From NCBI GenBank assembly GCA_024280215.1, contig JAJRQO010000007.1, positions 120,758 through 184,757 of the forward strand: 64,000 nt of DNA, read 5' to 3'. Origin of the DNA: Candidatus Zixiibacteriota bacterium. Its GTDB lineage: Bacteria; Zixibacteria; MSB-5A5; GN15; FEB-12. Position 1 is the first letter of the stretch. Every line of letters begins with the position of its first letter. The notes under the pieces were generated by a model. It had not been told where the DNA came from and searched no databases. It worked only from the letters and a program-made list of their open reading frames with translations. A program made the position numbers and the translations under genes. This document shows, one piece after another, positions 1 through 64,000 of the stretch.

Positions 1-336
1 CAATTCAATTGCTTCAAACATAATTCCTTGACCCCAAAACGGTTTTGCGACCCAGTAACCAAGTTCGGCTCGTTTGTGGGTCAGATTGATAGAATTGAGA
101 CCTATCATACCAATCAGTTCATTGGTCGCATTATGTATAATTCCGCAATGGAGTGATGAGTTCGAACTCAGGTCGTCGATACACATTGTGACAAAATCGA
201 CCGCATCACGGAGCGTATACGGATGAGGTATGAAAGTAAATTTAGATATTTCAATATCGGCACAATATTTTGCAATAGCCTCAGTGTCGTCGAGGGTTGG
301 GTGTCGTAGAGTTATTTGTTGTCCGATTAAGTTCAT
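1..336 (-). CDS. GNAT-family N-acetyltransferase (partial, runs off window start)
   Basis: Minus-strand reading from cat at 334-336 gives MNLIGQQITLRHPTLDDTEAIAKYCADIEISKF...LIGMIGLNSINLTHKRAELGYWVAKPFWGQGIM, typical of a RimJ-type GNAT. Confidence 0.8.
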   Translation of the reverse strand, partial: MNLIGQQITLRHPTLDDTEAIAKYCADIEISKFTFIPHPYTLRDAVDFVTMCIDDLSSNSSLHCGIIHNATNELIGMIGLNSINLTHKRAELGYWVAKPFWGQGIMFEAIEL

Positions 337-1163
337 GGTTCTACAATGTTAAAATGTTTTTTGGCTAATTCCCAAATATTAATTGGTTCAATGTTTATTG
401 AGTCAGTAATTTTCCCCGATTGTCTAACATCTTGATTAGTTGATAAGTTAATTAAATGATAATATTTATTTTCTTGAAAAATTTGAAAATTATCATTTCG
501 TATATTACTCAAATCAAATGTAATTTTTTTAATAGTTTCATTAAATGAAATAGCTGACCATTCTTCAAGGTGAGAATAGAATCTTTGAAAGGAAGAGTCA
601 TTGAGTTGTTTATAAAATGAAAAGCTATCCCACACATCACCACCGTCTGCTTCACGACTTTCTAAATAAATCAAATAAGAACTGTCAGGAAAAATAGAAA
701 CAAATTTAACCCAAGAATAACCATTTATTGGAAAAGAAGAAATAAAAGTGATAGAATCATCATTAACCCTTTCCCACATAGTCAGAATACTGCGAGCTGT
801 TTCCCAATCAGATATTTCTCTTCCAGCATAAAATTCTTTATTGTATAACTTGTTATCAAAATTGTTAGAAATTCCATGATGTTGGATTACACCATTTTGC
901 AGACTATCAGGAGAATTCAAATTAAACCAAACAAAATCATCATTAAAATTCCAAACGATACTATCTCTCTTATATATATTTTGGGTAAATCTCCAATCTG
1001 CGATTTTTGAATGATCTAACATAGGAGGACTAGATTTTTCTGTAATCAATAATGAAAACTGTAGATTTTTCAAATCATCCCGATGAATTGTCTGGCTTGA
1101 GATATGTGCAGTAAATATAAAAAGTATGGTTATAATCAGGGTAGTTTTAACAGAAAGTTTCAT
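333..1163 (-). CDS. hypothetical protein with signal peptide
   Basis: 276 aa ORF with hydrophobic N-terminus; overlaps the GNAT start by 4 nt. Confidence 0.6.
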   Translation of the reverse strand: MKLSVKTTLIITILFIFTAHISSQTIHRDDLKNLQFSLLITEKSSPPMLDHSKIADWRFTQNIYKRDSIVWNFNDDFVWFNLNSPDSLQNGVIQHHGISNNFDNKLYNKEFYAGREISDWETARSILTMWERVNDDSITFISSFPINGYSWVKFVSIFPDSSYLIYLESREADGGDVWDSFSFYKQLNDSSFQRFYSHLEEWSAISFNETIKKITFDLSNIRNDNFQIFQENKYYHLINLSTNQDVRQSGKITDSINIEPINIWELAKKHFNIVEP

Positions 1164-1289
1164 ATTTCCTCCAATTTTTAATATAAGCTAATATACTCTA
1201 TAATTATTATACAAACAAGCCTTAAAAGTCGAGATTGACTTACACCCTTTGTCTAAGTATATTCGCTATACTATTGAAGGAGTAATTAA

Positions 1290-2942
1290 ATGAAATCAAA
1301 AAATATAAAAGCAGCAACTGGTCTCAAACTGTCGTGTAAAGGCTGGCATCAGGAAGCCGCTCTCAGAATGCTAAATAATAATCTCGATGTCGAGGTTGCC
1401 GAAGATCCTGACAATCTTATCGTCTATGGCGGTACAGGTAAAGCAGCCCGCAACTGGGATTGTTATAATGGAATAGTCAAATCACTCAAGTCTCTGAAAA
1501 ATGATGAGACACTACTTGTCCAATCAGGTAAACCGGTCGGAATTTTTCAGACTCATGAACATTCCCCTCGGGTCATAATTGCTAATTCGCATTTAGTGCC
1601 AAACTGGGCAACATGGGATAAATTCCGTCAGCTTGATAAGCTCGGTCTCATAATGTATGGTCAGATGACAGCGGGAAGCTGGATTTATATTGGAGCTCAG
1701 GGGATTATCCAAGGTACTTACGAAACATTTGCCGCTGCCGCATCGCAACATTTCAAAGGCTCGCTTGCGGGCAAATGGATTCTAACTGGTGGCATGGGCG
1801 GTATGGGGGGGGCTCAACCACTTGCTGCGACAATGGCGGGTGCATCGGTTATCTGTGTTGATGTCGACGAAAAGAAAATCAATCGACGGGTCAAACAAGG
1901 TTTCTGCGATGTCAAAGTCAAAGAACTTGACAAAGCTCTTAAACTGATAAAAGAACATACAAAATCAAAAGTGCCGATTTCAATTGGACTTGTTGGCAAT
2001 TGTGCTGAAGTATTTCCAGAAATTTTCCGCCGAGGAATTTTACCTGATATTGTCACCGACCAAACATCGGCTCATGATGAATTGCATGGCTATGTCCCCG
2101 AAGGACTGACCATGATTGAAGCGAATAAACTTCGCAAAAAAGACCCAAAAGGGTATATCTCCCGTTCATTTGCGGCAATGCAAAAACATTGTGCGGCGAT
2201 GGTGAAATTTCACAAAGCGGGTTCGATTGTTTTTGATTACGGTAACAATCTTCGTGGTCAGGCAAAAGATGCGGGACTGGTCAATGCTTTTGACTATCCT
2301 GGTTTTGTCCCTGCCTATGTACGGCCACTTTTTTGTGAAGGTAAAGGTCCATTTCGTTGGGCGGCACTCTCTGGCGACCCAAAAGATATAGCGGTTACCG
2401 ATAAACTGATTCTGGAACACTTTAAGAAAAATAAAATGCTGACAAACTGGATTAAACTTGCTCAGGAAAAAATCCCATTCCAAGGTCTTCCAGCACGAAT
2501 ATGCTGGCTTGGTTATGGCGAACGGGCAGAGTTTGCTGATATAATTAACAATTATGTTAAAAAGGGTAAAATCTCGGCACCGATAGTTATCGGTCGAGAC
2601 CATCTTGACTGTGGCTCGGTGGCATCACCAAACCGTGAAACTGAATCAATGAAAGACGGCTCCGATGCAATCGCTGATTGGCCACTTTTAAATGGTATGC
2701 TCAACTGTGTTTCAGGGGCAAGCTGGGTGTCGATACATCATGGTGGTGGCGTTGGGATTGGAAACTCTATCCACGCTGGTATGGTTGTCGTTGCTGATGG
2801 AACCGATGAAATGGCGACGCGTTTGAATCGTGTCTTGACTAATGACCCAGGGACTGGTGTGATGCGTCATGCTGATGCGGGGTATCCAGAAGCGAAGAAA
2901 TTTGCCAAGAAAAATAAAATTAAACTTCCGATGGTAAAATAA
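1290..2942 (+). CDS. hutU: urocanate hydratase
   Basis: [68 protein letters not shown] motifs of urocanase. Confidence 0.97.
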
Positions 2943-2959
2943 GAGTAAGTGGTTAAAGC

Positions 2960-4390
2960 TTGAATTTACAATTAAATGAAAAAGAGTTAAACCCAAATGT
3001 AATTTTATGGTTTGTCATAGGTCTTTTTTTCGTTTTACACTTATATAATATTTCCTCCCCACCAAATGGGTATCACCAATGGCGTGAATCTGACACCGCT
3101 GCGATTTCATTAAATTTCTATCAGGAAGATATGAATTTTTTGCACCCACGTGTTAATCAAAGAGGTGCTGGAACTGGCATTACTGGTTCGGAATTACCAA
3201 TATATAATTATGCGGGAGCAATTCTCTATAAATTAGTTGGACCTTCGCATGCGGCACATCGTATGCTCACATTGCTGGCATCGTTGTTATCTATCTGGCT
3301 CCTATTTCAAATTATTTTCTTTATGACAAAAAACAAAAATATAGCTGCTTACTCAGCATTTGCTTTGGCATTTTCACCTCTGTTTTTTTTCTATTCGTAT
3401 AAAATCATGCCCGATATTTGGATGTTAACATTTTTATTAGCCGCGGTTTATTTCCATCTAAGATATTTAGACAAACGCACCAAGAGTCATTTAGCTCTCT
3501 CGGCTCTGATGCTTGTTTTGTCAGCTACTATTAAGCCGTTGTCTCTTTCTATTTATTTTCTCTTTTTTATTTTGAGTTTAAAATCAAATGTTAAGAAATC
3601 AAAAACGTATCTTACAACTCTGTTGTTTGTGGCGGTTACTTTTATTCCGACTTTAGGATGGTACCTGTATGCTCGTTCGGTAAATGAATTGTATCAAACC
3701 CCTGGGTTTTATATGGGTGGTATGCTCACAACATTTTATAAATATCTTGCAACACCACAATTTTTTAAGAAACTCTTTTTGCAATGGCCGTTTGAGTTAT
3801 GGGTTGGCTGGATGCTTGTAATATTTTTTGTTATTGGGTTGTATCTACTTATCAAAGGAAAAAAGAATTACGGCATATTTTCTTGGATTTTTTCCTGTTA
3901 TATGGTTTTTTCAATCATCAGTTACCATTCATCGTCGCATGATTATTACACACTTATAATTCTCCCACCAATCGCAGCTATTACAGGTGTCGGTCTTCAT
4001 AAAATAACACAGCTGAAATATGGGAATTATCTCTTTATTGCTTGGTTTCTTATAATTCCATTTGTAACATATTTTCGGTTAGAGCATCGACTTGAAAGCG
4101 AGCCTCGGTTTGACAAAATACGTGAAGATGCCGCCAACGTAATCAAAGATAATGCATTAGTCATGGTGGAGGATGGCTCAACATCGATAAAGCTGTATAA
4201 ATTAAATAAAATTGGATGGCCATTGCGTGGCACTATCAAATATGCTTATGTAAAGAAACTTATTGCCGAGGGTGGAGAGTATATCGTTTTAGAGAATGAA
4301 ATTGAAAAATATGATGATTCTCTAAAGTATTTATTTGATGAGAATTTTCAAACTATTGACAATCTTTATTGTTATACTATACGTAAATAA
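2960..4390 (+). CDS. polytopic membrane glycosyltransferase-like protein (GT39/ArnT-like)
   Basis: Multi-TM ORF with N-terminal YHQWRESDTAAISLNF; TTG start. Confidence 0.6.
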   Translation: MNLQLNEKELNPNVILWFVIGLFFVLHLYNISSPPNGYHQWRESDTAAISLNFYQEDMNFLHPRVNQRGAGTGITGSELPIYNYAGAILYKLVGPSHAAHRMLTLLASLLSIWLLFQIIFFMTKNKNIAAYSAFALAFSPLFFFYSYKIMPDIWMLTFLLAAVYFHLRYLDKRTKSHLALSALMLVLSATIKPLSLSIYFLFFILSLKSNVKKSKTYLTTLLFVAVTFIPTLGWYLYARSVNELYQTPGFYMGGMLTTFYKYLATPQFFKKLFLQWPFELWVGWMLVIFFVIGLYLLIKGKKNYGIFSWIFSCYMVFSIISYHSSSHDYYTLIILPPIAAITGVGLHKITQLKYGNYLFIAWFLIIPFVTYFRLEHRLESEPRFDKIREDAANVIKDNALVMVEDGSTSIKLYKLNKIGWPLRGTIKYAYVKKLIAEGGEYIVLENEIEKYDDSLKYLFDENFQTIDNLYCYTIRK

Positions 4391-4454
4391 TTGATTGTAT
4401 TTCTCTGACATTCAATTTATATTTTATACTTAATAGAAACATCTTACACTTGAT

Positions 4455-5732
4455 TTGGATAGAATGAATAAAGAAAAAAAAGCAACTCTCATAATTAAAA
4501 ATATTGGACAACTTATCACTATGTCTGGACCTGCTCCACGTATCGGTGAACAGATGTCGGATTTAGGACTTATTGAAAATGGTGGCATCGCCGTAGCTGG
4601 AGAAGAAATTCTTTATGTTGGCAAATCAGAAAAAATTGAAGGACAAGCAGAGCTTGCCGAAGGATGTCGTGTCATTGATGCCAAAGGTATGGTTGTCACA
4701 CCAGGTTTGATCGATCCACATACTCATCCCGTTTTTTCAAAAACTCGTGAAAAAGAATTCGAGATGCGTACACAAGGCAAAACCTATATGGAAATTGCTG
4801 AGTCGGGAGGAGGAATCCGTTCGTCGGTTCGTGACCTTCGTGAAACCGAATATGTCACTCTCAAAGAAAAAACCAAAGAACGCTTAGACCGTTTTCTTTC
4901 TTATGGAGTTACAACGCTTGAGGCAAAATCAGGTTATGGGCTTTCGCTTGAGTCGGAAATTAAGCAACTTAAAATTATTAATGAACTGAATGAAACACAT
5001 ATCTTAGATTTGATACCGACATTTTTAGGAGCTCACGAAGTTCCAGATGAATATCGCTCTGACCGTGAAACGTATATTGATATTATTATAAATGAAATGA
5101 TTCCAGCGGTAGTCAAAGATAATCTTGCCGAGTTTTGTGACATTTTCACTGAAGATGGTGTTTTTACTATTGAAGAATCTCGGAAAATTATGCAAGCTGC
5201 CAAGGATGCAGGTCTCAAACTAAAATTTCATGCTGATGAACTCAAATCAACAGGTGGGGGAGAACTTGCCGCAGAGCTTGGTTCTATTTCTGCTGACCAT
5301 TTGGTCTATATCTCAAATGATGGTATTAAGGCGATGGCAAAATCTGGGACGGTTGCAGTTCTATTACCGGGGACGACATTTTCACTTTCTGGCAAACAGT
5401 ACGCTCCTGCTCGGAAAATGATTGATGAGGGAGTTATTGTGGCTCTTTCAACTGATTGTAATCCAGGCTCCAGTTATTCAGAATCACTTCCGATTATAAT
5501 CTCGCTTGCCGCTCTTCAAATGAAATTAACAGCTGCCGAAGCAATTACAGCCGTGACTGTCAATGCTGCTGCAGCGGTAGATAGAGTTGGAAAAATCGGA
5601 CAATTATGCGAAGGTATGCAAGCCGATATAACTGTCTGGAATATGGCTGATTACCGTGAACTGCCGTATCATTATGGAGTTAACCTTGTTTCACAGGTCA
5701 TCAAAAAAGGAAAGCTCGCTTTTGGGAAATAA
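4455..5732 (+). CDS. hutI: imidazolonepropionase
   Basis: DAKGMVVTPGLIDPHTHPVF, TTLEAKSGYGLSLESEIKQL, STDCNPGSS: HutI amidohydrolase motifs. Confidence 0.95.
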   Translation: MDRMNKEKKATLIIKNIGQLITMSGPAPRIGEQMSDLGLIENGGIAVAGEEILYVGKSEKIEGQAELAEGCRVIDAKGMVVTPGLIDPHTHPVFSKTREKEFEMRTQGKTYMEIAESGGGIRSSVRDLRETEYVTLKEKTKERLDRFLSYGVTTLEAKSGYGLSLESEIKQLKIINELNETHILDLIPTFLGAHEVPDEYRSDRETYIDIIINEMIPAVVKDNLAEFCDIFTEDGVFTIEESRKIMQAAKDAGLKLKFHADELKSTGGGELAAELGSISADHLVYISNDGIKAMAKSGTVAVLLPGTTFSLSGKQYAPARKMIDEGVIVALSTDCNPGSSYSESLPIIISLAALQMKLTAAEAITAVTVNAAAAVDRVGKIGQLCEGMQADITVWNMADYRELPYHYGVNLVSQVIKKGKLAFGK

Positions 5733-5772
5733 CCATTTTGGAACGTCTGGTACTCTCAATCGTAGAACTATT

Positions 5773-6258
5773 ATGACTCTGAAATCAATCTTCATAGCTT
5801 TATTGCTTTTTTCTGTTATGGGATGTTCTGTTTATACCTTTAACCCAAGAGGGAAATCAACTCTTAGTTCTATTTCGATTCTCTTGTTTGAAAACACTAC
5901 TGGGCAATATGGTCTTGAAGATAAAATGACAGAACTGGTTATTGATGCGTTTATTGATGATGGCTCTATCAAAGTCGTCCCAGAGTCCAATGCCGAAGCT
6001 CTTGTTTCGGGTAAGTTGATAAAATATATTCGTCAACCATACGAATATGATGAAACTGATATAGTTCAAAGTTATAAAATCACTATGACTTTTGAAATTA
6101 AGCTCATCAATACTGCTGATAATTCTGAAATTTGGGTAAACACATTCAGCCAGTTTGGTGTCTTTATTATTGATGAAGAGGTTGATGAAGATGGTGAAGA
6201 GCGAGCAATTGTCAAATTGGTCGATGATATAATCAATAAGACTACAAAAAGTTGGTAA
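5773..6258 (+). CDS. LptE-family LPS-assembly lipoprotein
   Basis: ATG at 5773 inside ORF 5656-6258; lipobox VMGCSVYTF, then SSISILLFENTTGQYGLEDKMTELVIDAFIDD, typical of LptE. Confidence 0.75.
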   Translation: MTLKSIFIALLLFSVMGCSVYTFNPRGKSTLSSISILLFENTTGQYGLEDKMTELVIDAFIDDGSIKVVPESNAEALVSGKLIKYIRQPYEYDETDIVQSYKITMTFEIKLINTADNSEIWVNTFSQFGVFIIDEEVDEDGEERAIVKLVDDIINKTTKSW

Positions 6259-6341
6259 ATTTTCTTGTACGTTCTGCCGTTATAAAAGATTGACAGTCAA
6301 ATTGTTTCCAAGTATGTTCTGTTTAAATAAAAGGATAATAG

Positions 6342-7286
6342 ATGAAATCAAAAAAATGTATAGTAACTTTTTTTATATGCCTCATAATTTTGGTAAGTTC
6401 TGTTACTTCTGGTGAGATAAATTCATCGGCAGGTACATCGGCATTTCCATTTTTAAAAATCAACGTCTCAGCTCGTGCAGTTGCTATGGGTGGTGCATTC
6501 ACAGGCTTAGCCGATGATGAGTCAGCCCTTTATTATAATCCAGCAGGCATAACCTCAATTGAATTTCCAAAATATATCTTAGGCTATCATAATTATTTCT
6601 TTGATATGCAAAGTGGTTTTTTGGGATATATCAAACCGTGGGGTGAAAAAAGAACTCTTGGCTTTTATCTCAGTTATCTCAACTATGGTTCTTTTACTCA
6701 GACTGATGATGTTGGATCTGTGACTGGTGATTTTGGTGGAGGCGATTTACTTTTTGCGGTGACCCTTGCTCAGAAAAAAAATCATCAAATTTCCTATGGT
6801 GCGACTGCCAAATTTATTTATGAAAAAATAGATATATACTCAGCAACTGGGGTCGCTTTTGATCTGGCTGCAAAATATAATTCAGACCGTGGTCGTTTTG
6901 GTGCTGGTATCATGCTACAAAATATAGGTGTCCAATTATCATCACTTGGCACCCGAAAAGATGATCTCCCGACTACAGTTCGTTCTGGTGTGTCATTCAA
7001 GCCAAAAGGAATCCCTCTCACGCTTACATCGGATCTGATTCTTCCATTTGACAATGATTTGATTTTTGCCTTTGGTGCTGACTATGTTAATTATAGTCCC
7101 TTTTATATTAGAGCAGGGTGGAACAGTTTTGGCTCAAACTATAAAGCAACGGGTAATGATACATCTTTTGAAGGACTTTCACTTGGTTGCGGGTTTGATG
7201 TCAAAAGAATGCAAATTTCGTATGCCTTCACGCCTTCATCAGATTTAGGTGATTCACATCGTATAACTATAACTGGGGAAATGTAA
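6342..7286 (+). CDS. PorV/PorQ-like outer membrane protein
   Basis: SARAVAMGGAFTGLADDESALYYNPAG motif. Confidence 0.8.
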   Translation: MKSKKCIVTFFICLIILVSSVTSGEINSSAGTSAFPFLKINVSARAVAMGGAFTGLADDESALYYNPAGITSIEFPKYILGYHNYFFDMQSGFLGYIKPWGEKRTLGFYLSYLNYGSFTQTDDVGSVTGDFGGGDLLFAVTLAQKKNHQISYGATAKFIYEKIDIYSATGVAFDLAAKYNSDRGRFGAGIMLQNIGVQLSSLGTRKDDLPTTVRSGVSFKPKGIPLTLTSDLILPFDNDLIFAFGADYVNYSPFYIRAGWNSFGSNYKATGNDTSFEGLSLGCGFDVKRMQISYAFTPSSDLGDSHRITITGEM

Positions 7287-7747
7287 TGAAAAAAAATTAT
7301 TCTCTTGTAGCTCTTTCGCTCATAGCAATTCTCATGTTAGGGATTGTCGGCTGTTCAGCTATTAGTTCTCATCAGCCAAAACAGGTTGTGATTTCAATGT
7401 TTGGTGCTATGGAAAAAGATGACAAGGCTGCCTTGGCACATATTTTAGATCTTCCAGAACTTATGAAAGTTGTCAACGAAGACTACGCTTTACAGTCGGA
7501 TAATCCTCGCACCTTTACATCTCCACAGCAAATTTTAGATGATTTAACCGAAGATGGTCAAACAAAAGTTCGTTGGTTTGCGTATCAAAGGATAATTAAC
7601 AAAGAAGAAATACTTGGTGAAACAGCTACTGTTGAAGTTACTTTTGTAGATAAGAATAACTCAAAAGCGTACCTTGTAAAATTTGGGTTACATATAGTAC
7701 ATGAAAAATGGAAAATCTATTCGTTTAATACAATTATGGGGTCTTAA
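7286..7747 (+). CDS. lipoprotein with DUF4878-like/NTF2-like fold
   Basis: Lipobox GIVGCSAI; VISMFGAMEKDDKAALAHILDL. Confidence 0.5.
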   Translation: MKKNYSLVALSLIAILMLGIVGCSAISSHQPKQVVISMFGAMEKDDKAALAHILDLPELMKVVNEDYALQSDNPRTFTSPQQILDDLTEDGQTKVRWFAYQRIINKEEILGETATVEVTFVDKNNSKAYLVKFGLHIVHEKWKIYSFNTIMGS

Positions 7748-7748
7748 A

Positions 7749-8195
7749 GTGAATATTAAGAATTTGTTTTTTGTGTTATCATTCATATTTGTCATAAATT
7801 GCAGTAATAATGCTAAAACTGACAAAGTAGATACTACAATCGTAAAGGAACAGAGTGTGTCAGCCAATTCTGATGAAGTCACAGTACAATTTTTAAAAGC
7901 GGAGTTCGATGCGGGGAAAGAATTTTACCTTCTTGACGTAAGAACTTCTCCAGAATATAACAACGCACACCTGAGTTTTACCGATAACCTAATTCCTTAT
8001 GATTCGATGCATCTTTATTTAGACAAAATTCCACAGGATAAAGAAACAACAATGTATATATTTTGTCGTTCAAGTCGTCGTTCAGGAATTGCAACGACAT
8101 ATCTTCGTTCGCTTGGATATAAAAATGCCTTTAATGTAACGGGCGGTATTATCGCATGGGTCGATGCTGGCTATGCGGTGACTTCTAAAAAATAA
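7749..8195 (+). CDS. rhodanese-like lipoprotein
   Basis: FYLLDVRTSPEYNNAHL and IFCRSSRRSGIATTYLRSLGYKNAFNVTGGIIAW; GTG start at 7749 within ORF 7701-8195 gives a better signal peptide. Confidence 0.85.
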   Translation: MNIKNLFFVLSFIFVINCSNNAKTDKVDTTIVKEQSVSANSDEVTVQFLKAEFDAGKEFYLLDVRTSPEYNNAHLSFTDNLIPYDSMHLYLDKIPQDKETTMYIFCRSSRRSGIATTYLRSLGYKNAFNVTGGIIAWVDAGYAVTSKK

Positions 8196-8597
8196 TCTCT
8201 TAAAAAAATAGCCCACTAATGAAATTAAAACAGAAAAAGAGGGGGATTCTCTGTCTTGGGAGCATTAGTGAGCTACCTATAATATCACTTTGATTCAATA
8301 AATGTCAATATATTTATTTTATAAACAATTACTTTTCTTTAAACAAGTAAGAGGTTTTTCTTGTAAGAGTATGCTACTCTTTCCATTAAGAGAGTGCGTG
8401 AAGCCACATATTACACTGTTAGAGTCTATGTTACTTGGAACTTTTTATCTTTAATTATTCATAAAATTCTTTTACATATATTCATACTCTGATACGTCTA
8501 AAATAGTAGAGAAATATGATTTTTCGGTTGTGTCAGATGGAAATTCTGTTTATATTTTCAACCTGATTTTTAAAAGAGCGAATAGGAGATTTTTAAT

Positions 8598-9041
8598 ATG
8601 TATTCTGGTTTAAAAAAAGTAACATTAACTGTATTTAGTTTAGCCTTAACATTTGTTATGTTTTCAAGCTGTTCCGACGACATTGTTTTAGAACCACTTG
8701 ATACCTTATTAGGTGAATATAGTGGACATTACACATTAACTGATTTGAGTCAAGGTGGCACTGGTGTTGTAAAAGCTGATATTCCAGTTGTTTGGATATT
8801 CAGAGATTTCACCTATGAATTAGATGATACAACTGCGACAATTTGTTCTCCGAGTGGTGATTATGTTTTAAGCGGTAATGAAATAAATCTTGATGAAAGT
8901 ATCGATGGAAACGCAGGTGGTGTATGTGACCCATCATTGAATCCGTTTGGTGATTTTTCTCTTCGTCGTCCAGGTGACTCACTTATTATGACCCAAAGTC
9001 AAAATGATATATTTATTGAAATAAGACTTGTTAGAAATTAA
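8598..9041 (+). CDS. hypothetical lipoprotein
   Basis: Lipobox VMFSSCSDD; no recognised family. Confidence 0.6.
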   Translation: MYSGLKKVTLTVFSLALTFVMFSSCSDDIVLEPLDTLLGEYSGHYTLTDLSQGGTGVVKADIPVVWIFRDFTYELDDTTATICSPSGDYVLSGNEINLDESIDGNAGGVCDPSLNPFGDFSLRRPGDSLIMTQSQNDIFIEIRLVRN

Positions 9042-9059
9042 AATTTGAATTTATATTCA

Positions 9060-9095
9060 AAAAGCAGTTCGCTAAAGCGAACTGCTTTTTTTTGG
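9060..9095 (+). terminator. Rho-independent terminator
   Basis: AAGCAGTTCGC-TAAA-GCGAACTGCTT followed by T-tract. Confidence 0.85.
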
Positions 9096-9126
9096 GGAAA
9101 AAAATAAAAAGGGAGAATTCAAATTT

Positions 9127-9789
9127 CTATTCGTCGCTTCCTTGATGGCGAATAATCTCACCACTTACCATATAAATAATATCTTCAGCAATATTTGTCG
9201 CATGATCAGCGATTCGCTCTAAATTTTTTGAGACTGATAAAAGAGAAATGTAATATGGGACTGCCTCGGACTCTTCTTTTAAGAGCCTTTGAATCTCTTT
9301 ATATGCTTCTTTATGAATTGCGTCGACTTCGTTGTCGGTCACCAAGACATGCTTCGCTTTATTGGCATCCCAAGCAACCAAGGCATCGGACGCATCTTTA
9401 ACCATGAGTGTTGTTATCGTGAGCATCTTATTTATATCAAATGGAACTTGCCTATCAGCATAAGGAGCAAAATATTTAATCCTCTTAGCGATGTTAACAG
9501 ATAAATCTCCAATCCGCTCAAGATCATTGTTAATTTTTAGCACTGCTACAACAAATCGTAAATCAGTAGCAACAGGTTGATGAAGAGCGAGTATCTTGAG
9601 ACACTCCTCCTCAACTTCAACTTCATAGCTATCAATAGCAATGTCAATTGCCTTAATGTTTTCAACGACAGAGCTGTCACGGTTAATCACAGCCTTTACT
9701 GATTTCTCAAGTGAGTCTTCAACCATTGCGGTAAGATGAAGAATCATATTCTTGAGTCGATGAATCTCATTTTCAAAATGTCTTGTCAT
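9127..9789 (-). CDS. phoU: phosphate transport system regulator PhoU
   Basis: MTRHFENEIHRLKNMILHLTAMVEDSL, LHQPVATDLRFVVAVLKINNDLERIGD; internal Met at 9789 preferred over the ORF start at 9876, which overlaps pstB. Confidence 0.95.
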   Translation of the reverse strand: MTRHFENEIHRLKNMILHLTAMVEDSLEKSVKAVINRDSSVVENIKAIDIAIDSYEVEVEEECLKILALHQPVATDLRFVVAVLKINNDLERIGDLSVNIAKRIKYFAPYADRQVPFDINKMLTITTLMVKDASDALVAWDANKAKHVLVTDNEVDAIHKEAYKEIQRLLKEESEAVPYYISLLSVSKNLERIADHATNIAEDIIYMVSGEIIRHQGSDE

Positions 9790-9802
9790 AAGTTTATCCT
9801 TA

Positions 9803-10618
9803 TCACCCGAACCTGCCAGTGATATAATCCTCGGTCTTTTGTTTGATAGGTTTTGTAAAAATCTTTTTTGTGTCACCAGTTTCGATTATGACACCCTCGT
9901 AGAAAAATGCGGTTGTATCTGATACACGAGCAGCTTGCTGCATATTGTGTGTGACAATTATAATTGTATAATTCTTTTTTAGTTCTGCTATAAGGTCTTC
10001 GATTTTTGATGTTGATATTGGGTCGAGTGCCGATGCGGGTTCATCCATGAGAATCACTTCAGGCTGAATCGCTAAGGCACGGGCGATACAAAGACGTTGT
10101 TGCTGACCACCAGATAATAAAAACGCTGACTTATCAAGTTTATCTTTTACTTCATCCCAGAGGTACGCTTTTTGGAGAGTCTCTTCAACTGCTTCGGCGA
10201 TGATTGCTTTGTCTTTGATACCATTTACTTTTAATCCGTATGCGACGTTTTCAAAAATTGATTTTGGAAATGGATTTGATTTTTGAAAAACCATACCGAT
10301 TTTAGTACGAAGCATCGAAGTGTCTGAAAAATCATTATAGATATCAACTCCCTCAAGTTGTATCGTGCCAGTTAAACTTGTTCCGGGGATAGTATCGTTC
10401 ATTCTATTGAGTGTTCTTAAAAATGTCGACTTGCCACAACCGGAGGGGCCGATTAGGGCAGTTACTTGGTTCTCAATAATATCTAAATGAATATTGTAGA
10501 GAGCTTGTTGACTACCATAAAAAAAGTCTACATCTCTAATAGACATTTTAATTGGATAGTTAGGTATGAAGGTTTGATTATCAACAATGTTGTCGACAGA
10601 AATTTTAGTTTTATGCAT
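9803..10618 (-). CDS. pstB: phosphate ABC transporter ATP-binding protein
   Basis: [19 protein letters not shown] Walker [17 protein letters not shown] signature. Confidence 0.97.
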
Positions 10619-10621
10619 CTG

Positions 10622-11575
10622 TTAGGTTCTCACTTTTTTCATACGGAGTTTATAACGAAATAGAATTGCTAAAAAATTTAATGAAAATGTTAAAATCAGC
10701 AACACTAAGACAGTACCATATAAAATTGGTTTTGTTGCTTCAATATCTGGCGATTGTGTTGCCATCACAAAAATATGATAACCCATTTCCATGAATTGGT
10801 CATTTAGTTTGCTGGGTAGATAAGGGAGATAATATGCCGCACCAGTAAACATAATTGGAGCAACTTCCCCAGCACCACGGTTAATCGCAAGAATAGCACC
10901 TGTCAAAATTCCAGGCATCGCCTGAGGGAGAATAATTTTTCGAATAGTCTGAAGCTTGGTTGCACCCAAAGCGTAAGAAGCATCTTTCATCTCTTGAGGA
11001 ATTGTTCGGAGTGCTTCTTCGGTTGAAATGATTACTACAGGTAAAGTCAGAAGTGACATTGTAAGCGATGCCCAAATAATTGCTGGTTGTCCCCAGACAG
11101 GGCGACTACCCTCAAAAAACATTGAGTCGATACCATTACCAATAAAGCCGATAAAAAATCCAAGTCCAAACAAACCAAAAACGATAGAAGGTATCGAGGC
11201 AAGATTGTTGATTGCGATACGGATGAGTCGAGTTAACTTGGATGTTTCGCTTCTGTATTCATGTAGATAGATTGCCGTCATAACTCCAATTGGAATTACC
11301 GCAACAGTCATGAGCATGACCAATGCCGCAGTACCAAATATAGCAGGGAAGATTCCTCCACTTTCCATTCCATTTTTTGGTGGTGAACTTAAAAATTCCC
11401 AACTGATAGTACCGATACCATGAACGACTATATCAAAAAGTATAATGGCTAAAACAGTGAGAATAATCAACACCGAAGTAAGAGTCAGAGTTTTTGGAAT
11501 TATCCCCGAAGATTTTTTTGTAAAGAGTGATGTAATATTTTTTTTAAGAGAGATATTTTCAGTATCAATACCCAT
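10622..11575 (-). CDS. pstA: phosphate ABC transporter permease PstA
   Basis: Binding-protein-dependent permease with NNLASIPSIVFGLFGLGFF and EEALRTIPQEMKDASYALGATKLQTI. Confidence 0.95.
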   Translation of the reverse strand: MGIDTENISLKKNITSLFTKKSSGIIPKTLTLTSVLIILTVLAIILFDIVVHGIGTISWEFLSSPPKNGMESGGIFPAIFGTAALVMLMTVAVIPIGVMTAIYLHEYRSETSKLTRLIRIAINNLASIPSIVFGLFGLGFFIGFIGNGIDSMFFEGSRPVWGQPAIIWASLTMSLLTLPVVIISTEEALRTIPQEMKDASYALGATKLQTIRKIILPQAMPGILTGAILAINRGAGEVAPIMFTGAAYYLPYLPSKLNDQFMEMGYHIFVMATQSPDIEATKPILYGTVLVLLILTFSLNFLAILFRYKLRMKKVRT

Positions 11576-12531
11576 TATTTTCCTCCCTGTAATTTTTCTT
11601 TAAGCCTAATCAATACAATATCACCAGTCATATTGATAATAAAAGTAAAGAGGAAGAGCAAACTGCCTAAAAAGAAAAGTACCGAATAGTGTGCAGACCC
11701 AAAAACAACTTCGGCAAGTTCCGATGCAATCGTAGCTGAGAATGTCCGTATTGAATCGGTGAATGCTGACGATACTATTGCTGCGTTGCCTGATGCCATC
11801 AGGACAATCATGGTCTCACCAATTGCTCTTCCAAAACCTAAGACAATCCCAGCAGCAATTCCTGGTAAGGCTGCGGGGAGAATCACTGTTGATGTTACCT
11901 GCCATTTGTTGGCACCGAGTGCCAAGGCAGCATCGGCTAGTGAACCTGGTACCGAGGTTAAAGCATCTTCTGAAATTGTGAAAATAAGTGGTATGACTGT
12001 GAGTCCCAATGCGATGCCTGCGTTGATAGAGTTGAGTCTGTAAGTAAATCCAAACGTATTTTGTAAGAATGTCGCCAGCACAATCAGGGCAAAAAAACCA
12101 AGCACCACCGATGGAATCCCCGAGAGCATTTCAATTGCTGGTTTTATAATTTCCCGCATTCTCTTCGATGCGAACTGCGAGGAATAAATCGCCCCGCCAA
12201 CACCAAGAGGGATTGCAAAAAGCATGGCAATGATAGATGCTTTTAAGGTTCCGATAAACAAAGGTAACAATGAATATCTTGGGTTGTCAGAGTTTGGCTG
12301 CCAAGAGAATTTTGCTTCTCGCCCTTCAGCGAACGCCTGCTTGACAATCATTTTTTCGATGGTGACTTCCTCTTGAATATACTCATCATAAAATATTGGC
12401 AGGGCTTCTTTGAAAATAAAGATGAATATCAAAAGTACTGCGGCGAGAGCAACAAAGGCATTTACGGCAATAAATTTTTCACCTATAAATTCAATAAATT
12501 TTGATTTCTTTTTAAATGTAAGATTTTTCAT
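11575..12531 (-). CDS. pstC: phosphate ABC transporter permease PstC
   Basis: IEMLSGIPSVVLGFFAL, EDALTSVPGSLADAALALGANKWQV, GFGRAIGETMIVLMASGNA. Confidence 0.95.
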   Translation of the reverse strand: MKNLTFKKKSKFIEFIGEKFIAVNAFVALAAVLLIFIFIFKEALPIFYDEYIQEEVTIEKMIVKQAFAEGREAKFSWQPNSDNPRYSLLPLFIGTLKASIIAMLFAIPLGVGGAIYSSQFASKRMREIIKPAIEMLSGIPSVVLGFFALIVLATFLQNTFGFTYRLNSINAGIALGLTVIPLIFTISEDALTSVPGSLADAALALGANKWQVTSTVILPAALPGIAAGIVLGFGRAIGETMIVLMASGNAAIVSSAFTDSIRTFSATIASELAEVVFGSAHYSVLFFLGSLLFLFTFIINMTGDIVLIRLKEKLQGGK

Positions 12532-12542
12532 TTTTTTACAAA

Positions 12543-12572
12543 TGTATGGGCGTTATATATAACGCCCATACA
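12543..12572. promoter_or_regulatory. Perfect 30-bp palindrome between pstS and pstC (mRNA-processing/stability or partial terminator hairpin)
   Basis: TGTATGGGCGTTATATATAACGCCCATACA reads identically on both strands. Confidence 0.8.
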
Positions 12573-12590
12573 GATACTACAATTTAAGAT

Positions 12591-13442
12591 TTATTTTATG
12601 ATTTGAGCTTCTGCTTTTTCTTTTGATAAAGGTACGTAGCCAATTGACTCAGAAACTTTTTGTCCTTCTTCTGAAAGGCACCAATTTAATAATTTTTTTA
12701 CTTCACCAGTAGGTTTTTCTGAAAAGAACCAATACAAGTCACGTGAGATTGGATAGGTACCATTTGAAACAGTTTTTACCGTTGGTAAAATCGCAGCTGT
12801 TGTATCACTTTCAGCTACGGCGGCAAACTTGACTCCTTTTGCCCAGGCGATTCCACCGTAACCAATTCCATACTGGTCATTGGCAACCGCATTTACTACT
12901 GCTGCTGTACCAGGAAGAGTTTGGGTTCTTTCGGTATAGTCTTCTTTTTGTAAGGCTCTTTTTTTGAAGAAAGCATAAGTTCCTGAATTGTTTTCACGAC
13001 CATATAAAATAATGAGATGGTCTTCGCCGCCAACTTCTTTCCAGTTTTGAATAGCACCTGTATAAATTCCTTTGAGTTGTGCTAAGGAAAGAGCTTTAAC
13101 TTTGTTTTCTTCATGTAAGAAAATAGCGATGCCATCTAAGGCAACAGAAACACGGTACGGAGTGACACCATTACGATTGGCGAGTTTGTATTCTTTTTCT
13201 TTCATATCACGTGATGCTTCGCAAATATCGGTGGTGCCATTTAAAAGAGCAGCAATACCAGTTCCTGAACCGCCACCCGAAACTTGAAGAACTGTTCCTG
13301 GATTTTCTTTCATGTACTCTTCAGCCCAACGCTGACCCAAGCGAACAAGCGTATCTGAGCCTTTGATTGTTATAGCCTGACCTGAAAATACAAATCCAGT
13401 GGTTAATACTATTGCGAGAACTATGAGAATTATTTTTTTCAT
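12591..13442 (-). CDS. pstS: phosphate-binding protein PstS
   Basis: ITIKGSDTLVRLGQRWAEEYMKENPGTVLQVSGGGSGTGIAALLNGTTDICEASR. Confidence 0.95.
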   Translation of the reverse strand: MKKIILIVLAIVLTTGFVFSGQAITIKGSDTLVRLGQRWAEEYMKENPGTVLQVSGGGSGTGIAALLNGTTDICEASRDMKEKEYKLANRNGVTPYRVSVALDGIAIFLHEENKVKALSLAQLKGIYTGAIQNWKEVGGEDHLIILYGRENNSGTYAFFKKRALQKEDYTERTQTLPGTAAVVNAVANDQYGIGYGGIAWAKGVKFAAVAESDTTAAILPTVKTVSNGTYPISRDLYWFFSEKPTGEVKKLLNWCLSEEGQKVSESIGYVPLSKEKAEAQIIK

Positions 13443-13464
13443 TTTTCTTTCCTTGGGTTCTTAA

Positions 13465-14577
13465 TTAAAATTTAAATAATGTGTTTACGAACAGTTCTGA
13501 CTCAGAACCAGTATTGTCTTCAAAACTTGTTGTACGTAAATTTAATGAAGCTTTAAATCCCTTAGCTGGATTACATTCAAGCCCTACGATTAACAATGAC
13601 TTCCCATCGTTATCTAAATCTGTGTTCGGGTCTAAAATATCAAAACGTCCGAAGAGATTAAGATTTTTGGAAGATGACTCAGAGTTGGTGAGACCATTAA
13701 AGTAGAGAGTGCCAAAGAGTGAAATACCAGAAGTTTTAACATCTTCAAGAGCGAATCCAGTGGTTTCGTTGTAGCCGTTACCTTTGGTCATAAAGTTTGT
13801 TTCAAATCCAAAATCAAATTTCTTTTTGTATCCGAGCATACCACCAACAGAGATGATGTTGTGAGTAAATTGCGATGCTTCTATATTAGCACCTGTCGCC
13901 GTTAGGTCAACACCTGGTAGAAGTGATTCATTTTGTGTCCCAAAATAACCTTGAACTAAAAATCTTGAACGGTTGAACTCTTCATTGTTGGCAAATGGTT
14001 TTAAAAGAGCAAACAAACCAATATCTTTATTTTTGTTTAACTCTTTAGTATCAGAATAACTTGTACCATTCAAAACTTGAAGTGCGACATAACCAGTTTT
14101 TCCTTTTTTGCCAAGGTTCAAAAATGCCGAGGCACCTAAGTCGGATGTAGTCAAAAATTTGTTTTTATCACCTACAGTCTTTTCAAGATATCTGCGACTC
14201 CAAAGTTTGTTCATGTTGTCAATAAAGAGAGTTGGTTGTAGACCCAAACGGATTTTGAAATTGCCATTACCAAATTCTGGCTTCATGTCGATATATCCAT
14301 ATTTCAAAATAATTGAGTATCCGTCAAATCCTTCTGTTTCGCGTATGTCAGTTGTGATACGGACCGATGAATTGTTTGATAATTTTGATTTGATTGTGAC
14401 GTATGCTCTTTTGACGTTAAAACTGTTTGCCGATTCTGCACTATCGCTTAAATCCATGTTCCAGTTTGCGTACAATCGTCCTTGTACTTTTGTGTCTGCC
14501 GCAAAAGCAGAGCTGAATGTACCGAGTGTTAATACAATTATTAAAACGTTAACAAAATTTTTCAAAGTAATCCTCAC
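13465..14577 (-). CDS. phosphate-selective porin-like outer membrane protein (OprO/OprP-like)
   Basis: Signal peptide, beta-barrel-like alternation, C-terminal Phe (NTLFKF), position upstream of pstS. Confidence 0.75.
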   Translation of the reverse strand: MRITLKNFVNVLIIVLTLGTFSSAFAADTKVQGRLYANWNMDLSDSAESANSFNVKRAYVTIKSKLSNNSSVRITTDIRETEGFDGYSIILKYGYIDMKPEFGNGNFKIRLGLQPTLFIDNMNKLWSRRYLEKTVGDKNKFLTTSDLGASAFLNLGKKGKTGYVALQVLNGTSYSDTKELNKNKDIGLFALLKPFANNEEFNRSRFLVQGYFGTQNESLLPGVDLTATGANIEASQFTHNIISVGGMLGYKKKFDFGFETNFMTKGNGYNETTGFALEDVKTSGISLFGTLYFNGLTNSESSSKNLNLFGRFDILDPNTDLDNDGKSLLIVGLECNPAKGFKASLNLRTTSFEDNTGSESELFVNTLFKF

Positions 14578-14632
14578 TTTATAAATAGGTTTCTAATTCA
14601 GTTTAATTTCTAATCTTATGAAACAGTTTGAA

Positions 14633-14649
14633 TGTTAAGATTGTGTTAA
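14633..14649 (-). promoter_or_regulatory. candidate Pho box (TTAACA direct repeats)
   Basis: Minus strand TTAACA-CAATC-TTAACA, 11-bp period, about 55-70 bp upstream of the porin start. Confidence 0.45.
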
Positions 14650-14717
14650 GATAAAGTTTTTTTTAAATGAGTTTTATAGAGCAAGTGTTTTGCTGTAAGA
14701 TAGTGTTGTATAACTTG

Positions 14718-16496
14718 TTATGAATTGTTTTTAGGAATGAACATCGAAAAGGTTGAGCCTTTATTCAGCTCAGATTTGACATGTACTGTCCCACGATGAA
14801 CTCTTGCGACATGTTTTACAATCGCTAAACCAAGTCCAGTTCCACCTAACTCACGTGAACGGGCAGAGTCGACCCGATAGAATCTCTCAAAAAGACGAGA
14901 AAGATGCTGCTCAGGAATCCCGCATCCTTGGTCGGTGATGGCTATTTCTATCTTGTCCGAATGGTTGGTCACATCGATACGGATTGGTTTATTTTCATCA
15001 GAGTATTTTATTGCATTATCCAATAGATTGATAAGAGCATGTTCAAGATATTTTTGATGAACAGAAACTATCATATTATTTTCACAATGTAACACAATGG
15101 TAATATTTTTTTTGACAGATTTCTGTTCAACAGCAAAAATTGACGAATCAATTAACTCATTTAGATTAACATCGGAAAATTGTAATGTTTGTACAACCGT
15201 CTCATTTTCAAATTTTGCCAACGATAACAAATCCTCTACAATTGATGTCAATCGTTCGGTATGACGGTCTATTATTTGTGAAAATTTAATAGCATTCTCT
15301 TTGTCGTCTAATGCACCATCGAGTAATGTTTCAACCGACCCTTTGATTGCGGTGATTGGTGTTCTGAGTTCATGAGAAACATTAGCTACAAAGTCACGAC
15401 GTATTTTATCCAAACGTTTGAGTTTAGTGACATCATTAAAGACTATAACAGTACCAATCTTTTTATTATCATGATTCTTTAATAGAGTACCATAGACAGT
15501 GATATATCTTTCCGATGAAAGTTTGACGTCAAATTCAGTATCTTTTTCATTTTTTTCAAGTAGAATTGATTTGATAAAATCATGTAGCTCTTTGTTTCGA
15601 ACGATTTCCTGAATTGATTTTCCTATAATGTCATTGTCAGAAATTTTTAGCAGTTCTAAAACTTTTGCGTTATAATTAACGACTCGTTCATTCATATCAA
15701 GAGCAAGCACACCCTCGGCTAGTGAAGATAAAATCGCTTCACGTTCATTTCGTTGTTGTACTATCGTGCCAATACGATTGTGCAGTTGCGACGCCATCTC
15801 ATTCATCGCATCAGAGAGATTCCCTAATTCTTCCGATTGAAATGGTGGAATTCTTGTTTCAAACTTTCCCTCTGAAAATTTTTGGACACCTTCCTGAAGT
15901 TCATGAAGTGGTTTTGAGATTCGTTTGAAAATCAGAAAACTCAAAAGAGTTGCCAAAATAGTTATGATAATTCCGCTTACAAACATTTCACGATTAAATG
16001 TCGTCAATGCAACCGAAATAGCTCGCATAGGTAACGCCGTCCGAATTATACCAACAATCTGAGAATTCTTTTTCAATGGAAGAGCGATATACATCATATT
16101 GGTATGGAGAGTAGAACTATAACGAATTTCCTGACCGACTGCATCAGAAAAGGCGACAGAGATTTCAGGGCGGTTTTTATGATTCTCCATTGTCTGTGGT
16201 TCTTTTTCAGAATCAGCTAAGACTACACCGTTTATATCAATAATAGTGAAGCGAGTATTTGTAATTTTCCCATATTTGAGAATGAGAGAATCAAGGGCGT
16301 GGTTGTTTGTGGTTATATCAAAATTTTTTAAAGTACTTTCTACGAGAGCTGCACGAGTGGTCAGTGTATAAGCAATTTCATCTAAGTAGAGTTTGTTGAG
16401 TTTTTGCGATGCGACGAATGCTACTGTATACAATGCACCGATGATGATGATGAGATAAAAAGGATAAACTGACCAAATCAGTTTTTTCCGATTCAT
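14718..16496 (-). CDS. phoR: phosphate regulon sensor histidine kinase PhoR
   Basis: HAMP, PAS, FVANVSHELRTPITAIKGSVETLL H-box, ATPase GCGIPEQHLSRLFERFYRVDSARSRELGGTGLGLAIVKH. Confidence 0.92.
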   Translation of the reverse strand: MNRKKLIWSVYPFYLIIIIGALYTVAFVASQKLNKLYLDEIAYTLTTRAALVESTLKNFDITTNNHALDSLILKYGKITNTRFTIIDINGVVLADSEKEPQTMENHKNRPEISVAFSDAVGQEIRYSSTLHTNMMYIALPLKKNSQIVGIIRTALPMRAISVALTTFNREMFVSGIIITILATLLSFLIFKRISKPLHELQEGVQKFSEGKFETRIPPFQSEELGNLSDAMNEMASQLHNRIGTIVQQRNEREAILSSLAEGVLALDMNERVVNYNAKVLELLKISDNDIIGKSIQEIVRNKELHDFIKSILLEKNEKDTEFDVKLSSERYITVYGTLLKNHDNKKIGTVIVFNDVTKLKRLDKIRRDFVANVSHELRTPITAIKGSVETLLDGALDDKENAIKFSQIIDRHTERLTSIVEDLLSLAKFENETVVQTLQFSDVNLNELIDSSIFAVEQKSVKKNITIVLHCENNMIVSVHQKYLEHALINLLDNAIKYSDENKPIRIDVTNHSDKIEIAITDQGCGIPEQHLSRLFERFYRVDSARSRELGGTGLGLAIVKHVARVHRGTVHVKSELNKGSTFSMFIPKNNS

Positions 16497-17182
16497 GAAA
16501 ACTCCTTGAACTTATACCCAGCACCACGAACTGTTTCTATATAGTCTCCAAACTTACCAAGTTTTTTCCTCAAGTTTGCAATCTGTACATCAACAGCACG
16601 GTCAGAAATAATATGGTCTTCTCCTCGTATTTTATCTACCAATTGCGTGCGACTAAAGACCCACCCCGGACGTTTTGCTAAAGTATATACAAGTTGAAAC
16701 TCTGTTGCGGTGAGTTGTAGATTTTTGTTTTCAAGTGTGACAGTATATTTTCCAGGATCAATCAGAAGAGAGCCGATTTTGATTGAAGGTTCTTTTTCTT
16801 CTCCCTTTAATTGATGACGACGAAGCACTGCCCGAAGACGAGCAATCAGAATTTTTGGTGAAAATGGTTTTGTGATATAATCATCTGCTCCAACTTCTAA
16901 GCCAGTGACAATATCGATATCTTCATCTTTTGCGGTCAACATAACGATTGGGATATGACCTGTCTTATCATCTGATTTAAGAAGCTTGCATATATCGAGA
17001 CCGTTGATACCAGGCAGCATTAGGTCAAGTAATATCAAATTGGGAGGATTGCTACGAGCAAGTCGTAACCCTTCTTCACCAGATAATGCCGATGAGACCG
17101 TGAAGCCTTCTTTGGAAAGGTTAAAACGGAGCATCTCGATAATATCTTTTTCATCTTCAATAATTAGTATATTTTTACTCAT
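16493..17182 (-). CDS. phoB: phosphate regulon response regulator PhoB
   Basis: Receiver (LILLDLMLPGINGLDIC) plus winged-helix DNA-binding domain (TATEFQLVYTLAKRPGWVFSRTQLVDKIRG); MSKN start preferred. Confidence 0.92.
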   Translation of the reverse strand: MSKNILIIEDEKDIIEMLRFNLSKEGFTVSSALSGEEGLRLARSNPPNLILLDLMLPGINGLDICKLLKSDDKTGHIPIVMLTAKDEDIDIVTGLEVGADDYITKPFSPKILIARLRAVLRRHQLKGEEKEPSIKIGSLLIDPGKYTVTLENKNLQLTATEFQLVYTLAKRPGWVFSRTQLVDKIRGEDHIISDRAVDVQIANLRKKLGKFGDYIETVRGAGYKFKEFS

Positions 17183-17530
17183 AGATATTTTCTTTCTTAC
17201 ATTACTTTTGCAATCTAAATGAGATTTCAAAAAAAATCAAATAGTATTCACCAGTTCAGCCATCTATTTATACTATAAATATGTTCAACGTATGAATAAA
17301 TTGTTTAGATTAGATGAATTTTCACTGAAAATGCATTTTGCCTTGGAGTGAGCATCTGATTTCAACATTTTTCATCACTTTTCACTAATATGTTAGAGGG
17401 AAATGGTTGTTAAGTTGATGTCTATCACTCGGATAGTATTATAAAAGGGATTAATCCCTTTTTGGGAACAGAAATTGCAATTACCATCTGTAAAATTATA
17501 CATTATCTCAAATTGAAAGGAAATTCCCCG

Positions 17531-18229
17531 ATGAGAAAATTTCTGCCATTTTTAACTCTATTGTTGATGCTTGCCGTCATCTATGGTTGTGACAAAGAAA
17601 GAATAGTGACAACAACAGAAACAGTAATTGATACCGAGTATATCGAACTTCCTCCAGATACGATATTGATAACAGATTCATTCTTTGTAAATACAACTGA
17701 TACTTTTCAACTGATCAGCACAGATACAGTCTTTGTCAATACAACCGATACATTGACTGTTTATGATACCACCTTCCAAACTCATATATTAATTGATACT
17801 GTAGAAATATTTCAAACTCTCTATGATACGGTAATGGTGACAGTTACCGATACGGTCGTACAAAATAATCAAACTGCCGATGCTAACTATGCATACACAG
17901 CCCTGCAATTTCATACTGACCCTGCGGTTCTACAATTTATAAATACAGAATTTGGTCTTGCTGATGGATGGATACTTTATTTGTCAACATTCCAAAATAC
18001 AGTTACTAACCCATCTGTTGGCGTTTATGAATTTACTGGATTTATTGATTATTGGGTCCCTGATTGGTCAAGTTATTATCCTCTTGAATATGCTTGGAGG
18101 GTAACATTTAATGGTGGTGATCCATCAAACCCTTCAAGTTGGAGCTTATCTGATCCACCTGCTGTGGTAAATGGGAAAAATGCTGGGATTTCACTTGTGA
18201 AAGAAAGAGTAAACGTATCTAACAAATAA
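17531..18229 (+). CDS. hypothetical lipoprotein with TDT-rich repeats
   Basis: MRKFLPFLTLLLMLAVIYGC lipobox; repeated DTVFVNTTDT-type segments. Confidence 0.6.
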   Translation: MRKFLPFLTLLLMLAVIYGCDKERIVTTTETVIDTEYIELPPDTILITDSFFVNTTDTFQLISTDTVFVNTTDTLTVYDTTFQTHILIDTVEIFQTLYDTVMVTVTDTVVQNNQTADANYAYTALQFHTDPAVLQFINTEFGLADGWILYLSTFQNTVTNPSVGVYEFTGFIDYWVPDWSSYYPLEYAWRVTFNGGDPSNPSSWSLSDPPAVVNGKNAGISLVKERVNVSNK

Positions 18230-18250
18230 TACTTTTAGTTATACAGTTTA

Positions 18251-18293
18251 AAAAGCCAATAATCAAACATACGATTATTGGCTTTTTTATTTT
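18251..18293 (+). terminator. Rho-independent terminator
   Basis: AAAGCCAATAATC-AAACATAC-GATTATTGGCTTTTTT. Confidence 0.85.
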
Positions 18294-18366
18294 ATAAATT
18301 TGTTGACTTTTAAACTCAAATGAATGCTATATGTGTAAAGAACTCTTTTTAAGGTAGTGAAAAAGA

Positions 18367-18903
18367 ATGATTAAATCATCACTATATCGGGCAAACAGAG
18401 CATCCTTGACAATCCTTCAATGTGGTAAAATTATTGAAACTGAAAAAAATGAGTCGATACTTCTAAAACGACTCTGCGAAGTTATTGTATATAGTTGTGG
18501 GTATTTGTTATGTTGGATTGGTTCAATCGATAATGATGCAGCGAAGCGAGTAACACCTCAGGCATCAGTAGGATTTGATGATGGCTATCTTGATGATATT
18601 CTAATTACTTGGGATGATGCACCAACTGGGCAGGGACCGACAGGTCAGGCAATCAAAACAAAAAAACCATTTGCTGCTCAAAACATCGTAGAAAATAAAG
18701 AGTTTGAACCGTGGCGTGAAGAAGCCCTCAAACGAGGTTATGGTTCATCGTTAGCATTACCATTATATATCGATGAGCAGATGTATGGTGCTATCAATAT
18801 TTATGCTCCAGAATCGAATGCATTTGATTCTGAAGAAATCAAATTACTTGAAACAGTAGCGAAAGATATTGCTACTGGGATTGTAAATTTACAAAAAAAC
18901 TAA
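18367..18903 (+). CDS. GAF-domain protein
   Basis: CEVIVYSCGYLLCWIGSIDND...SSLALPLYIDEQMYGAINIYAPESNAFDSEEIKLLETVAKDIATGI. Confidence 0.8.
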   Translation: MIKSSLYRANRASLTILQCGKIIETEKNESILLKRLCEVIVYSCGYLLCWIGSIDNDAAKRVTPQASVGFDDGYLDDILITWDDAPTGQGPTGQAIKTKKPFAAQNIVENKEFEPWREEALKRGYGSSLALPLYIDEQMYGAINIYAPESNAFDSEEIKLLETVAKDIATGIVNLQKN

Positions 18904-19228
18904 TTATTTATAATAATTGAAGTATCCGTTCTTCAAAATTTTTTCGGGACAATTTCAATAACTCCAAAAGAGTTATCCTCTGTGAAATTAAAATCTGCTC
19001 TACCAACTTTAACCCAGCATAATATCCTGCACGATATTTCAAAATATCTTTTTCATCGTTTGCATAAAAGATATTAAGCGAATCATCAAAAGAATTGAAG
19101 TTTTTATAAACGATTGTTTTTCTCAATCCAGATAGAAATATCATAGCAACTTAAAAAGTTCTTTGATATTTCAATAATAGATATATATTATCCATATAAT
19201 CCTTTATGTGAAATTGTAGGAGTTTTTA

Positions 19229-22102
19229 ATGATAAGACAAAAATATTTTTTACTAATTGCAAGTCTACTAATTGTAATATCGTTATCTTTCTTAAGCTGT
19301 TCCAAAAGTAATCCAACCGATGATGGCTCAGGTAATAATGGCCTATCGATACTCACCGTTTCACCAGCACATTCTGCTCCCGGAGTTTTGCTATCTCTTT
19401 CAGGTTTTACAATTGATACATCAAAAATGACAAACTATACAATTTTTGTAGGTGACCAGCAATCTATTTTAATCTCTGACTCACTTGGAACAGTCTTAAC
19501 TATTGTTCCAATGTATTTTGATGACACTTTAGATATTTGGCCAACTCCTCCAGCTTCTGCTTTGAGTATTGAAATATTTTTAGATTCCACTCTTGTTGCA
19601 ATTGGAAACAGTATCTTTACTGTCGATTCGTTACCGCATGCCCCCGGTGCAACATTAATGCTTGTTGATAATTCGATAGCAACTGTTGAATCTTACAAGT
19701 CAATACTTGCATCACTTGTAACTGAGCCGGGACCTTTTGAACAATTGGTGGAAGGAATAACAGTCGGCATGGATTCTCTTATTTATGGTGGTTATGATTC
19801 GACTCTTACCGATCTGCTTACTGCTTTACAAAGTTCTGACCCCGATGCGGTCGAATTGATAGATGCTTTATTTAGTTCAAGTGGAGCAGTAGAAAACTCG
19901 CAACAATTGGCTGATGCTTTGCAAGCTATTTCAAACAATCTGAATCCTCCTCTTTTAAAAAGTTCATCAGTAGCTGCCAATGATGTTGTCCTTGCAACCA
20001 TGATGCAGCTATCTACCATAGTGAAAGATTTTGGTGATTCCTATATTAGTGGTGTAGCACAATCATCATCAAATGCTTCATCTATCTTAGGTGGAATTGG
20101 TTTGATTGCCAGTGCTAATCCGGTTGTGCTCGCTGTAAAAGCTTTCGTTGGAGCTCTTGCGGTTTCTACCTCTATTGCTAATTTACTATTTAATAAAATA
20201 ATAGTCGCAATATTGCCAACCAAGCTTGATTCAATGACGGTAACTTTGGCTTCTGACACGATTTCAAGCAATGATACAACTACTTCAACTCTCATGGTGT
20301 ATGCAAGCAACAATCCTCCTCAAATTACTTTTGGGGATTTAGTTGATCAATTCTTAGCCTTTGCTGGAACACTGGTACCTGGTGCGGAAACAGCACGCCA
20401 GAGAATATTAGATTCGTATAATTATCTTATAGGACAAATGAAAAATGCTTTGCAGGCCTATGCTTCGGCTAATCCTGATTTTAGCTTTGACCCTGCATTT
20501 TTTGATTTGACAGGTGTCCCTGTTATACATTGGGCCGCGGAAGTACAGGATACACGACTCTTAGACCTTCATTCAACTGTTCCTGATAAACTTAGTGTAA
20601 ATGATACTATTCTTGAATGGTATGCGATGGGACGTTCTGGTTCAAGCAGTATCACTATTACACCAGCAACTGGAGCGGAGGCGGTACTATTGCCTATGCC
20701 TCCATTTTTTGAATACCATGGTACCGCATTCGGAATTCTTGATAACTCATCAGTTTTTAGTTCAACAGAAAAAACAGTAACAATAAAATCCGCATTGGCA
20801 CTTGTAGTTGATTTTGCTCCTACAATTTTTAAAACAGGCTCGAATGTGCTTGGAATCAAGGCAGGGACAATTAGTTTAACAGGTGACACTACTTGGGTAT
20901 CAGGTCTTAATGTAACCCTGACTCCAATCGGTGGTACCGCTGACCCTATTTCGGGAACAACCGATTCCAGCGGACAGTTTTCATCTATAATTAAACTAAG
21001 TTCTGGTTTTGATTCTGTTATTGTTGATATACGAGTTACCAGTTCGTTGGGAGATTTTGCTGCTACTGAAGTTAAAGCAATTGTAGTCCAACAATCTACC
21101 AGTATGATTGCATACTTATCTGATTCTGACGGTACATCTGCAATTTGGAAGATGGACCCAGACGGAAACAACAAAACAAGATTGGCTGGTTTCAATGGCG
21201 GATTCAATAGAACTAATGGACATAATCTTCATTGGTCTCCAAATAATTCATATATCTCAATGGACATCGCTGCTTTTAGTCATGAAATACATGCTATTAG
21301 GGCAAACGGTACATTAACAAACTCTATTCGGCTAATCAGAGGTTCAATATTCAGGCTTTCATCTTATAACACTTCTAATCAATCTTGGTTTCCGGATACA
21401 ACTTTTAATAAATTACTATTTTCAGGCAGACATCAAACAATAAATAACACAACTGGCCCCTATACTGCATTTATTCCTGGAGGTTATACCAAGTTATTTG
21501 ATAGTAGTTGGCCAAGCGGTATGCTACGCTATTCTCCGGATGGCACTAAATTTGCGTTCATTAGTGGATCCACGGATTCACTTTTTATAACAACTATTAA
21601 TCTTGATGGAACTGGGATGGTTCATATAACGGGACCTTTTACTGGAGGCGTTAGATCAATTGAGTGGACTGCAGATGGAACAGCATTTGTATATATAAGA
21701 GAGATTGGTTCATCATCAAGATCAAGTAAAATAATGAAAACTACAATGAACGGTACTACAACAACACTCGCAACTGAAGCAACCACCTCTTTTAATCTTA
21801 CACTGTTACCGACAAAAAATATGCTCGCCTATATTGTTGATTCTGATAATACAGGTACTGGTTATAATATAAAGCTGGTGTCATTAGATGGTGGTTCGGT
21901 AACGACTATCCCTAATCTCTTATATAATATCCATACCTTATCAGCATCACCCGATGGAAATGAAATAGCTTTTGATGACCAACCTAATGTTACAAACTCA
22001 AATGTATATAAAGTGAATATCAATACTTTTGTTGTTACCCAATTAACTTTTGATGGCATTAGTGATTCCCCCGGATGGTCGAATTCGATTGCAGCACCTT
22101 AG
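19229..22102 (+). CDS. large lipoprotein with C-terminal TolB-like beta-propeller
   Basis: Lipobox SFLSCSKS; C-terminal repeats DSDGTSAIWKMDPDGNNKTRL, RYSPDGTKFAFISG, ASPDGNEIAF. Confidence 0.7.
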   Translation: MIRQKYFLLIASLLIVISLSFLSCSKSNPTDDGSGNNGLSILTVSPAHSAPGVLLSLSGFTIDTSKMTNYTIFVGDQQSILISDSLGTVLTIVPMYFDDTLDIWPTPPASALSIEIFLDSTLVAIGNSIFTVDSLPHAPGATLMLVDNSIATVESYKSILASLVTEPGPFEQLVEGITVGMDSLIYGGYDSTLTDLLTALQSSDPDAVELIDALFSSSGAVENSQQLADALQAISNNLNPPLLKSSSVAANDVVLATMMQLSTIVKDFGDSYISGVAQSSSNASSILGGIGLIASANPVVLAVKAFVGALAVSTSIANLLFNKIIVAILPTKLDSMTVTLASDTISSNDTTTSTLMVYASNNPPQITFGDLVDQFLAFAGTLVPGAETARQRILDSYNYLIGQMKNALQAYASANPDFSFDPAFFDLTGVPVIHWAAEVQDTRLLDLHSTVPDKLSVNDTILEWYAMGRSGSSSITITPATGAEAVLLPMPPFFEYHGTAFGILDNSSVFSSTEKTVTIKSALALVVDFAPTIFKTGSNVLGIKAGTISLTGDTTWVSGLNVTLTPIGGTADPISGTTDSSGQFSSIIKLSSGFDSVIVDIRVTSSLGDFAATEVKAIVVQQSTSMIAYLSDSDGTSAIWKMDPDGNNKTRLAGFNGGFNRTNGHNLHWSPNNSYISMDIAAFSHEIHAIRANGTLTNSIRLIRGSIFRLSSYNTSNQSWFPDTTFNKLLFSGRHQTINNTTGPYTAFIPGGYTKLFDSSWPSGMLRYSPDGTKFAFISGSTDSLFITTINLDGTGMVHITGPFTGGVRSIEWTADGTAFVYIREIGSSSRSSKIMKTTMNGTTTTLATEATTSFNLTLLPTKNMLAYIVDSDNTGTGYNIKLVSLDGGSVTTIPNLLYNIHTLSASPDGNEIAFDDQPNVTNSNVYKVNINTFVVTQLTFDGISDSPGWSNSIAAP

Positions 22103-22124
22103 ATTAATTCAAAATATATTCTCT

Positions 22125-22157
22125 GTAAACGGCCTACCTCTCGGTAGGCTGTTTTTT
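22125..22157 (+). terminator. Rho-independent terminator
   Basis: ACGGCCTACC-TCTC-GGTAGGCTGTTTTTTT. Confidence 0.8.
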
Positions 22158-22248
22158 TATAAGTGAATTCTTCTAAATTTCGTTGTCAAGAGAGCGAATA
22201 TTAACTATGCTATAGAAGTATCAATTACTCACATAAGGAATATACTCA

Positions 22249-25200
22249 ATGAGAACAAAATCAATATTAACAACTATTTTTCTTTGTTGTTTTTTAGTTT
22301 CTACGACAATAGCTAAAATCGAGTTGGGAAATTTACAAGAAAACCAATCTGTTCACGGATTTAAAACTGTTTCACTGTATGAAAACGGAGCAGGCAATCC
22401 GATGGGGGCGAGGTTTGTCTCAGAACGGTTTGGCTTTATCGTCGACTATCTGCAAATAGAATCTGTTCCTCAGGCATTTTTCTGGGTAAAATCTCCACCA
22501 TCATCTTCCAAAGGTGAGCCACACTCATGCGAGCATCTTCTGCTCGGTAAAGGTAACAAAGGTCGTTATGTTGCAGCCCTCGAAGATATGGCACTCTCAA
22601 ACTCTACTGCCTACACTGCTCAGACAAGAACCTGCTACCACTACAATACTGTTGCTGGTGGCGATACATTTTATAAAATATTTGAAGCAAAACTACAAGC
22701 GTTGTTACATCCTGATTTTACCGATGAAGAGATCCGCCGTGAGGTTTGTTTTGTCGGTGTCAATGTCGATCAGGAGACTGGTGAACTATCTATTGATGAA
22801 AAAGGAACCTGTTACACCGAGATGGTAAGTTCGTTTGAAAAACCATGGTACTATTCTTATGGCACCATGAACAAGCTCATGTACGGCGAGAACCATCCGC
22901 TTGTAAATAATTCTGGTGGAGCTCCTGATGTGATGCGGACTATGGAACCAAAAGATATGTGGGCATTTCATAAAGAGACCCATCATCTTGCCAATCTCGG
23001 CTCTATCATTTCGATGCCATCATCCGTTGAGTTGGAATCATTTTTAATTGAGATGAATAAGATGCTTGAAAATTGTCAGTCATATGATGACCCCAACGAG
23101 AACCCATCGATTAAAGTTCAAAATCTTCCTCCAGCACAGTCTGCTCCTATTGGTACATCGACAATGGCGTACTACCCATCTGCCAATGAATCCGACCAAG
23201 GTTATGTCATGTATGCTTGGCCTCCAACTCTCGAGATGGATGCAACCGAAGAGATGTTGTTTTCTCTCTTTTTAGAAACATTCGCATCGGGACAGACATC
23301 AAATCTCTACAATTTATTTATCAATTCTAAAACCAAACAAGTCGACATCGGTGGTAACTATATTTTTGGTACTTATGATTCTGATATAGAAATTGCACCA
23401 TACTTTGTATTTGGTGGAATAAACAAAGATGCTATTACCCTTGACAAAATGATCGGTATAAAAGAGATGATTTTGGATGAACTCAAAAAAGTACAAGCGT
23501 ACAAAAAAGGTTCTCCAGAATTAGAAGAGTTTAACAACCGAATCAAAAGTTCTTTAGTACAAAATAAAAAACAAATAGAAAACTATCTCAACTCACCACC
23601 TATGTTTGGATTTCGTCGTGGTGCTGCTGGTGGATGGGTTAATTTACTTTTGGATGTTGAGAGAGAACCATCATTTCGTAAATCACTCGTTCTAAAAGAA
23701 AAGTATGCTGCCGTAGAAAGTGAAATTGCAAAAGATGAAAATATCTGGTCAAAGAGAATAGATGAATGGAAATTACTTTCTATGGCTCCTTACTCAATCG
23801 GAACTGTACCAAGCAAGTCAATCCTTGAGAAAAATCAATCTGATAAAGCTCTTCGACTTGCTAATTATATTGAAGGCTTTAAAACAAAATATAATACTGA
23901 CAATGCTCAAGAAGCAATCGCGAAATATAAAGAAGCATTTGATGCCAAGACCGCTGAACTTGCCGAACTAAATTCAAACGATAAGCTCCCAGGTTTTATC
24001 TCAAACCCACCACTCACTCGTGATGACCAGCTTAACTATGAGTCAATTACTTTGACTGATAATATAAATCTGACTGCCTCAACTTTCGATAACATGTCAT
24101 CATCGACAATTGCACTTGCACTCAATCTTGATGTTATCCCTGAATCTTTGCTTGTCTATGCCCCACTTATCCCGAGCATGTTAACTTCGATTGGTGTTGT
24201 CAAAGATGGTGAAGTTATTCCGTATGATAAAATGTCGGAACAATTAAAAAATGATGTGCTCGGCTTTAACGCATCATTTGATTTTGGACTTGAATCAGGA
24301 CGTATCGAGTTAGTGCTTTCGGGGCAAGGTAGCAACATTGACGAACTACACAAGGCACTGGCATGGATGGACGCATCGCTCTATTCATCTTACCTTGAAG
24401 TTGATAATTTACAACGCATCAACGATGTTATCGAGCAATCAATAATTTCGTATCGCAACAGAGTGAAAAGTTCCGAAGAAGCGTGGGTCAACAATCCATC
24501 GAATGCCTATCGTTTTCAAAACAACCCACTCTATCTTTCGACCAATTCATTTTTAACAGAAATGCATCACCTCAACCGAATGAAATGGATGTTCACAAAT
24601 CCTGGAAACGAATCTCAACAACAAGCACTACAGTCCGAAATTGATTTACTTACTCAAAGCGGACAAGGAAAAAACCGTGAAGAGCTGATTGTATACTTAG
24701 ATAATTATGAAACAATTAAGAGTGATAAGTTACCTGAAAATGGTTCAAAAATTATTAAAGATATTACAAGCAGTCTGCGTACGACTCTTTCAGATATTCC
24801 TGATGCTAACCTTGCCGACGATTGGACATATCTTTGTGATGAGATAAAAAATGACTTGATGAAAAAACCAGAAGATGCTTTAAGCCAGATGAAACATATT
24901 TTATCTCTGATCTCAAAAAGAGATAACGCTCGCATGTATATGATTTCAAATAAAACTGATAGAGATGATACGATGGATAAAATGAACTCGTTCCTATCTA
25001 AACTCGACAATAGTGCTCCGTCGATTCGTCAATCATACAGCACAGTTGACAATATTGTCGAGCGATTGAAATCTCGTGAAGCTTTGCTTGACGAGAAACC
25101 TGTGTACACAGGTTTAATCTTTGACGGTACTCGCAATGGTGTTCTGATGTTCTCGGCAAAAAATGCTGAGAAATATGATACTTCAGAAGATGCACTCCTA

Positions 25201-25779
25201 AACACCCTTGCAGGGAAATTGTATTCAGGTGGTGGACCTCATGGTTTGTTCATGCGGACATGGGCGGCTGGACTTGCATATAGCAATGGCTATCGTATGA
25301 GTCAACAAACAGGAAGAGCAAGATATTACGCCGAGCGTTGTCCCGATGTTGCTGAGACAATGCGGTTTGTAGTTGATGTTTTAAAAAATGCTAAAGATAA
25401 TCCAGACTTAGCAGACTATACCGTCGCACAAATTTTTGGTGCATCACGAGCTCCAAGTAGGTATGAGCAACGTGGCGAAGCGATTGCTGCCGATTTGGTA
25501 GATGGGGTCATTCCTGAAAAAGTCGCTAACTACCGTAAACATATTTTGCAAGTTAGACAAACCGACGACTTTTATGCAAATATTAAAAGTCGGATGGAAG
25601 ATGCATACGGTTCAGTACTAATCGGCTATGGAAAACCACTTGCCGAAAGCAATGATGGAAACTTCTTTCTCATTGGACCAGAACAACAATTTGAATCTCT
25701 TGAAAAATATATCAAACAAACCGAGGGGGAGCAGACTGTTTACCGTTTGTATCCACGTGACTTTTGGCTAACCAATTAA
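22249..25779 (+). CDS. M16-family metallopeptidase (presequence-protease-like, secreted)
   Basis: Signal peptide; inverted zinc motif HSCEH; 1176 aa. Confidence 0.75.
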   Translation: MRTKSILTTIFLCCFLVSTTIAKIELGNLQENQSVHGFKTVSLYENGAGNPMGARFVSERFGFIVDYLQIESVPQAFFWVKSPPSSSKGEPHSCEHLLLGKGNKGRYVAALEDMALSNSTAYTAQTRTCYHYNTVAGGDTFYKIFEAKLQALLHPDFTDEEIRREVCFVGVNVDQETGELSIDEKGTCYTEMVSSFEKPWYYSYGTMNKLMYGENHPLVNNSGGAPDVMRTMEPKDMWAFHKETHHLANLGSIISMPSSVELESFLIEMNKMLENCQSYDDPNENPSIKVQNLPPAQSAPIGTSTMAYYPSANESDQGYVMYAWPPTLEMDATEEMLFSLFLETFASGQTSNLYNLFINSKTKQVDIGGNYIFGTYDSDIEIAPYFVFGGINKDAITLDKMIGIKEMILDELKKVQAYKKGSPELEEFNNRIKSSLVQNKKQIENYLNSPPMFGFRRGAAGGWVNLLLDVEREPSFRKSLVLKEKYAAVESEIAKDENIWSKRIDEWKLLSMAPYSIGTVPSKSILEKNQSDKALRLANYIEGFKTKYNTDNAQEAIAKYKEAFDAKTAELAELNSNDKLPGFISNPPLTRDDQLNYESITLTDNINLTASTFDNMSSSTIALALNLDVIPESLLVYAPLIPSMLTSIGVVKDGEVIPYDKMSEQLKNDVLGFNASFDFGLESGRIELVLSGQGSNIDELHKALAWMDASLYSSYLEVDNLQRINDVIEQSIISYRNRVKSSEEAWVNNPSNAYRFQNNPLYLSTNSFLTEMHHLNRMKWMFTNPGNESQQQALQSEIDLLTQSGQGKNREELIVYLDNYETIKSDKLPENGSKIIKDITSSLRTTLSDIPDANLADDWTYLCDEIKNDLMKKPEDALSQMKHILSLISKRDNARMYMISNKTDRDDTMDKMNSFLSKLDNSAPSIRQSYSTVDNIVERLKSREALLDEKPVYTGLIFDGTRNGVLMFSAKNAEKYDTSEDALLNTLAGKLYSGGGPHGLFMRTWAAGLAYSNGYRMSQQTGRARYYAERCPDVAETMRFVVDVLKNAKDNPDLADYTVAQIFGASRAPSRYEQRGEAIAADLVDGVIPEKVANYRKHILQVRQTDDFYANIKSRMEDAYGSVLIGYGKPLAESNDGNFFLIGPEQQFESLEKYIKQTEGEQTVYRLYPRDFWLTN

Positions 25780-25806
25780 GATAATTCAGTGTTAATACAA
25801 TTTTGT

Positions 25807-25840
25807 AAGGCAGAACTTTTTTCGGTTCTGCCTTTTTCAA
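25807..25840 (+). terminator. Rho-independent terminator
   Basis: AAGGCAGAAC-TTTTTTC-GGTTCTGCCTTTTT. Confidence 0.85.
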
Positions 25841-25920
25841 TTTTAACTTTTGTTGACATCAACTCTTTAGTAGAATATTTTATGGTAGGATTAGAAACTC
25901 TTAATCAAGGTTAATGCATT

Positions 25921-26526
25921 TTGAAATCACTAAAACATCTGTTTGAAAAAAATAAAGTATGGGCCGAATCAATTACAGAAAAAGATAGCGAATTTTTCTC
26001 ACATCTATCAAAACAACAATTACCAAAATATCTTTGGATTGGTTGTTCAGATAGTCGTGTGCCTGCCAATCAAATAGTTGATTTACCACCAGGTGAAATT
26101 TTTGTCCATCGCAATATCGCCAATGTTGTGGTGCATACTGACCTCAATTGTCTTTCCGTCTTACAGTATGCTGTTGAAATTCTCAAAGTCACAGACATTA
26201 TCGTTTGTGGTCATTACGGATGCGGAGGTATCCAAGCAGCGATGGAAAACAAGCAGCATGGACTTATTGATAATTGGCTCAGGCATATTAAAGATGTCGC
26301 TCGTTTTCATGATGCTCAATTACAAGCGACCGATGATGACAAAAAATTTGATCTGCTTTGCGAGCTTAATGTTATCGAACAAGTCAAAAATATCTGCAAT
26401 ACTACCATTGTTCAAAATAGCTGGGAAAATGATGCCAAACTGACTGTGCATGGATGGATCTACAATATAAATAACGGTATTTTAAAAGATTTAGACAGAT
26501 GCATCTCTTCTAATAAAGAACTATAA
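25921..26526 (+). CDS. can: beta-carbonic anhydrase
   Basis: LWIGCSDSRVPANQIVDLPPGEIFVHRNIANVV and VCGHYGCGGI. Confidence 0.95.
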   Translation: MKSLKHLFEKNKVWAESITEKDSEFFSHLSKQQLPKYLWIGCSDSRVPANQIVDLPPGEIFVHRNIANVVVHTDLNCLSVLQYAVEILKVTDIIVCGHYGCGGIQAAMENKQHGLIDNWLRHIKDVARFHDAQLQATDDDKKFDLLCELNVIEQVKNICNTTIVQNSWENDAKLTVHGWIYNINNGILKDLDRCISSNKEL

Positions 26527-26562
26527 TTAAAATTACTTTATTTAATTTACTGGAGTATAGTT

Positions 26563-27042
26563 ATGAGAAAAATATTTCTTCCTTCATTCCTATTTGTAAT
26601 TTTGTTTACAATCGGGGCATGTTTTGAGGAAACTCAAAATAACAATTCGTCCGATTCCGCAATGATACTTTATGACTCAGTCCTTGCTGAAAAACTTGGA
26701 GCCGATGATTATGGTATGAAAAGCTATGTAATCGCATTTTTAAAAGCAGGTCCAAACAGAGACCAAGATTCTTCGACTGCAGTAGAGCTTCAAAAAGCTC
26801 ACCGTGCCAATATTGGACGACTTGCTGATGAAGGCTTACTTGCTCTTGCGGGACCTTTTTTAGATGACTCTGAGTTTGCGAGACTATTTATATTCAATGT
26901 ATCTACAGTTGAAGAAGCAAAAGCGCTAACAGAAAGTGATCCTGCGATTCAAGCGGGGAGACTCGTCATGGAATTACATCCTTGGTATGGAACTGCGGGT
27001 TTAATGCAAGTGAATGAAATTCATAAAAAAATTAAAAAATAA
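26563..27042 (+). CDS. YciI-like domain lipoprotein
   Basis: Lipobox TIGACFEE; AHRANIGRLADEGLLALAGPFLDD...VSTVEEAKALTESDPAIQAGRL. Confidence 0.7.
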   Translation: MRKIFLPSFLFVILFTIGACFEETQNNNSSDSAMILYDSVLAEKLGADDYGMKSYVIAFLKAGPNRDQDSSTAVELQKAHRANIGRLADEGLLALAGPFLDDSEFARLFIFNVSTVEEAKALTESDPAIQAGRLVMELHPWYGTAGLMQVNEIHKKIKK

Positions 27043-27128
27043 AAATTACTGTTTTTCATGTTTATATAAGACAAATAGTTTTGTTTGTAAATAAAGACCA
27101 GCTTTTGACTGGCCTTATTATATAAAAT

Positions 27129-28346
27129 TTATTTCACACGAATTAGAGCTGTTTCTACAATGGGAGGAGTGGAAAGCTCTGTCCATGCTATCAGAATACC
27201 ATCTTCGGCTTTAGTCATACGAGGTACACCACTCAATCGACTGGAACTTGATTGAGCAACTGTTAGAGGTTGTGATAAAATGCCCGACTCATTTATCGTT
27301 CTCACCGCTATTCGAGTAGTGTCGCCTACATACTCAAGCCAACTGACAAGAGCAATTGTTTCATTGACAAATTCAATATCAACTCGACCTAAAGGTTTAC
27401 CAGTATCAACTGAAAATGGTTCGCCAAATGTTTCTCCAAAGTCATTTGAAAAAGAACAAAGCACTCGAGCAGAATCATTGTCACCGACCGTGTACCAACT
27501 GATTGCTACCAATCTCTCACTCGATGCAATCGATGGACCATTGACAGGACAACCTTCAATTAACCAATTGTCATGTGCGACTGCTTTTGGTTCACTCCAT
27601 TGGTTATCCTTTTTGCGAACCAGATAAATATCTCGTATCTCGGTCTCTGATCTATCTCTGTAAGCTACCAATGTCGTTCCATCACCAGCAACAGTCATTG
27701 TCGTTTGACAACAATCGCACACTCGGTTGTCTAATAAAACTTCATCAGTCAAATTATTATCATTGCCGACATTTGCATATCTTAAAGTCATGCTTCCATC
27801 TTCTTTGATAGTCTCACGACCATCCAACCATGCCACACCGATTGTATTTTTATCTATTGATGCCATCGAAACAAATCCATGCTCACTATTTGTACTGTCA
27901 CTATGAACGATAAAAGACTGCGACCATGAGTTACCACTATCGATTGATTGGGACATATGTATATCATAGGCATATGTCCCATTAGCCGATTTGGCCAACC
28001 AACTGGCAAGCATTATACCATTTGTATTTATACTCACCGATGGGAAGTCCGCCCAGTTCACAAACCAATCATCCCCTTGAGAGATTAGTTTTGATTTTGA
28101 CCAACTGCTATCTTGCCAAGTCGAAAAAAGTAGTCGACTAACCTTAGCCGAATCTTTTTCAATCCAAGAAAGAACAGCTCCACTATCAGGGCTGAAATTC
28201 AGATTTGGCTCACCAGAATTATTCATTGCAGGTGTTTTGATATTTGATATTGTAATCACAAGACCTGTTATTGATTCATTGCCACAACCAACGACAGCAA
28301 TTAGCAATAAGGTCAGACATAAAAATATAGTAGTTATTTTTTTCAT
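27129..28346 (-). CDS. sialidase/BNR-like propeller lipoprotein
   Basis: Lipobox AVVGCGNE; repeats such as SIDSGNSWSQSFIV and SNDFGETFGEPFSV. Confidence 0.6.
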   Translation of the reverse strand: MKKITTIFLCLTLLLIAVVGCGNESITGLVITISNIKTPAMNNSGEPNLNFSPDSGAVLSWIEKDSAKVSRLLFSTWQDSSWSKSKLISQGDDWFVNWADFPSVSINTNGIMLASWLAKSANGTYAYDIHMSQSIDSGNSWSQSFIVHSDSTNSEHGFVSMASIDKNTIGVAWLDGRETIKEDGSMTLRYANVGNDNNLTDEVLLDNRVCDCCQTTMTVAGDGTTLVAYRDRSETEIRDIYLVRKKDNQWSEPKAVAHDNWLIEGCPVNGPSIASSERLVAISWYTVGDNDSARVLCSFSNDFGETFGEPFSVDTGKPLGRVDIEFVNETIALVSWLEYVGDTTRIAVRTINESGILSQPLTVAQSSSSRLSGVPRMTKAEDGILIAWTELSTPPIVETALIRVK

Positions 28347-28544
28347 TTTGAAAATTAAAGAATTAAGCAGGATAAGTCAATAGTTGATACATAAAGTTGT
28401 GTATGATTTGGAACCTGATATTTGTGTCCTGCAATTAAAAAAGCCAACTTTTCAGATGGCTCGAAATTTATTATCAGAGTATTAGTTTGAAGTAGCAAGG
28501 GCACTTATATCTTTGCCTATCGCTTTGGCTTATTTTGTTAGAAA

Positions 28545-29759
28545 TTAGTCCAGTATGTCATCGATGCTGTTGAGTCCATACACCGGAGGAATGCCGGACA
28601 TGAATTCCGAGGTCAGGCTTTCGCTGTTCAATAACAATTTATTCCCCTCAATGATTTTCTCATTACGCAATTGCTGTGCCCAGTCGATGATGCTATCAAT
28701 AGTAGGAACGTCCAAAGCTAATTGATCGGCAAACCATTTTGCGATGCATAGACCATAATGAATGTCGTCTGTAAAGAAACGATGGTTTTTGTCAATAGTC
28801 CATTCGCCGCTTTCTAATCGAACGGTGGGTGGTTTGATGGCTCCCAATGTCAGCGAAGTCGTGAATGACTTACGAATGTCGGTACTTTCAGACTGATAGG
28901 AGAGTCGCTCAAGACCCAAATAATCAAGCATGTATTTGAAATTCTTCTGAGGATATTTTGCCTTGATACTGTCTCGAATCTTAGAGAAATCTGCATCTAA
29001 CTCCTGCAGAAGGTCGGCCGATTTTTGGTCATAGTCATGGTAAAAATATGGGATATCTTTTTTATTCACCCATTTCCCACCATGTTTAAGAAACAAACCG
29101 TAGCAACGCGAAGGATGGATAATTTGATTGTCGACCGACAGAGTCAGTGACAAAAAATTATCAGCCTGTACGAAAGATCCTTTTTTTAACCATCGCTCAC
29201 AAAGGTTCTTTAACAAAAGGTCATTGAGTTCTGCGAAACGATTCGGCGGTGACACCGCTACGACATTGAGATCTTTACAACCATAGGTTACGCCCACCTT
29301 ACCATACTCAATGATACGGCATATCCACGGAATCAAACCGATAGCAAAAGTGGTGATATTCTTTAGTTCGAATTTCTTCTTGATTTCATCGACCATCCAG
29401 TTAAATCCTGCTTGACCATAGATAGTACCGACAAACACCTCTTTATCTTTGGCAAGATGCGGTGCAAGGTTGTGAAGAGCCAAGCGATATTTACTAACAG
29501 GCATGCACAAAATCACAAAAGTTGACTGTGGGATGACTTCAGCCGGATCGTTACTGATTTTCTTCAAGGAACCAGAAAATTCTTCCAAAAGTTCTCCATG
29601 AATTGAGTGCAACTGAACATCGACTTTCTGGGACCATTCCTTCGGTTTTCGTGTGAGAATGTTTACGTTAAAACCCGCACCAGAAAGAAAAGGGATCAAA
29701 ACATGTGCACTACTTCCACCACCGACTATTGTTACTTCTTTTATTACTTGTTCAACCAT
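28545..29759 (-). CDS. NAD/NADP octopine/opine dehydrogenase family protein
   Basis: N-terminal Rossmann VTIVGGGSSAHVLIPFLSGAGFNVNILTR; C-terminal opine-dehydrogenase-like region. Confidence 0.6.
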   Translation of the reverse strand: MVEQVIKEVTIVGGGSSAHVLIPFLSGAGFNVNILTRKPKEWSQKVDVQLHSIHGELLEEFSGSLKKISNDPAEVIPQSTFVILCMPVSKYRLALHNLAPHLAKDKEVFVGTIYGQAGFNWMVDEIKKKFELKNITTFAIGLIPWICRIIEYGKVGVTYGCKDLNVVAVSPPNRFAELNDLLLKNLCERWLKKGSFVQADNFLSLTLSVDNQIIHPSRCYGLFLKHGGKWVNKKDIPYFYHDYDQKSADLLQELDADFSKIRDSIKAKYPQKNFKYMLDYLGLERLSYQSESTDIRKSFTTSLTLGAIKPPTVRLESGEWTIDKNHRFFTDDIHYGLCIAKWFADQLALDVPTIDSIIDWAQQLRNEKIIEGNKLLLNSESLTSEFMSGIPPVYGLNSIDDILD

Positions 29760-29982
29760 GTTGTTACCTTACTTGTCTGAAATTTTAAAAAACGACAGGA
29801 CTGTCTTTAAGATTATCCGCTACGAGTAATCGCTTTCTTCATTAATATAACTCTCCCAAACACATTATTTGATTAGCGTATAACTCCCGCCTACACTTTT
29901 AAAGCATATGTGTGGTGATGTGAGATATTCAGAAATTGAATCTTCTACATCTGCTTTCAAAATGTTCCCTCTATTCTGTTAA

Positions 29983-31128
29983 TCATAAATTAACTATATT
30001 TTTACGTGTTAGCTTTCTTATATCATGATGATGCAATGAGTTGGAAGCCGTTCTATCAAGCTGATTGATAAGTTCCATTACTCGTAGGTTACAGCAACTG
30101 TTTCGGCAGAAAATACCTTCTTCAAATTGCCATTTATGTGTGGTATAGTCATATAAATATCGACCCGGCTTACCGTCGATATACATTTGAGATTCTATGT
30201 ATGCCGCAAAGTGAGACTGAATTTCGTTGACAACAAAATGTCCATTTGGAGTTTCAAATATGTCCACATTGATTGCCGTGTATCCGGCATCGTCTGTTAA
30301 CTCACGAATAAAATCCAACAGTTCTATCGGAGGGTTATACCATCCCACTTTTCCGGAACCACTATGAAATATCCCATCGGCAAGTTTCTGGTGTCCGAAA
30401 TATGAATCACCGATACGAATCATTCTCCACTCAGCGACTTCTGGAAGAAATTCCTGAAACACGATATACCCCCATTCGCTATCACGACTATCGGCTCCTT
30501 TGCAGACAAGTCCTTTCCCGAAACGCTTATTAACATATTGCATAAGTTCTCTTCGGTTATGAAGAATCTCTACCCCTGCACTCCTTGAGCCCATATCGTG
30601 TTTTACTACAAGCGGTAAGTCAGCTTCTTTGGCAATTTTCAAAGCTTGTTCATGAGAATATAATACCCATGTCTTCGTATGCGGTATGTTATGTGATTCA
30701 AGCCAATAAGACATCCGTAGTTTACTTTCATTCAACCAAACTTCATCGTAGGTTGGATAAATCGTCTTATGCATTTCATCAACTATTATCTTCAATCGTT
30801 CGTCAAACATACGTTTATGTATGCTCACTTTAAAGGATGGCCACACAAGAAAAGCATCACATCCGCTATTCTGTATGACCTGAATCCAGTCAGAGCCTGA
30901 GATATCGAGAGTCTTATAGTGAACCTCTAAGTCTTCACATGCCGAGATATATGGTAAATGGTTGTTATCAAATTCTTCAATTATCCCAAGCAGATACTTC
31001 GGTTTATTTCTAATTTTATCTGTTGATTTGATATCTCTATGAGAATCTAACTGCAGTGGGATAGTTGCTTGAATCTTTGATATTTTCATTTGTTTCTCTT
31101 TCATAAACCTATTTTTAAACTCACCCAT
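29983..31128 (-). CDS. ATP-grasp domain protein
   Basis: LPLVVKHDMGSRSAGVEILHNRREL...YIVFQEFLPEVAEWRMIRIGDSYFG...AINVDIFETPNGHFVVNEIQ. Confidence 0.75.
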   Translation of the reverse strand: MGEFKNRFMKEKQMKISKIQATIPLQLDSHRDIKSTDKIRNKPKYLLGIIEEFDNNHLPYISACEDLEVHYKTLDISGSDWIQVIQNSGCDAFLVWPSFKVSIHKRMFDERLKIIVDEMHKTIYPTYDEVWLNESKLRMSYWLESHNIPHTKTWVLYSHEQALKIAKEADLPLVVKHDMGSRSAGVEILHNRRELMQYVNKRFGKGLVCKGADSRDSEWGYIVFQEFLPEVAEWRMIRIGDSYFGHQKLADGIFHSGSGKVGWYNPPIELLDFIRELTDDAGYTAINVDIFETPNGHFVVNEIQSHFAAYIESQMYIDGKPGRYLYDYTTHKWQFEEGIFCRNSCCNLRVMELINQLDRTASNSLHHHDIRKLTRKNIVNL

Positions 31129-31673
31129 TTAATATGAGAGACTCCAAAAAAATCTGGTCGTAATCTCGCAGTTTTCCATATGCAACAATCGTTAAGCAAA
31201 ACGAATTTGTTTGCTACAGTTGCTATAGATTAAAGCATTATTAAGTTTTGGGGGGGCTGATATATAAGTCCGACAAAAACCTGCTATAAGTATAGCAAAA
31301 GAATAGTGCTTACCCTAAGCTTATTATATCAAGTTATGGAGATAGTTTGTAAGTAGGATGGTATCATGTGGTTAAGGTAGAAACTGTATAGTCGGAGCTG
31401 ATGGCTTATTTTTTTTTACCCTATATAACTGTGTAGTTTTGTATTTCAGAAGCCCTGTACTCCTAAACTGCGGTGAATCGGTTTAGTAATTACGACAATA
31501 AGACGTCTGGAGTATCTGTTTCTTAACTATTATATTTGATGAAATCGAGTTAAGAAAGGTATAGAACAATTATATAATAAATTTAAAATAATATTGTAGA
31601 CTTGTAAAATCTATTATTCATGTATATTTTGTAGTTATAGATAATAATCTCGTTTAAATAAGGAATATAGACA

Positions 31674-32459
31674 ATGGGAACAGCAGGAAATCAAGGTGAA
31701 CTTTGGAGTAAAATCCCTCATGATTGGGCAAAACTTCAGGAACCAATGCATGCACCACTTTGGGAAGCTATGTTTGATAGTGGTGCAGTTTGTTCGGGAA
31801 CTCACTTTCTTGACGCTGGTTGTGGTGGTGGTGGAGCAAGTATGATGGCTGCTGAAAGAGGAGCTTCAGTTAGTGGAATTGATGCGGCTGAAGGGTTGAT
31901 AAAGTTTGCCCATGAGCGTTTGCCAAGTGGTGATTTTCGAGTTGGAGATATTGAAAGTTTACCATATGAAGATGAGATATTTGATACGGTGTTTGCTGCG
32001 AGCTCAGTACAATATTCGGGAAATCGAATAGCAACGCTACGTGAATTTGGACGTGTTTGCAAACCAACGGGAAGTATTGTTGTGGGATTGTTCGGGCCTC
32101 CTGAAAAAGTGAAATTCTCTTCTATCTTCAAGGCAATGCGTGATGCTATGCCAGAACCACCAAAAGGCGGTGGACCATTTGAACTTTCTGGCGATGGAAT
32201 TTTAGAAGGGTTGTTTACAGAGGCAGGGTTGAGAGTGATTGGTGGTAATGAAATAGATTGTCCCTTTAAGTATACCGATTTTGAAATGTTTTATAGAGCC
32301 AATGTTTCAGCTGGACCAATGCAAGGAATGCTTCAGAGTATTAGTGAAGTAAAATTAAAAACGATATTACGTAATGCGGTCGAGCAGTTCTGTCTACCCA
32401 GTGGAGAGATTATCATCCAACCCAATATTTTTAAATATATCGTTGCTACCCGTTATTAA
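31674..32459 (+). CDS. class I SAM-dependent methyltransferase
   Basis: FLDAGCGGGGASMMAAERGASVSGIDAAEGLIKFAHERLP. Confidence 0.9.
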   Translation: MGTAGNQGELWSKIPHDWAKLQEPMHAPLWEAMFDSGAVCSGTHFLDAGCGGGGASMMAAERGASVSGIDAAEGLIKFAHERLPSGDFRVGDIESLPYEDEIFDTVFAASSVQYSGNRIATLREFGRVCKPTGSIVVGLFGPPEKVKFSSIFKAMRDAMPEPPKGGGPFELSGDGILEGLFTEAGLRVIGGNEIDCPFKYTDFEMFYRANVSAGPMQGMLQSISEVKLKTILRNAVEQFCLPSGEIIIQPNIFKYIVATRY

Positions 32460-32547
32460 TTGTGACAATCAAAATAATGTAGGATATTGTAAAGTAGAAC
32501 TCTTTAGATGTTCTACAATTCTTTCTGTTTTTTAATTTAATCTGCAA

Positions 32548-32577
32548 TAAAAAAAGACCAGCTATTCAACTGGTCTT
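32548..32577 (-). terminator. minus-strand Rho-independent terminator
   Basis: Minus strand AAGACCAGTTGAATAGCTGGTCTTTTTTT. Confidence 0.7.
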
Positions 32578-32584
32578 AAAATTT

Positions 32585-32907
32585 GGTAGCGGGGAGTCGG
32601 TTTGAAGCCTTTGGCTCTTTCAATTGTTGATAAATTCAGATATTGAATAAATCAGGCTTAGCCTGTGGTAGCGGGGGTCGGTTTGAAGCCTTTGGCTCTT
32701 TCAATTGTTGATAAATTCAGATATTGAATAAATCAGGCTTAGCCTGTGGTAGCGGGGAGTCGGTTTCGTATCCTGCCATTTGTGTCCAGCAATAAAAAAA
32801 GCCAACTTTTCAGTTGGCTTGAAATTTGGTAGCGGGGAGTCGGTTTCGTATCCTGCCATTTGTGTCCAGCAATAAAAAAAGCCAACTTTTCAGTTGGCTT
32901 GAAATTT
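32585..32907. repeat. Four ~80-82 bp tandem units, each starting with the tRNA-fMet 3'-terminal sequence GGTAGCGGGG
   Basis: Units at 32585, 32667 (type A) and 32748, 32828 (type B); type B carries a minus-strand terminator AAAAAAAGCCAACTTTTCAGTTGGCTT. Confidence 0.9.
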
Positions 32908-32952
32908 GGTAGCGGGGAGAGGATTTGAACCTCTGACCTTCGGGTTATGAGC
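32902..32952. repeat. left attachment repeat (3' half of tRNA-fMet)
   Basis: aaatttggtagcggggagaggatttgaacctctgaccttcgggttatgagc; 49/51 identical to 59560-59610. Confidence 0.92.
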
Positions 32953-33201
32953 TTGCTCAGTTGTCCGAACAACAGAAAGCACCAGACACTAACCTGTAGT
33001 ATTAGCAACTACTTACAGGAAACAAAGTGTCTGGTGTTTTCCCTTATTATCTGTTGTTCTTGCTTGTTTTGTTAGAAAACTGTTAGAAAGAGGTGTATGT
33101 CAAAAATCTTGTAATCTTAATTTTCGTTTACTTTTACTTGACAATGTAAACAATATTTGCTAATCTGTTGACATTAATGAAAAGATGTAAACGGAATTAA
33201 T

Positions 33202-34329
33202 ATGGAAATTGGAAAATTAGTAAAACAAAAAGAAGGCTATAAGGCATTTATTCCTAATGAATTTCCACCTGATGAGGGATTAAAGCTATCTCAAGAACTT
33301 ATTCTCAAGCATTCCACAGCAGAACGTCTTTTAGGGAAATTAGATGGAATAACTCAACTTCTACCTGATGTAGATTTCTTCCTATACATGTATATCCGAA
33401 AGGATGCGACTTCTTCTAGTCAAATAGAAGGTACTCGGGCAACTATGATAGATGCTATTGAAGCGGAAGCAAAAACCAAAGAATCTCTACCTGATGATGT
33501 AGATGATATTTTACATTATATTAAAGCTCTCAACTACGGTTTAAAAAGATTAGCAGAATTTCCAATGAGTCTCCGCTTTATTAGGGAACTTCATAAAGAA
33601 CTTATGGAAGAAGCCAGAGCAACTCATTTTTCTGACCCAGGTAATTTTAGAAAAAGTCAAAACTGGATAGGAGGTACGACTCCAGCAAATGCCAGTTTTG
33701 TTCCGCCCCCACCTATTGAAATGCAGATAGCTCTTAATGACTTTGAAAAATTTCTTCATTCTGAAGATGCAATGTTGCCACTTCTCAAAGCTGGCTTGAT
33801 TCACGCACAATTTGAAACTATTCATCCATTTCTTGATGGTAACGGAAGAACTGGACGTTTACTAATTACGTTTTATCTTTGGTTAAGTAATCTTCTTGAG
33901 AAGCCAGTTTTGTTTCTTGCTACTTATTTTAAAAAACATCAAAAAATATATTACACCAAACTTGATGGTTATCGTAATGGCGAAGTGAAGGAATGGCTTG
34001 AGTTCTTACTTGATGGTATAATTGAAACTGCTGAAGAAGCAATATCTACTGTTCAGGCAATTACTGAATTAAGACAAGAAGATATGGAAAAAATTCAGGC
34101 ACTAAGTAAAACATCTTCTGAAAGTGGGATTATAGTCCTACGTAATTTATTTGCTTTACCAATTGTTAATGTTAATACGGTAAAGAAATGGACAGGCTTC
34201 ACAAGACAAGGTTCTCAAAGAGTAATTGATCGCTTTGTAAAACTTGGCATACTTGAACAAAAAGACAAAAACGAAAAATACGGTAGGTCATTTATCTACC
34301 GACGATATGTAGATATATTTACAGATTAG
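33202..34329 (+). CDS. Fic family protein
   Basis: HPFLDGNGRTGRLL Fic motif; N-terminal SSSQIEG inhibitory-helix-type motif ([S/T]xxxE[G/N]). Confidence 0.95.
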   Translation: MEIGKLVKQKEGYKAFIPNEFPPDEGLKLSQELILKHSTAERLLGKLDGITQLLPDVDFFLYMYIRKDATSSSQIEGTRATMIDAIEAEAKTKESLPDDVDDILHYIKALNYGLKRLAEFPMSLRFIRELHKELMEEARATHFSDPGNFRKSQNWIGGTTPANASFVPPPPIEMQIALNDFEKFLHSEDAMLPLLKAGLIHAQFETIHPFLDGNGRTGRLLITFYLWLSNLLEKPVLFLATYFKKHQKIYYTKLDGYRNGEVKEWLEFLLDGIIETAEEAISTVQAITELRQEDMEKIQALSKTSSESGIIVLRNLFALPIVNVNTVKKWTGFTRQGSQRVIDRFVKLGILEQKDKNEKYGRSFIYRRYVDIFTD

Positions 34330-34423
34330 AATTTAAAATAAATTATAAAAAAATAATTTTATATATGCTAAGAGAGTATGTGATGAATATATTTTATCTA
34401 TTGTATTATAATGAGTTAGGAAT

Positions 34424-36526
34424 ATGAAAAAACTTAATAAATTTGACATTGAATTTTTAATTGAAGCACTCAAGAGTAGGAAAGAAATTCCTCTTGAGTA
34501 TAAATATGCTCTTTTCCCAACGAAGCAAAAAGAGTATGAGCTAGTTTATGCTGGGAAAATGCGTAAAGAGGATATTCTAGCAGATAATGAAGAAGCAAAA
34601 GCAGTACCGTTACAGGTAGAAAAAATATTTAATGGCAAAAAATATCCTTTATTTACAAAGAATTGGCATAACTTTTTAGTCTTTGGTGATAATTTGCAAA
34701 TATTAAAAACTTTTAATAAAAATAGTGATCCTTTGATTAAAAATAAAATAAAAGGAAAAGTAAAACTAATTTACATTGATCCACCATTTGCGACAGAAAG
34801 TGATTTTAAAAGTAAAGATGGTGCGAAAGCATATACTGATAAAACAAAAGGATCAGAATTTATTGAATTTTTAAGAAAAAGATTGATTGTTGCTCGTGAA
34901 ATTCTTGCTGATGATGGAACTATTTTTGTTCACTTGGACACTAAAAAAGGACATTATATTAAGTTGGTTTTAGATGAAATATTTGGAGAATCCAATTTTC
35001 TGAATGAAGTTATTTGGCAAAAGATAAACAATCCCAAAAAACAGTCAAGTTCGTTTGGAAAAGTTCATGATATCATCTTTGTATATTCTAAATCTGGCTC
35101 AAATACTTTTAATCAAATTTTTACTGAATATGATGAAAAATATGTAACTAACACGTACAAGTATATTGAAGAAAAAACAGAAAGAAAATTTGGCTCATTT
35201 GATTTAACTCAGAAAGGTAGTGGTCCAATTAGATATTTTGGCAAAAAATATGGAGATTTAAAACCGCCAAAAGGTAAACATTGGATATGGGGTCAAGAAA
35301 GAATTGACGAAGCTCTTAAAAAGAATCTAATTATATTCACAAAAAATGGAACACCAAGAGTAAAAAAATATTTAGACGAAATGGATGGCAAAGTCATTTC
35401 AGACCTGTGGACAGATATTTTAAACATTCAAGCAAATTCAAATGAAAACATTGACTATCCTACACAGAAACCTGAAAAACTAATTGAAAGAATTATAAAA
35501 GCATCCACAAATGAAGGTGATCTTATTTTGGATTTCTTTTGTGGCTCTGGTTCTACTCTTGCAGTTGCAGAAAAACTTGGAAGACGTTGGGTTGGTTGTG
35601 ATATTGGGAAATTAGCAATTTATACTACGCAAAAACGACTATTGAATATTGATCAAAGCAAAGATATTGAAAATCCTAAAATAAAATATGGTAAGCCTGC
35701 CAAATCTTTTGGAGTTGTTACTTCAGGGCTTTATAATCTTAGTAAAATATTTGCTCTTAAAAAAGATGAATATGTTGATTTTGTAAAACGACTATTTGAA
35801 ATTGATGAGAGAACTAAGAAGAAGATTAGTGGTGTTGAAATTGACGGAAAGAAAAGAGAATTCTATGTGAAAATATTTCCATATTGGGATTTAAAAAATG
35901 TAAGTGTGGATGAAAAGTATTTAAAAGAACTACATAAGAGTATTGGAAATAAAATTGATAGCAGGTTTTATATTATAGCACCTGCTAATAACGTAGATTT
36001 TATTAGTGATTATCATCAAATAGGCAATGTCAGATATTATTTTTTGAAAGTACCATATCAAATAATCAAAGAATTACACAAAGTACAATTTAAAAAATTA
36101 AGACAACCTCAAAGCAAAAAAAATATAAATGATCTTGATGAAGCAATAGGTTTTCATTTTATTCGTCAACCAGAAGTGAAATCAGAAATTAAAAAGATAA
36201 AAGATAAGATTGTTTTACGAATTAAAAAATTTGAATCTGCTTATAGTAAAGATGAGACTGGGGAAAAGCTTGTTAATTTTGGTAGTTTAGCAATGTTACT
36301 TGTAGATTTGAATTATAACGGTGAAGCTTTTCTGATGACTGATTATTATTTTGCTGATGAATTGTTGGATATAAACAAAGATAAGACTGATGATGAAATT
36401 AAAGCGGAACTAAAAAAGAAGCGAGTAATTAAGAAAGAGTTTATTAAAAAAGATTGTGGTAAGAAGATTATGGCTATTTATGTTGATATATATGGAAATG
36501 AATTTAAAGAAATTTTTAAAATATAG
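34424..36526 (+). CDS. Type III restriction-modification DNA methyltransferase (Mod)
   Basis: LIYIDPPFATESDF (DPPY-type) and DLILDFFCGSGSTLAVAEKLGRRWVGCDIGKLA. Confidence 0.9.
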   Translation: MKKLNKFDIEFLIEALKSRKEIPLEYKYALFPTKQKEYELVYAGKMRKEDILADNEEAKAVPLQVEKIFNGKKYPLFTKNWHNFLVFGDNLQILKTFNKNSDPLIKNKIKGKVKLIYIDPPFATESDFKSKDGAKAYTDKTKGSEFIEFLRKRLIVAREILADDGTIFVHLDTKKGHYIKLVLDEIFGESNFLNEVIWQKINNPKKQSSSFGKVHDIIFVYSKSGSNTFNQIFTEYDEKYVTNTYKYIEEKTERKFGSFDLTQKGSGPIRYFGKKYGDLKPPKGKHWIWGQERIDEALKKNLIIFTKNGTPRVKKYLDEMDGKVISDLWTDILNIQANSNENIDYPTQKPEKLIERIIKASTNEGDLILDFFCGSGSTLAVAEKLGRRWVGCDIGKLAIYTTQKRLLNIDQSKDIENPKIKYGKPAKSFGVVTSGLYNLSKIFALKKDEYVDFVKRLFEIDERTKKKISGVEIDGKKREFYVKIFPYWDLKNVSVDEKYLKELHKSIGNKIDSRFYIIAPANNVDFISDYHQIGNVRYYFLKVPYQIIKELHKVQFKKLRQPQSKKNINDLDEAIGFHFIRQPEVKSEIKKIKDKIVLRIKKFESAYSKDETGEKLVNFGSLAMLLVDLNYNGEAFLMTDYYFADELLDINKDKTDDEIKAELKKKRVIKKEFIKKDCGKKIMAIYVDIYGNEFKEIFKI

Positions 36527-36528
36527 AT

Positions 36529-39060
36529 ATGGCAGATGTAAAAAAATATAAAACTAAGGATTTAGTTTTAGAAGTTAAGAAAAATTACAATCCTCAAAAA
36601 CTCAATTTAAAACAATGGATAAATTTTCTAGATGTTCTTTGCGGAGATAGAGAATATCAAAAAGAAGCAATTAGTAGTGCTATTGTTTATCTTGCGTCTG
36701 GTGAGTATAAATCTATTGAAAATTTAATAGAGGAGAACTATAGTAATAATCCTGAATTACGAAAAAGATATAAAGATATTTATGAATATCAAAAAAGCTT
36801 GCCACTACCACATAAATTATCTGCAGTTATTGATTTGGCAACAGGTACGGGGAAAAGTTATCTAATTTATGGAATTGCACAAATTGCACTAGGGATTGGA
36901 TTAGTCGATAAGGTTTTAGTGCTTTGTCCCTCATTAACTATTGAGTCTGGTTTAAAAGAAAAATTTGAAAACCTTTCTGGAGATGACAAAATCAAAGCAA
37001 CATTACCAGATACAGCAGTTTTTAAAAATCCAAGAATAATTGATGCTAATATAACAATTAAAAATGGTGATATTTGTGTTGAAAATATACATGCTGTATA
37101 TAAAAAAACTGGCTCGTCAATTAATGATAGTTTAAAAGATAACGGAGAAAGGGTTTTAGTTCTTAATGATGAAATTCATCATACCTATAATTCTATTGGT
37201 GATAAAGATATTAAAAAATGGAGAGAATTTCTACTTAGTCCAGACTTCAATTTCAAATATATGTTAGGGTTTACTGGTACGGCATATTCCAATAATGAAT
37301 ATTTTAATGATGTTATCTATCGCTATTCAATTCGTCAAGCAGTTGATGAAAAAGTTATAAAGTCAGTTGATTATGTCGTGAAAGATGAAGCTGTAGGAAA
37401 AGATGAGAAGTTTCAAGAAATTTATGATAATCATAATGAATTTGTGAACAAATATCACTTAATAAAACCTTTAACAATTTTGATTACAAAAGATATTTCA
37501 AAAGCAAAATCACTCCAAGAGGATTTGATAGATTTTTTACAAAAAAGAGAAAAAATATCACGTGAAGCTGTCGAAAATAAGGTCTTAATTGTAACATCAC
37601 ATAAAGACCATAAAAAAAATCTTGTTGAATTAAAAAATGTTGATGATAAAGATAATTCTGTTGAATGGATTGTTTCTGTCTCTATGCTTACGGAGGGATG
37701 GGATGTCAAAAATGTTTTTCAAATAGTTCCTTGGGAGGACAGAGCTTTTAATTCGAAGTTACTAATCGCTCAAGTCTTAGGTAGAGGTTTACGTATTCCA
37801 GAGGAATACAAATCTCCACAACCTAAAGTTCGAGTTTTTAATCATGATGCTTGGAGTCGTAACATTAAAGGACTTGTGAATGAAATATTGGAAATAGAAG
37901 TTCGCTTAACAAGTGAAATATTAACTAAGGGGGAACGTTCTAAATATCATTTTGATTTATATCATATAAACTATGATAAAAAAGAAAAAGCTGTTAAAGC
38001 AAAAAAAAATACCGAGATATTTGACTATTCAAAAGGATATATAAATCTAGTTGCTCAAGTTGAAAAAATTGAGAGAGAGGCTGAATATGAAGATTTGGGT
38101 GGTATTATTAAACCAAAAACTACGATTATACACAAAGAAGTATTAAGTATAGACGAAGTTGTGGATAAAATAGTAGAAACATTCAGAACTAGAGATTTCG
38201 AAGCAAAAATTAGATTTCCAAAAGGTGAATATAAAAAAGAAAAATTACCACCAAAGGATGAAATAAGAGAAATTGTCGAAGAATCCATGAAACGTCGAGG
38301 AATTAAAAGCGGAGTACTAACAGAAGATAATGCACTTAGAATATTCAAAGCTTTTCAGACTTTATTTAGGGCAAAAGGATCAACTATTGTTTTGGATCGC
38401 ATTGTAAATAAACCAATCAAATTGAGCACTAAATCACTTGAAAAAGAAAGTGCAGGAGTTAGTGCTGTTAGACATGGTACAACTGTTTTTCATACTGAAA
38501 ATTATAAAGATGAGTGTAATGAAGAACTCCCTGATGTTTTAAAAGATATTATCGAAGATCAAAATTTGCCAAGAAGTGCCAGCAAGGAAGTTAATCATTA
38601 TTGTTTTAAAACACCTGTGAATATTGTTTTAACAAAGCAAGAGCCAGAAAGAAAATTTGTAGAAATACTTATAAATCAAAAACTACATGAAAAAATTGAT
38701 GCTTGGATAAAATCAAGAGATGTCGGTTTTTATAGTATTGAATACTCTTGGAGAAAAGGCGAACATCCAACACAGAGTGGTTTTAACCCCGATTTTTTCA
38801 TTAAAGTTGGAAATAATATTGTTGTTGTAGAAATTAAGTCCGATGGTGATGACTCACCTGAAAATAAAGCTAAGTATAAATGGGCAAAAAAACACTTTGA
38901 AGCATTAAATAGTGAATTAAAAAAATCAAAGATAAAACAAAAATATTACTTCCATTTTTTAAGTCCTCAAAGTTATACAGAGTTCTCTGAATATCTTGCT
39001 GATGGCAGATTATTTAAAGGTAAATTTGAAAGTACACTTGAAGAATTATTAGAAAATTGA
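36529..39060 (+). CDS. Type III restriction endonuclease (Res; DEAD helicase + PD-(D/E)XK)
   Basis: DLATGTGKSYLIYGIA, NDEIHH, VLGRGLRIP; C-terminal NPDFFIKVGNNIVVVEIKSD nuclease motif; 2 bp after mod. Confidence 0.9.
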   Translation: MADVKKYKTKDLVLEVKKNYNPQKLNLKQWINFLDVLCGDREYQKEAISSAIVYLASGEYKSIENLIEENYSNNPELRKRYKDIYEYQKSLPLPHKLSAVIDLATGTGKSYLIYGIAQIALGIGLVDKVLVLCPSLTIESGLKEKFENLSGDDKIKATLPDTAVFKNPRIIDANITIKNGDICVENIHAVYKKTGSSINDSLKDNGERVLVLNDEIHHTYNSIGDKDIKKWREFLLSPDFNFKYMLGFTGTAYSNNEYFNDVIYRYSIRQAVDEKVIKSVDYVVKDEAVGKDEKFQEIYDNHNEFVNKYHLIKPLTILITKDISKAKSLQEDLIDFLQKREKISREAVENKVLIVTSHKDHKKNLVELKNVDDKDNSVEWIVSVSMLTEGWDVKNVFQIVPWEDRAFNSKLLIAQVLGRGLRIPEEYKSPQPKVRVFNHDAWSRNIKGLVNEILEIEVRLTSEILTKGERSKYHFDLYHINYDKKEKAVKAKKNTEIFDYSKGYINLVAQVEKIEREAEYEDLGGIIKPKTTIIHKEVLSIDEVVDKIVETFRTRDFEAKIRFPKGEYKKEKLPPKDEIREIVEESMKRRGIKSGVLTEDNALRIFKAFQTLFRAKGSTIVLDRIVNKPIKLSTKSLEKESAGVSAVRHGTTVFHTENYKDECNEELPDVLKDIIEDQNLPRSASKEVNHYCFKTPVNIVLTKQEPERKFVEILINQKLHEKIDAWIKSRDVGFYSIEYSWRKGEHPTQSGFNPDFFIKVGNNIVVVEIKSDGDDSPENKAKYKWAKKHFEALNSELKKSKIKQKYYFHFLSPQSYTEFSEYLADGRLFKGKFESTLEELLEN

Positions 39061-39086
39061 TGAGATAATTAACTTGTTAAGTTCTG

Positions 39087-39761
39087 TTGAATAATAATAT
39101 GGATATCAAAGAAAATCTAAAAAAATTTATAGATGGTGAAGGAAAGAACAAAGGTAGAAAACCAAGTGAAAGATATGCATCATTTGATTATTGCTTTAAC
39201 TATTTCCAATCATTCAGAGATAATAAAAATATAAAAGCTCTTAAAAATGTAGATAATATACAAACTAGTTGTGTTCAGTTAGCGTTTTATTTAGCAAGTT
39301 GGGGTATGTTTAGAGGTTCTTCATTTCTATTGGAGCGAAGTAGTAAGTTTTTTGAGCCTTTAATTGAGACTATAGTAAATTGTAATCCCAGAGTTTGGGA
39401 TATTGATGTAAATAATTATGACGATATTAATGATCGTCAGCTTTTACTTTTATGTAAAAAAGAAATTATCCAAGCACTAGGTACCAATAATAATCCGACA
39501 GATACTTTAATAACAAAGATTATGTTAGGAGTTTTTGGTAATGTACCTGCGTTTGATTCATACTTCAAAAAGGGCTTTAAAATTAAGCGTTTTGATGATG
39601 AATCTCTCAAAACTATTTATTCATTTTATAAACTTAATCAGTTAGACATTGACAGTTTTGATGTACCTACCATTGATTTTCTTAGTGGACAACCTAGTAA
39701 AAACGTCTATACAAAAGCAAAAATTATCGACATGATTGGCTTTATCGAAGGGCAATCATAA
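39087..39761 (+). CDS. hypothetical protein downstream of Type III RM
   Basis: 224 aa, coding in the same direction; no recognised family. Confidence 0.6.
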   Translation: MNNNMDIKENLKKFIDGEGKNKGRKPSERYASFDYCFNYFQSFRDNKNIKALKNVDNIQTSCVQLAFYLASWGMFRGSSFLLERSSKFFEPLIETIVNCNPRVWDIDVNNYDDINDRQLLLLCKKEIIQALGTNNNPTDTLITKIMLGVFGNVPAFDSYFKKGFKIKRFDDESLKTIYSFYKLNQLDIDSFDVPTIDFLSGQPSKNVYTKAKIIDMIGFIEGQS

Positions 39762-39839
39762 ATTTCCAATTCAAGTCTCATCTTGACCACATCTCTTTTT
39801 TCAATAATCGAACGTAATTTCATATTAACATTGTTGTTT

Positions 39840-39905
39840 CCGTGAGGAGTTCTCCTTCTTACGGTTTTTTGGATTCCTGTTTTCTGGTGAAGGAACCAAA
39901 AAACC
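39840..39905 (+). promoter_or_regulatory. two overlapping hairpins in the ardC-like leader
   Basis: CCGTGAGGAG/CTTCTTACGG (39840-39864) and GGTTTTTTGG-A-TTCCT/AGGAA-CCAAAAAACC (39863-39905). Confidence 0.65.
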
Positions 39906-39925
39906 ATTTTACGAAGGAGAATATT

Positions 39926-40711
39926 TTGAAAAACAACAAAGCAAAAGACTTAATTGAAAACGCTCTCACATCATTAACTGAATCTCTTGAGAACGGTCAA
40001 AGTGATGAATTAAAAAAATATCTTAAGACTATGAGTAGGTTTCATAATTATAGTTTTCGAAATGTTATGCTTGTAGCTCTTCAAAAACCAAACGCAACTC
40101 ATATATCTGGATTTCACACTTGGAAAAAGCTTGGTCGATTCGTCAAAAAGGGTGAGAAGGGAATTACTATTATTGCTCCGTTAGTATTCAAGAAAGAGTC
40201 TGTTGAAAATAATGATAACAGTTCTAACGTTTCTGAAATTAACGGATTCAAAGCCGTATATGTTTTTGACATCAGTCAAACTGACGGAGATAAACTACCT
40301 GATGTTGCTCGTGTGCAAGGCGATCCGACCCATTATCAAGAAATACTAAGTAATTTTATTTCTGCTAACGGTATTACTCTTGAGTATTCGGATTCCTTAC
40401 ACGCCGATGGCTGTTCATCAGGAGGCAAAATAACTATCCGTTCAGGTTTGACACCAGCTGAAGATTTTAGTGTGAAAGTCCATGAGTTAGCTCATGAATT
40501 CTTACATCATACAGGAGAGAAGCTCTCTAAGACTCAGAAAGAAACAGAAGCTGAAGCAGTTGCCTATGTTGTTTGTCAGTCTATTGGTCTTGATACTAAT
40601 ACCGCATTTAGCGACTATATCCAACTCTACAAAGGCAAAAAAGAAACACTTATTAATTCAATCCAGAGAATTAAAGAAGTTTCAGGAAAAATACTTAATG
40701 CCCTAACATAG
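39926..40711 (+). CDS. ArdC-like antirestriction protein (N-terminal ssDNA-binding domain + zinc metallopeptidase)
   Basis: FHNYSFRNVMLVALQKPNATHISGFHTWKKLGRFVKKGEKGITI and KVHELAHEFLHH; RBS aaggag and TTG at 39926 preferred to the ORF start. Confidence 0.85.
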   Translation: MKNNKAKDLIENALTSLTESLENGQSDELKKYLKTMSRFHNYSFRNVMLVALQKPNATHISGFHTWKKLGRFVKKGEKGITIIAPLVFKKESVENNDNSSNVSEINGFKAVYVFDISQTDGDKLPDVARVQGDPTHYQEILSNFISANGITLEYSDSLHADGCSSGGKITIRSGLTPAEDFSVKVHELAHEFLHHTGEKLSKTQKETEAEAVAYVVCQSIGLDTNTAFSDYIQLYKGKKETLINSIQRIKEVSGKILNALT

Positions 40712-40792
40712 GGCATTATAGGAAATTTATAACGACTTGTGATAAATGGTTTTTAATTGACCTTTAATTGCTATTACTATAAGCTGTATTAT

Positions 40793-42280
40793 ATGTTATT
40801 AACGAAAACAAATTATTTATTGTATAAACAATGCCCTCAAAATGCTTGGGTGAAAATCTTTGAACCTAAGATTTACTATTCTTATGAACTTTCTGATTTT
40901 GACAAAATGATAATGGAAACAGGGAACGAAGTTGATAAACTTGCTCGAGAATTATTTCCAGATGGAATTTTGATTGATGATAGAAAAGACAATAAAATAA
41001 CGGCTGAATTAATTGCTAAAAAAGAAAAAATAATATACCAACCTGTGTTTTTTACAGAAAAGTTTGAAGCTATTGCTGATATACTTGTATGGAATGATGA
41101 ATATAACGCTTACGATATTTATGAAGTAAAGTCTACTAATAGTGGTGAAAATAAAAAGAAGAGATTAGAAGAATATAAATATGATTTAGCTTTTCAATTT
41201 AATGTTTTAAATAAGTTATCTATACCTATCAATAATACATTTATTGTTAGATTAAATTGTGATTATATCAGACAGAAAGAATTAAATGTAAAAGAATTAT
41301 TTGATATAGTAAATTTAACAGATGAAGTAAAGAGTATTTCAGAGGCTGTACTAGAAGAGATGGATAATATCCATAGTGTATTGAAAATAGAAAATAAGCC
41401 AACAGATTGCTCTTGTATTGTTAAAGGAAAAAATTCGCATTGTACAACATTTAGCTATCTAAATCCTACAGTACCAGAATATAGCGTTCATAGCATATCA
41501 AGAATAGGAAGTTCTAAGAAGAAATTAGCTGAACTAATTGATCTAGGTATATATTCTATTTATGATGTTCCTGAAGATTTTCCATTATCAGATATTCAAA
41601 GAAATCAGGTTAATGTCGCTCAATCCAAAAAAATCATAATAGATAAAAACGAATTAAATAAATTTTTAGAAACAATTGAATACCCTATATCTTTTATAGA
41701 TTACGAAACTTTTCCATCAGCTATACCTAGATACATTGGTTACAAACCATATAATCAAATACCCTTTCAATTTTCTTTACATGTATTAGAAAAAGAAGAT
41801 TCAGAATTGAAGCATTTTGAATTTTTACATACAGAAAATAGTATACCAGATATACATTTTATAAAAGAAATAGAAAAAGTTTTGCCAAAGACAGGATCAA
41901 TAATTGTTTGGAATAAAACTTTCGAATGTGCAATTGTAAATGACAAAATAGCAGAAAGAAATAACGAATATTCATTATTCATTAAAAATTTTAATGATAG
42001 AGTAATTGATTTAGAAGTACCTTTTAAAAAACAATTTTATATTCATCCTGATTTTATGGGGAAAACATCAATCAAGTATATTTTACCTACATTATCACCT
42101 GAATTTTCCTATAAAACCTTAAATATCCAAGAGGGAGGAACTGCCTCAGAAACTTGGAACAAAATTGTGTCAGGTAACTTTGATGAGCATGAGATTAAAG
42201 AAAAATCAGCAGACCTACTTGCTTATTGTAAATTAGATACTTTGGCTATGTTTGAAATTTGGAAAAAATGTTTAGAATGA
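40793..42280 (+). CDS. DUF2779-like nuclease
   Basis: MLLTKTNYLLYKQCPQNAWVK, DIYEVKSTNSG (PD-(D/E)XK-like), ISFIDYETFPSAIPRYIGYKPYNQIPFQFSLHVLE; internal Met at 40793. Confidence 0.8.
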   Translation: MLLTKTNYLLYKQCPQNAWVKIFEPKIYYSYELSDFDKMIMETGNEVDKLARELFPDGILIDDRKDNKITAELIAKKEKIIYQPVFFTEKFEAIADILVWNDEYNAYDIYEVKSTNSGENKKKRLEEYKYDLAFQFNVLNKLSIPINNTFIVRLNCDYIRQKELNVKELFDIVNLTDEVKSISEAVLEEMDNIHSVLKIENKPTDCSCIVKGKNSHCTTFSYLNPTVPEYSVHSISRIGSSKKKLAELIDLGIYSIYDVPEDFPLSDIQRNQVNVAQSKKIIIDKNELNKFLETIEYPISFIDYETFPSAIPRYIGYKPYNQIPFQFSLHVLEKEDSELKHFEFLHTENSIPDIHFIKEIEKVLPKTGSIIVWNKTFECAIVNDKIAERNNEYSLFIKNFNDRVIDLEVPFKKQFYIHPDFMGKTSIKYILPTLSPEFSYKTLNIQEGGTASETWNKIVSGNFDEHEIKEKSADLLAYCKLDTLAMFEIWKKCLE

Positions 42281-42425
42281 TTTAAATCCCATGAATTACT
42301 ATGTGATGAAATAAGCATAAGTCCCACTACTTTTTAAATCAGCTTTTTGTTAATCAATTTATTTTGTTGATTAATTATATCAATAAGAGTAATATAAAAT
42401 TATCTAACAATTAAGGAGTAAATAT

Positions 42426-42836
42426 ATGAGCAATCCAAGAGCCTTTATAAGTTTTGATTTTGATCATGATGAGACAGAGAGAGTTCTTTTTATTGGTCAA
42501 TCAAAACTCTCAAAAAGCCCTTTTAACATTGAAGATTGGTCTTCAAAGTCATCTTTACCACAAAGTGAGTGGGAGAAATTGATTGAAGAAAAAATTAATA
42601 AGTGCAATATGGTTATTGTATTAGTAGGTAAAACCATGTCTTCAGCTACTGGAGTGGCAAAAGAAATTTCTTTTGCCAAGGCTAATGACGTTCCTGTATT
42701 TGGTGTATATGTTGATGGAGCCAATACTGTAAGCAATTTACCTAGTGGACTTCAACGCAATAGAGTTATTAGTTGGGGATGGACTGCGATTGCTTCTGCC
42801 ATTGATCAAATGATGAAAGAAGGAAAAAATAAATAA
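42426..42836 (+). CDS. TIR-like domain protein (Thoeris ThsB-like, MTH538/DUF1863 type)
   Basis: RAFISFDFDHDE...NIEDWSSKSSLPQSEWEKLIEEKINKCNMVIVLVGKTMSSATGVAKEISFA. Confidence 0.85.
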   Translation: MSNPRAFISFDFDHDETERVLFIGQSKLSKSPFNIEDWSSKSSLPQSEWEKLIEEKINKCNMVIVLVGKTMSSATGVAKEISFAKANDVPVFGVYVDGANTVSNLPSGLQRNRVISWGWTAIASAIDQMMKEGKNK

Positions 42837-42857
42837 TATGAGGATGGCTATAATTTT

Positions 42858-43847
42858 ATGAGAAAAGCACTTATAATTGGTATTGATAAATATCCTAATA
42901 ATTTACTTAGTGGTTGCGAAAACGATGCAACGTCTATAGCTAATATTCTCGAAAAAAATGGTGATGATTCACCAAATTTTGATGTAAAATTAATAACTAG
43001 TGATAACACAAATGTAACTAGTGAGTTAATTTATTCTGCCTTGGAAAAACTTTTTAAAGATGAGGCAGAAACAGTTCTTTTTTATTTTGCTGGGCACGGT
43101 ATAATAAATGAGTCTACGAATGCTGGTTATATAGTTAGTCAAGATGGTAAGAAAGGAAGTTGGGGTGTAAGTCTTTCTGAAATATTAGAAATGGCAAATG
43201 GAGCACATCCACATATTAAATCTACGGTTATTATTTTAGATAGTTGCAATTCTGGATACGCAGGAGAAGTTGCTGGATTAAAAAATAAGGGAATTTCAAT
43301 CATTGGAACAGGTGTAACTATTCTAACAGCATGTCATCGTGAAGGGACAGCAGATGAAGATAATGGTCAAGGTCTTTTTACTACACTTTTATTAGATGGT
43401 CTCAGTGGCTCATCAGCTGATATATGTGGACGTATTACGCCCGCCTCAGTATATTCGCATATTGATCAAACCCTTGGTTCGTGGGAACAACGACCAATAT
43501 ATAAAGCCAACGTACAGACTTTCGTTACACTCCGTGAGATAACTCCCAAAGTTCCACTTGATATTTTACGTAGGTTGCCTACCTACTTTAAAAATCCTAC
43601 AGATCATTTTTCATTAGACCCATCTTTCGAGCCAGACAGAGAAAATATTCCAGAAAATCTTAGACATATTCCTGTAAATGCGGACAATAGCCGTGTTTTT
43701 AAGGAACTTCAATTATGCAATAGGTATGGGTTAATAATTCCTGTAGATGCTGAGCATATGTATTATGCAGCTATTAACTCAAAAGCATGTAAATTGACCG
43801 CACTTGGTTCACATTTTCGCAAGCTTGCTGAAATGGGTAGAATTTAA
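42858..43847 (+). CDS. caspase-like peptidase (C14 family)
   Basis: KALIIGIDKYPNNLLSGCENDATSIANIL, catalytic His FYFAGHG, catalytic Cys IILDSCNSGYAGE. Confidence 0.9.
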   Translation: MRKALIIGIDKYPNNLLSGCENDATSIANILEKNGDDSPNFDVKLITSDNTNVTSELIYSALEKLFKDEAETVLFYFAGHGIINESTNAGYIVSQDGKKGSWGVSLSEILEMANGAHPHIKSTVIILDSCNSGYAGEVAGLKNKGISIIGTGVTILTACHREGTADEDNGQGLFTTLLLDGLSGSSADICGRITPASVYSHIDQTLGSWEQRPIYKANVQTFVTLREITPKVPLDILRRLPTYFKNPTDHFSLDPSFEPDRENIPENLRHIPVNADNSRVFKELQLCNRYGLIIPVDAEHMYYAAINSKACKLTALGSHFRKLAEMGRI

Positions 43848-44047
43848 TCTTTTTTAGAAAATAAGCACAAGTGCCTATGTAAATGTGTATAACTATCAAT
43901 AATTCTTTCTATTTCCAATCTTTTTTATGAAAAAAGTTCCCAGTTCGTTGAGTTGCCCCTGCCAGTTGTATTTTAGGTCATTTGTATCCATTTTATGGAT
44001 ACTTTTTGTTTTACCTAAGCCAAAATTATTGGTTCGAATATCTTGAT

Positions 44048-45562
44048 TTAACAAGTTAGAGGGGAGTTGTAATTTAGCAATTTTCTCAAATGGTTTTTTA
44101 CTTTAAGCACTAGTTTTTTGTTAGTAATTACGTGGTTCGAATATATTTTATTTAAGATAGTACGTTTACGTTTAGAATCACCAATCTGAAACCATTTTCG
44201 AGCATATACAGAAAGTTCAAATGTTTCTTTTGTCAGTTCTGTAAATTCCTTTTTACTGTTTTTATAAAAATTTAATGAACTCTGGAGTTTTAACTTTTCT
44301 TTTGTTAATACATTTTTCTGTTTAAGATATTCTTCATTGGATATCAGTTGATTATTATAATTATCAGGAGATATTTTTAGGTTTAATAAGTTGTGAAGTT
44401 TATTATCAATATTATTCAATTCTTTTTCAATAGAGAATTTTTCTTGTTCTGCCTTAATAAGCTCTTTAAATTTAACAGATTTATAGTATTTAAAAATCCA
44501 ATCAAGATATTCTTGCGGAATCATTACAGACTCTAAGCTTTCATCTACTTGTTTCATCAAATTTTCTTCTGTAATTGATTGTCGTGGACAGTTTGGGTCT
44601 TTCGAGTATGTACAATGATAATAGATGTATTTTTTCCTTTGATTAGTAGATTTAATGTGTTTGAACTTATTTTCTGCTGTAATCATTGCTCCACATAAAC
44701 CACATCTAAATATACCTGTAAAAGCAAAATTATATGTTTCGGGTTTTGATCTTTCCTTTGTTCCAAGTATAAATTGAATACGTTCAAACTCTTCAATGGA
44801 AACCATAGGTTTATGTTTACCTTTATGTAATTCGCCTTGTTGATTGAAATAACCATAATAAAAAGGGTTTATAAATATTCTATACAAAGTGCTTTTTGTG
44901 AGGGGGACTGCTCCCAGTCTCTTAGTTTTCCTAGTCTTAAATCCCCATTGGTTATTAGCAATGTCTGTAATTTGATCTACAGAATAATTGCCCGACAGCA
45001 TTAAATCCCACATCTTTCGGATAAGTTTAAATCGTTCTGGATCAGGGAAAATTTTATTATAACCATCTTTAGCTTTTTTATTAAGGTATCCCATTGGAGC
45101 TCTGCAAGGCATCCAACCACTTTTAACTTTTGCTTTTAATCCTCGCTTAACATTGTCGGACAGATCATCAATATATTTTCTTGCAAACAACATATCAATA
45201 CCGCTCATCAGTCTATCTATACTGTTATTTTTATAGACTTGCATAGGAGTACGAATTTCTTTAATAACATTGTTTTCTAATAAATCAGAGATGATGGCTC
45301 CGTCTAATAGATTTCTAGTTAAGCGATCAAGTTTCCAACATAAAATTCCTGAAACTTTACTTCGTTTCAATTCTTTTATCATTTGATTCAAAACAGGTCT
45401 GCCAGATTTTTTAGCAGACTTTGATTCTGTAAATACTTTTTCAATTACAAGGTTATCTTTATCAGCAAGTAATTTTAATTCGTTAATTTGGGATTCAATA
45501 GAAAGAGCCTGTCTATCTTCAGACTCTGTAGATTTACGAGCATAGATAAAATATGTTATCAT
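44048..45562 (-). CDS. large serine recombinase
   Basis: FIYARKSTESEDRQALSIESQINEL resolvase catalytic motif; recombinase domain; zinc ribbon CGLCGAMI...CTYSKDPNC. Confidence 0.95.
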   Translation of the reverse strand: MITYFIYARKSTESEDRQALSIESQINELKLLADKDNLVIEKVFTESKSAKKSGRPVLNQMIKELKRSKVSGILCWKLDRLTRNLLDGAIISDLLENNVIKEIRTPMQVYKNNSIDRLMSGIDMLFARKYIDDLSDNVKRGLKAKVKSGWMPCRAPMGYLNKKAKDGYNKIFPDPERFKLIRKMWDLMLSGNYSVDQITDIANNQWGFKTRKTKRLGAVPLTKSTLYRIFINPFYYGYFNQQGELHKGKHKPMVSIEEFERIQFILGTKERSKPETYNFAFTGIFRCGLCGAMITAENKFKHIKSTNQRKKYIYYHCTYSKDPNCPRQSITEENLMKQVDESLESVMIPQEYLDWIFKYYKSVKFKELIKAEQEKFSIEKELNNIDNKLHNLLNLKISPDNYNNQLISNEEYLKQKNVLTKEKLKLQSSLNFYKNSKKEFTELTKETFELSVYARKWFQIGDSKRKRTILNKIYSNHVITNKKLVLKVKNHLRKLLNYNSPLTC

Positions 45563-45574
45563 ATAATTGTGTTA

Positions 45575-45724
45575 CTATTTTTTTGGAATCTGTTGATAGA
45601 TAGCATCAAAGAGGTAGAATAAGTCCTGTGCCATAACTTCTACTTCTTGAGCAGATAGTTTTTCACCAGTTTGTTCTAAATGTAATTGTTTTAATTCAGT
45701 TTTTGCTTCTTGTGATATTTCCAT
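45575..45724 (-). CDS. small conserved-type ORF upstream of serine recombinase (49 aa)
   Basis: Hand-translated: MEISQEAKTELKQLHLEQTGEKLSAQEVEVMAQDLFYLFDAIYQQIPKK*; 12 bp upstream of the recombinase start, same strand; absent from the ORF track. Confidence 0.6.
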   Translation of the reverse strand: MEISQEAKTELKQLHLEQTGEKLSAQEVEVMAQDLFYLFDAIYQQIPKK

Positions 45725-45830
45725 TTTTTAGAAGCATCGTACAGGAACTATCAATAACTTCAATATACCAACCCGCATTAAACAGTGGACAAGTTTGGAG
45801 ATAATTATTACTTGACTTCTTTAATGTCAT

Positions 45831-46064
45831 GTCCTACTTTCCCTATTACAGGACATTTATCTGACATCATAGAATTTTATTTGAGTTTAAGAATTAGCTT
45901 TGTATATAGGTAAATATTGAGATTTAATACTGATATTGGAGTGAATTTGTAATTAATATAATTGCATGCTAAGCTTGTATTAAGAAGACAGGACGGCTCG
46001 TATTTTGTTGATAAACAGGAGGTTACAATGAATTAGAGAGGTCTTACTTTAGGGAAAGTAGGAC
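45831..46064. repeat. 15-bp perfect inverted repeat pair enclosing ~200 bp
   Basis: GTCCTACTTTCCCTA (45831-45845) and TAGGGAAAGTAGGAC (46050-46064). Confidence 0.85.
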
Positions 46065-46753
46065 TAAGCAGAAGTATCGTTGAATTGTTTCAACGGTTTT
46101 TTGATCTCTTAAACCCTTTATCGAAACGAAAAAAGATTATTGATAAGCAAAAAACAAAGAAAAGAATCCTATCTAATGCAGGGTATCATTTAACAATTAA
46201 GCAGGTTCTCAAAATCATAAATGTTTGTTCAAATGAACGAGATTCTGTTTTGATACAAACTTTAGCTTTTACGGGAATGAGAAGAGCTGAAGTAACTGCT
46301 TTATCGGTTAATGATATTCTATGGGATAAGAGCTTACTGTTGATTCGACATGGTAAAGGGGATAAGCAAAGATTAGTTCCGATCCCTAAAGCGTTGATGG
46401 AAAATCTTAAGAACTTACTCGGGAATAGATCAATTGGAGCAATCTTTCAAAGTAGATATGGAATAGGCTTAAGTATGCGACAAGTAAATCGCATTGTTGT
46501 AAACGCAGGTAAAAAAGCAAGAGTCGAAAATCCAAACCCTAAGTATGAAAATATTACCTGTCATCTTTTCCGTCATACCTTTGCTCGTTTATGGAAAGAA
46601 AAACAGGGAAGTATCGAAACATTGTCAACCCTTTTCGGACATCAATCAGTTCGTACGACTTGGGATGAATATGGGAAAGAAAGTTTGGAGGATATAAAAC
46701 ATAATTACAATCAGGTCATCAAACAGATGTTTGAAAAGAAACGCAGGAAATAA
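46028..46753 (+). pseudogene. tyrosine recombinase with in-frame amber at codon 3 (pseudogene or recoded)
   Basis: SD aggaggttaca + ATG AAT TAG AGA GGT..., in frame with 46085-46753, which has catalytic TGMRRAE, HLFRHTFA, FGHQSVRTTWDEYG. Confidence 0.7.
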
Positions 46754-46770
46754 ATCAAAGGATAACCATT

Positions 46771-47172
46771 ATGAGAGTTACAAAATATTTAATTATGACA
46801 CTTATTATATTTGTAATAACACAAATGCCTTTAGCTTGTTCAGGTTTAGGTTCTCCTGACAGTACAAATATCGAAACTGCTATTAAAAATGCTCTTAAAG
46901 AGAAAGTACCAGTTCAGCTTTCAGGCTACATGGGAGGAGGTAGAGACGCAACTATTAAGGAGATAAAAATCATTGAGGTTGGTGAGAAAAAGATAGTGAG
47001 AGACAAAGAGCTTTGGGCAGTAAAAGTCTATCTTGAAGGTGATTGTGAGGTAGGTTCAAAATGGTCAGGGAATATAGATCCTTTAAGAAGAAAAGCATTA
47101 AAAGGCGAAGTCATATTTTATTTATATAAGGATGAATTTGATAAATGGAAAGCAAAACATAAAGGGTTCTAA
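46771..47172 (+). CDS. hypothetical lipoprotein
   Basis: Lipobox MPLACSGLG. Confidence 0.6.
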   Translation: MRVTKYLIMTLIIFVITQMPLACSGLGSPDSTNIETAIKNALKEKVPVQLSGYMGGGRDATIKEIKIIEVGEKKIVRDKELWAVKVYLEGDCEVGSKWSGNIDPLRRKALKGEVIFYLYKDEFDKWKAKHKGF

Positions 47173-47221
47173 ATAAAGACTTTAATATAAGGTAAATCTA
47201 AAACAATTTAGGAGATTTAAA

Positions 47222-47965
47222 ATGAAGAAACTGTTATTAACTCTAACTTGTGTCGCCATGATTATGTTGATAGGTTGTGCAGGTTCAAAACAATCAGTAC
47301 CAATGGAAGTAAAAAACATTCCAACCTTTGATTTTACTCCACCAACTACCACCCAATCAGATACTAATAGTGTTGTCTTTGCTGTAGTAAATCCACAATT
47401 TCCAGATGAATGGAAAGAGTACAGAAAAGAAGCTCCATATCCTTTTAATAAATTCTCAAAGAATATGGCAAAAGATTTTGATGAAATACTCTCCGCTCGT
47501 GGTTTCCGAGTTCGTGGAACATTTCGTACATATGATGAATTAACCTATCCTGATAAAAGTGAATCTGACCTCATCTTAATGCCAATTATGGAGATTGAAG
47601 TCGTGCCTATGGGAACCCCAACATCAGGCAAAGATATATTTGGTACACCTAAATACGGTTGGAAAGGTGAAATTCGTTTAGGTGGAAGAATTACTATCAA
47701 AATCAATGAATCATTATCCAATGAAAAGATGTGGACGAAAAGCATAGAGTTAGATGCCGTTTCATTTAACTATGAAGTAAAATCTCTGAAATCTCCTGTA
47801 AGTCGTCCTTCTTTTAGTGATGCGAAGTTATACAATGTATTAGCAGAGCATTTACAAAAATACTATACTCAAACTATGGATAAAATTTGGGTTTATCTTG
47901 ATCCAAATGAAATGGCAATGGTGAAAAAACAAGCCGTAGAATTAAAGGCAAAAAAACGCTATTAG
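47222..47965 (+). CDS. hypothetical lipoprotein
   Basis: Lipobox MLIGCAGSK; 247 aa. Confidence 0.65.
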   Translation: MKKLLLTLTCVAMIMLIGCAGSKQSVPMEVKNIPTFDFTPPTTTQSDTNSVVFAVVNPQFPDEWKEYRKEAPYPFNKFSKNMAKDFDEILSARGFRVRGTFRTYDELTYPDKSESDLILMPIMEIEVVPMGTPTSGKDIFGTPKYGWKGEIRLGGRITIKINESLSNEKMWTKSIELDAVSFNYEVKSLKSPVSRPSFSDAKLYNVLAEHLQKYYTQTMDKIWVYLDPNEMAMVKKQAVELKAKKRY

Positions 47966-48232
47966 TTAATATATACCCTCCGTACCCCTCAACAAAAAGG
48001 AACAGGTTTAATCGCTTGTTCCTTTTTTTTTGCTATATGAGCCAGATTGACAATTATCTATTTTTATGCTAAGGTTAGCCGTTTTATTTCACAAATTCAT
48101 TATATAATTAACTCTGTTTTGTTTTCTATTCTAATTCAATTATCCACATTTAAGTGCGGTTTGGTATATTGAATAAATATTACAATAGTCTAAACTACGA
48201 ATTGTAGAAAACAAAAACAAAAAGAATACTGT

Positions 48233-48490
48233 ATGTCTCTCAATGTTCATGAAATCAAATCTAACCAACTTCAGAGATACCGCGAGAAGCGGTCTCTCTG
48301 TCAGAGAGATGTTGCCAAGCTCATAGATGCAGAGCAGGCATCAGTAATTTACAGATGGGAAAAAGGGCAAAGATTGCCATCACTGGTAAACGCATTAAAA
48401 TTGTCTTCTGCCTTAAAATGTCCTGTTGAAATTCTGTTTTTAGATCATTTTAATCAAATTAGAAAAGAGATGTATCAAGACGAAATATAA
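48233..48490 (+). CDS. XRE-family HTH regulator
   Basis: LQRYREKRSLCQRDVAKLIDAEQASVIYRWEKGQRLPSLVNALKLSSAL. Confidence 0.85.
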   Translation: MSLNVHEIKSNQLQRYREKRSLCQRDVAKLIDAEQASVIYRWEKGQRLPSLVNALKLSSALKCPVEILFLDHFNQIRKEMYQDEI

Positions 48491-48526
48491 ATTGTTCATT
48501 GAAAATTAAATAATTAACAAAAAAAT

Positions 48527-48742
48527 ATGTCCAAAGAAACAGAAAAAAGAGATGAGTTGGCAGGTGAGATTGCGGTAGCGTTTAGAGAGGAAGAACAAAT
48601 AAAGCTGTATCAACATGTTTGTAGCCAACATGATTATACAACAATAAAACAAGCTTTTGATGACACAATGAAAGTGCCGTCAGATAAAATTAAAAAATCA
48701 AGATCAGCTTTATTCTTTTACCTACTTAAAAAAAATGTGTAA
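48527..48742 (+). CDS. hypothetical protein (71 aa)
   Basis: Overlaps the downstream RuvC-like ORF by 8 nt; operon-like. Confidence 0.5.
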   Translation: MSKETEKRDELAGEIAVAFREEEQIKLYQHVCSQHDYTTIKQAFDDTMKVPSDKIKKSRSALFFYLLKKNV

Positions 48743-49283
48743 AACAAAAATAAAAATAATTTCAATTGACCCAGGTACTAAGCATATGGGTTTTGCCTCG
48801 TTTGAGGGAATAGAGTTAATTGACTACGGAGTTAAAACAATCAAACAAGGTTCAGTTGAAATTATCCTTGAACACATAGAGGAAATCATCAATCGAATGA
48901 TAGATGAGAAAAAACCAGATTGTATAGTTTTAGAAAAGAACGCCTTTTCTCAAAACAAAAGTAATCTTCGTTTGGCTATGGTTGTTGCCAAAATCAGGAA
49001 AATAGCCAAAAAGAAAAGTCTATTAGTTTATGAGTACGACCCTCGAACTATTCGTAAAGAAATTTGTAATGATGGTAATGCGAGTAAAAAAAGGGTAGCT
49101 CAAACTTTGATAATATTCTTTCCAAATTTGAAAGTGTATCTAAAGTCAAATAAAGACTGGGTTTTAAAGTATCAGATGAATATGTTTGATGCGGTGGCAG
49201 TAGGGATGACATTTTTAAGAATAAATGTAAGTTCAACATTACCAATACAAAAATGGCAAAAAGTAAAACAAAAAAAGAAATAA
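48735..49283 (+). CDS. RuvC-like Holliday-junction resolvase/nuclease
   Basis: IISIDPGTKHMGFA, CIVLEKNAFSQNKSN, NMFDAVAVGM acidic RuvC-fold motifs. Confidence 0.8.
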   Translation: MCKTKIKIISIDPGTKHMGFASFEGIELIDYGVKTIKQGSVEIILEHIEEIINRMIDEKKPDCIVLEKNAFSQNKSNLRLAMVVAKIRKIAKKKSLLVYEYDPRTIRKEICNDGNASKKRVAQTLIIFFPNLKVYLKSNKDWVLKYQMNMFDAVAVGMTFLRINVSSTLPIQKWQKVKQKKK

Positions 49284-49757
49284 AAAAGCACCAATCTCAA
49301 GATTGGAACAACCACTTATGTCGTGGTTGTAAAAGATTAAAAACGCCCCCTCGTCTTGTCGGTTTTACTCCATAACTTTCCCCGAATAAAATTTAAAAGA
49401 AGCATTTTCTGCTTCTTTTAAAAAGTAGAATTGATTTACTATCATTTCTACTTTCAAAACAGCTTTTAGGCTGTATTTGCTGGGTAAAGTTATGTCGCTC
49501 ACCGCCCGACTATTATCGTTTCCCTCAACCTCTGCCTACTCTGCTTTTGACCATATATACAAATCAAAAACAGAGCAGGTTCCCAGAGGTCTCGGCTTCA
49601 TAAGAAATAACAAGTTATTTCTTACTCGGGTCTGCTCACTTCCAAATTCTTATGGTGGAGCAGACCGAAACGATAATAGTCGGACGGCTCGAATCGCCAT
49701 CCACAAAATATGAAATAACTATTTTGTGGGGCGAGTTCGGCTTCCGACGAGGGGGCT
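49281..49757 (-). ncRNA. large multi-domain structured ncRNA (unassigned class)
   Basis: At least 10 helices: closing stem 49345-49355/49746-49756 (11 bp), 49506-49522/49667-49683 (17 bp), 49371-49382/49482-49494, hairpin 49392-49422 (13 bp), 49528-49550/49564-49590 and others. Two A-C mismatches on plus become G-U on minus; minus-strand terminator CCAATC-TTGA-GATTGG-TGCTTTTTT at 49281-49306. Confidence 0.8.
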
Positions 49758-49775
49758 TAAAAGGAGTCCAACAAG

Positions 49776-50780
49776 TTGGATAAAATCATTATTGTATACA
49801 TGAAGAAAAACAAACTAATACTTAAAGAGAGAGATTACATAATATTGAAACATGTATATGATTACAGGTTTTTAAGTGGTGAACTCCTTTGGCACCTTTT
49901 AAAATCTGATAATCATACAGATTCAATCATTTACTCAACAGGAAAAGACGGAAGGAACCGTCCTAAAAAATATGGATTCAAGCAACAAACTCTATCAAAA
50001 CGTTTAAAGCAATTATACGATGCGAAGTATGTTGAACGTCATTATATGACAGATCAGCCTTATGGTAGGGGATATGGCTCTCCAAGAGCTATCTATGGAC
50101 TTGGGAAGCAAAGCTCTAAGCTCTTACAAGAGATACATCAAATACCCCAATATAGCACTCGAAAGATAGTTGAGAGCAACAAAGTTAAATCACCCTATCT
50201 AAGACATGCTTTAGAATTAGCAACATTTAGAATTGTACTGGAATTAGCTTGTCAACAGTCAAAAGGAAAATTCTCATTATTAAATTGGGAACAAGGTCAG
50301 TCGATAAAGGACTATGTAAATGTGATTGATAAAAAAGGAGAAAAACGAAAAATCATAATTTATGCTGATGCGTTCTTTGGAATAAGAATCAGAGGTAGGA
50401 AAAATAAGCATTTCTTCTTAGAAATTGATAGAGGAACCGAACCAATAGTATCAAGTTCAATTAGAAGCAACATCAGGAGTAAATTGACTGGTTATCAATA
50501 TTATCTGAAATCTAAGAAAATACACAAAAAGTATGAATTTATGGTTAACGGATTTCAGGTACTTTTTGTAACAACTGGAAAGGTTGAAACCGATAATACT
50601 CTTTCAGGTCGGATAGCAAATATTTTTAATGAATTAGTTTTAAATAAAATACTATACTCATCAGAGGCTCTATTTTTATTAACAACACCTCAATCAATAT
50701 TTTTATCAAATTCAGAATCTATTATTTCAAATATTTGGATTTCTCCAAAATCTCATAATTTACTTAGTTTAATTGAATAG
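49776..50780 (+). CDS. replication-relaxation family protein
   Basis: LKERDYIILKHVYDYRFLSGELLWHLL...QTLSKRLKQLYDAKYVERHYM...PRAIYGLGKQSSKLL. Confidence 0.75.
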   Translation: MDKIIIVYMKKNKLILKERDYIILKHVYDYRFLSGELLWHLLKSDNHTDSIIYSTGKDGRNRPKKYGFKQQTLSKRLKQLYDAKYVERHYMTDQPYGRGYGSPRAIYGLGKQSSKLLQEIHQIPQYSTRKIVESNKVKSPYLRHALELATFRIVLELACQQSKGKFSLLNWEQGQSIKDYVNVIDKKGEKRKIIIYADAFFGIRIRGRKNKHFFLEIDRGTEPIVSSSIRSNIRSKLTGYQYYLKSKKIHKKYEFMVNGFQVLFVTTGKVETDNTLSGRIANIFNELVLNKILYSSEALFLLTTPQSIFLSNSESIISNIWISPKSHNLLSLIE

Positions 50781-50788
50781 AATATAAT

Positions 50789-50932
50789 CCCAGCCCCATT
50801 TATTTAGGAATCCTCGTCTTATGACCTTGCTGTCATGTAGGAGCAGAATTTGTTATTGGTGGTAACAAAATTTCTGGTTGTGAGAGCTTCCACTCATCAT
50901 AAGCTGTCGCAATACTGAATAGTGGGGCTTGG
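50789..50932. ncRNA. structured noncoding segment
   Basis: Closing stem 50792-50798/50923-50929 with hairpins 50821-50836, 50849-50869, 50885-50905. Confidence 0.5.
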
Positions 50933-51036
50933 TTTGTATAATCAAATTATCTTCTAAAAAAGAACTTTACAATTTTAAGCGATTTAATTATTGTTATAAT
51001 GAAGAATACCTTTGGATGATTAACTATCATCTTTAA

Positions 51037-51207
51037 GGTTCCCCGAAGCGATTTTGTAGAGTTTACAGGTAGTCTTTATAAGAGACTGTAAACTTTTTTG
51101 AGAAAGGAGTATTTCTAGTCGGGGAATAGGAATACTAGTAGGATTATCGCATTTTTTTAAGATTTACATTTCTGACAAAAGCCCGATGAAAATCGGGCTT
51201 TTTTTCT
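51037..51207 (+). ncRNA. structured leader or small RNA ending in a Rho-independent terminator
   Basis: TTCCCCGA/TCGGGGAA (51039-51046/51119-51126) enclosing AGTTTACAG/CTGTAAACT hairpin, followed by AAGCCCGAT-GAAA-ATCGGGCTTTTTTT (51179-51207). Confidence 0.55.
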
Positions 51208-51354
51208 TGATTATTATTACGATTATACTTATTATATTTGTACAGTTGTCAGATTCTGTAAATTTAATTGCGAATTAATAATCCGTATTTTTGAAAAATT
51301 ATATATCGGTTAACGGTGTGATGTATCATAAACACACAGTTAGGCGTTTTTTTT

Positions 51355-51480
51355 ATGTCTAAAATTCTGATAACCGATTATCCCCCAATAAGAAAAACCC
51401 CCAAAAAACTTAAAGCCAACAAGTCTCTACTACAAGATTTTTTGGCAAATCAGCTTTTTAAAGGGGTCATAAAGAGATAA
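51355..51480 (+). CDS. possible small protein (41 aa)
   Basis: MSKILITDYPPIRKTPKKLKANKSLLQDFLANQLFKGVIKR*; no homolog recognised. Confidence 0.3.
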   Translation: MSKILITDYPPIRKTPKKLKANKSLLQDFLANQLFKGVIKR

Positions 51481-51590
51481 CGACTATCTCTAAATCTTAT
51501 ATTTTCATTTTTTGACAAAAATGTCAAGGGTATGTGATATTGTGCTTTTTGACTCTAATTTATTAAAAAGTCTAAAAAAAGAGGATAGTT

Positions 51591-52583
51591 ATGAACTATT
51601 CAGAAAATAAATATAAAAATAGCTTAGATGCTGTGAAGAATAAATCTTTTAATCAAAACTATATTGAAGATGTTGAAGTTTGTATTGGATTAAAGTCTGT
51701 AATTGAAGAACTTGAGTTGTTTTTTGATGTAGAAGAATTAAAACTTCTTTGTGGTAAAACTGGGGTAGGCAAAGAATACTTCGCTCATTACATACATGCT
51801 AAAAGTAATAGAGCTAATGGATCATTTGTTGCTATAAACATGGCTTGTTTCTCTGAAAATTTACTTTTGTCAGAATTGTGCGGACATGAGAGAGGTGCGT
51901 TTTCTGGAGCGAGTTCTAAGGAAATAGGTTTGTTTCAGCATGCTGAAAACGGAACAATTTTTCTCGATGAGTTTAATTCTATTTCTCATGTTAATCAAGG
52001 TAAGATTTTAAGAATTATTGAAGAACGTAAAGTTACGCCAGTTGGAGGTCTTAATCCTATTAAAATAAACTGTCGGATTATTATTGGAGTAAATGAAAAT
52101 TTATCAGATATGGTAAAGGCGAAAACATTACGTGAAGATTTGTATTATCGCATTAATGCTTTGGAGTTTATCATTCCAACTCTCAAAGAACGAAGACAGG
52201 ACATCCCGATACTTGCAAAACGTATAGTTTCTAAAATAGCAAAAGAGAAAGGAGCTATTACACCTGTTATAACTAATGAAGCAATGATGTTACTCTTAGT
52301 CCAAAAGTGGTATGGTAATGTCAGAGAATTATATAATATTCTTTATAACATAGTTTACAATTGCCACGATGAATTAATAACAGCAAAATTAGTAAGAGAC
52401 ATATTTAAAAGAAAAAATATACCTCTTCTAACATACAAAGAGGCTTTAGTAAATTTTGAAAAAGAAATTATTGAAGCAACCTTACTATCTACCCCTTCAA
52501 TTTCTGAATCTGCTAAGTTACTTGGCATTGGACGAACTACGCTGAGAGATAAAATGAAGCGTTTGGGAATTAATGAAAAGTAA
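51591..52583 (+). CDS. sigma-54-dependent transcriptional activator (PspF-like, no receiver domain)
   Basis: GKTGVGKEYFAHYIH, ELCGHERGAFSGAS (GAFTGA-type loop), GTIFLDEFNSIS, C-terminal Fis-type HTH SESAKLLGIGRTTLRDKMKRLGI. Confidence 0.92.
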   Translation: MNYSENKYKNSLDAVKNKSFNQNYIEDVEVCIGLKSVIEELELFFDVEELKLLCGKTGVGKEYFAHYIHAKSNRANGSFVAINMACFSENLLLSELCGHERGAFSGASSKEIGLFQHAENGTIFLDEFNSISHVNQGKILRIIEERKVTPVGGLNPIKINCRIIIGVNENLSDMVKAKTLREDLYYRINALEFIIPTLKERRQDIPILAKRIVSKIAKEKGAITPVITNEAMMLLLVQKWYGNVRELYNILYNIVYNCHDELITAKLVRDIFKRKNIPLLTYKEALVNFEKEIIEATLLSTPSISESAKLLGIGRTTLRDKMKRLGINEK

Positions 52584-52599
52584 AATTTCCTATGTATAT

Positions 52600-52650
52600 A
52601 AGGCGGATATTCGTATTACAAAAATTGTAAAAAACGGATATCCGCCTTTA
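52600..52650. terminator. extended hairpin after sigma-54 activator gene
   Basis: AAGGCGGATAT...ATATCCGCCTT with nested TTACAA/TTGTAA. Confidence 0.6.
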
Positions 52651-52745
52651 TTGTTTCTTTTTTATTTTACTTACTTTCAAAAATTGACATGTAAGTTCTT
52701 ACTCATAATTTATTTATAAATTTCTGTAAAATCAATTCAACTGTG

Positions 52746-52762
52746 TGGCATACGCATTGCTT
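52746..52762 (+). promoter_or_regulatory. sigma-54 (-24/-12) promoter for the Ubl operon
   Basis: TGGCATACGCATTGCTT: GG and GC separated by exactly 10 nt; 72 bp upstream of the Ubl start. Confidence 0.8.
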
Positions 52763-52833
52763 AGTCCTAATGTGAAAACATTGTAAGTGAATAAATTACT
52801 TACAAACCTTAAACATTCTTATAGGAGTACGCA

Positions 52834-53070
52834 ATGAAACAAGTAGTAGTCATCACCGCAGGTACAGGTAATCACACCGACCTAACTATCGAAGCTGGTA
52901 CAACAGCATCTGATATTTTAAAACAATTAAATCTAACAGGGTATGTGTTGAGTAAAGATGCAGGACAACATGTCTTTGGCGAAAGCGAAAATGTGTATAC
53001 CAATGTTGACGACGGAGAAAAGCTTCATGTCGCATCAAAGACAGATGTTGGAAATGATATTAACCATTAA
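52834..53070 (+). CDS. ubiquitin-like beta-grasp protein (Ubl)
   Basis: 78 aa; VVVITAGTGNHTDLTIEAGTTASDILKQLNLTGYVLSKD...DDGEKLHVASKTDVGNDINH; followed by JAB and E1. Confidence 0.7.
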   Translation: MKQVVVITAGTGNHTDLTIEAGTTASDILKQLNLTGYVLSKDAGQHVFGESENVYTNVDDGEKLHVASKTDVGNDINH

Positions 53071-53086
53071 ATAAGGAGTAGGTGAA

Positions 53087-53578
53087 ATGGGAATGTTCTT
53101 GTTAAAATTATTATCGTGGACGCTTGAAGCACTTGTTGTAATTCTTTCGATTTTGTTGAAGATTTTTACATTTTTCAAAAATGTTGTTAAGGAAAAAGTG
53201 TCTTCTTCAAAGAAGAATGTTGTTAAAAAAGATTATGATAAGACTTTAAAAAGCCAAAAGACTGTTAAACGAAATATTGCTCCTTTGTGGAAAGAGAGAA
53301 AATGGAATAAAGCAGGTAATACATATAATGGATTCTATCGTACTCAGTATGGTTCTTATAAAGGAAAAATCATTGAACGTTATCAAGGTTTAATCCAGTT
53401 CTATATTTTCAATCCACCTAAATGTTTAGCTCAACATTCCCATTTTGCCTGTTTTATCCCAAAAGAAGGAAAAAAATATGAAATACATTTTTCAACAATG
53501 GCAAAAACGGCTGATGAGGGTATTTTGGCAATCGAGAAAATACTTACAGAAGCTCACCAGTTACTACAAAAAAGATAA
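53087..53578 (+). CDS. membrane-anchored protein in the E2 position of the Ubl operon
   Basis: N-terminal TM segment; C-terminal NGFYRTQYGSYKGKIIERYQGLIQFYIFNPPKCLAQHSHFACF; E2 homology not proven. Confidence 0.5.
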   Translation: MGMFLLKLLSWTLEALVVILSILLKIFTFFKNVVKEKVSSSKKNVVKKDYDKTLKSQKTVKRNIAPLWKERKWNKAGNTYNGFYRTQYGSYKGKIIERYQGLIQFYIFNPPKCLAQHSHFACFIPKEGKKYEIHFSTMAKTADEGILAIEKILTEAHQLLQKR

Positions 53579-53588
53579 GGAAGACCAA

Positions 53589-54275
53589 ATGATTAAAATA
53601 TCAAACAATGCGTTAGTGCGATTACGATCACATTGTGATTTAATAACTGAAAAAAGTCGGAAAGAATTTGTTAAATTAAAAGAAGCAATTATTGATAATT
53701 ATGATATTGAGCATGCTGATAGCATATTTACTCGGTTATGTGATTTTAGTCAAACAAAACTTGTTCTATCAGAAATTTCCAATGAAATATCATCTTCAAC
53801 TATTGAGATTCCAGAATTTATGATGAGTTCAGAGATTCTCTATAAAGCATTTCATAAATTGAATTCTATAAAAACTGAATCAATATTGTATGCAGTTGGA
53901 AATAATTATAATAATTCATACTCAATTGAACGTCTGATAGAATTAGAACTTGATCAATCAGAATATGGATACGCAAAGGCAAATGATATATTTAGTTCAA
54001 AAGCTCTTATTGATCTTGAGGAGTATGGTACTTTATTAACTTGTTATTTCCACGCTCATCCAGGTCGGGGAATAAATTCAAATAATCCTTCTGATATTGA
54101 CTATTCATATCAGAAAAGATTGGAAAGCGGTAAATATAAAACAATCGGAGGAATCTTTTCAAGAGATGGGTATCTTCGGTTTTTCTCAGACAAGCTCCAA
54201 TATAAAATCAGTATATCTGGAAAGGGAGTTGAGTATGTTTCAAGAAATGTTTATAAACTCACAGAAATTTCATAA
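53589..54275 (+). CDS. JAB/MPN (JAMM) isopeptidase-like protein
   Basis: TCYFHAHPGRGINSNNPSDIDYSYQKRL JAMM-like motif; ATG at 53589 within ORF 53445-54275. Confidence 0.75.
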   Translation: MIKISNNALVRLRSHCDLITEKSRKEFVKLKEAIIDNYDIEHADSIFTRLCDFSQTKLVLSEISNEISSSTIEIPEFMMSSEILYKAFHKLNSIKTESILYAVGNNYNNSYSIERLIELELDQSEYGYAKANDIFSSKALIDLEEYGTLLTCYFHAHPGRGINSNNPSDIDYSYQKRLESGKYKTIGGIFSRDGYLRFFSDKLQYKISISGKGVEYVSRNVYKLTEIS

Positions 54276-55056
54276 GTCTAAATGTAAAGACTTAAGAAAT
54301 TATAATCGCCTGAACGATAGGATTTTTGAACGACATCTTGGAATCTCAGGTTTTGATCCAAACCAATATTCGAATTTAAAAATTTTGATGGTTGGTGCGG
54401 GTGGATTAAATGGGGAAATTGGTGAAGGGTTAGTGCGAAAGGGGATTGGAGAGATAACGTTCATTGATGGTGATACTGTCTCTTTATCAAATCTAAATCG
54501 CCAACAGTTTTATAAAAAAGATATAGGAAAAAATAAAGCTGTTCAAATAGTAAAAAATCTAAGTAAAGTTGGATTTATGGGGACAAACCTAAAAGGGCAT
54601 CCTCTCTTTTTTCAAGAATACTTGGAAAAAGAGAATTGTAACCCTGATTTAGTAGTGTGTGGTGTTGATAATGATGAAGCCCGAATTTGTGCATCAAAGT
54701 ATGGTCTCAAACATAATATCCCAGTAATCTTTACTGCTGTATCTCGTGATGCCAATCAAGGATATGTATTTATTCAGGAAACAGAATGTGCTTGTTTTGG
54801 ATGTATGTTTCCAGACGCTATTAATAATCAAGTAACTCCATGTCCTAATATTCCTGCTATGAAAGATATTTTGAAAGTAGTTTCAGGAATGGTTTTGTTT
54901 GGAATTGATTCGGTATTAATGGATCGAAAACGAACATGGAATTATCGTATGATTTACTTGGCTGGTTTTATGTCAGATTCTAAATCTCTAAAGAAACAAA
55001 ATCCGACGTGCTTATTATGTTCAAAATTTGAAGGTGTTTCAAATGCGATCAAATAG
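54235..55056 (+). CDS. ThiF/E1-like adenylating enzyme
   Basis: LMVGAGGLNGEIGEGLVRKGIGEITFIDGDTVSLSNLNRQQFYKKDIGKNKA; CFGC...CLLC zinc ligands; ATG at 54235 overlapping the JAB gene. Confidence 0.92.
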   Translation: MFQEMFINSQKFHKSKCKDLRNYNRLNDRIFERHLGISGFDPNQYSNLKILMVGAGGLNGEIGEGLVRKGIGEITFIDGDTVSLSNLNRQQFYKKDIGKNKAVQIVKNLSKVGFMGTNLKGHPLFFQEYLEKENCNPDLVVCGVDNDEARICASKYGLKHNIPVIFTAVSRDANQGYVFIQETECACFGCMFPDAINNQVTPCPNIPAMKDILKVVSGMVLFGIDSVLMDRKRTWNYRMIYLAGFMSDSKSLKKQNPTCLLCSKFEGVSNAIK

Positions 55057-56563
55057 AAAAGATAAATCTAAACTTGAATATTCATCATTCTTGGAAGATA
55101 TATTTTTTAAACCTATTTCAGGGCTAACTAATTACTTTCTATCAAATTCTGGCAAAGGACAGATTCCTCATGACTCCATAAGTCTTGGGGAATCTCCTAA
55201 TTTTTTTAATCAAAAGAAAATTGAAGAAATTTATCTGAGTTTACAACAATTAGGTAAGCATGCTTACATTCTTGGACAATCAGGTTCTGGTAAGACATAT
55301 TTAATTTTATTAATGCTTATGTCATTCGTAAGACTAGAGTCAGGATTTGCTGTTGTAGATATACATGGCGATTTATCAAGAATGATTTTTAATTATATTG
55401 CTTCTGAAGCTGTAACGCCTGAACAAGAAGCAATTATTTCAAAAAAATTAGTTCTTATCGAACCTTTTGATAAAGACTATGCCCCTGCCTTTAATCCCTT
55501 GAGTTGTTCAAACTCAAATAATTCTTACTCGGAAGCATTTGACATGTTAGGTGTTTTTAAAAAGATATGGAAAGATGTTTCATGGGGAGCAAGGATGGAA
55601 GAATTACTTAGAAATTTGTTAATCACTTTGTCATTATCAAAAAGGTCTTTGGTTGATGCTCCTTTGTTTTTAACAGATGAAAATTTCAGAACTAATATAG
55701 TTGATAATTTACAAGACTACGAAATTAAGCATTATTGGACTAATAGATTTGGAGCATTATCTGATAGAATGAAACCAGTTTATATAGAACCTGTTCTTAA
55801 CAAACTAACTGTTTTTACTTCTGATCCATATATCAGACACATCCTTGCTCAAAAAGAATCTACTTTGAATTTCCGTAAACTGATGGATGAAAAGAAATGG
55901 GTAATAATCAATATTAGCAAAGGTGTGCTTAGCGAAAACTCTCATCTTTTAGGTTCATTATTTATCTCAAAGATTAAATCAGAGGCTCTTTCAAGAGCTG
56001 ATATTCCAGAATCAAGAAGAGTTCCCTTTCATTTAGTTGTTGATGAATTCCAAAACTTTATGGGATATAATTTTGAAGAAATTCTTTCAGAAGCTCGAAA
56101 GTATAAACTCTCATTAATTTTAGCACATCAGAACTTAGCCCAAATAGATAAATCAATGCGTGAATCAATCTTTGGAAATGTGGCGACTACATTATTTTTC
56201 AGATTGGGTCATAATGATATTCGAGAGATTTCAAATGTCTTCAAAGAAAGTGATAAATCTTTACTTAAACAATCATTATCAACTTTAGGAGTGGGAGAAG
56301 TTATACATCGTGTTTCAGATGGAAGTTTTAAAAAGATAAATATACATCATATCAAATCTACAGCACCAAATAAGCATATTGTTAATAGATTGCGTAAAAA
56401 TTGCCATGACAAATTTTACAAGAAGAGAACTATTATCGATAAGGAATTAAGGTTATCAAGAAGTAATAGTCATAATGCTATTATAGTTTCCACAGTAAAA
56501 TCAAAAGTTAAAGTAAAAACTCAAAAAAATGTAAATGGTGATATTAAAGAGGGAATCCTTTAG
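55028..56563 (+). CDS. conjugative coupling/HerA-VirB4-like DNA-translocase ATPase
   Basis: YILGQSGSGKTYLILLMLMSFV, GFAVVDIHGDLSRM, FHLVVDEFQNFMG. Confidence 0.85.
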   Translation: MKVFQMRSNRKDKSKLEYSSFLEDIFFKPISGLTNYFLSNSGKGQIPHDSISLGESPNFFNQKKIEEIYLSLQQLGKHAYILGQSGSGKTYLILLMLMSFVRLESGFAVVDIHGDLSRMIFNYIASEAVTPEQEAIISKKLVLIEPFDKDYAPAFNPLSCSNSNNSYSEAFDMLGVFKKIWKDVSWGARMEELLRNLLITLSLSKRSLVDAPLFLTDENFRTNIVDNLQDYEIKHYWTNRFGALSDRMKPVYIEPVLNKLTVFTSDPYIRHILAQKESTLNFRKLMDEKKWVIINISKGVLSENSHLLGSLFISKIKSEALSRADIPESRRVPFHLVVDEFQNFMGYNFEEILSEARKYKLSLILAHQNLAQIDKSMRESIFGNVATTLFFRLGHNDIREISNVFKESDKSLLKQSLSTLGVGEVIHRVSDGSFKKINIHHIKSTAPNKHIVNRLRKNCHDKFYKKRTIIDKELRLSRSNSHNAIIVSTVKSKVKVKTQKNVNGDIKEGIL

Positions 56564-57450
56564 TGTGTAATAAATCTGATAAACGCCAATCGAGACACAA
56601 GAGGTCAAAAGTGCCTTCTGTTCTAATAATCCAAAAAAGAGATATTGAGATTATTAAAGCAGTTTTTCAGTATCGTTATCTAACTCGGTCTCAAATACAA
56701 CTTTTGTTTGATATGAAGTCTGTAACAAGAGTCAATATTCGACTTCGAAAACTTTATGATAATCGGTTTTTGGATAGATATTATCAACCTACTTTATTAG
56801 GAAGCTCGGAAGCAATCTATACCATTGGGTCATGTTCTGTTCATTTAGTAGCTGAAAGTTTCGGAATTGATATAGACGAGGTAAAACGTCGCCGTAAAAT
56901 AGATAATGTAGCTAAAAACAAATTTATAAATCATAACCTCATAGTTAATGATTTCAGAATCAATCTAATGGTAGATATTAAGAATCACCCAAGTTTTAAA
57001 TTTATCAAGTGGCTTGATTCCAGAGATTGTGAATTCAAGTTCAAATATAATCATACTAATAAAGAAGTTATGACAAGTATCAAGCCTGATGGATATTTTG
57101 AATTTATTTATCAGAATTGTTCGTACTCATTTTTTGTTGAGATTGATCTATCAACAAGCAATCACTCAAAACTAAAATATAAGTTTAAAAATTATCAGGT
57201 TTTTAAAAACTTGAACTTATTTAAGCAAGAATTTAAAAAAGAAGTATTCTATGTTCTTGTTGTTACAAAAAACAACTCTCGTACAGAAAATCTGCATAGA
57301 ATATCAAATGAACTCAAAACAGATATGTTCTGGTTTTCGACAATAGACAATACAGCCCAAAATATTCTATTTGGCAATATTTGGAAACAATCAGGACGTG
57401 TAGAATCAAGAGCATTTTTCAAACAATCTAAAGTTAGGATTGTTAAATGA
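56563..57450 (+). CDS. replication-relaxation family protein (second copy)
   Basis: IIQKRDIEIIKAVFQYRYLTRSQIQLLFDMKSVTRVNIRLRKLYDNRFLDRYYQP; SFFVEIDLSTSNHSKLKYKFKNYQ. Confidence 0.75.
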   Translation: MCNKSDKRQSRHKRSKVPSVLIIQKRDIEIIKAVFQYRYLTRSQIQLLFDMKSVTRVNIRLRKLYDNRFLDRYYQPTLLGSSEAIYTIGSCSVHLVAESFGIDIDEVKRRRKIDNVAKNKFINHNLIVNDFRINLMVDIKNHPSFKFIKWLDSRDCEFKFKYNHTNKEVMTSIKPDGYFEFIYQNCSYSFFVEIDLSTSNHSKLKYKFKNYQVFKNLNLFKQEFKKEVFYVLVVTKNNSRTENLHRISNELKTDMFWFSTIDNTAQNILFGNIWKQSGRVESRAFFKQSKVRIVK

Positions 57451-57884
57451 AATATTGTCCACACTGTCAGCAGTGGAATCATGGCAGACCTATGAGATGT
57501 CGTTATTGTGGAAGAACATGGAATGCGAAATTATGTCCAGCTGGTCATCTGAATCCAGTTAATGCCAATTTTTGTGGTGAATGTGGAAACACAAATCTTT
57601 CCGAGCCAGCAGGTAGAAGTCCTCTTGTGATAAGAATGTTTAAATATCTCAAATATATATTTTATTTCTATCTCATATTTATAGGGTTCTTAATCATTTT
57701 AGAATTATTTCAAGTTCCGATTAGAGAAAATCATATAAGTCTTCTCATCTCGATTGTGATTTTATCTCTTGGTTTGAACTTCGCATTACAAAAGTTTAAA
57801 GTGTCATTTGGTTTTTCAGGGAAATCAATTTTTAAAATAATAATTAAGTTTATTAGATGGGTATTCTCATCAGGTGATAGATAA
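57447..57884 (+). CDS. zinc-ribbon membrane protein
   Basis: YCPHCQQWNHGRPMRCRYCGRTW...LCPAGHLNPVNANFCGECG then two TM segments. Confidence 0.7.
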   Translation: MKYCPHCQQWNHGRPMRCRYCGRTWNAKLCPAGHLNPVNANFCGECGNTNLSEPAGRSPLVIRMFKYLKYIFYFYLIFIGFLIILELFQVPIRENHISLLISIVILSLGLNFALQKFKVSFGFSGKSIFKIIIKFIRWVFSSGDR

Positions 57885-58067
57885 AAGATTAAAGTATATA
57901 ATCTCCTTGAGTAATAAATTTTATAATAGGTAGTGCAATGGACAATAGCTTAGAAGACATAAAGGATTTATTTAGAACAGTTTATGAGAATTGAAATTAA
58001 GAAAATTTAAATTTATAAAGTAGTGTTACTGAATACACTACTCTTAACACTATATAAAGTGTAAATA

Positions 58068-58253
58068 ATGAATAATTTACTCACAATTGAAGAACTTGCA
58101 AAGATTCTTAAAGTACCCAAATCTTGGATTTATGATCGGACAAGAAAAGACGGTCCCGAAAGAATACCACATTACAAAATAGGTAAATATGTAAGATTTG
58201 TGGAACAAGAGGTTATTGAATATTTAAGAATAAGGTGTATGGACAGTTCGTAA
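58068..58253 (+). CDS. excisionase-like helix-turn-helix protein
   Basis: LLTIEELAKILKVPKSWIYDRTRKDGPERIPHYKIGKYVRFVEQEVIEYL (HTH_17). Confidence 0.85.
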   Translation: MNNLLTIEELAKILKVPKSWIYDRTRKDGPERIPHYKIGKYVRFVEQEVIEYLRIRCMDSS

Positions 58254-58407
58254 TAGTCTATGTGATTGACAATGTTTGATCAGATTAATACATTACAGTA
58301 TGCTCTCGACCGTTTACCACAATCAAAAAATCAATCCGTTAGCTCTAAAATTATCGGATATGGTTTTACTCAATCAATTTGTCATACTGAAAGGAGGTGA
58401 ATACAAA

Positions 58408-59559
58408 TTGGCAAAAGGAAGCGTAGTACAACGCTCAGGAACTTGGTATGCGGTTTATCGGGATGGAGGAACCCAGAAATGGGAACGAGTAGGTAATAGT
58501 AAAAGAACTGCTGAGAAAGTATTAGCAAAAAGGATTAACCAGATTAATAACGGAACTTTTCAAGAGTTTGAGAAAATTCTCTTTGAGGAGTTTTCAGCAA
58601 AATGGTTATCTGACTATGCTAAAATCTCTGTGAAAATATCTACTTACAACAGCTATGAAACCATTGTGAGGCTTCACTTGAATCCTCAATTTGGTAAACA
58701 ATATTTACATCGGGTATCGACAGCAGATATACAGAAATTTGTATCAGAAAAGATTACAAAAGAAAATCTGAAACCGAAATCTGTTGTGAATTTTTTGGTT
58801 CCTCTTAAAGAAATGTTCAAGCATGCGGTTATATGGGGATTTATAAAACGTGATCCCTCACTATATGTAAAACGACCTCGCATAGAATTGGAAGAAATGG
58901 ATTTCCTTATACCTAAAGAGATTCGACTTTTTCTTAATCATGTTAAGTCTAATTATTATTCGCTGTTTTTGACAGCAGTAATGACTGGTATGAGACGAGG
59001 TGAGATTTTAGCTTTAAAGTGGGGTGATATTGATTGGAACTCCAATCAAATATCAGTTAAGCGTTCTATTTATAAAGGAGAATTTGTCAATCCTAAATCG
59101 AAGAATTCCATTCGACGGATTGTTATAACTCCTTTACTTCGTCAGGCACTTGAACAACACCGTTTGATTGGAAGAACATCTGAACTCGGTTTAGTGTTTT
59201 CCAACGAAAATGGATTACCTCTTAATCCCGATAACCTAATCAAGCGGGAATTTCATCCCGCATTAGACAGAGCAGGCTTACGCAGGATTCGCTTCCATGA
59301 TCTTCGACATTCTTATGCGTCATTATTAATTTCTCAAGGAGAGAACATTAAATTTATCCAATCACAACTTGGTCATTCGTCAGCAAAAACGACTCTTGAC
59401 CGTTATGGACATTTAATGCCAAACCTTGAAAATGATGCCGCTCGGAGATTAGATAAAACAGTTTTTGGAAGTTTTGTTAGAAAACTGTTAGAAAATCCGA
59501 AATCTGAAGGAAATCCCACTCAAAAAGAAATCCCCGAAGTTATTGAACTTCAGGGACTT

Positions 59560-59586
<27 letters not shown>
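58408..59586 (+). CDS. int: tyrosine integrase of the element
   Basis: TGMRRGEILALKWGDID, FHDLRHSYASLL, LGHSSAKTTLDRYGHLM; RBS aaggaggtg and TTG at 58408; stop lies inside the tRNA 3' end. Confidence 0.93.
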
Positions 59587-59641
<55 letters not shown>

Positions 59642-59796
59642 GTATCGGATGACAATATAGAGAAGTACGGCTAATTGTCAAGTCTTCTTATTATCTGTTT
59701 TTCATCTTTTTAAAAGTTTATCAAAATCGATATATTTATAAAAAGACGGTAATCTTCATCAGATTACCGTCTTTCTATGTTAGTGTAATATGACTT

Positions 59797-61131
59797 TTAT
59801 TCTTTTTCACCTCTGAGCATCGACATTTTCAACAATGGAGGTGTTACCAATGTCGTTATGATTACCATAATGACAACCGCCGAGTATGTTTCATTTGAAA
59901 CCACAGCTTGACCATCAAGCATCAGTTTTGCACCTATACCAGCAAAGATTAGACCGACCTCTCCACGAGGAATCATACCTAATCCTACTGCAATTCGGTT
60001 GAGAGATTTATCAAAAATAGCAAGAGAACAAAATTGTTTTCCAATTATTGCAGCTATTGTCATAACCGCCGCAAAACCAAGTATCTCGACTTTAGCAAAT
60101 GTTGTCAAGTCTACCATCATACCCATTCGTACAAAAAATATCGGTACCAAAAAGACAGCAATTGGTTCAATGAGTTCTTCTATAGTATGTTCGCCTCTTT
60201 CACGGAATTTTGTAAAATGAACATCTTCTAAAATCAGACCAGCCGCAAAGGCACCAACAATCGGAGCCAATTGTATTTGACCGGCAACATAAGCAAGAGC
60301 AAAACAAATGAATAACGAGATAGATAAAAAGACACCTTTGACTTTTAACTTAAATGCCATATTAAAGAAATGAGGGAGTACATAGGCTCCAATGACAACC
60401 GCACCTACTATAAAGAGAACTGCTTTTCCAATAATCATGAATACATCCAAGGAGCTTATACCTTCACCACCTTGGTTGGCAGCAGTAATAACACCAGAAA
60501 CAACAGCAAGAATAATCAACCCTAAAATATCATCAATAACCGCTGCCCCTAATATAATTTTAGATTCTTTGGCGTTTATTTTTCCGATATCTTTGAGTAC
60601 TCGAGCAGTAATACCAACTGATGTTGCTGTCAATGTCGCACCGATAAACAGATGTACAAGTGTATTAGCATCAGGTAAGAATATAATTCCAACTCCCCAT
60701 CCTAAAAAGAACGGTACAACAACACCAAAAACAGCAACCATAAAAGCAGTTCCGCCGACCTTCAACATATCTTTTACCGTTGATTCTAAACCAACTTCAA
60801 AAAGAAGAATAATCACACCCAGTTCAGCAAGTATTTCAAGTGTTAAATCTTGTTGGAAATGAATAAACATATCTACGCCGAGAAGATGCATATTCCCAAT
60901 AAGCATACCAATCACGAGTTCACCTAATACAGCAGGTTGATTAACTCGTTCAAATAAATCACCACCCAATTTTGCGGCTAAAAGTATAACAACTAATTCT
61001 AAAAGTACATCAAGAATCGGTCCACCGTGTCCACTACCACCATCTGATGAGGCATATGCTATATTGTAGCCTGCATATACCAAAGCAAGGACTACAAAGG
61101 TAAAAAATCTTCTTGGGGTTATTAAACGCAT
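59797..61131 (-). CDS. Na+/H+ (CPA2-type) antiporter
   Basis: LGELVIGMLIGN, LTATSVGITARVLKDIGKINAKESKIILGAAVIDDILGLIIL, IPRGEVGLIFA. Confidence 0.92.
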   Translation of the reverse strand: MRLITPRRFFTFVVLALVYAGYNIAYASSDGGSGHGGPILDVLLELVVILLAAKLGGDLFERVNQPAVLGELVIGMLIGNMHLLGVDMFIHFQQDLTLEILAELGVIILLFEVGLESTVKDMLKVGGTAFMVAVFGVVVPFFLGWGVGIIFLPDANTLVHLFIGATLTATSVGITARVLKDIGKINAKESKIILGAAVIDDILGLIILAVVSGVITAANQGGEGISSLDVFMIIGKAVLFIVGAVVIGAYVLPHFFNMAFKLKVKGVFLSISLFICFALAYVAGQIQLAPIVGAFAAGLILEDVHFTKFRERGEHTIEELIEPIAVFLVPIFFVRMGMMVDLTTFAKVEILGFAAVMTIAAIIGKQFCSLAIFDKSLNRIAVGLGMIPRGEVGLIFAGIGAKLMLDGQAVVSNETYSAVVIMVIITTLVTPPLLKMSMLRGEKE

Positions 61132-61344
61132 TACTGCTCCTATTTTTTCTTTTCTTTTGCTTCAAAATGTAAAGAAATGTATCAGAATGTACAAGTTTTT
61201 ATATTAGATTTTCTTATCTCACTTCATAAAATCAGATGCATATATCTTGTTTTCTTACAATAAAATAGCTCATGTTTCATAGAAAATTGACGAAATTAAT
61301 AGAAAGAGCATTAAACTTGAATATAAAAAATTGAAGAGAATATT

Positions 61345-62202
61345 ATGTTAGTCATTGTAGGTATTATTACTGTTTTTGCTACTGTTATTGGTGGTTATAT
61401 TTTAGAGGGTGGACATATTATGGCTCTCTATCAACCAGTTGAAGTTCTTATTATTGGTGGAGCAGCTGTTGGTGCTATGTTGGTTGGTAACTCGATGCAT
61501 GTAATTAAAGGAATGGTATCACAACTTACGGCGATATTTGGTTCGGGATATACCAAACAAGATTATCAGGATATTTTAGTTATGATGTTTGAAATATTTA
61601 ATATTGCTCGTAAAGATGGACTTATTGGGCTTGAAGCTCATGTTGAACATCCTGAAGATTCTGACATTTTTAAAAAATATCCAAAATTTTTAAAAAATCA
61701 CCACGCTGTTGATTTTTTTGCGGATACAATGAGAGTGATTATCTCTGGTGCGGTGCAACCAACTGATTTAGAAGACCTCATGGACAACGATATCGAAGCC
61801 TTGCTCGAGGAGGAACTTCATCCTTCACATGCTTTAAATACTGTCTCGGATTCATTACCAGGTCTTGGAATTGTTGCAGCTGTGCTTGGTATTGTTATAA
61901 CTATGGGAGCAATCGATGGACCACCTGAAGAAATTGGACACAAAGTTGGTGCGGCTCTGGTTGGTACGTTTTTAGGTATTTTGGCTTGTTATGGTTTTGT
62001 TGGACCACTTGCTGCTAATATGAAATTTAGAATAAATGAAGATATTCAATATATCGGATGTATGAAGCATGCCTTGCTTTCATTTAACAAAGGCGTTGCT
62101 GGTGTTATTGCAGTTGAGTTTGCGAGACGAACTCTCTTTGCCGATGTCCGACCTGGATTTACCGAGCTTGAAGAAGCGTGTAACGAAACCAAACGGAAAT
62201 AA
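61345..62202 (+). CDS. motA: flagellar stator protein MotA
   Basis: GGYILEGGHIMALYQPVEVLIIGGAAVGAMLVGN; SDSLPGLGIVAAVLGIVITMGAIDGPPEEIGHKVGAALVGTFLGIL. Confidence 0.95.
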   Translation: MLVIVGIITVFATVIGGYILEGGHIMALYQPVEVLIIGGAAVGAMLVGNSMHVIKGMVSQLTAIFGSGYTKQDYQDILVMMFEIFNIARKDGLIGLEAHVEHPEDSDIFKKYPKFLKNHHAVDFFADTMRVIISGAVQPTDLEDLMDNDIEALLEEELHPSHALNTVSDSLPGLGIVAAVLGIVITMGAIDGPPEEIGHKVGAALVGTFLGILACYGFVGPLAANMKFRINEDIQYIGCMKHALLSFNKGVAGVIAVEFARRTLFADVRPGFTELEEACNETKRK

Positions 62203-62207
62203 TTGTT

Positions 62208-63068
62208 GTGGCCGAAAATTCTGAACAACCCATAATAAAGAAAATCATTAAAAAAGGTGGCGATGGTCATCATGGTGGAGCATGGAAAGTTGCTTTTGCC
62301 GATTTTATGACTGCGATGATGGCATTCTTTTTGGTTATGTGGCTTGTTGGACAAAAACCAGATGTCCGTGAATCGGTTGCGGGTTTTTTCCAAGATCCTG
62401 GTAAATTTTCATCAGATGGGAAAGAGGGTGTTCTCAAAGGGTCTGCATCTCCAATTAAGAAACAGAATCCTGTAGGCTCAATGATAAAGAAAAAAAATAC
62501 TGGGGAAGCTTCTACAAAAGAGAAAAAAGAACTTGAAATAGCTGCCAAAAATATTGCCGAACAAGTCAAAAAACAATCAATCTTTAGTAAACTTAAAGAT
62601 AATATTAAAATAGAGATGACATCTGAAGGTCTAAGAATTATTTTAAATGAATCTGAAGATTCTCCTGCATTTTTTGAGCCTGGTTCCGCTAAACTTCTTG
62701 ATAAATCAGCCAAGATTCTGATGATTATCGCTGAGGAACTTGGGAAACTGGAAAACCATATTGTTATTGAAGGACACACCGATGCATCATACGGTGGACG
62801 AAAAAGATATTCAAATTGGGAGCTCTCAGCTGACCGAGCCAATGCGGCTAGACAATTGATGGAAGTTTCTGGGTTGTATAAAAGACAAGTTCGTGAAGTA
62901 CGTGGATTTGCCGACCGATTCCCTATGATAACTGACAACCCAAACGATGACCGTAACCGTCGAATCTCGCTTGTTGTTCTTTTCTTATCACAAGAAAGTA
63001 AACAAAACCAAGTCAAAGTCGGCGATGATCTCATGCACGACGCTAAACATAGTTCCAACCGCGGATAA
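62208..63068 (+). CDS. motB: flagellar stator protein MotB
   Basis: GGAWKVAFADFMTAMMAFFLVMWLVG; OmpA-like IVIEGHTDASYGGRKRYSNWELSADRANAARQLM. Confidence 0.95.
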   Translation: MAENSEQPIIKKIIKKGGDGHHGGAWKVAFADFMTAMMAFFLVMWLVGQKPDVRESVAGFFQDPGKFSSDGKEGVLKGSASPIKKQNPVGSMIKKKNTGEASTKEKKELEIAAKNIAEQVKKQSIFSKLKDNIKIEMTSEGLRIILNESEDSPAFFEPGSAKLLDKSAKILMIIAEELGKLENHIVIEGHTDASYGGRKRYSNWELSADRANAARQLMEVSGLYKRQVREVRGFADRFPMITDNPNDDRNRRISLVVLFLSQESKQNQVKVGDDLMHDAKHSSNRG

Positions 63069-63279
63069 AATTTATAAAATATCATTTCTGACTTCACGAA
63101 CCCTTATTCCCTTAGTTGATTGTGCTTCTAGCCACACCAAAGCTCCAGTGAATTCAACTGGGCAATGCTATGTTTCTATAAATCATAAATAAAATATTCA
63201 TATAAAATCTTGCCTTACAAACATAATTATTTATGTTTAAATGTGTGAAGCTATAACAAATTTTAGTCAGAGAGATAAT

Positions 63280-63750
63280 ATGAATACAAATTTTAAATAT
63301 CGCGGTGCCAGAGCGATGACAATATTGCACGCACAGCATATGCGTTCATGCCTTGCTGCTTGGTATAAAGCCAAAGATGCCAAGATAGAATTACCTAAAA
63401 CTGATGATAGTGATTATGATTCGCTTGAACATCTTATATATCATGTCTTCTCAGCCGCTCGTGGATATATGGTATGGATGTGTGAAAAGCTTGAACTACC
63501 CGACCCACAAATTCGTGAAATTCCAAATCTTGATTGTATAGAAAAAGAAGCAGAAGATTTTCTCGACCATCTGCTTGCACGCTGGGCTTTGCCATTAGTA
63601 GATGTTGAGCCAAAACGATACAGCGAGATGTATGTTTCAAGTTGGAAAATGGAAATGTGTATTGAAGCGATGATAGAACATGCTGTCATGCACCCGATTC
63701 GCCATGAATTCCAATTAAAAGAATTGTTGGAGAAACAAAGTCAATCATAA
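63280..63750 (+). CDS. DinB-like/hypothetical protein
   Basis: HLIYHVFSAARGYMVWMCEKLEL...MIEHAVMHPIRHEFQLKEL; internal Met at 63280. Confidence 0.55.
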   Translation: MNTNFKYRGARAMTILHAQHMRSCLAAWYKAKDAKIELPKTDDSDYDSLEHLIYHVFSAARGYMVWMCEKLELPDPQIREIPNLDCIEKEAEDFLDHLLARWALPLVDVEPKRYSEMYVSSWKMEMCIEAMIEHAVMHPIRHEFQLKELLEKQSQS

Positions 63751-64000
63751 ACAAATCAATAAAAGACCAAAACAAAAATTTAAAAATTTATATATCAAAC
63801 AGTTCTGTTGGGTCAATTTTAAATTGGAGCATATTTGCGGTTGGACGTCCACTGTCACCGGCTGTGTCATAAATTTTGTGTAAACAGTTAATTGGTTATC
63901 TCAAATTCTTGGTACTCTGTCTCCAAATCGTATAGCAAATTGATGGACAGCCAGTGGCCAGTTCCGTATCGGCATAGTCCATTTCTTCATAATATTCTGT

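Follow-up and report, generated by a model that had tools for sequence, protein, structure and literature searches.

A folded element of about 500 bases in a mobile element of an uncultured bacterium, most likely an RNA

What is the intricately folded stretch of about 500 bases that separates a RuvC-like gene from a Replic_Relax gene in a mobile element of an uncultured bacterium? The window, by which we mean the whole stretch of 64,000 nucleotides from a Candidatus Zixiibacteriota genome that was analysed, had initially been annotated as encoding at this place a candidate new large structured RNA transcribed against all neighbouring genes. Judged from its sequence and that of its relatives, the element is most likely an RNA, and we consider it moderately probable that it represents a new structured-RNA family of about 0.5 kb, encoded on the minus strand and acting with the Replic_Relax mobilization module. 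The earlier observation is real and new, and its object is a further case of a large, structured nucleic acid carried by mobile elements. The fold at its centre holds and proves to be conserved, covarying and un-catalogued, whereas the likeness to named RNAs is borne out in part, and the neighbour that counts is not RuvC. To our knowledge, only a handful of large bacterial RNAs with intricate folds have been described, several of them without a known function.

The fold and its conservation

All the helices named in the initial annotation, comprising the closing stem, those of domains a, b and c, the hairpin at 49308–49330 and the terminator, are present where it had placed them. The core of the element (49345–49756, minus strand), as delimited by the fold, its homologues and covariation, has an 11-bp closing stem (49345–49355/49746–49756) round three domains that are likewise read on the minus strand. 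Domain a (49367–49498) is an outer stem enclosing three hairpins, including a perfect 13-bp stem (49392–49422), and the arm sequence of its middle hairpin (AAAGUAGAA...UUCUACUUU) is kept in most copies. Domain b (49502–49687) is a long stem of 17 bp enclosing a four-way junction, while domain c (49690–49739) is a nested hairpin in which several pairs are changed on both sides in a comparison of seven copies. Beyond the core on the minus strand lie the 3' hairpin T1 (49308–49330; 8 bp with a 7-nt loop), which recurs in most homologues, and the 3' hairpin T2 with its U-run (49281–49306; CCAATC-TTGA-GATTGG-TGC-TTTTTT), resembling the 3' end of a transcript at an intrinsic terminator. On the opposite side, where the closing stem gives way to the Replic_Relax gene, a short 5' hairpin, TCCAACTTGTTGGA (about 49768–49781, in a segment drawn as 49768–49783, minus strand), occupies the same position in most copies. 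The minus strand of 49275–49770 folds to −221.8 kcal/mol, compared with a mean of −119.8 (sd 6.0) for shuffled sequences (z −17; none of 100 shuffles equals it). For the plus strand the value is −195.7 kcal/mol (z −16), also far below its shuffles, as the wealth of inverted repeats in the region would lead one to expect.

Conservation of this fold does not depend on the window alone. Every complete copy (11/11) folds far below its own shuffles, with z between −10.9 and −21.5, and the three-domain layout is, by eye, common to their folds. When seven copies are compared, 41 of the 127 predicted pairs differ on both sides yet still pair in one copy or more. For domain b, 12 copies were aligned to its covariance model, R1; both partners vary in 37 of 58 pairs, 94.5% of cells pair, and the covariation score is 0.440 versus 0.155 in shuffles, with none of 500 shuffles reaching any of five measures, a margin that is large even though an alignment fitted to the model is flattered by it. 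When the partner is slid by one to three columns, pairing falls from this value to 40–52%. A model-free check on compensatory change comes from swapping the arms of the outer stem of domain a between copies: arms from the same copy pair at a mean of −23.7 kcal/mol, those from different copies at −12.6, and the own partner is better in 13 of 13 cases. Helices that persist while both of their arms undergo compensatory change, the general mark of a structured RNA, are thus present among the copies, in agreement with the initial annotation of a structured element. An E-loop in the domain-b junction, considered by eye, was dropped because divergent copies fail to keep it.

The fold is also absent from the catalogue of known RNAs. 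At gathering score, Rfam 15 finds a single tRNA in the window, away from the element, and no family in the 13 related loci, which bears out the proposed novelty, and a permissive search of the region (E up to 5) returns sub-threshold matches only, such as mir families at 16–23 bits against thresholds of 74–108. That the element is not a tmRNA, RNase P or group I/II intron also stands, with no match to a family model or by ARAGORN. The open-access literature, in the part covered, holds no description of it, which is weak evidence.

Host element, copies and neighbouring genes

The mobile home of the element is well defined. The host element (32902–59610, about 26.7 kb) lies in tRNA-Met between 51-nt direct repeats that are 96% identical and include part of that tRNA gene. 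It carries an integrase (58276–59586) at its right end, an HTH_17 excisionase-like gene (58068–58253), a TraG/D-like coupling protein (55028–56563) and, besides the Replic_Relax gene next to the folded element, a second one (56563–57450). These features agree with the mobile setting proposed at the outset, and the host, an integrative element, looks mobilizable. At its left boundary (32579–32952), the end sequence of tRNA-Met recurs in additional incomplete copies with 80–81 nt repeats between them, possibly traces of earlier insertions. The host element also contains a DNA methylase (PF01555, E 9.6e-50) and a type III restriction subunit (PF04851, E 4.9e-18) at 34424–39060. At 42426–43847, a TIR-domain protein (ThsB_TIR, E 4.3e-09) adjoins a caspase-like protein (Peptidase_C14, E 3.9e-17), and the two genes are likely a defence pair that the host carries. 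At 52834–55056, a ThiF/E1-like protein (PF00899, E 9.9e-29; PADLOC E1-E2, E 1.7e-16) lies downstream of three small ORFs, one of which has no Pfam match and is ubiquitin-like by eye; together they possibly form a bacterial ubiquitin-like conjugation operon.

Beyond the window's own genome, copies of the element were reached by two routes, at an earlier stage through RuvC relatives in related genomes and then with R1, which finds copies without using the neighbour gene. They number 13, of which 11 are complete (the window, L011, L012, L013, L014, L015, L022, L028 (= L052), L053 (= L020), L054 and L056) and two partial (L009 and L026), and the mobile elements that carry them belong to nine Zixiibacteriota genomes and a single Patescibacteria MAG; the R1 search finds the element in 9 of 134 Zixiibacteriota genomes. 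In the window's own genome, a DNA search revealed a second, divergent and partly assembled copy where contig C20 ends, beside a RuvC paralogue. A second long Replic_Relax gene opens contig C21 of the same genome, and since the first letters of this contig form a 5' hairpin resembling those of other copies, the second copy was probably broken by assembly inside the element. Several contigs break off within the element or at its border, namely these two (G000:C20 end, C21 start), G002:C27 (start) and G134:C3 (start); perhaps the strong fold hinders sequencing or assembly.

The Patescibacteria-labelled MAG has one copy, on JAQULM010000003.1. The tetranucleotide usage of this contig correlates at 0.65–0.75 with another contig of its own genome and at 0.24–0.47 with Zixiibacteriota DNA, and because it is nearer to the former, a gross binning error looks unlikely. 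This is the one credible match among 337 Patescibacteria genomes sampled; a weak model match in the same group (L060, 28.4 bits) turned out to be an unrelated GC-rich palindrome. Samples of Aerophobota (17 genomes), Chloroflexota (301) and Bacteroidota (299), groups that offer no positive control, gave no match. Searches of plasmids and phages brought up no DNA similar to the element and no protein similar to the long Replic_Relax protein. In viral contigs, searches for RuvC and Replic_Relax gave no relatives, and three DNA patterns found there either nothing or matches without the fold; L057, inspected at that stage, was discarded as a copy.

Of the two neighbours between which the initial annotation had placed the element, both are confirmed by Pfam in the window, but the long-type Replic_Relax gene rather than RuvC is the constant one. 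The RuvC-like resolvase gene (48735–49283, plus strand; PF02075, E 4.6e-12) is a usual neighbour; as a constant partner it is ruled out by five RuvC relatives without the element (L016–L019, L023) and by L053, in which a short Replic_Relax gene separates RuvC from the element. Residues D12, E67 and D152 of the RuvC-like protein are invariant across eight aligned relatives and stand at the places where the active-site acids of RuvC would be expected. In most relatives (L009, L011–L015, L022, L026, L028, L054 and L056), a short ORF whose translation ends in a CYYCRKRRTS-like sequence lies between RuvC and the element and probably encodes a zinc-ribbon peptide; by eye, it is not seen in the window.

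The long-type Replic_Relax gene (49776–50780, plus strand; PF13814, E 6.6e-16), whose true start may be an ATG near 49800, encodes a protein that scores 59.4 bits against PF13814 (cut-off 25.3) and so falls within the profile of the MobC superfamily. Its residues D198, E216 and D218 are conserved, a search by sequence found no relative with a solved structure, and the protein can be predicted to act as a relaxase. Among the long Replic_Relax loci that were readable in a protein search, 11 of 11 carry the element head-to-head with the gene on the opposite strand, and two further contigs with a long-type gene begin exactly at the 5' hairpin of the element. It is present in none of eight short-type loci. 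These loci indicate that the element and a single clade of relaxase-like Replic_Relax proteins are strictly passed on together. As both the RuvC and the Replic_Relax gene lie on the plus strand, a minus-strand element does oppose its flanking genes, as had been claimed.

Five loci with a short-type Replic_Relax gene (L016, L017, L019, L020 and L023) contain a second compact structured element of 112–116 nt (GCTCCCG...CGGGAGC), which overlaps the 3' end of that gene on the gene strand. Its branched fold is similar in the five loci and it has no Rfam match; it may be another new RNA family.

Strand of the element, and RNA versus DNA

The minus-strand assignment was originally based on the helix 49535–49550/49564–49579, whose only departures from Watson-Crick pairing are indeed two positions that read G-U on the minus strand. 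Across copies, single wobbles inside helices, counted in those helices found on both strands, are G-U on the minus strand in 18 cases and A-C in 6 (two-sided binomial p 0.023, with cells of related copies not independent). The minus fold is the more stable one in 9 of 11 complete copies, and its unpaired bases are A-rich (525 of 1378). Past the core, 7 of 13 copies have a terminator-like hairpin with a U-run on the minus strand, and 1 of 13 has one on the gene (plus) strand; in 6 of 13 there is no recognisable terminator. R1 scores 166 bits on the minus and 48 bits on the plus strand of the window, values that are not independent evidence because R1 was built from the minus strand. Most copies have a hexamer resembling xxTAAT ahead of the 5' hairpin, which is weak evidence for a promoter, and a scan with consensus promoters gave no minus-strand site and weak matches on the plus strand only.

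As a control, the RNase P sequences of nine of these genomes were taken through identical steps. The share of G-U among pairs in predicted folds is about 4% in the element versus 11% in RNase P, and on shared pairs the ratio of G-U to A-C is 12:5 in the element (7 copies), or 13:20 in a poorer, sequence-based and imperfect full-length alignment of 11 copies, versus 34:7 in RNase P. The 18:6 wobble count, terminators and stability lean to the minus strand, with a weaker strand signal than that of RNase P.

The scarcity of G-U pairs keeps alive a serious rival to the RNA, namely that the element acts as folded single-stranded DNA, being a single-strand origin, a priming site or part of a transfer origin that is used when the DNA is unwound or transferred by the relaxase. 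Such a site would have a fixed orientation to the relaxase gene and nearly pure Watson-Crick pairing, and the element does always lie beside a relaxase-like gene in fixed orientation. PF13814 is moreover listed as the MobC relaxase superfamily (PMC5357655). Set against this, the element is more than twice the size of sso1 of ICEBs1 and far more branched. Plasmid single-strand origins feature a CS-6-type TAGCG[AT] loop motif, which is found in 0 of 11 copies on either strand, although not all origin types carry CS-6. The terminator-like 3' ends on one strand are likewise unexpected of DNA, as is the excess of G-U over A-C, though G-T pairs are tolerated in DNA too. On balance, we regard single-stranded DNA as possible but doubtful, and RNA as the better reading of these sequences; were the DNA reading nevertheless to apply, the element would be an unusually large and elaborate origin-like site.

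We consider it very unlikely that the element works instead in the plus-strand message, as a large cis element between the RuvC and relaxase genes through which translation of the relaxase would be controlled or insulated. The flanking genes all have plus-strand orientation, and the gap holds no clear separate promoter for Replic_Relax, the plus-strand matches there being weak, but the plus fold is the weaker one in nine of the 11 complete copies and both the wobble balance and the direction of the terminator-like ends point the opposite way. Scarcely credible is a double-stranded palindrome cut as a cruciform by the neighbouring resolvase, for which one could cite the four-way junctions in the fold, the adjoining RuvC-like gene in most copies and its invariant acidic residues, given that RuvC relatives occur without the element, that a gene intervenes in L053 and that strand asymmetry would not be expected.

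A possible role and comparison with known systems

For the preferred reading, a minus-strand RNA, we infer a model of transcription, ends and role. Transcription would begin in the narrow space ahead of the relaxase-like gene, or slightly within the start of this gene, run away from it and end at the hairpin and U-run near 49281. Once folded, the RNA would have its three domains in a closed core, followed by the two 3' hairpins, and might serve as a partner or regulator of the mobilization module, for example by being bound to the relaxase or by controlling when the relaxase is made. A role in the relaxase module seems likeliest because the element is strictly inherited with one Replic_Relax clade. 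Because a simple antisense regulator of the relaxase gene would need no such elaborate fold, we favour a bound or structural role over mere antisense regulation. The bolder proposal of a new class of large RNAs that is an obligate part of the mobilization module, for example binding or directing the relaxase during element transfer, we rate as unlikely. Strict linkage to one relaxase-like clade in mobile elements is in itself a strong functional clue, by which participation in DNA transfer can be put directly to the test. If an RNA does work with the relaxase, DNA transfer would gain an RNA component that is undescribed in the literature compared here.

Among DNA sites, the closest parallel is sso1 of ICEBs1, which lies immediately downstream of the relaxase gene, measures about 200 bp and is orientation-specific (PMC4595007). 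Like sso1, the element is a folded region of fixed orientation beside a relaxase-like gene in an integrative element (PMC4595007); sso1 has three stem-loops, while the element has three branched domains in about 500 nt. As in streptococcal IMEs of class 8, the host element combines a Replic_Relax gene with a VirD4/TraG-type coupling protein; unlike the element, the streptococcal MobC modules are presented, in the part of the source that is accessible, with no mention of a structured RNA beside the relaxase (PMC5357655).

Among RNAs, the initial annotation had likened the element to GOLLD, ROOL and ARRPOF. Size, complexity and a mobile setting support this comparison, but no further resemblance emerged. 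ARRPOF and raiA-motif RNAs are large structured bacterial RNAs; the element differs from both in its lack of an Rfam match and in its gene neighbourhood. GOLLD, ROOL and OLE, taken as included in Rfam 15, match neither the window nor the 13 loci at gathering score. GOLLD and ROOL occur in prophages and phages (PMC12286853). The element shares with GOLLD, ROOL and OLE its size class and multi-domain complexity, and with GOLLD and ROOL the mobile setting; while phage tRNA islands are the home of this comparison group, the element adjoins a relaxase-like gene in integrative elements.
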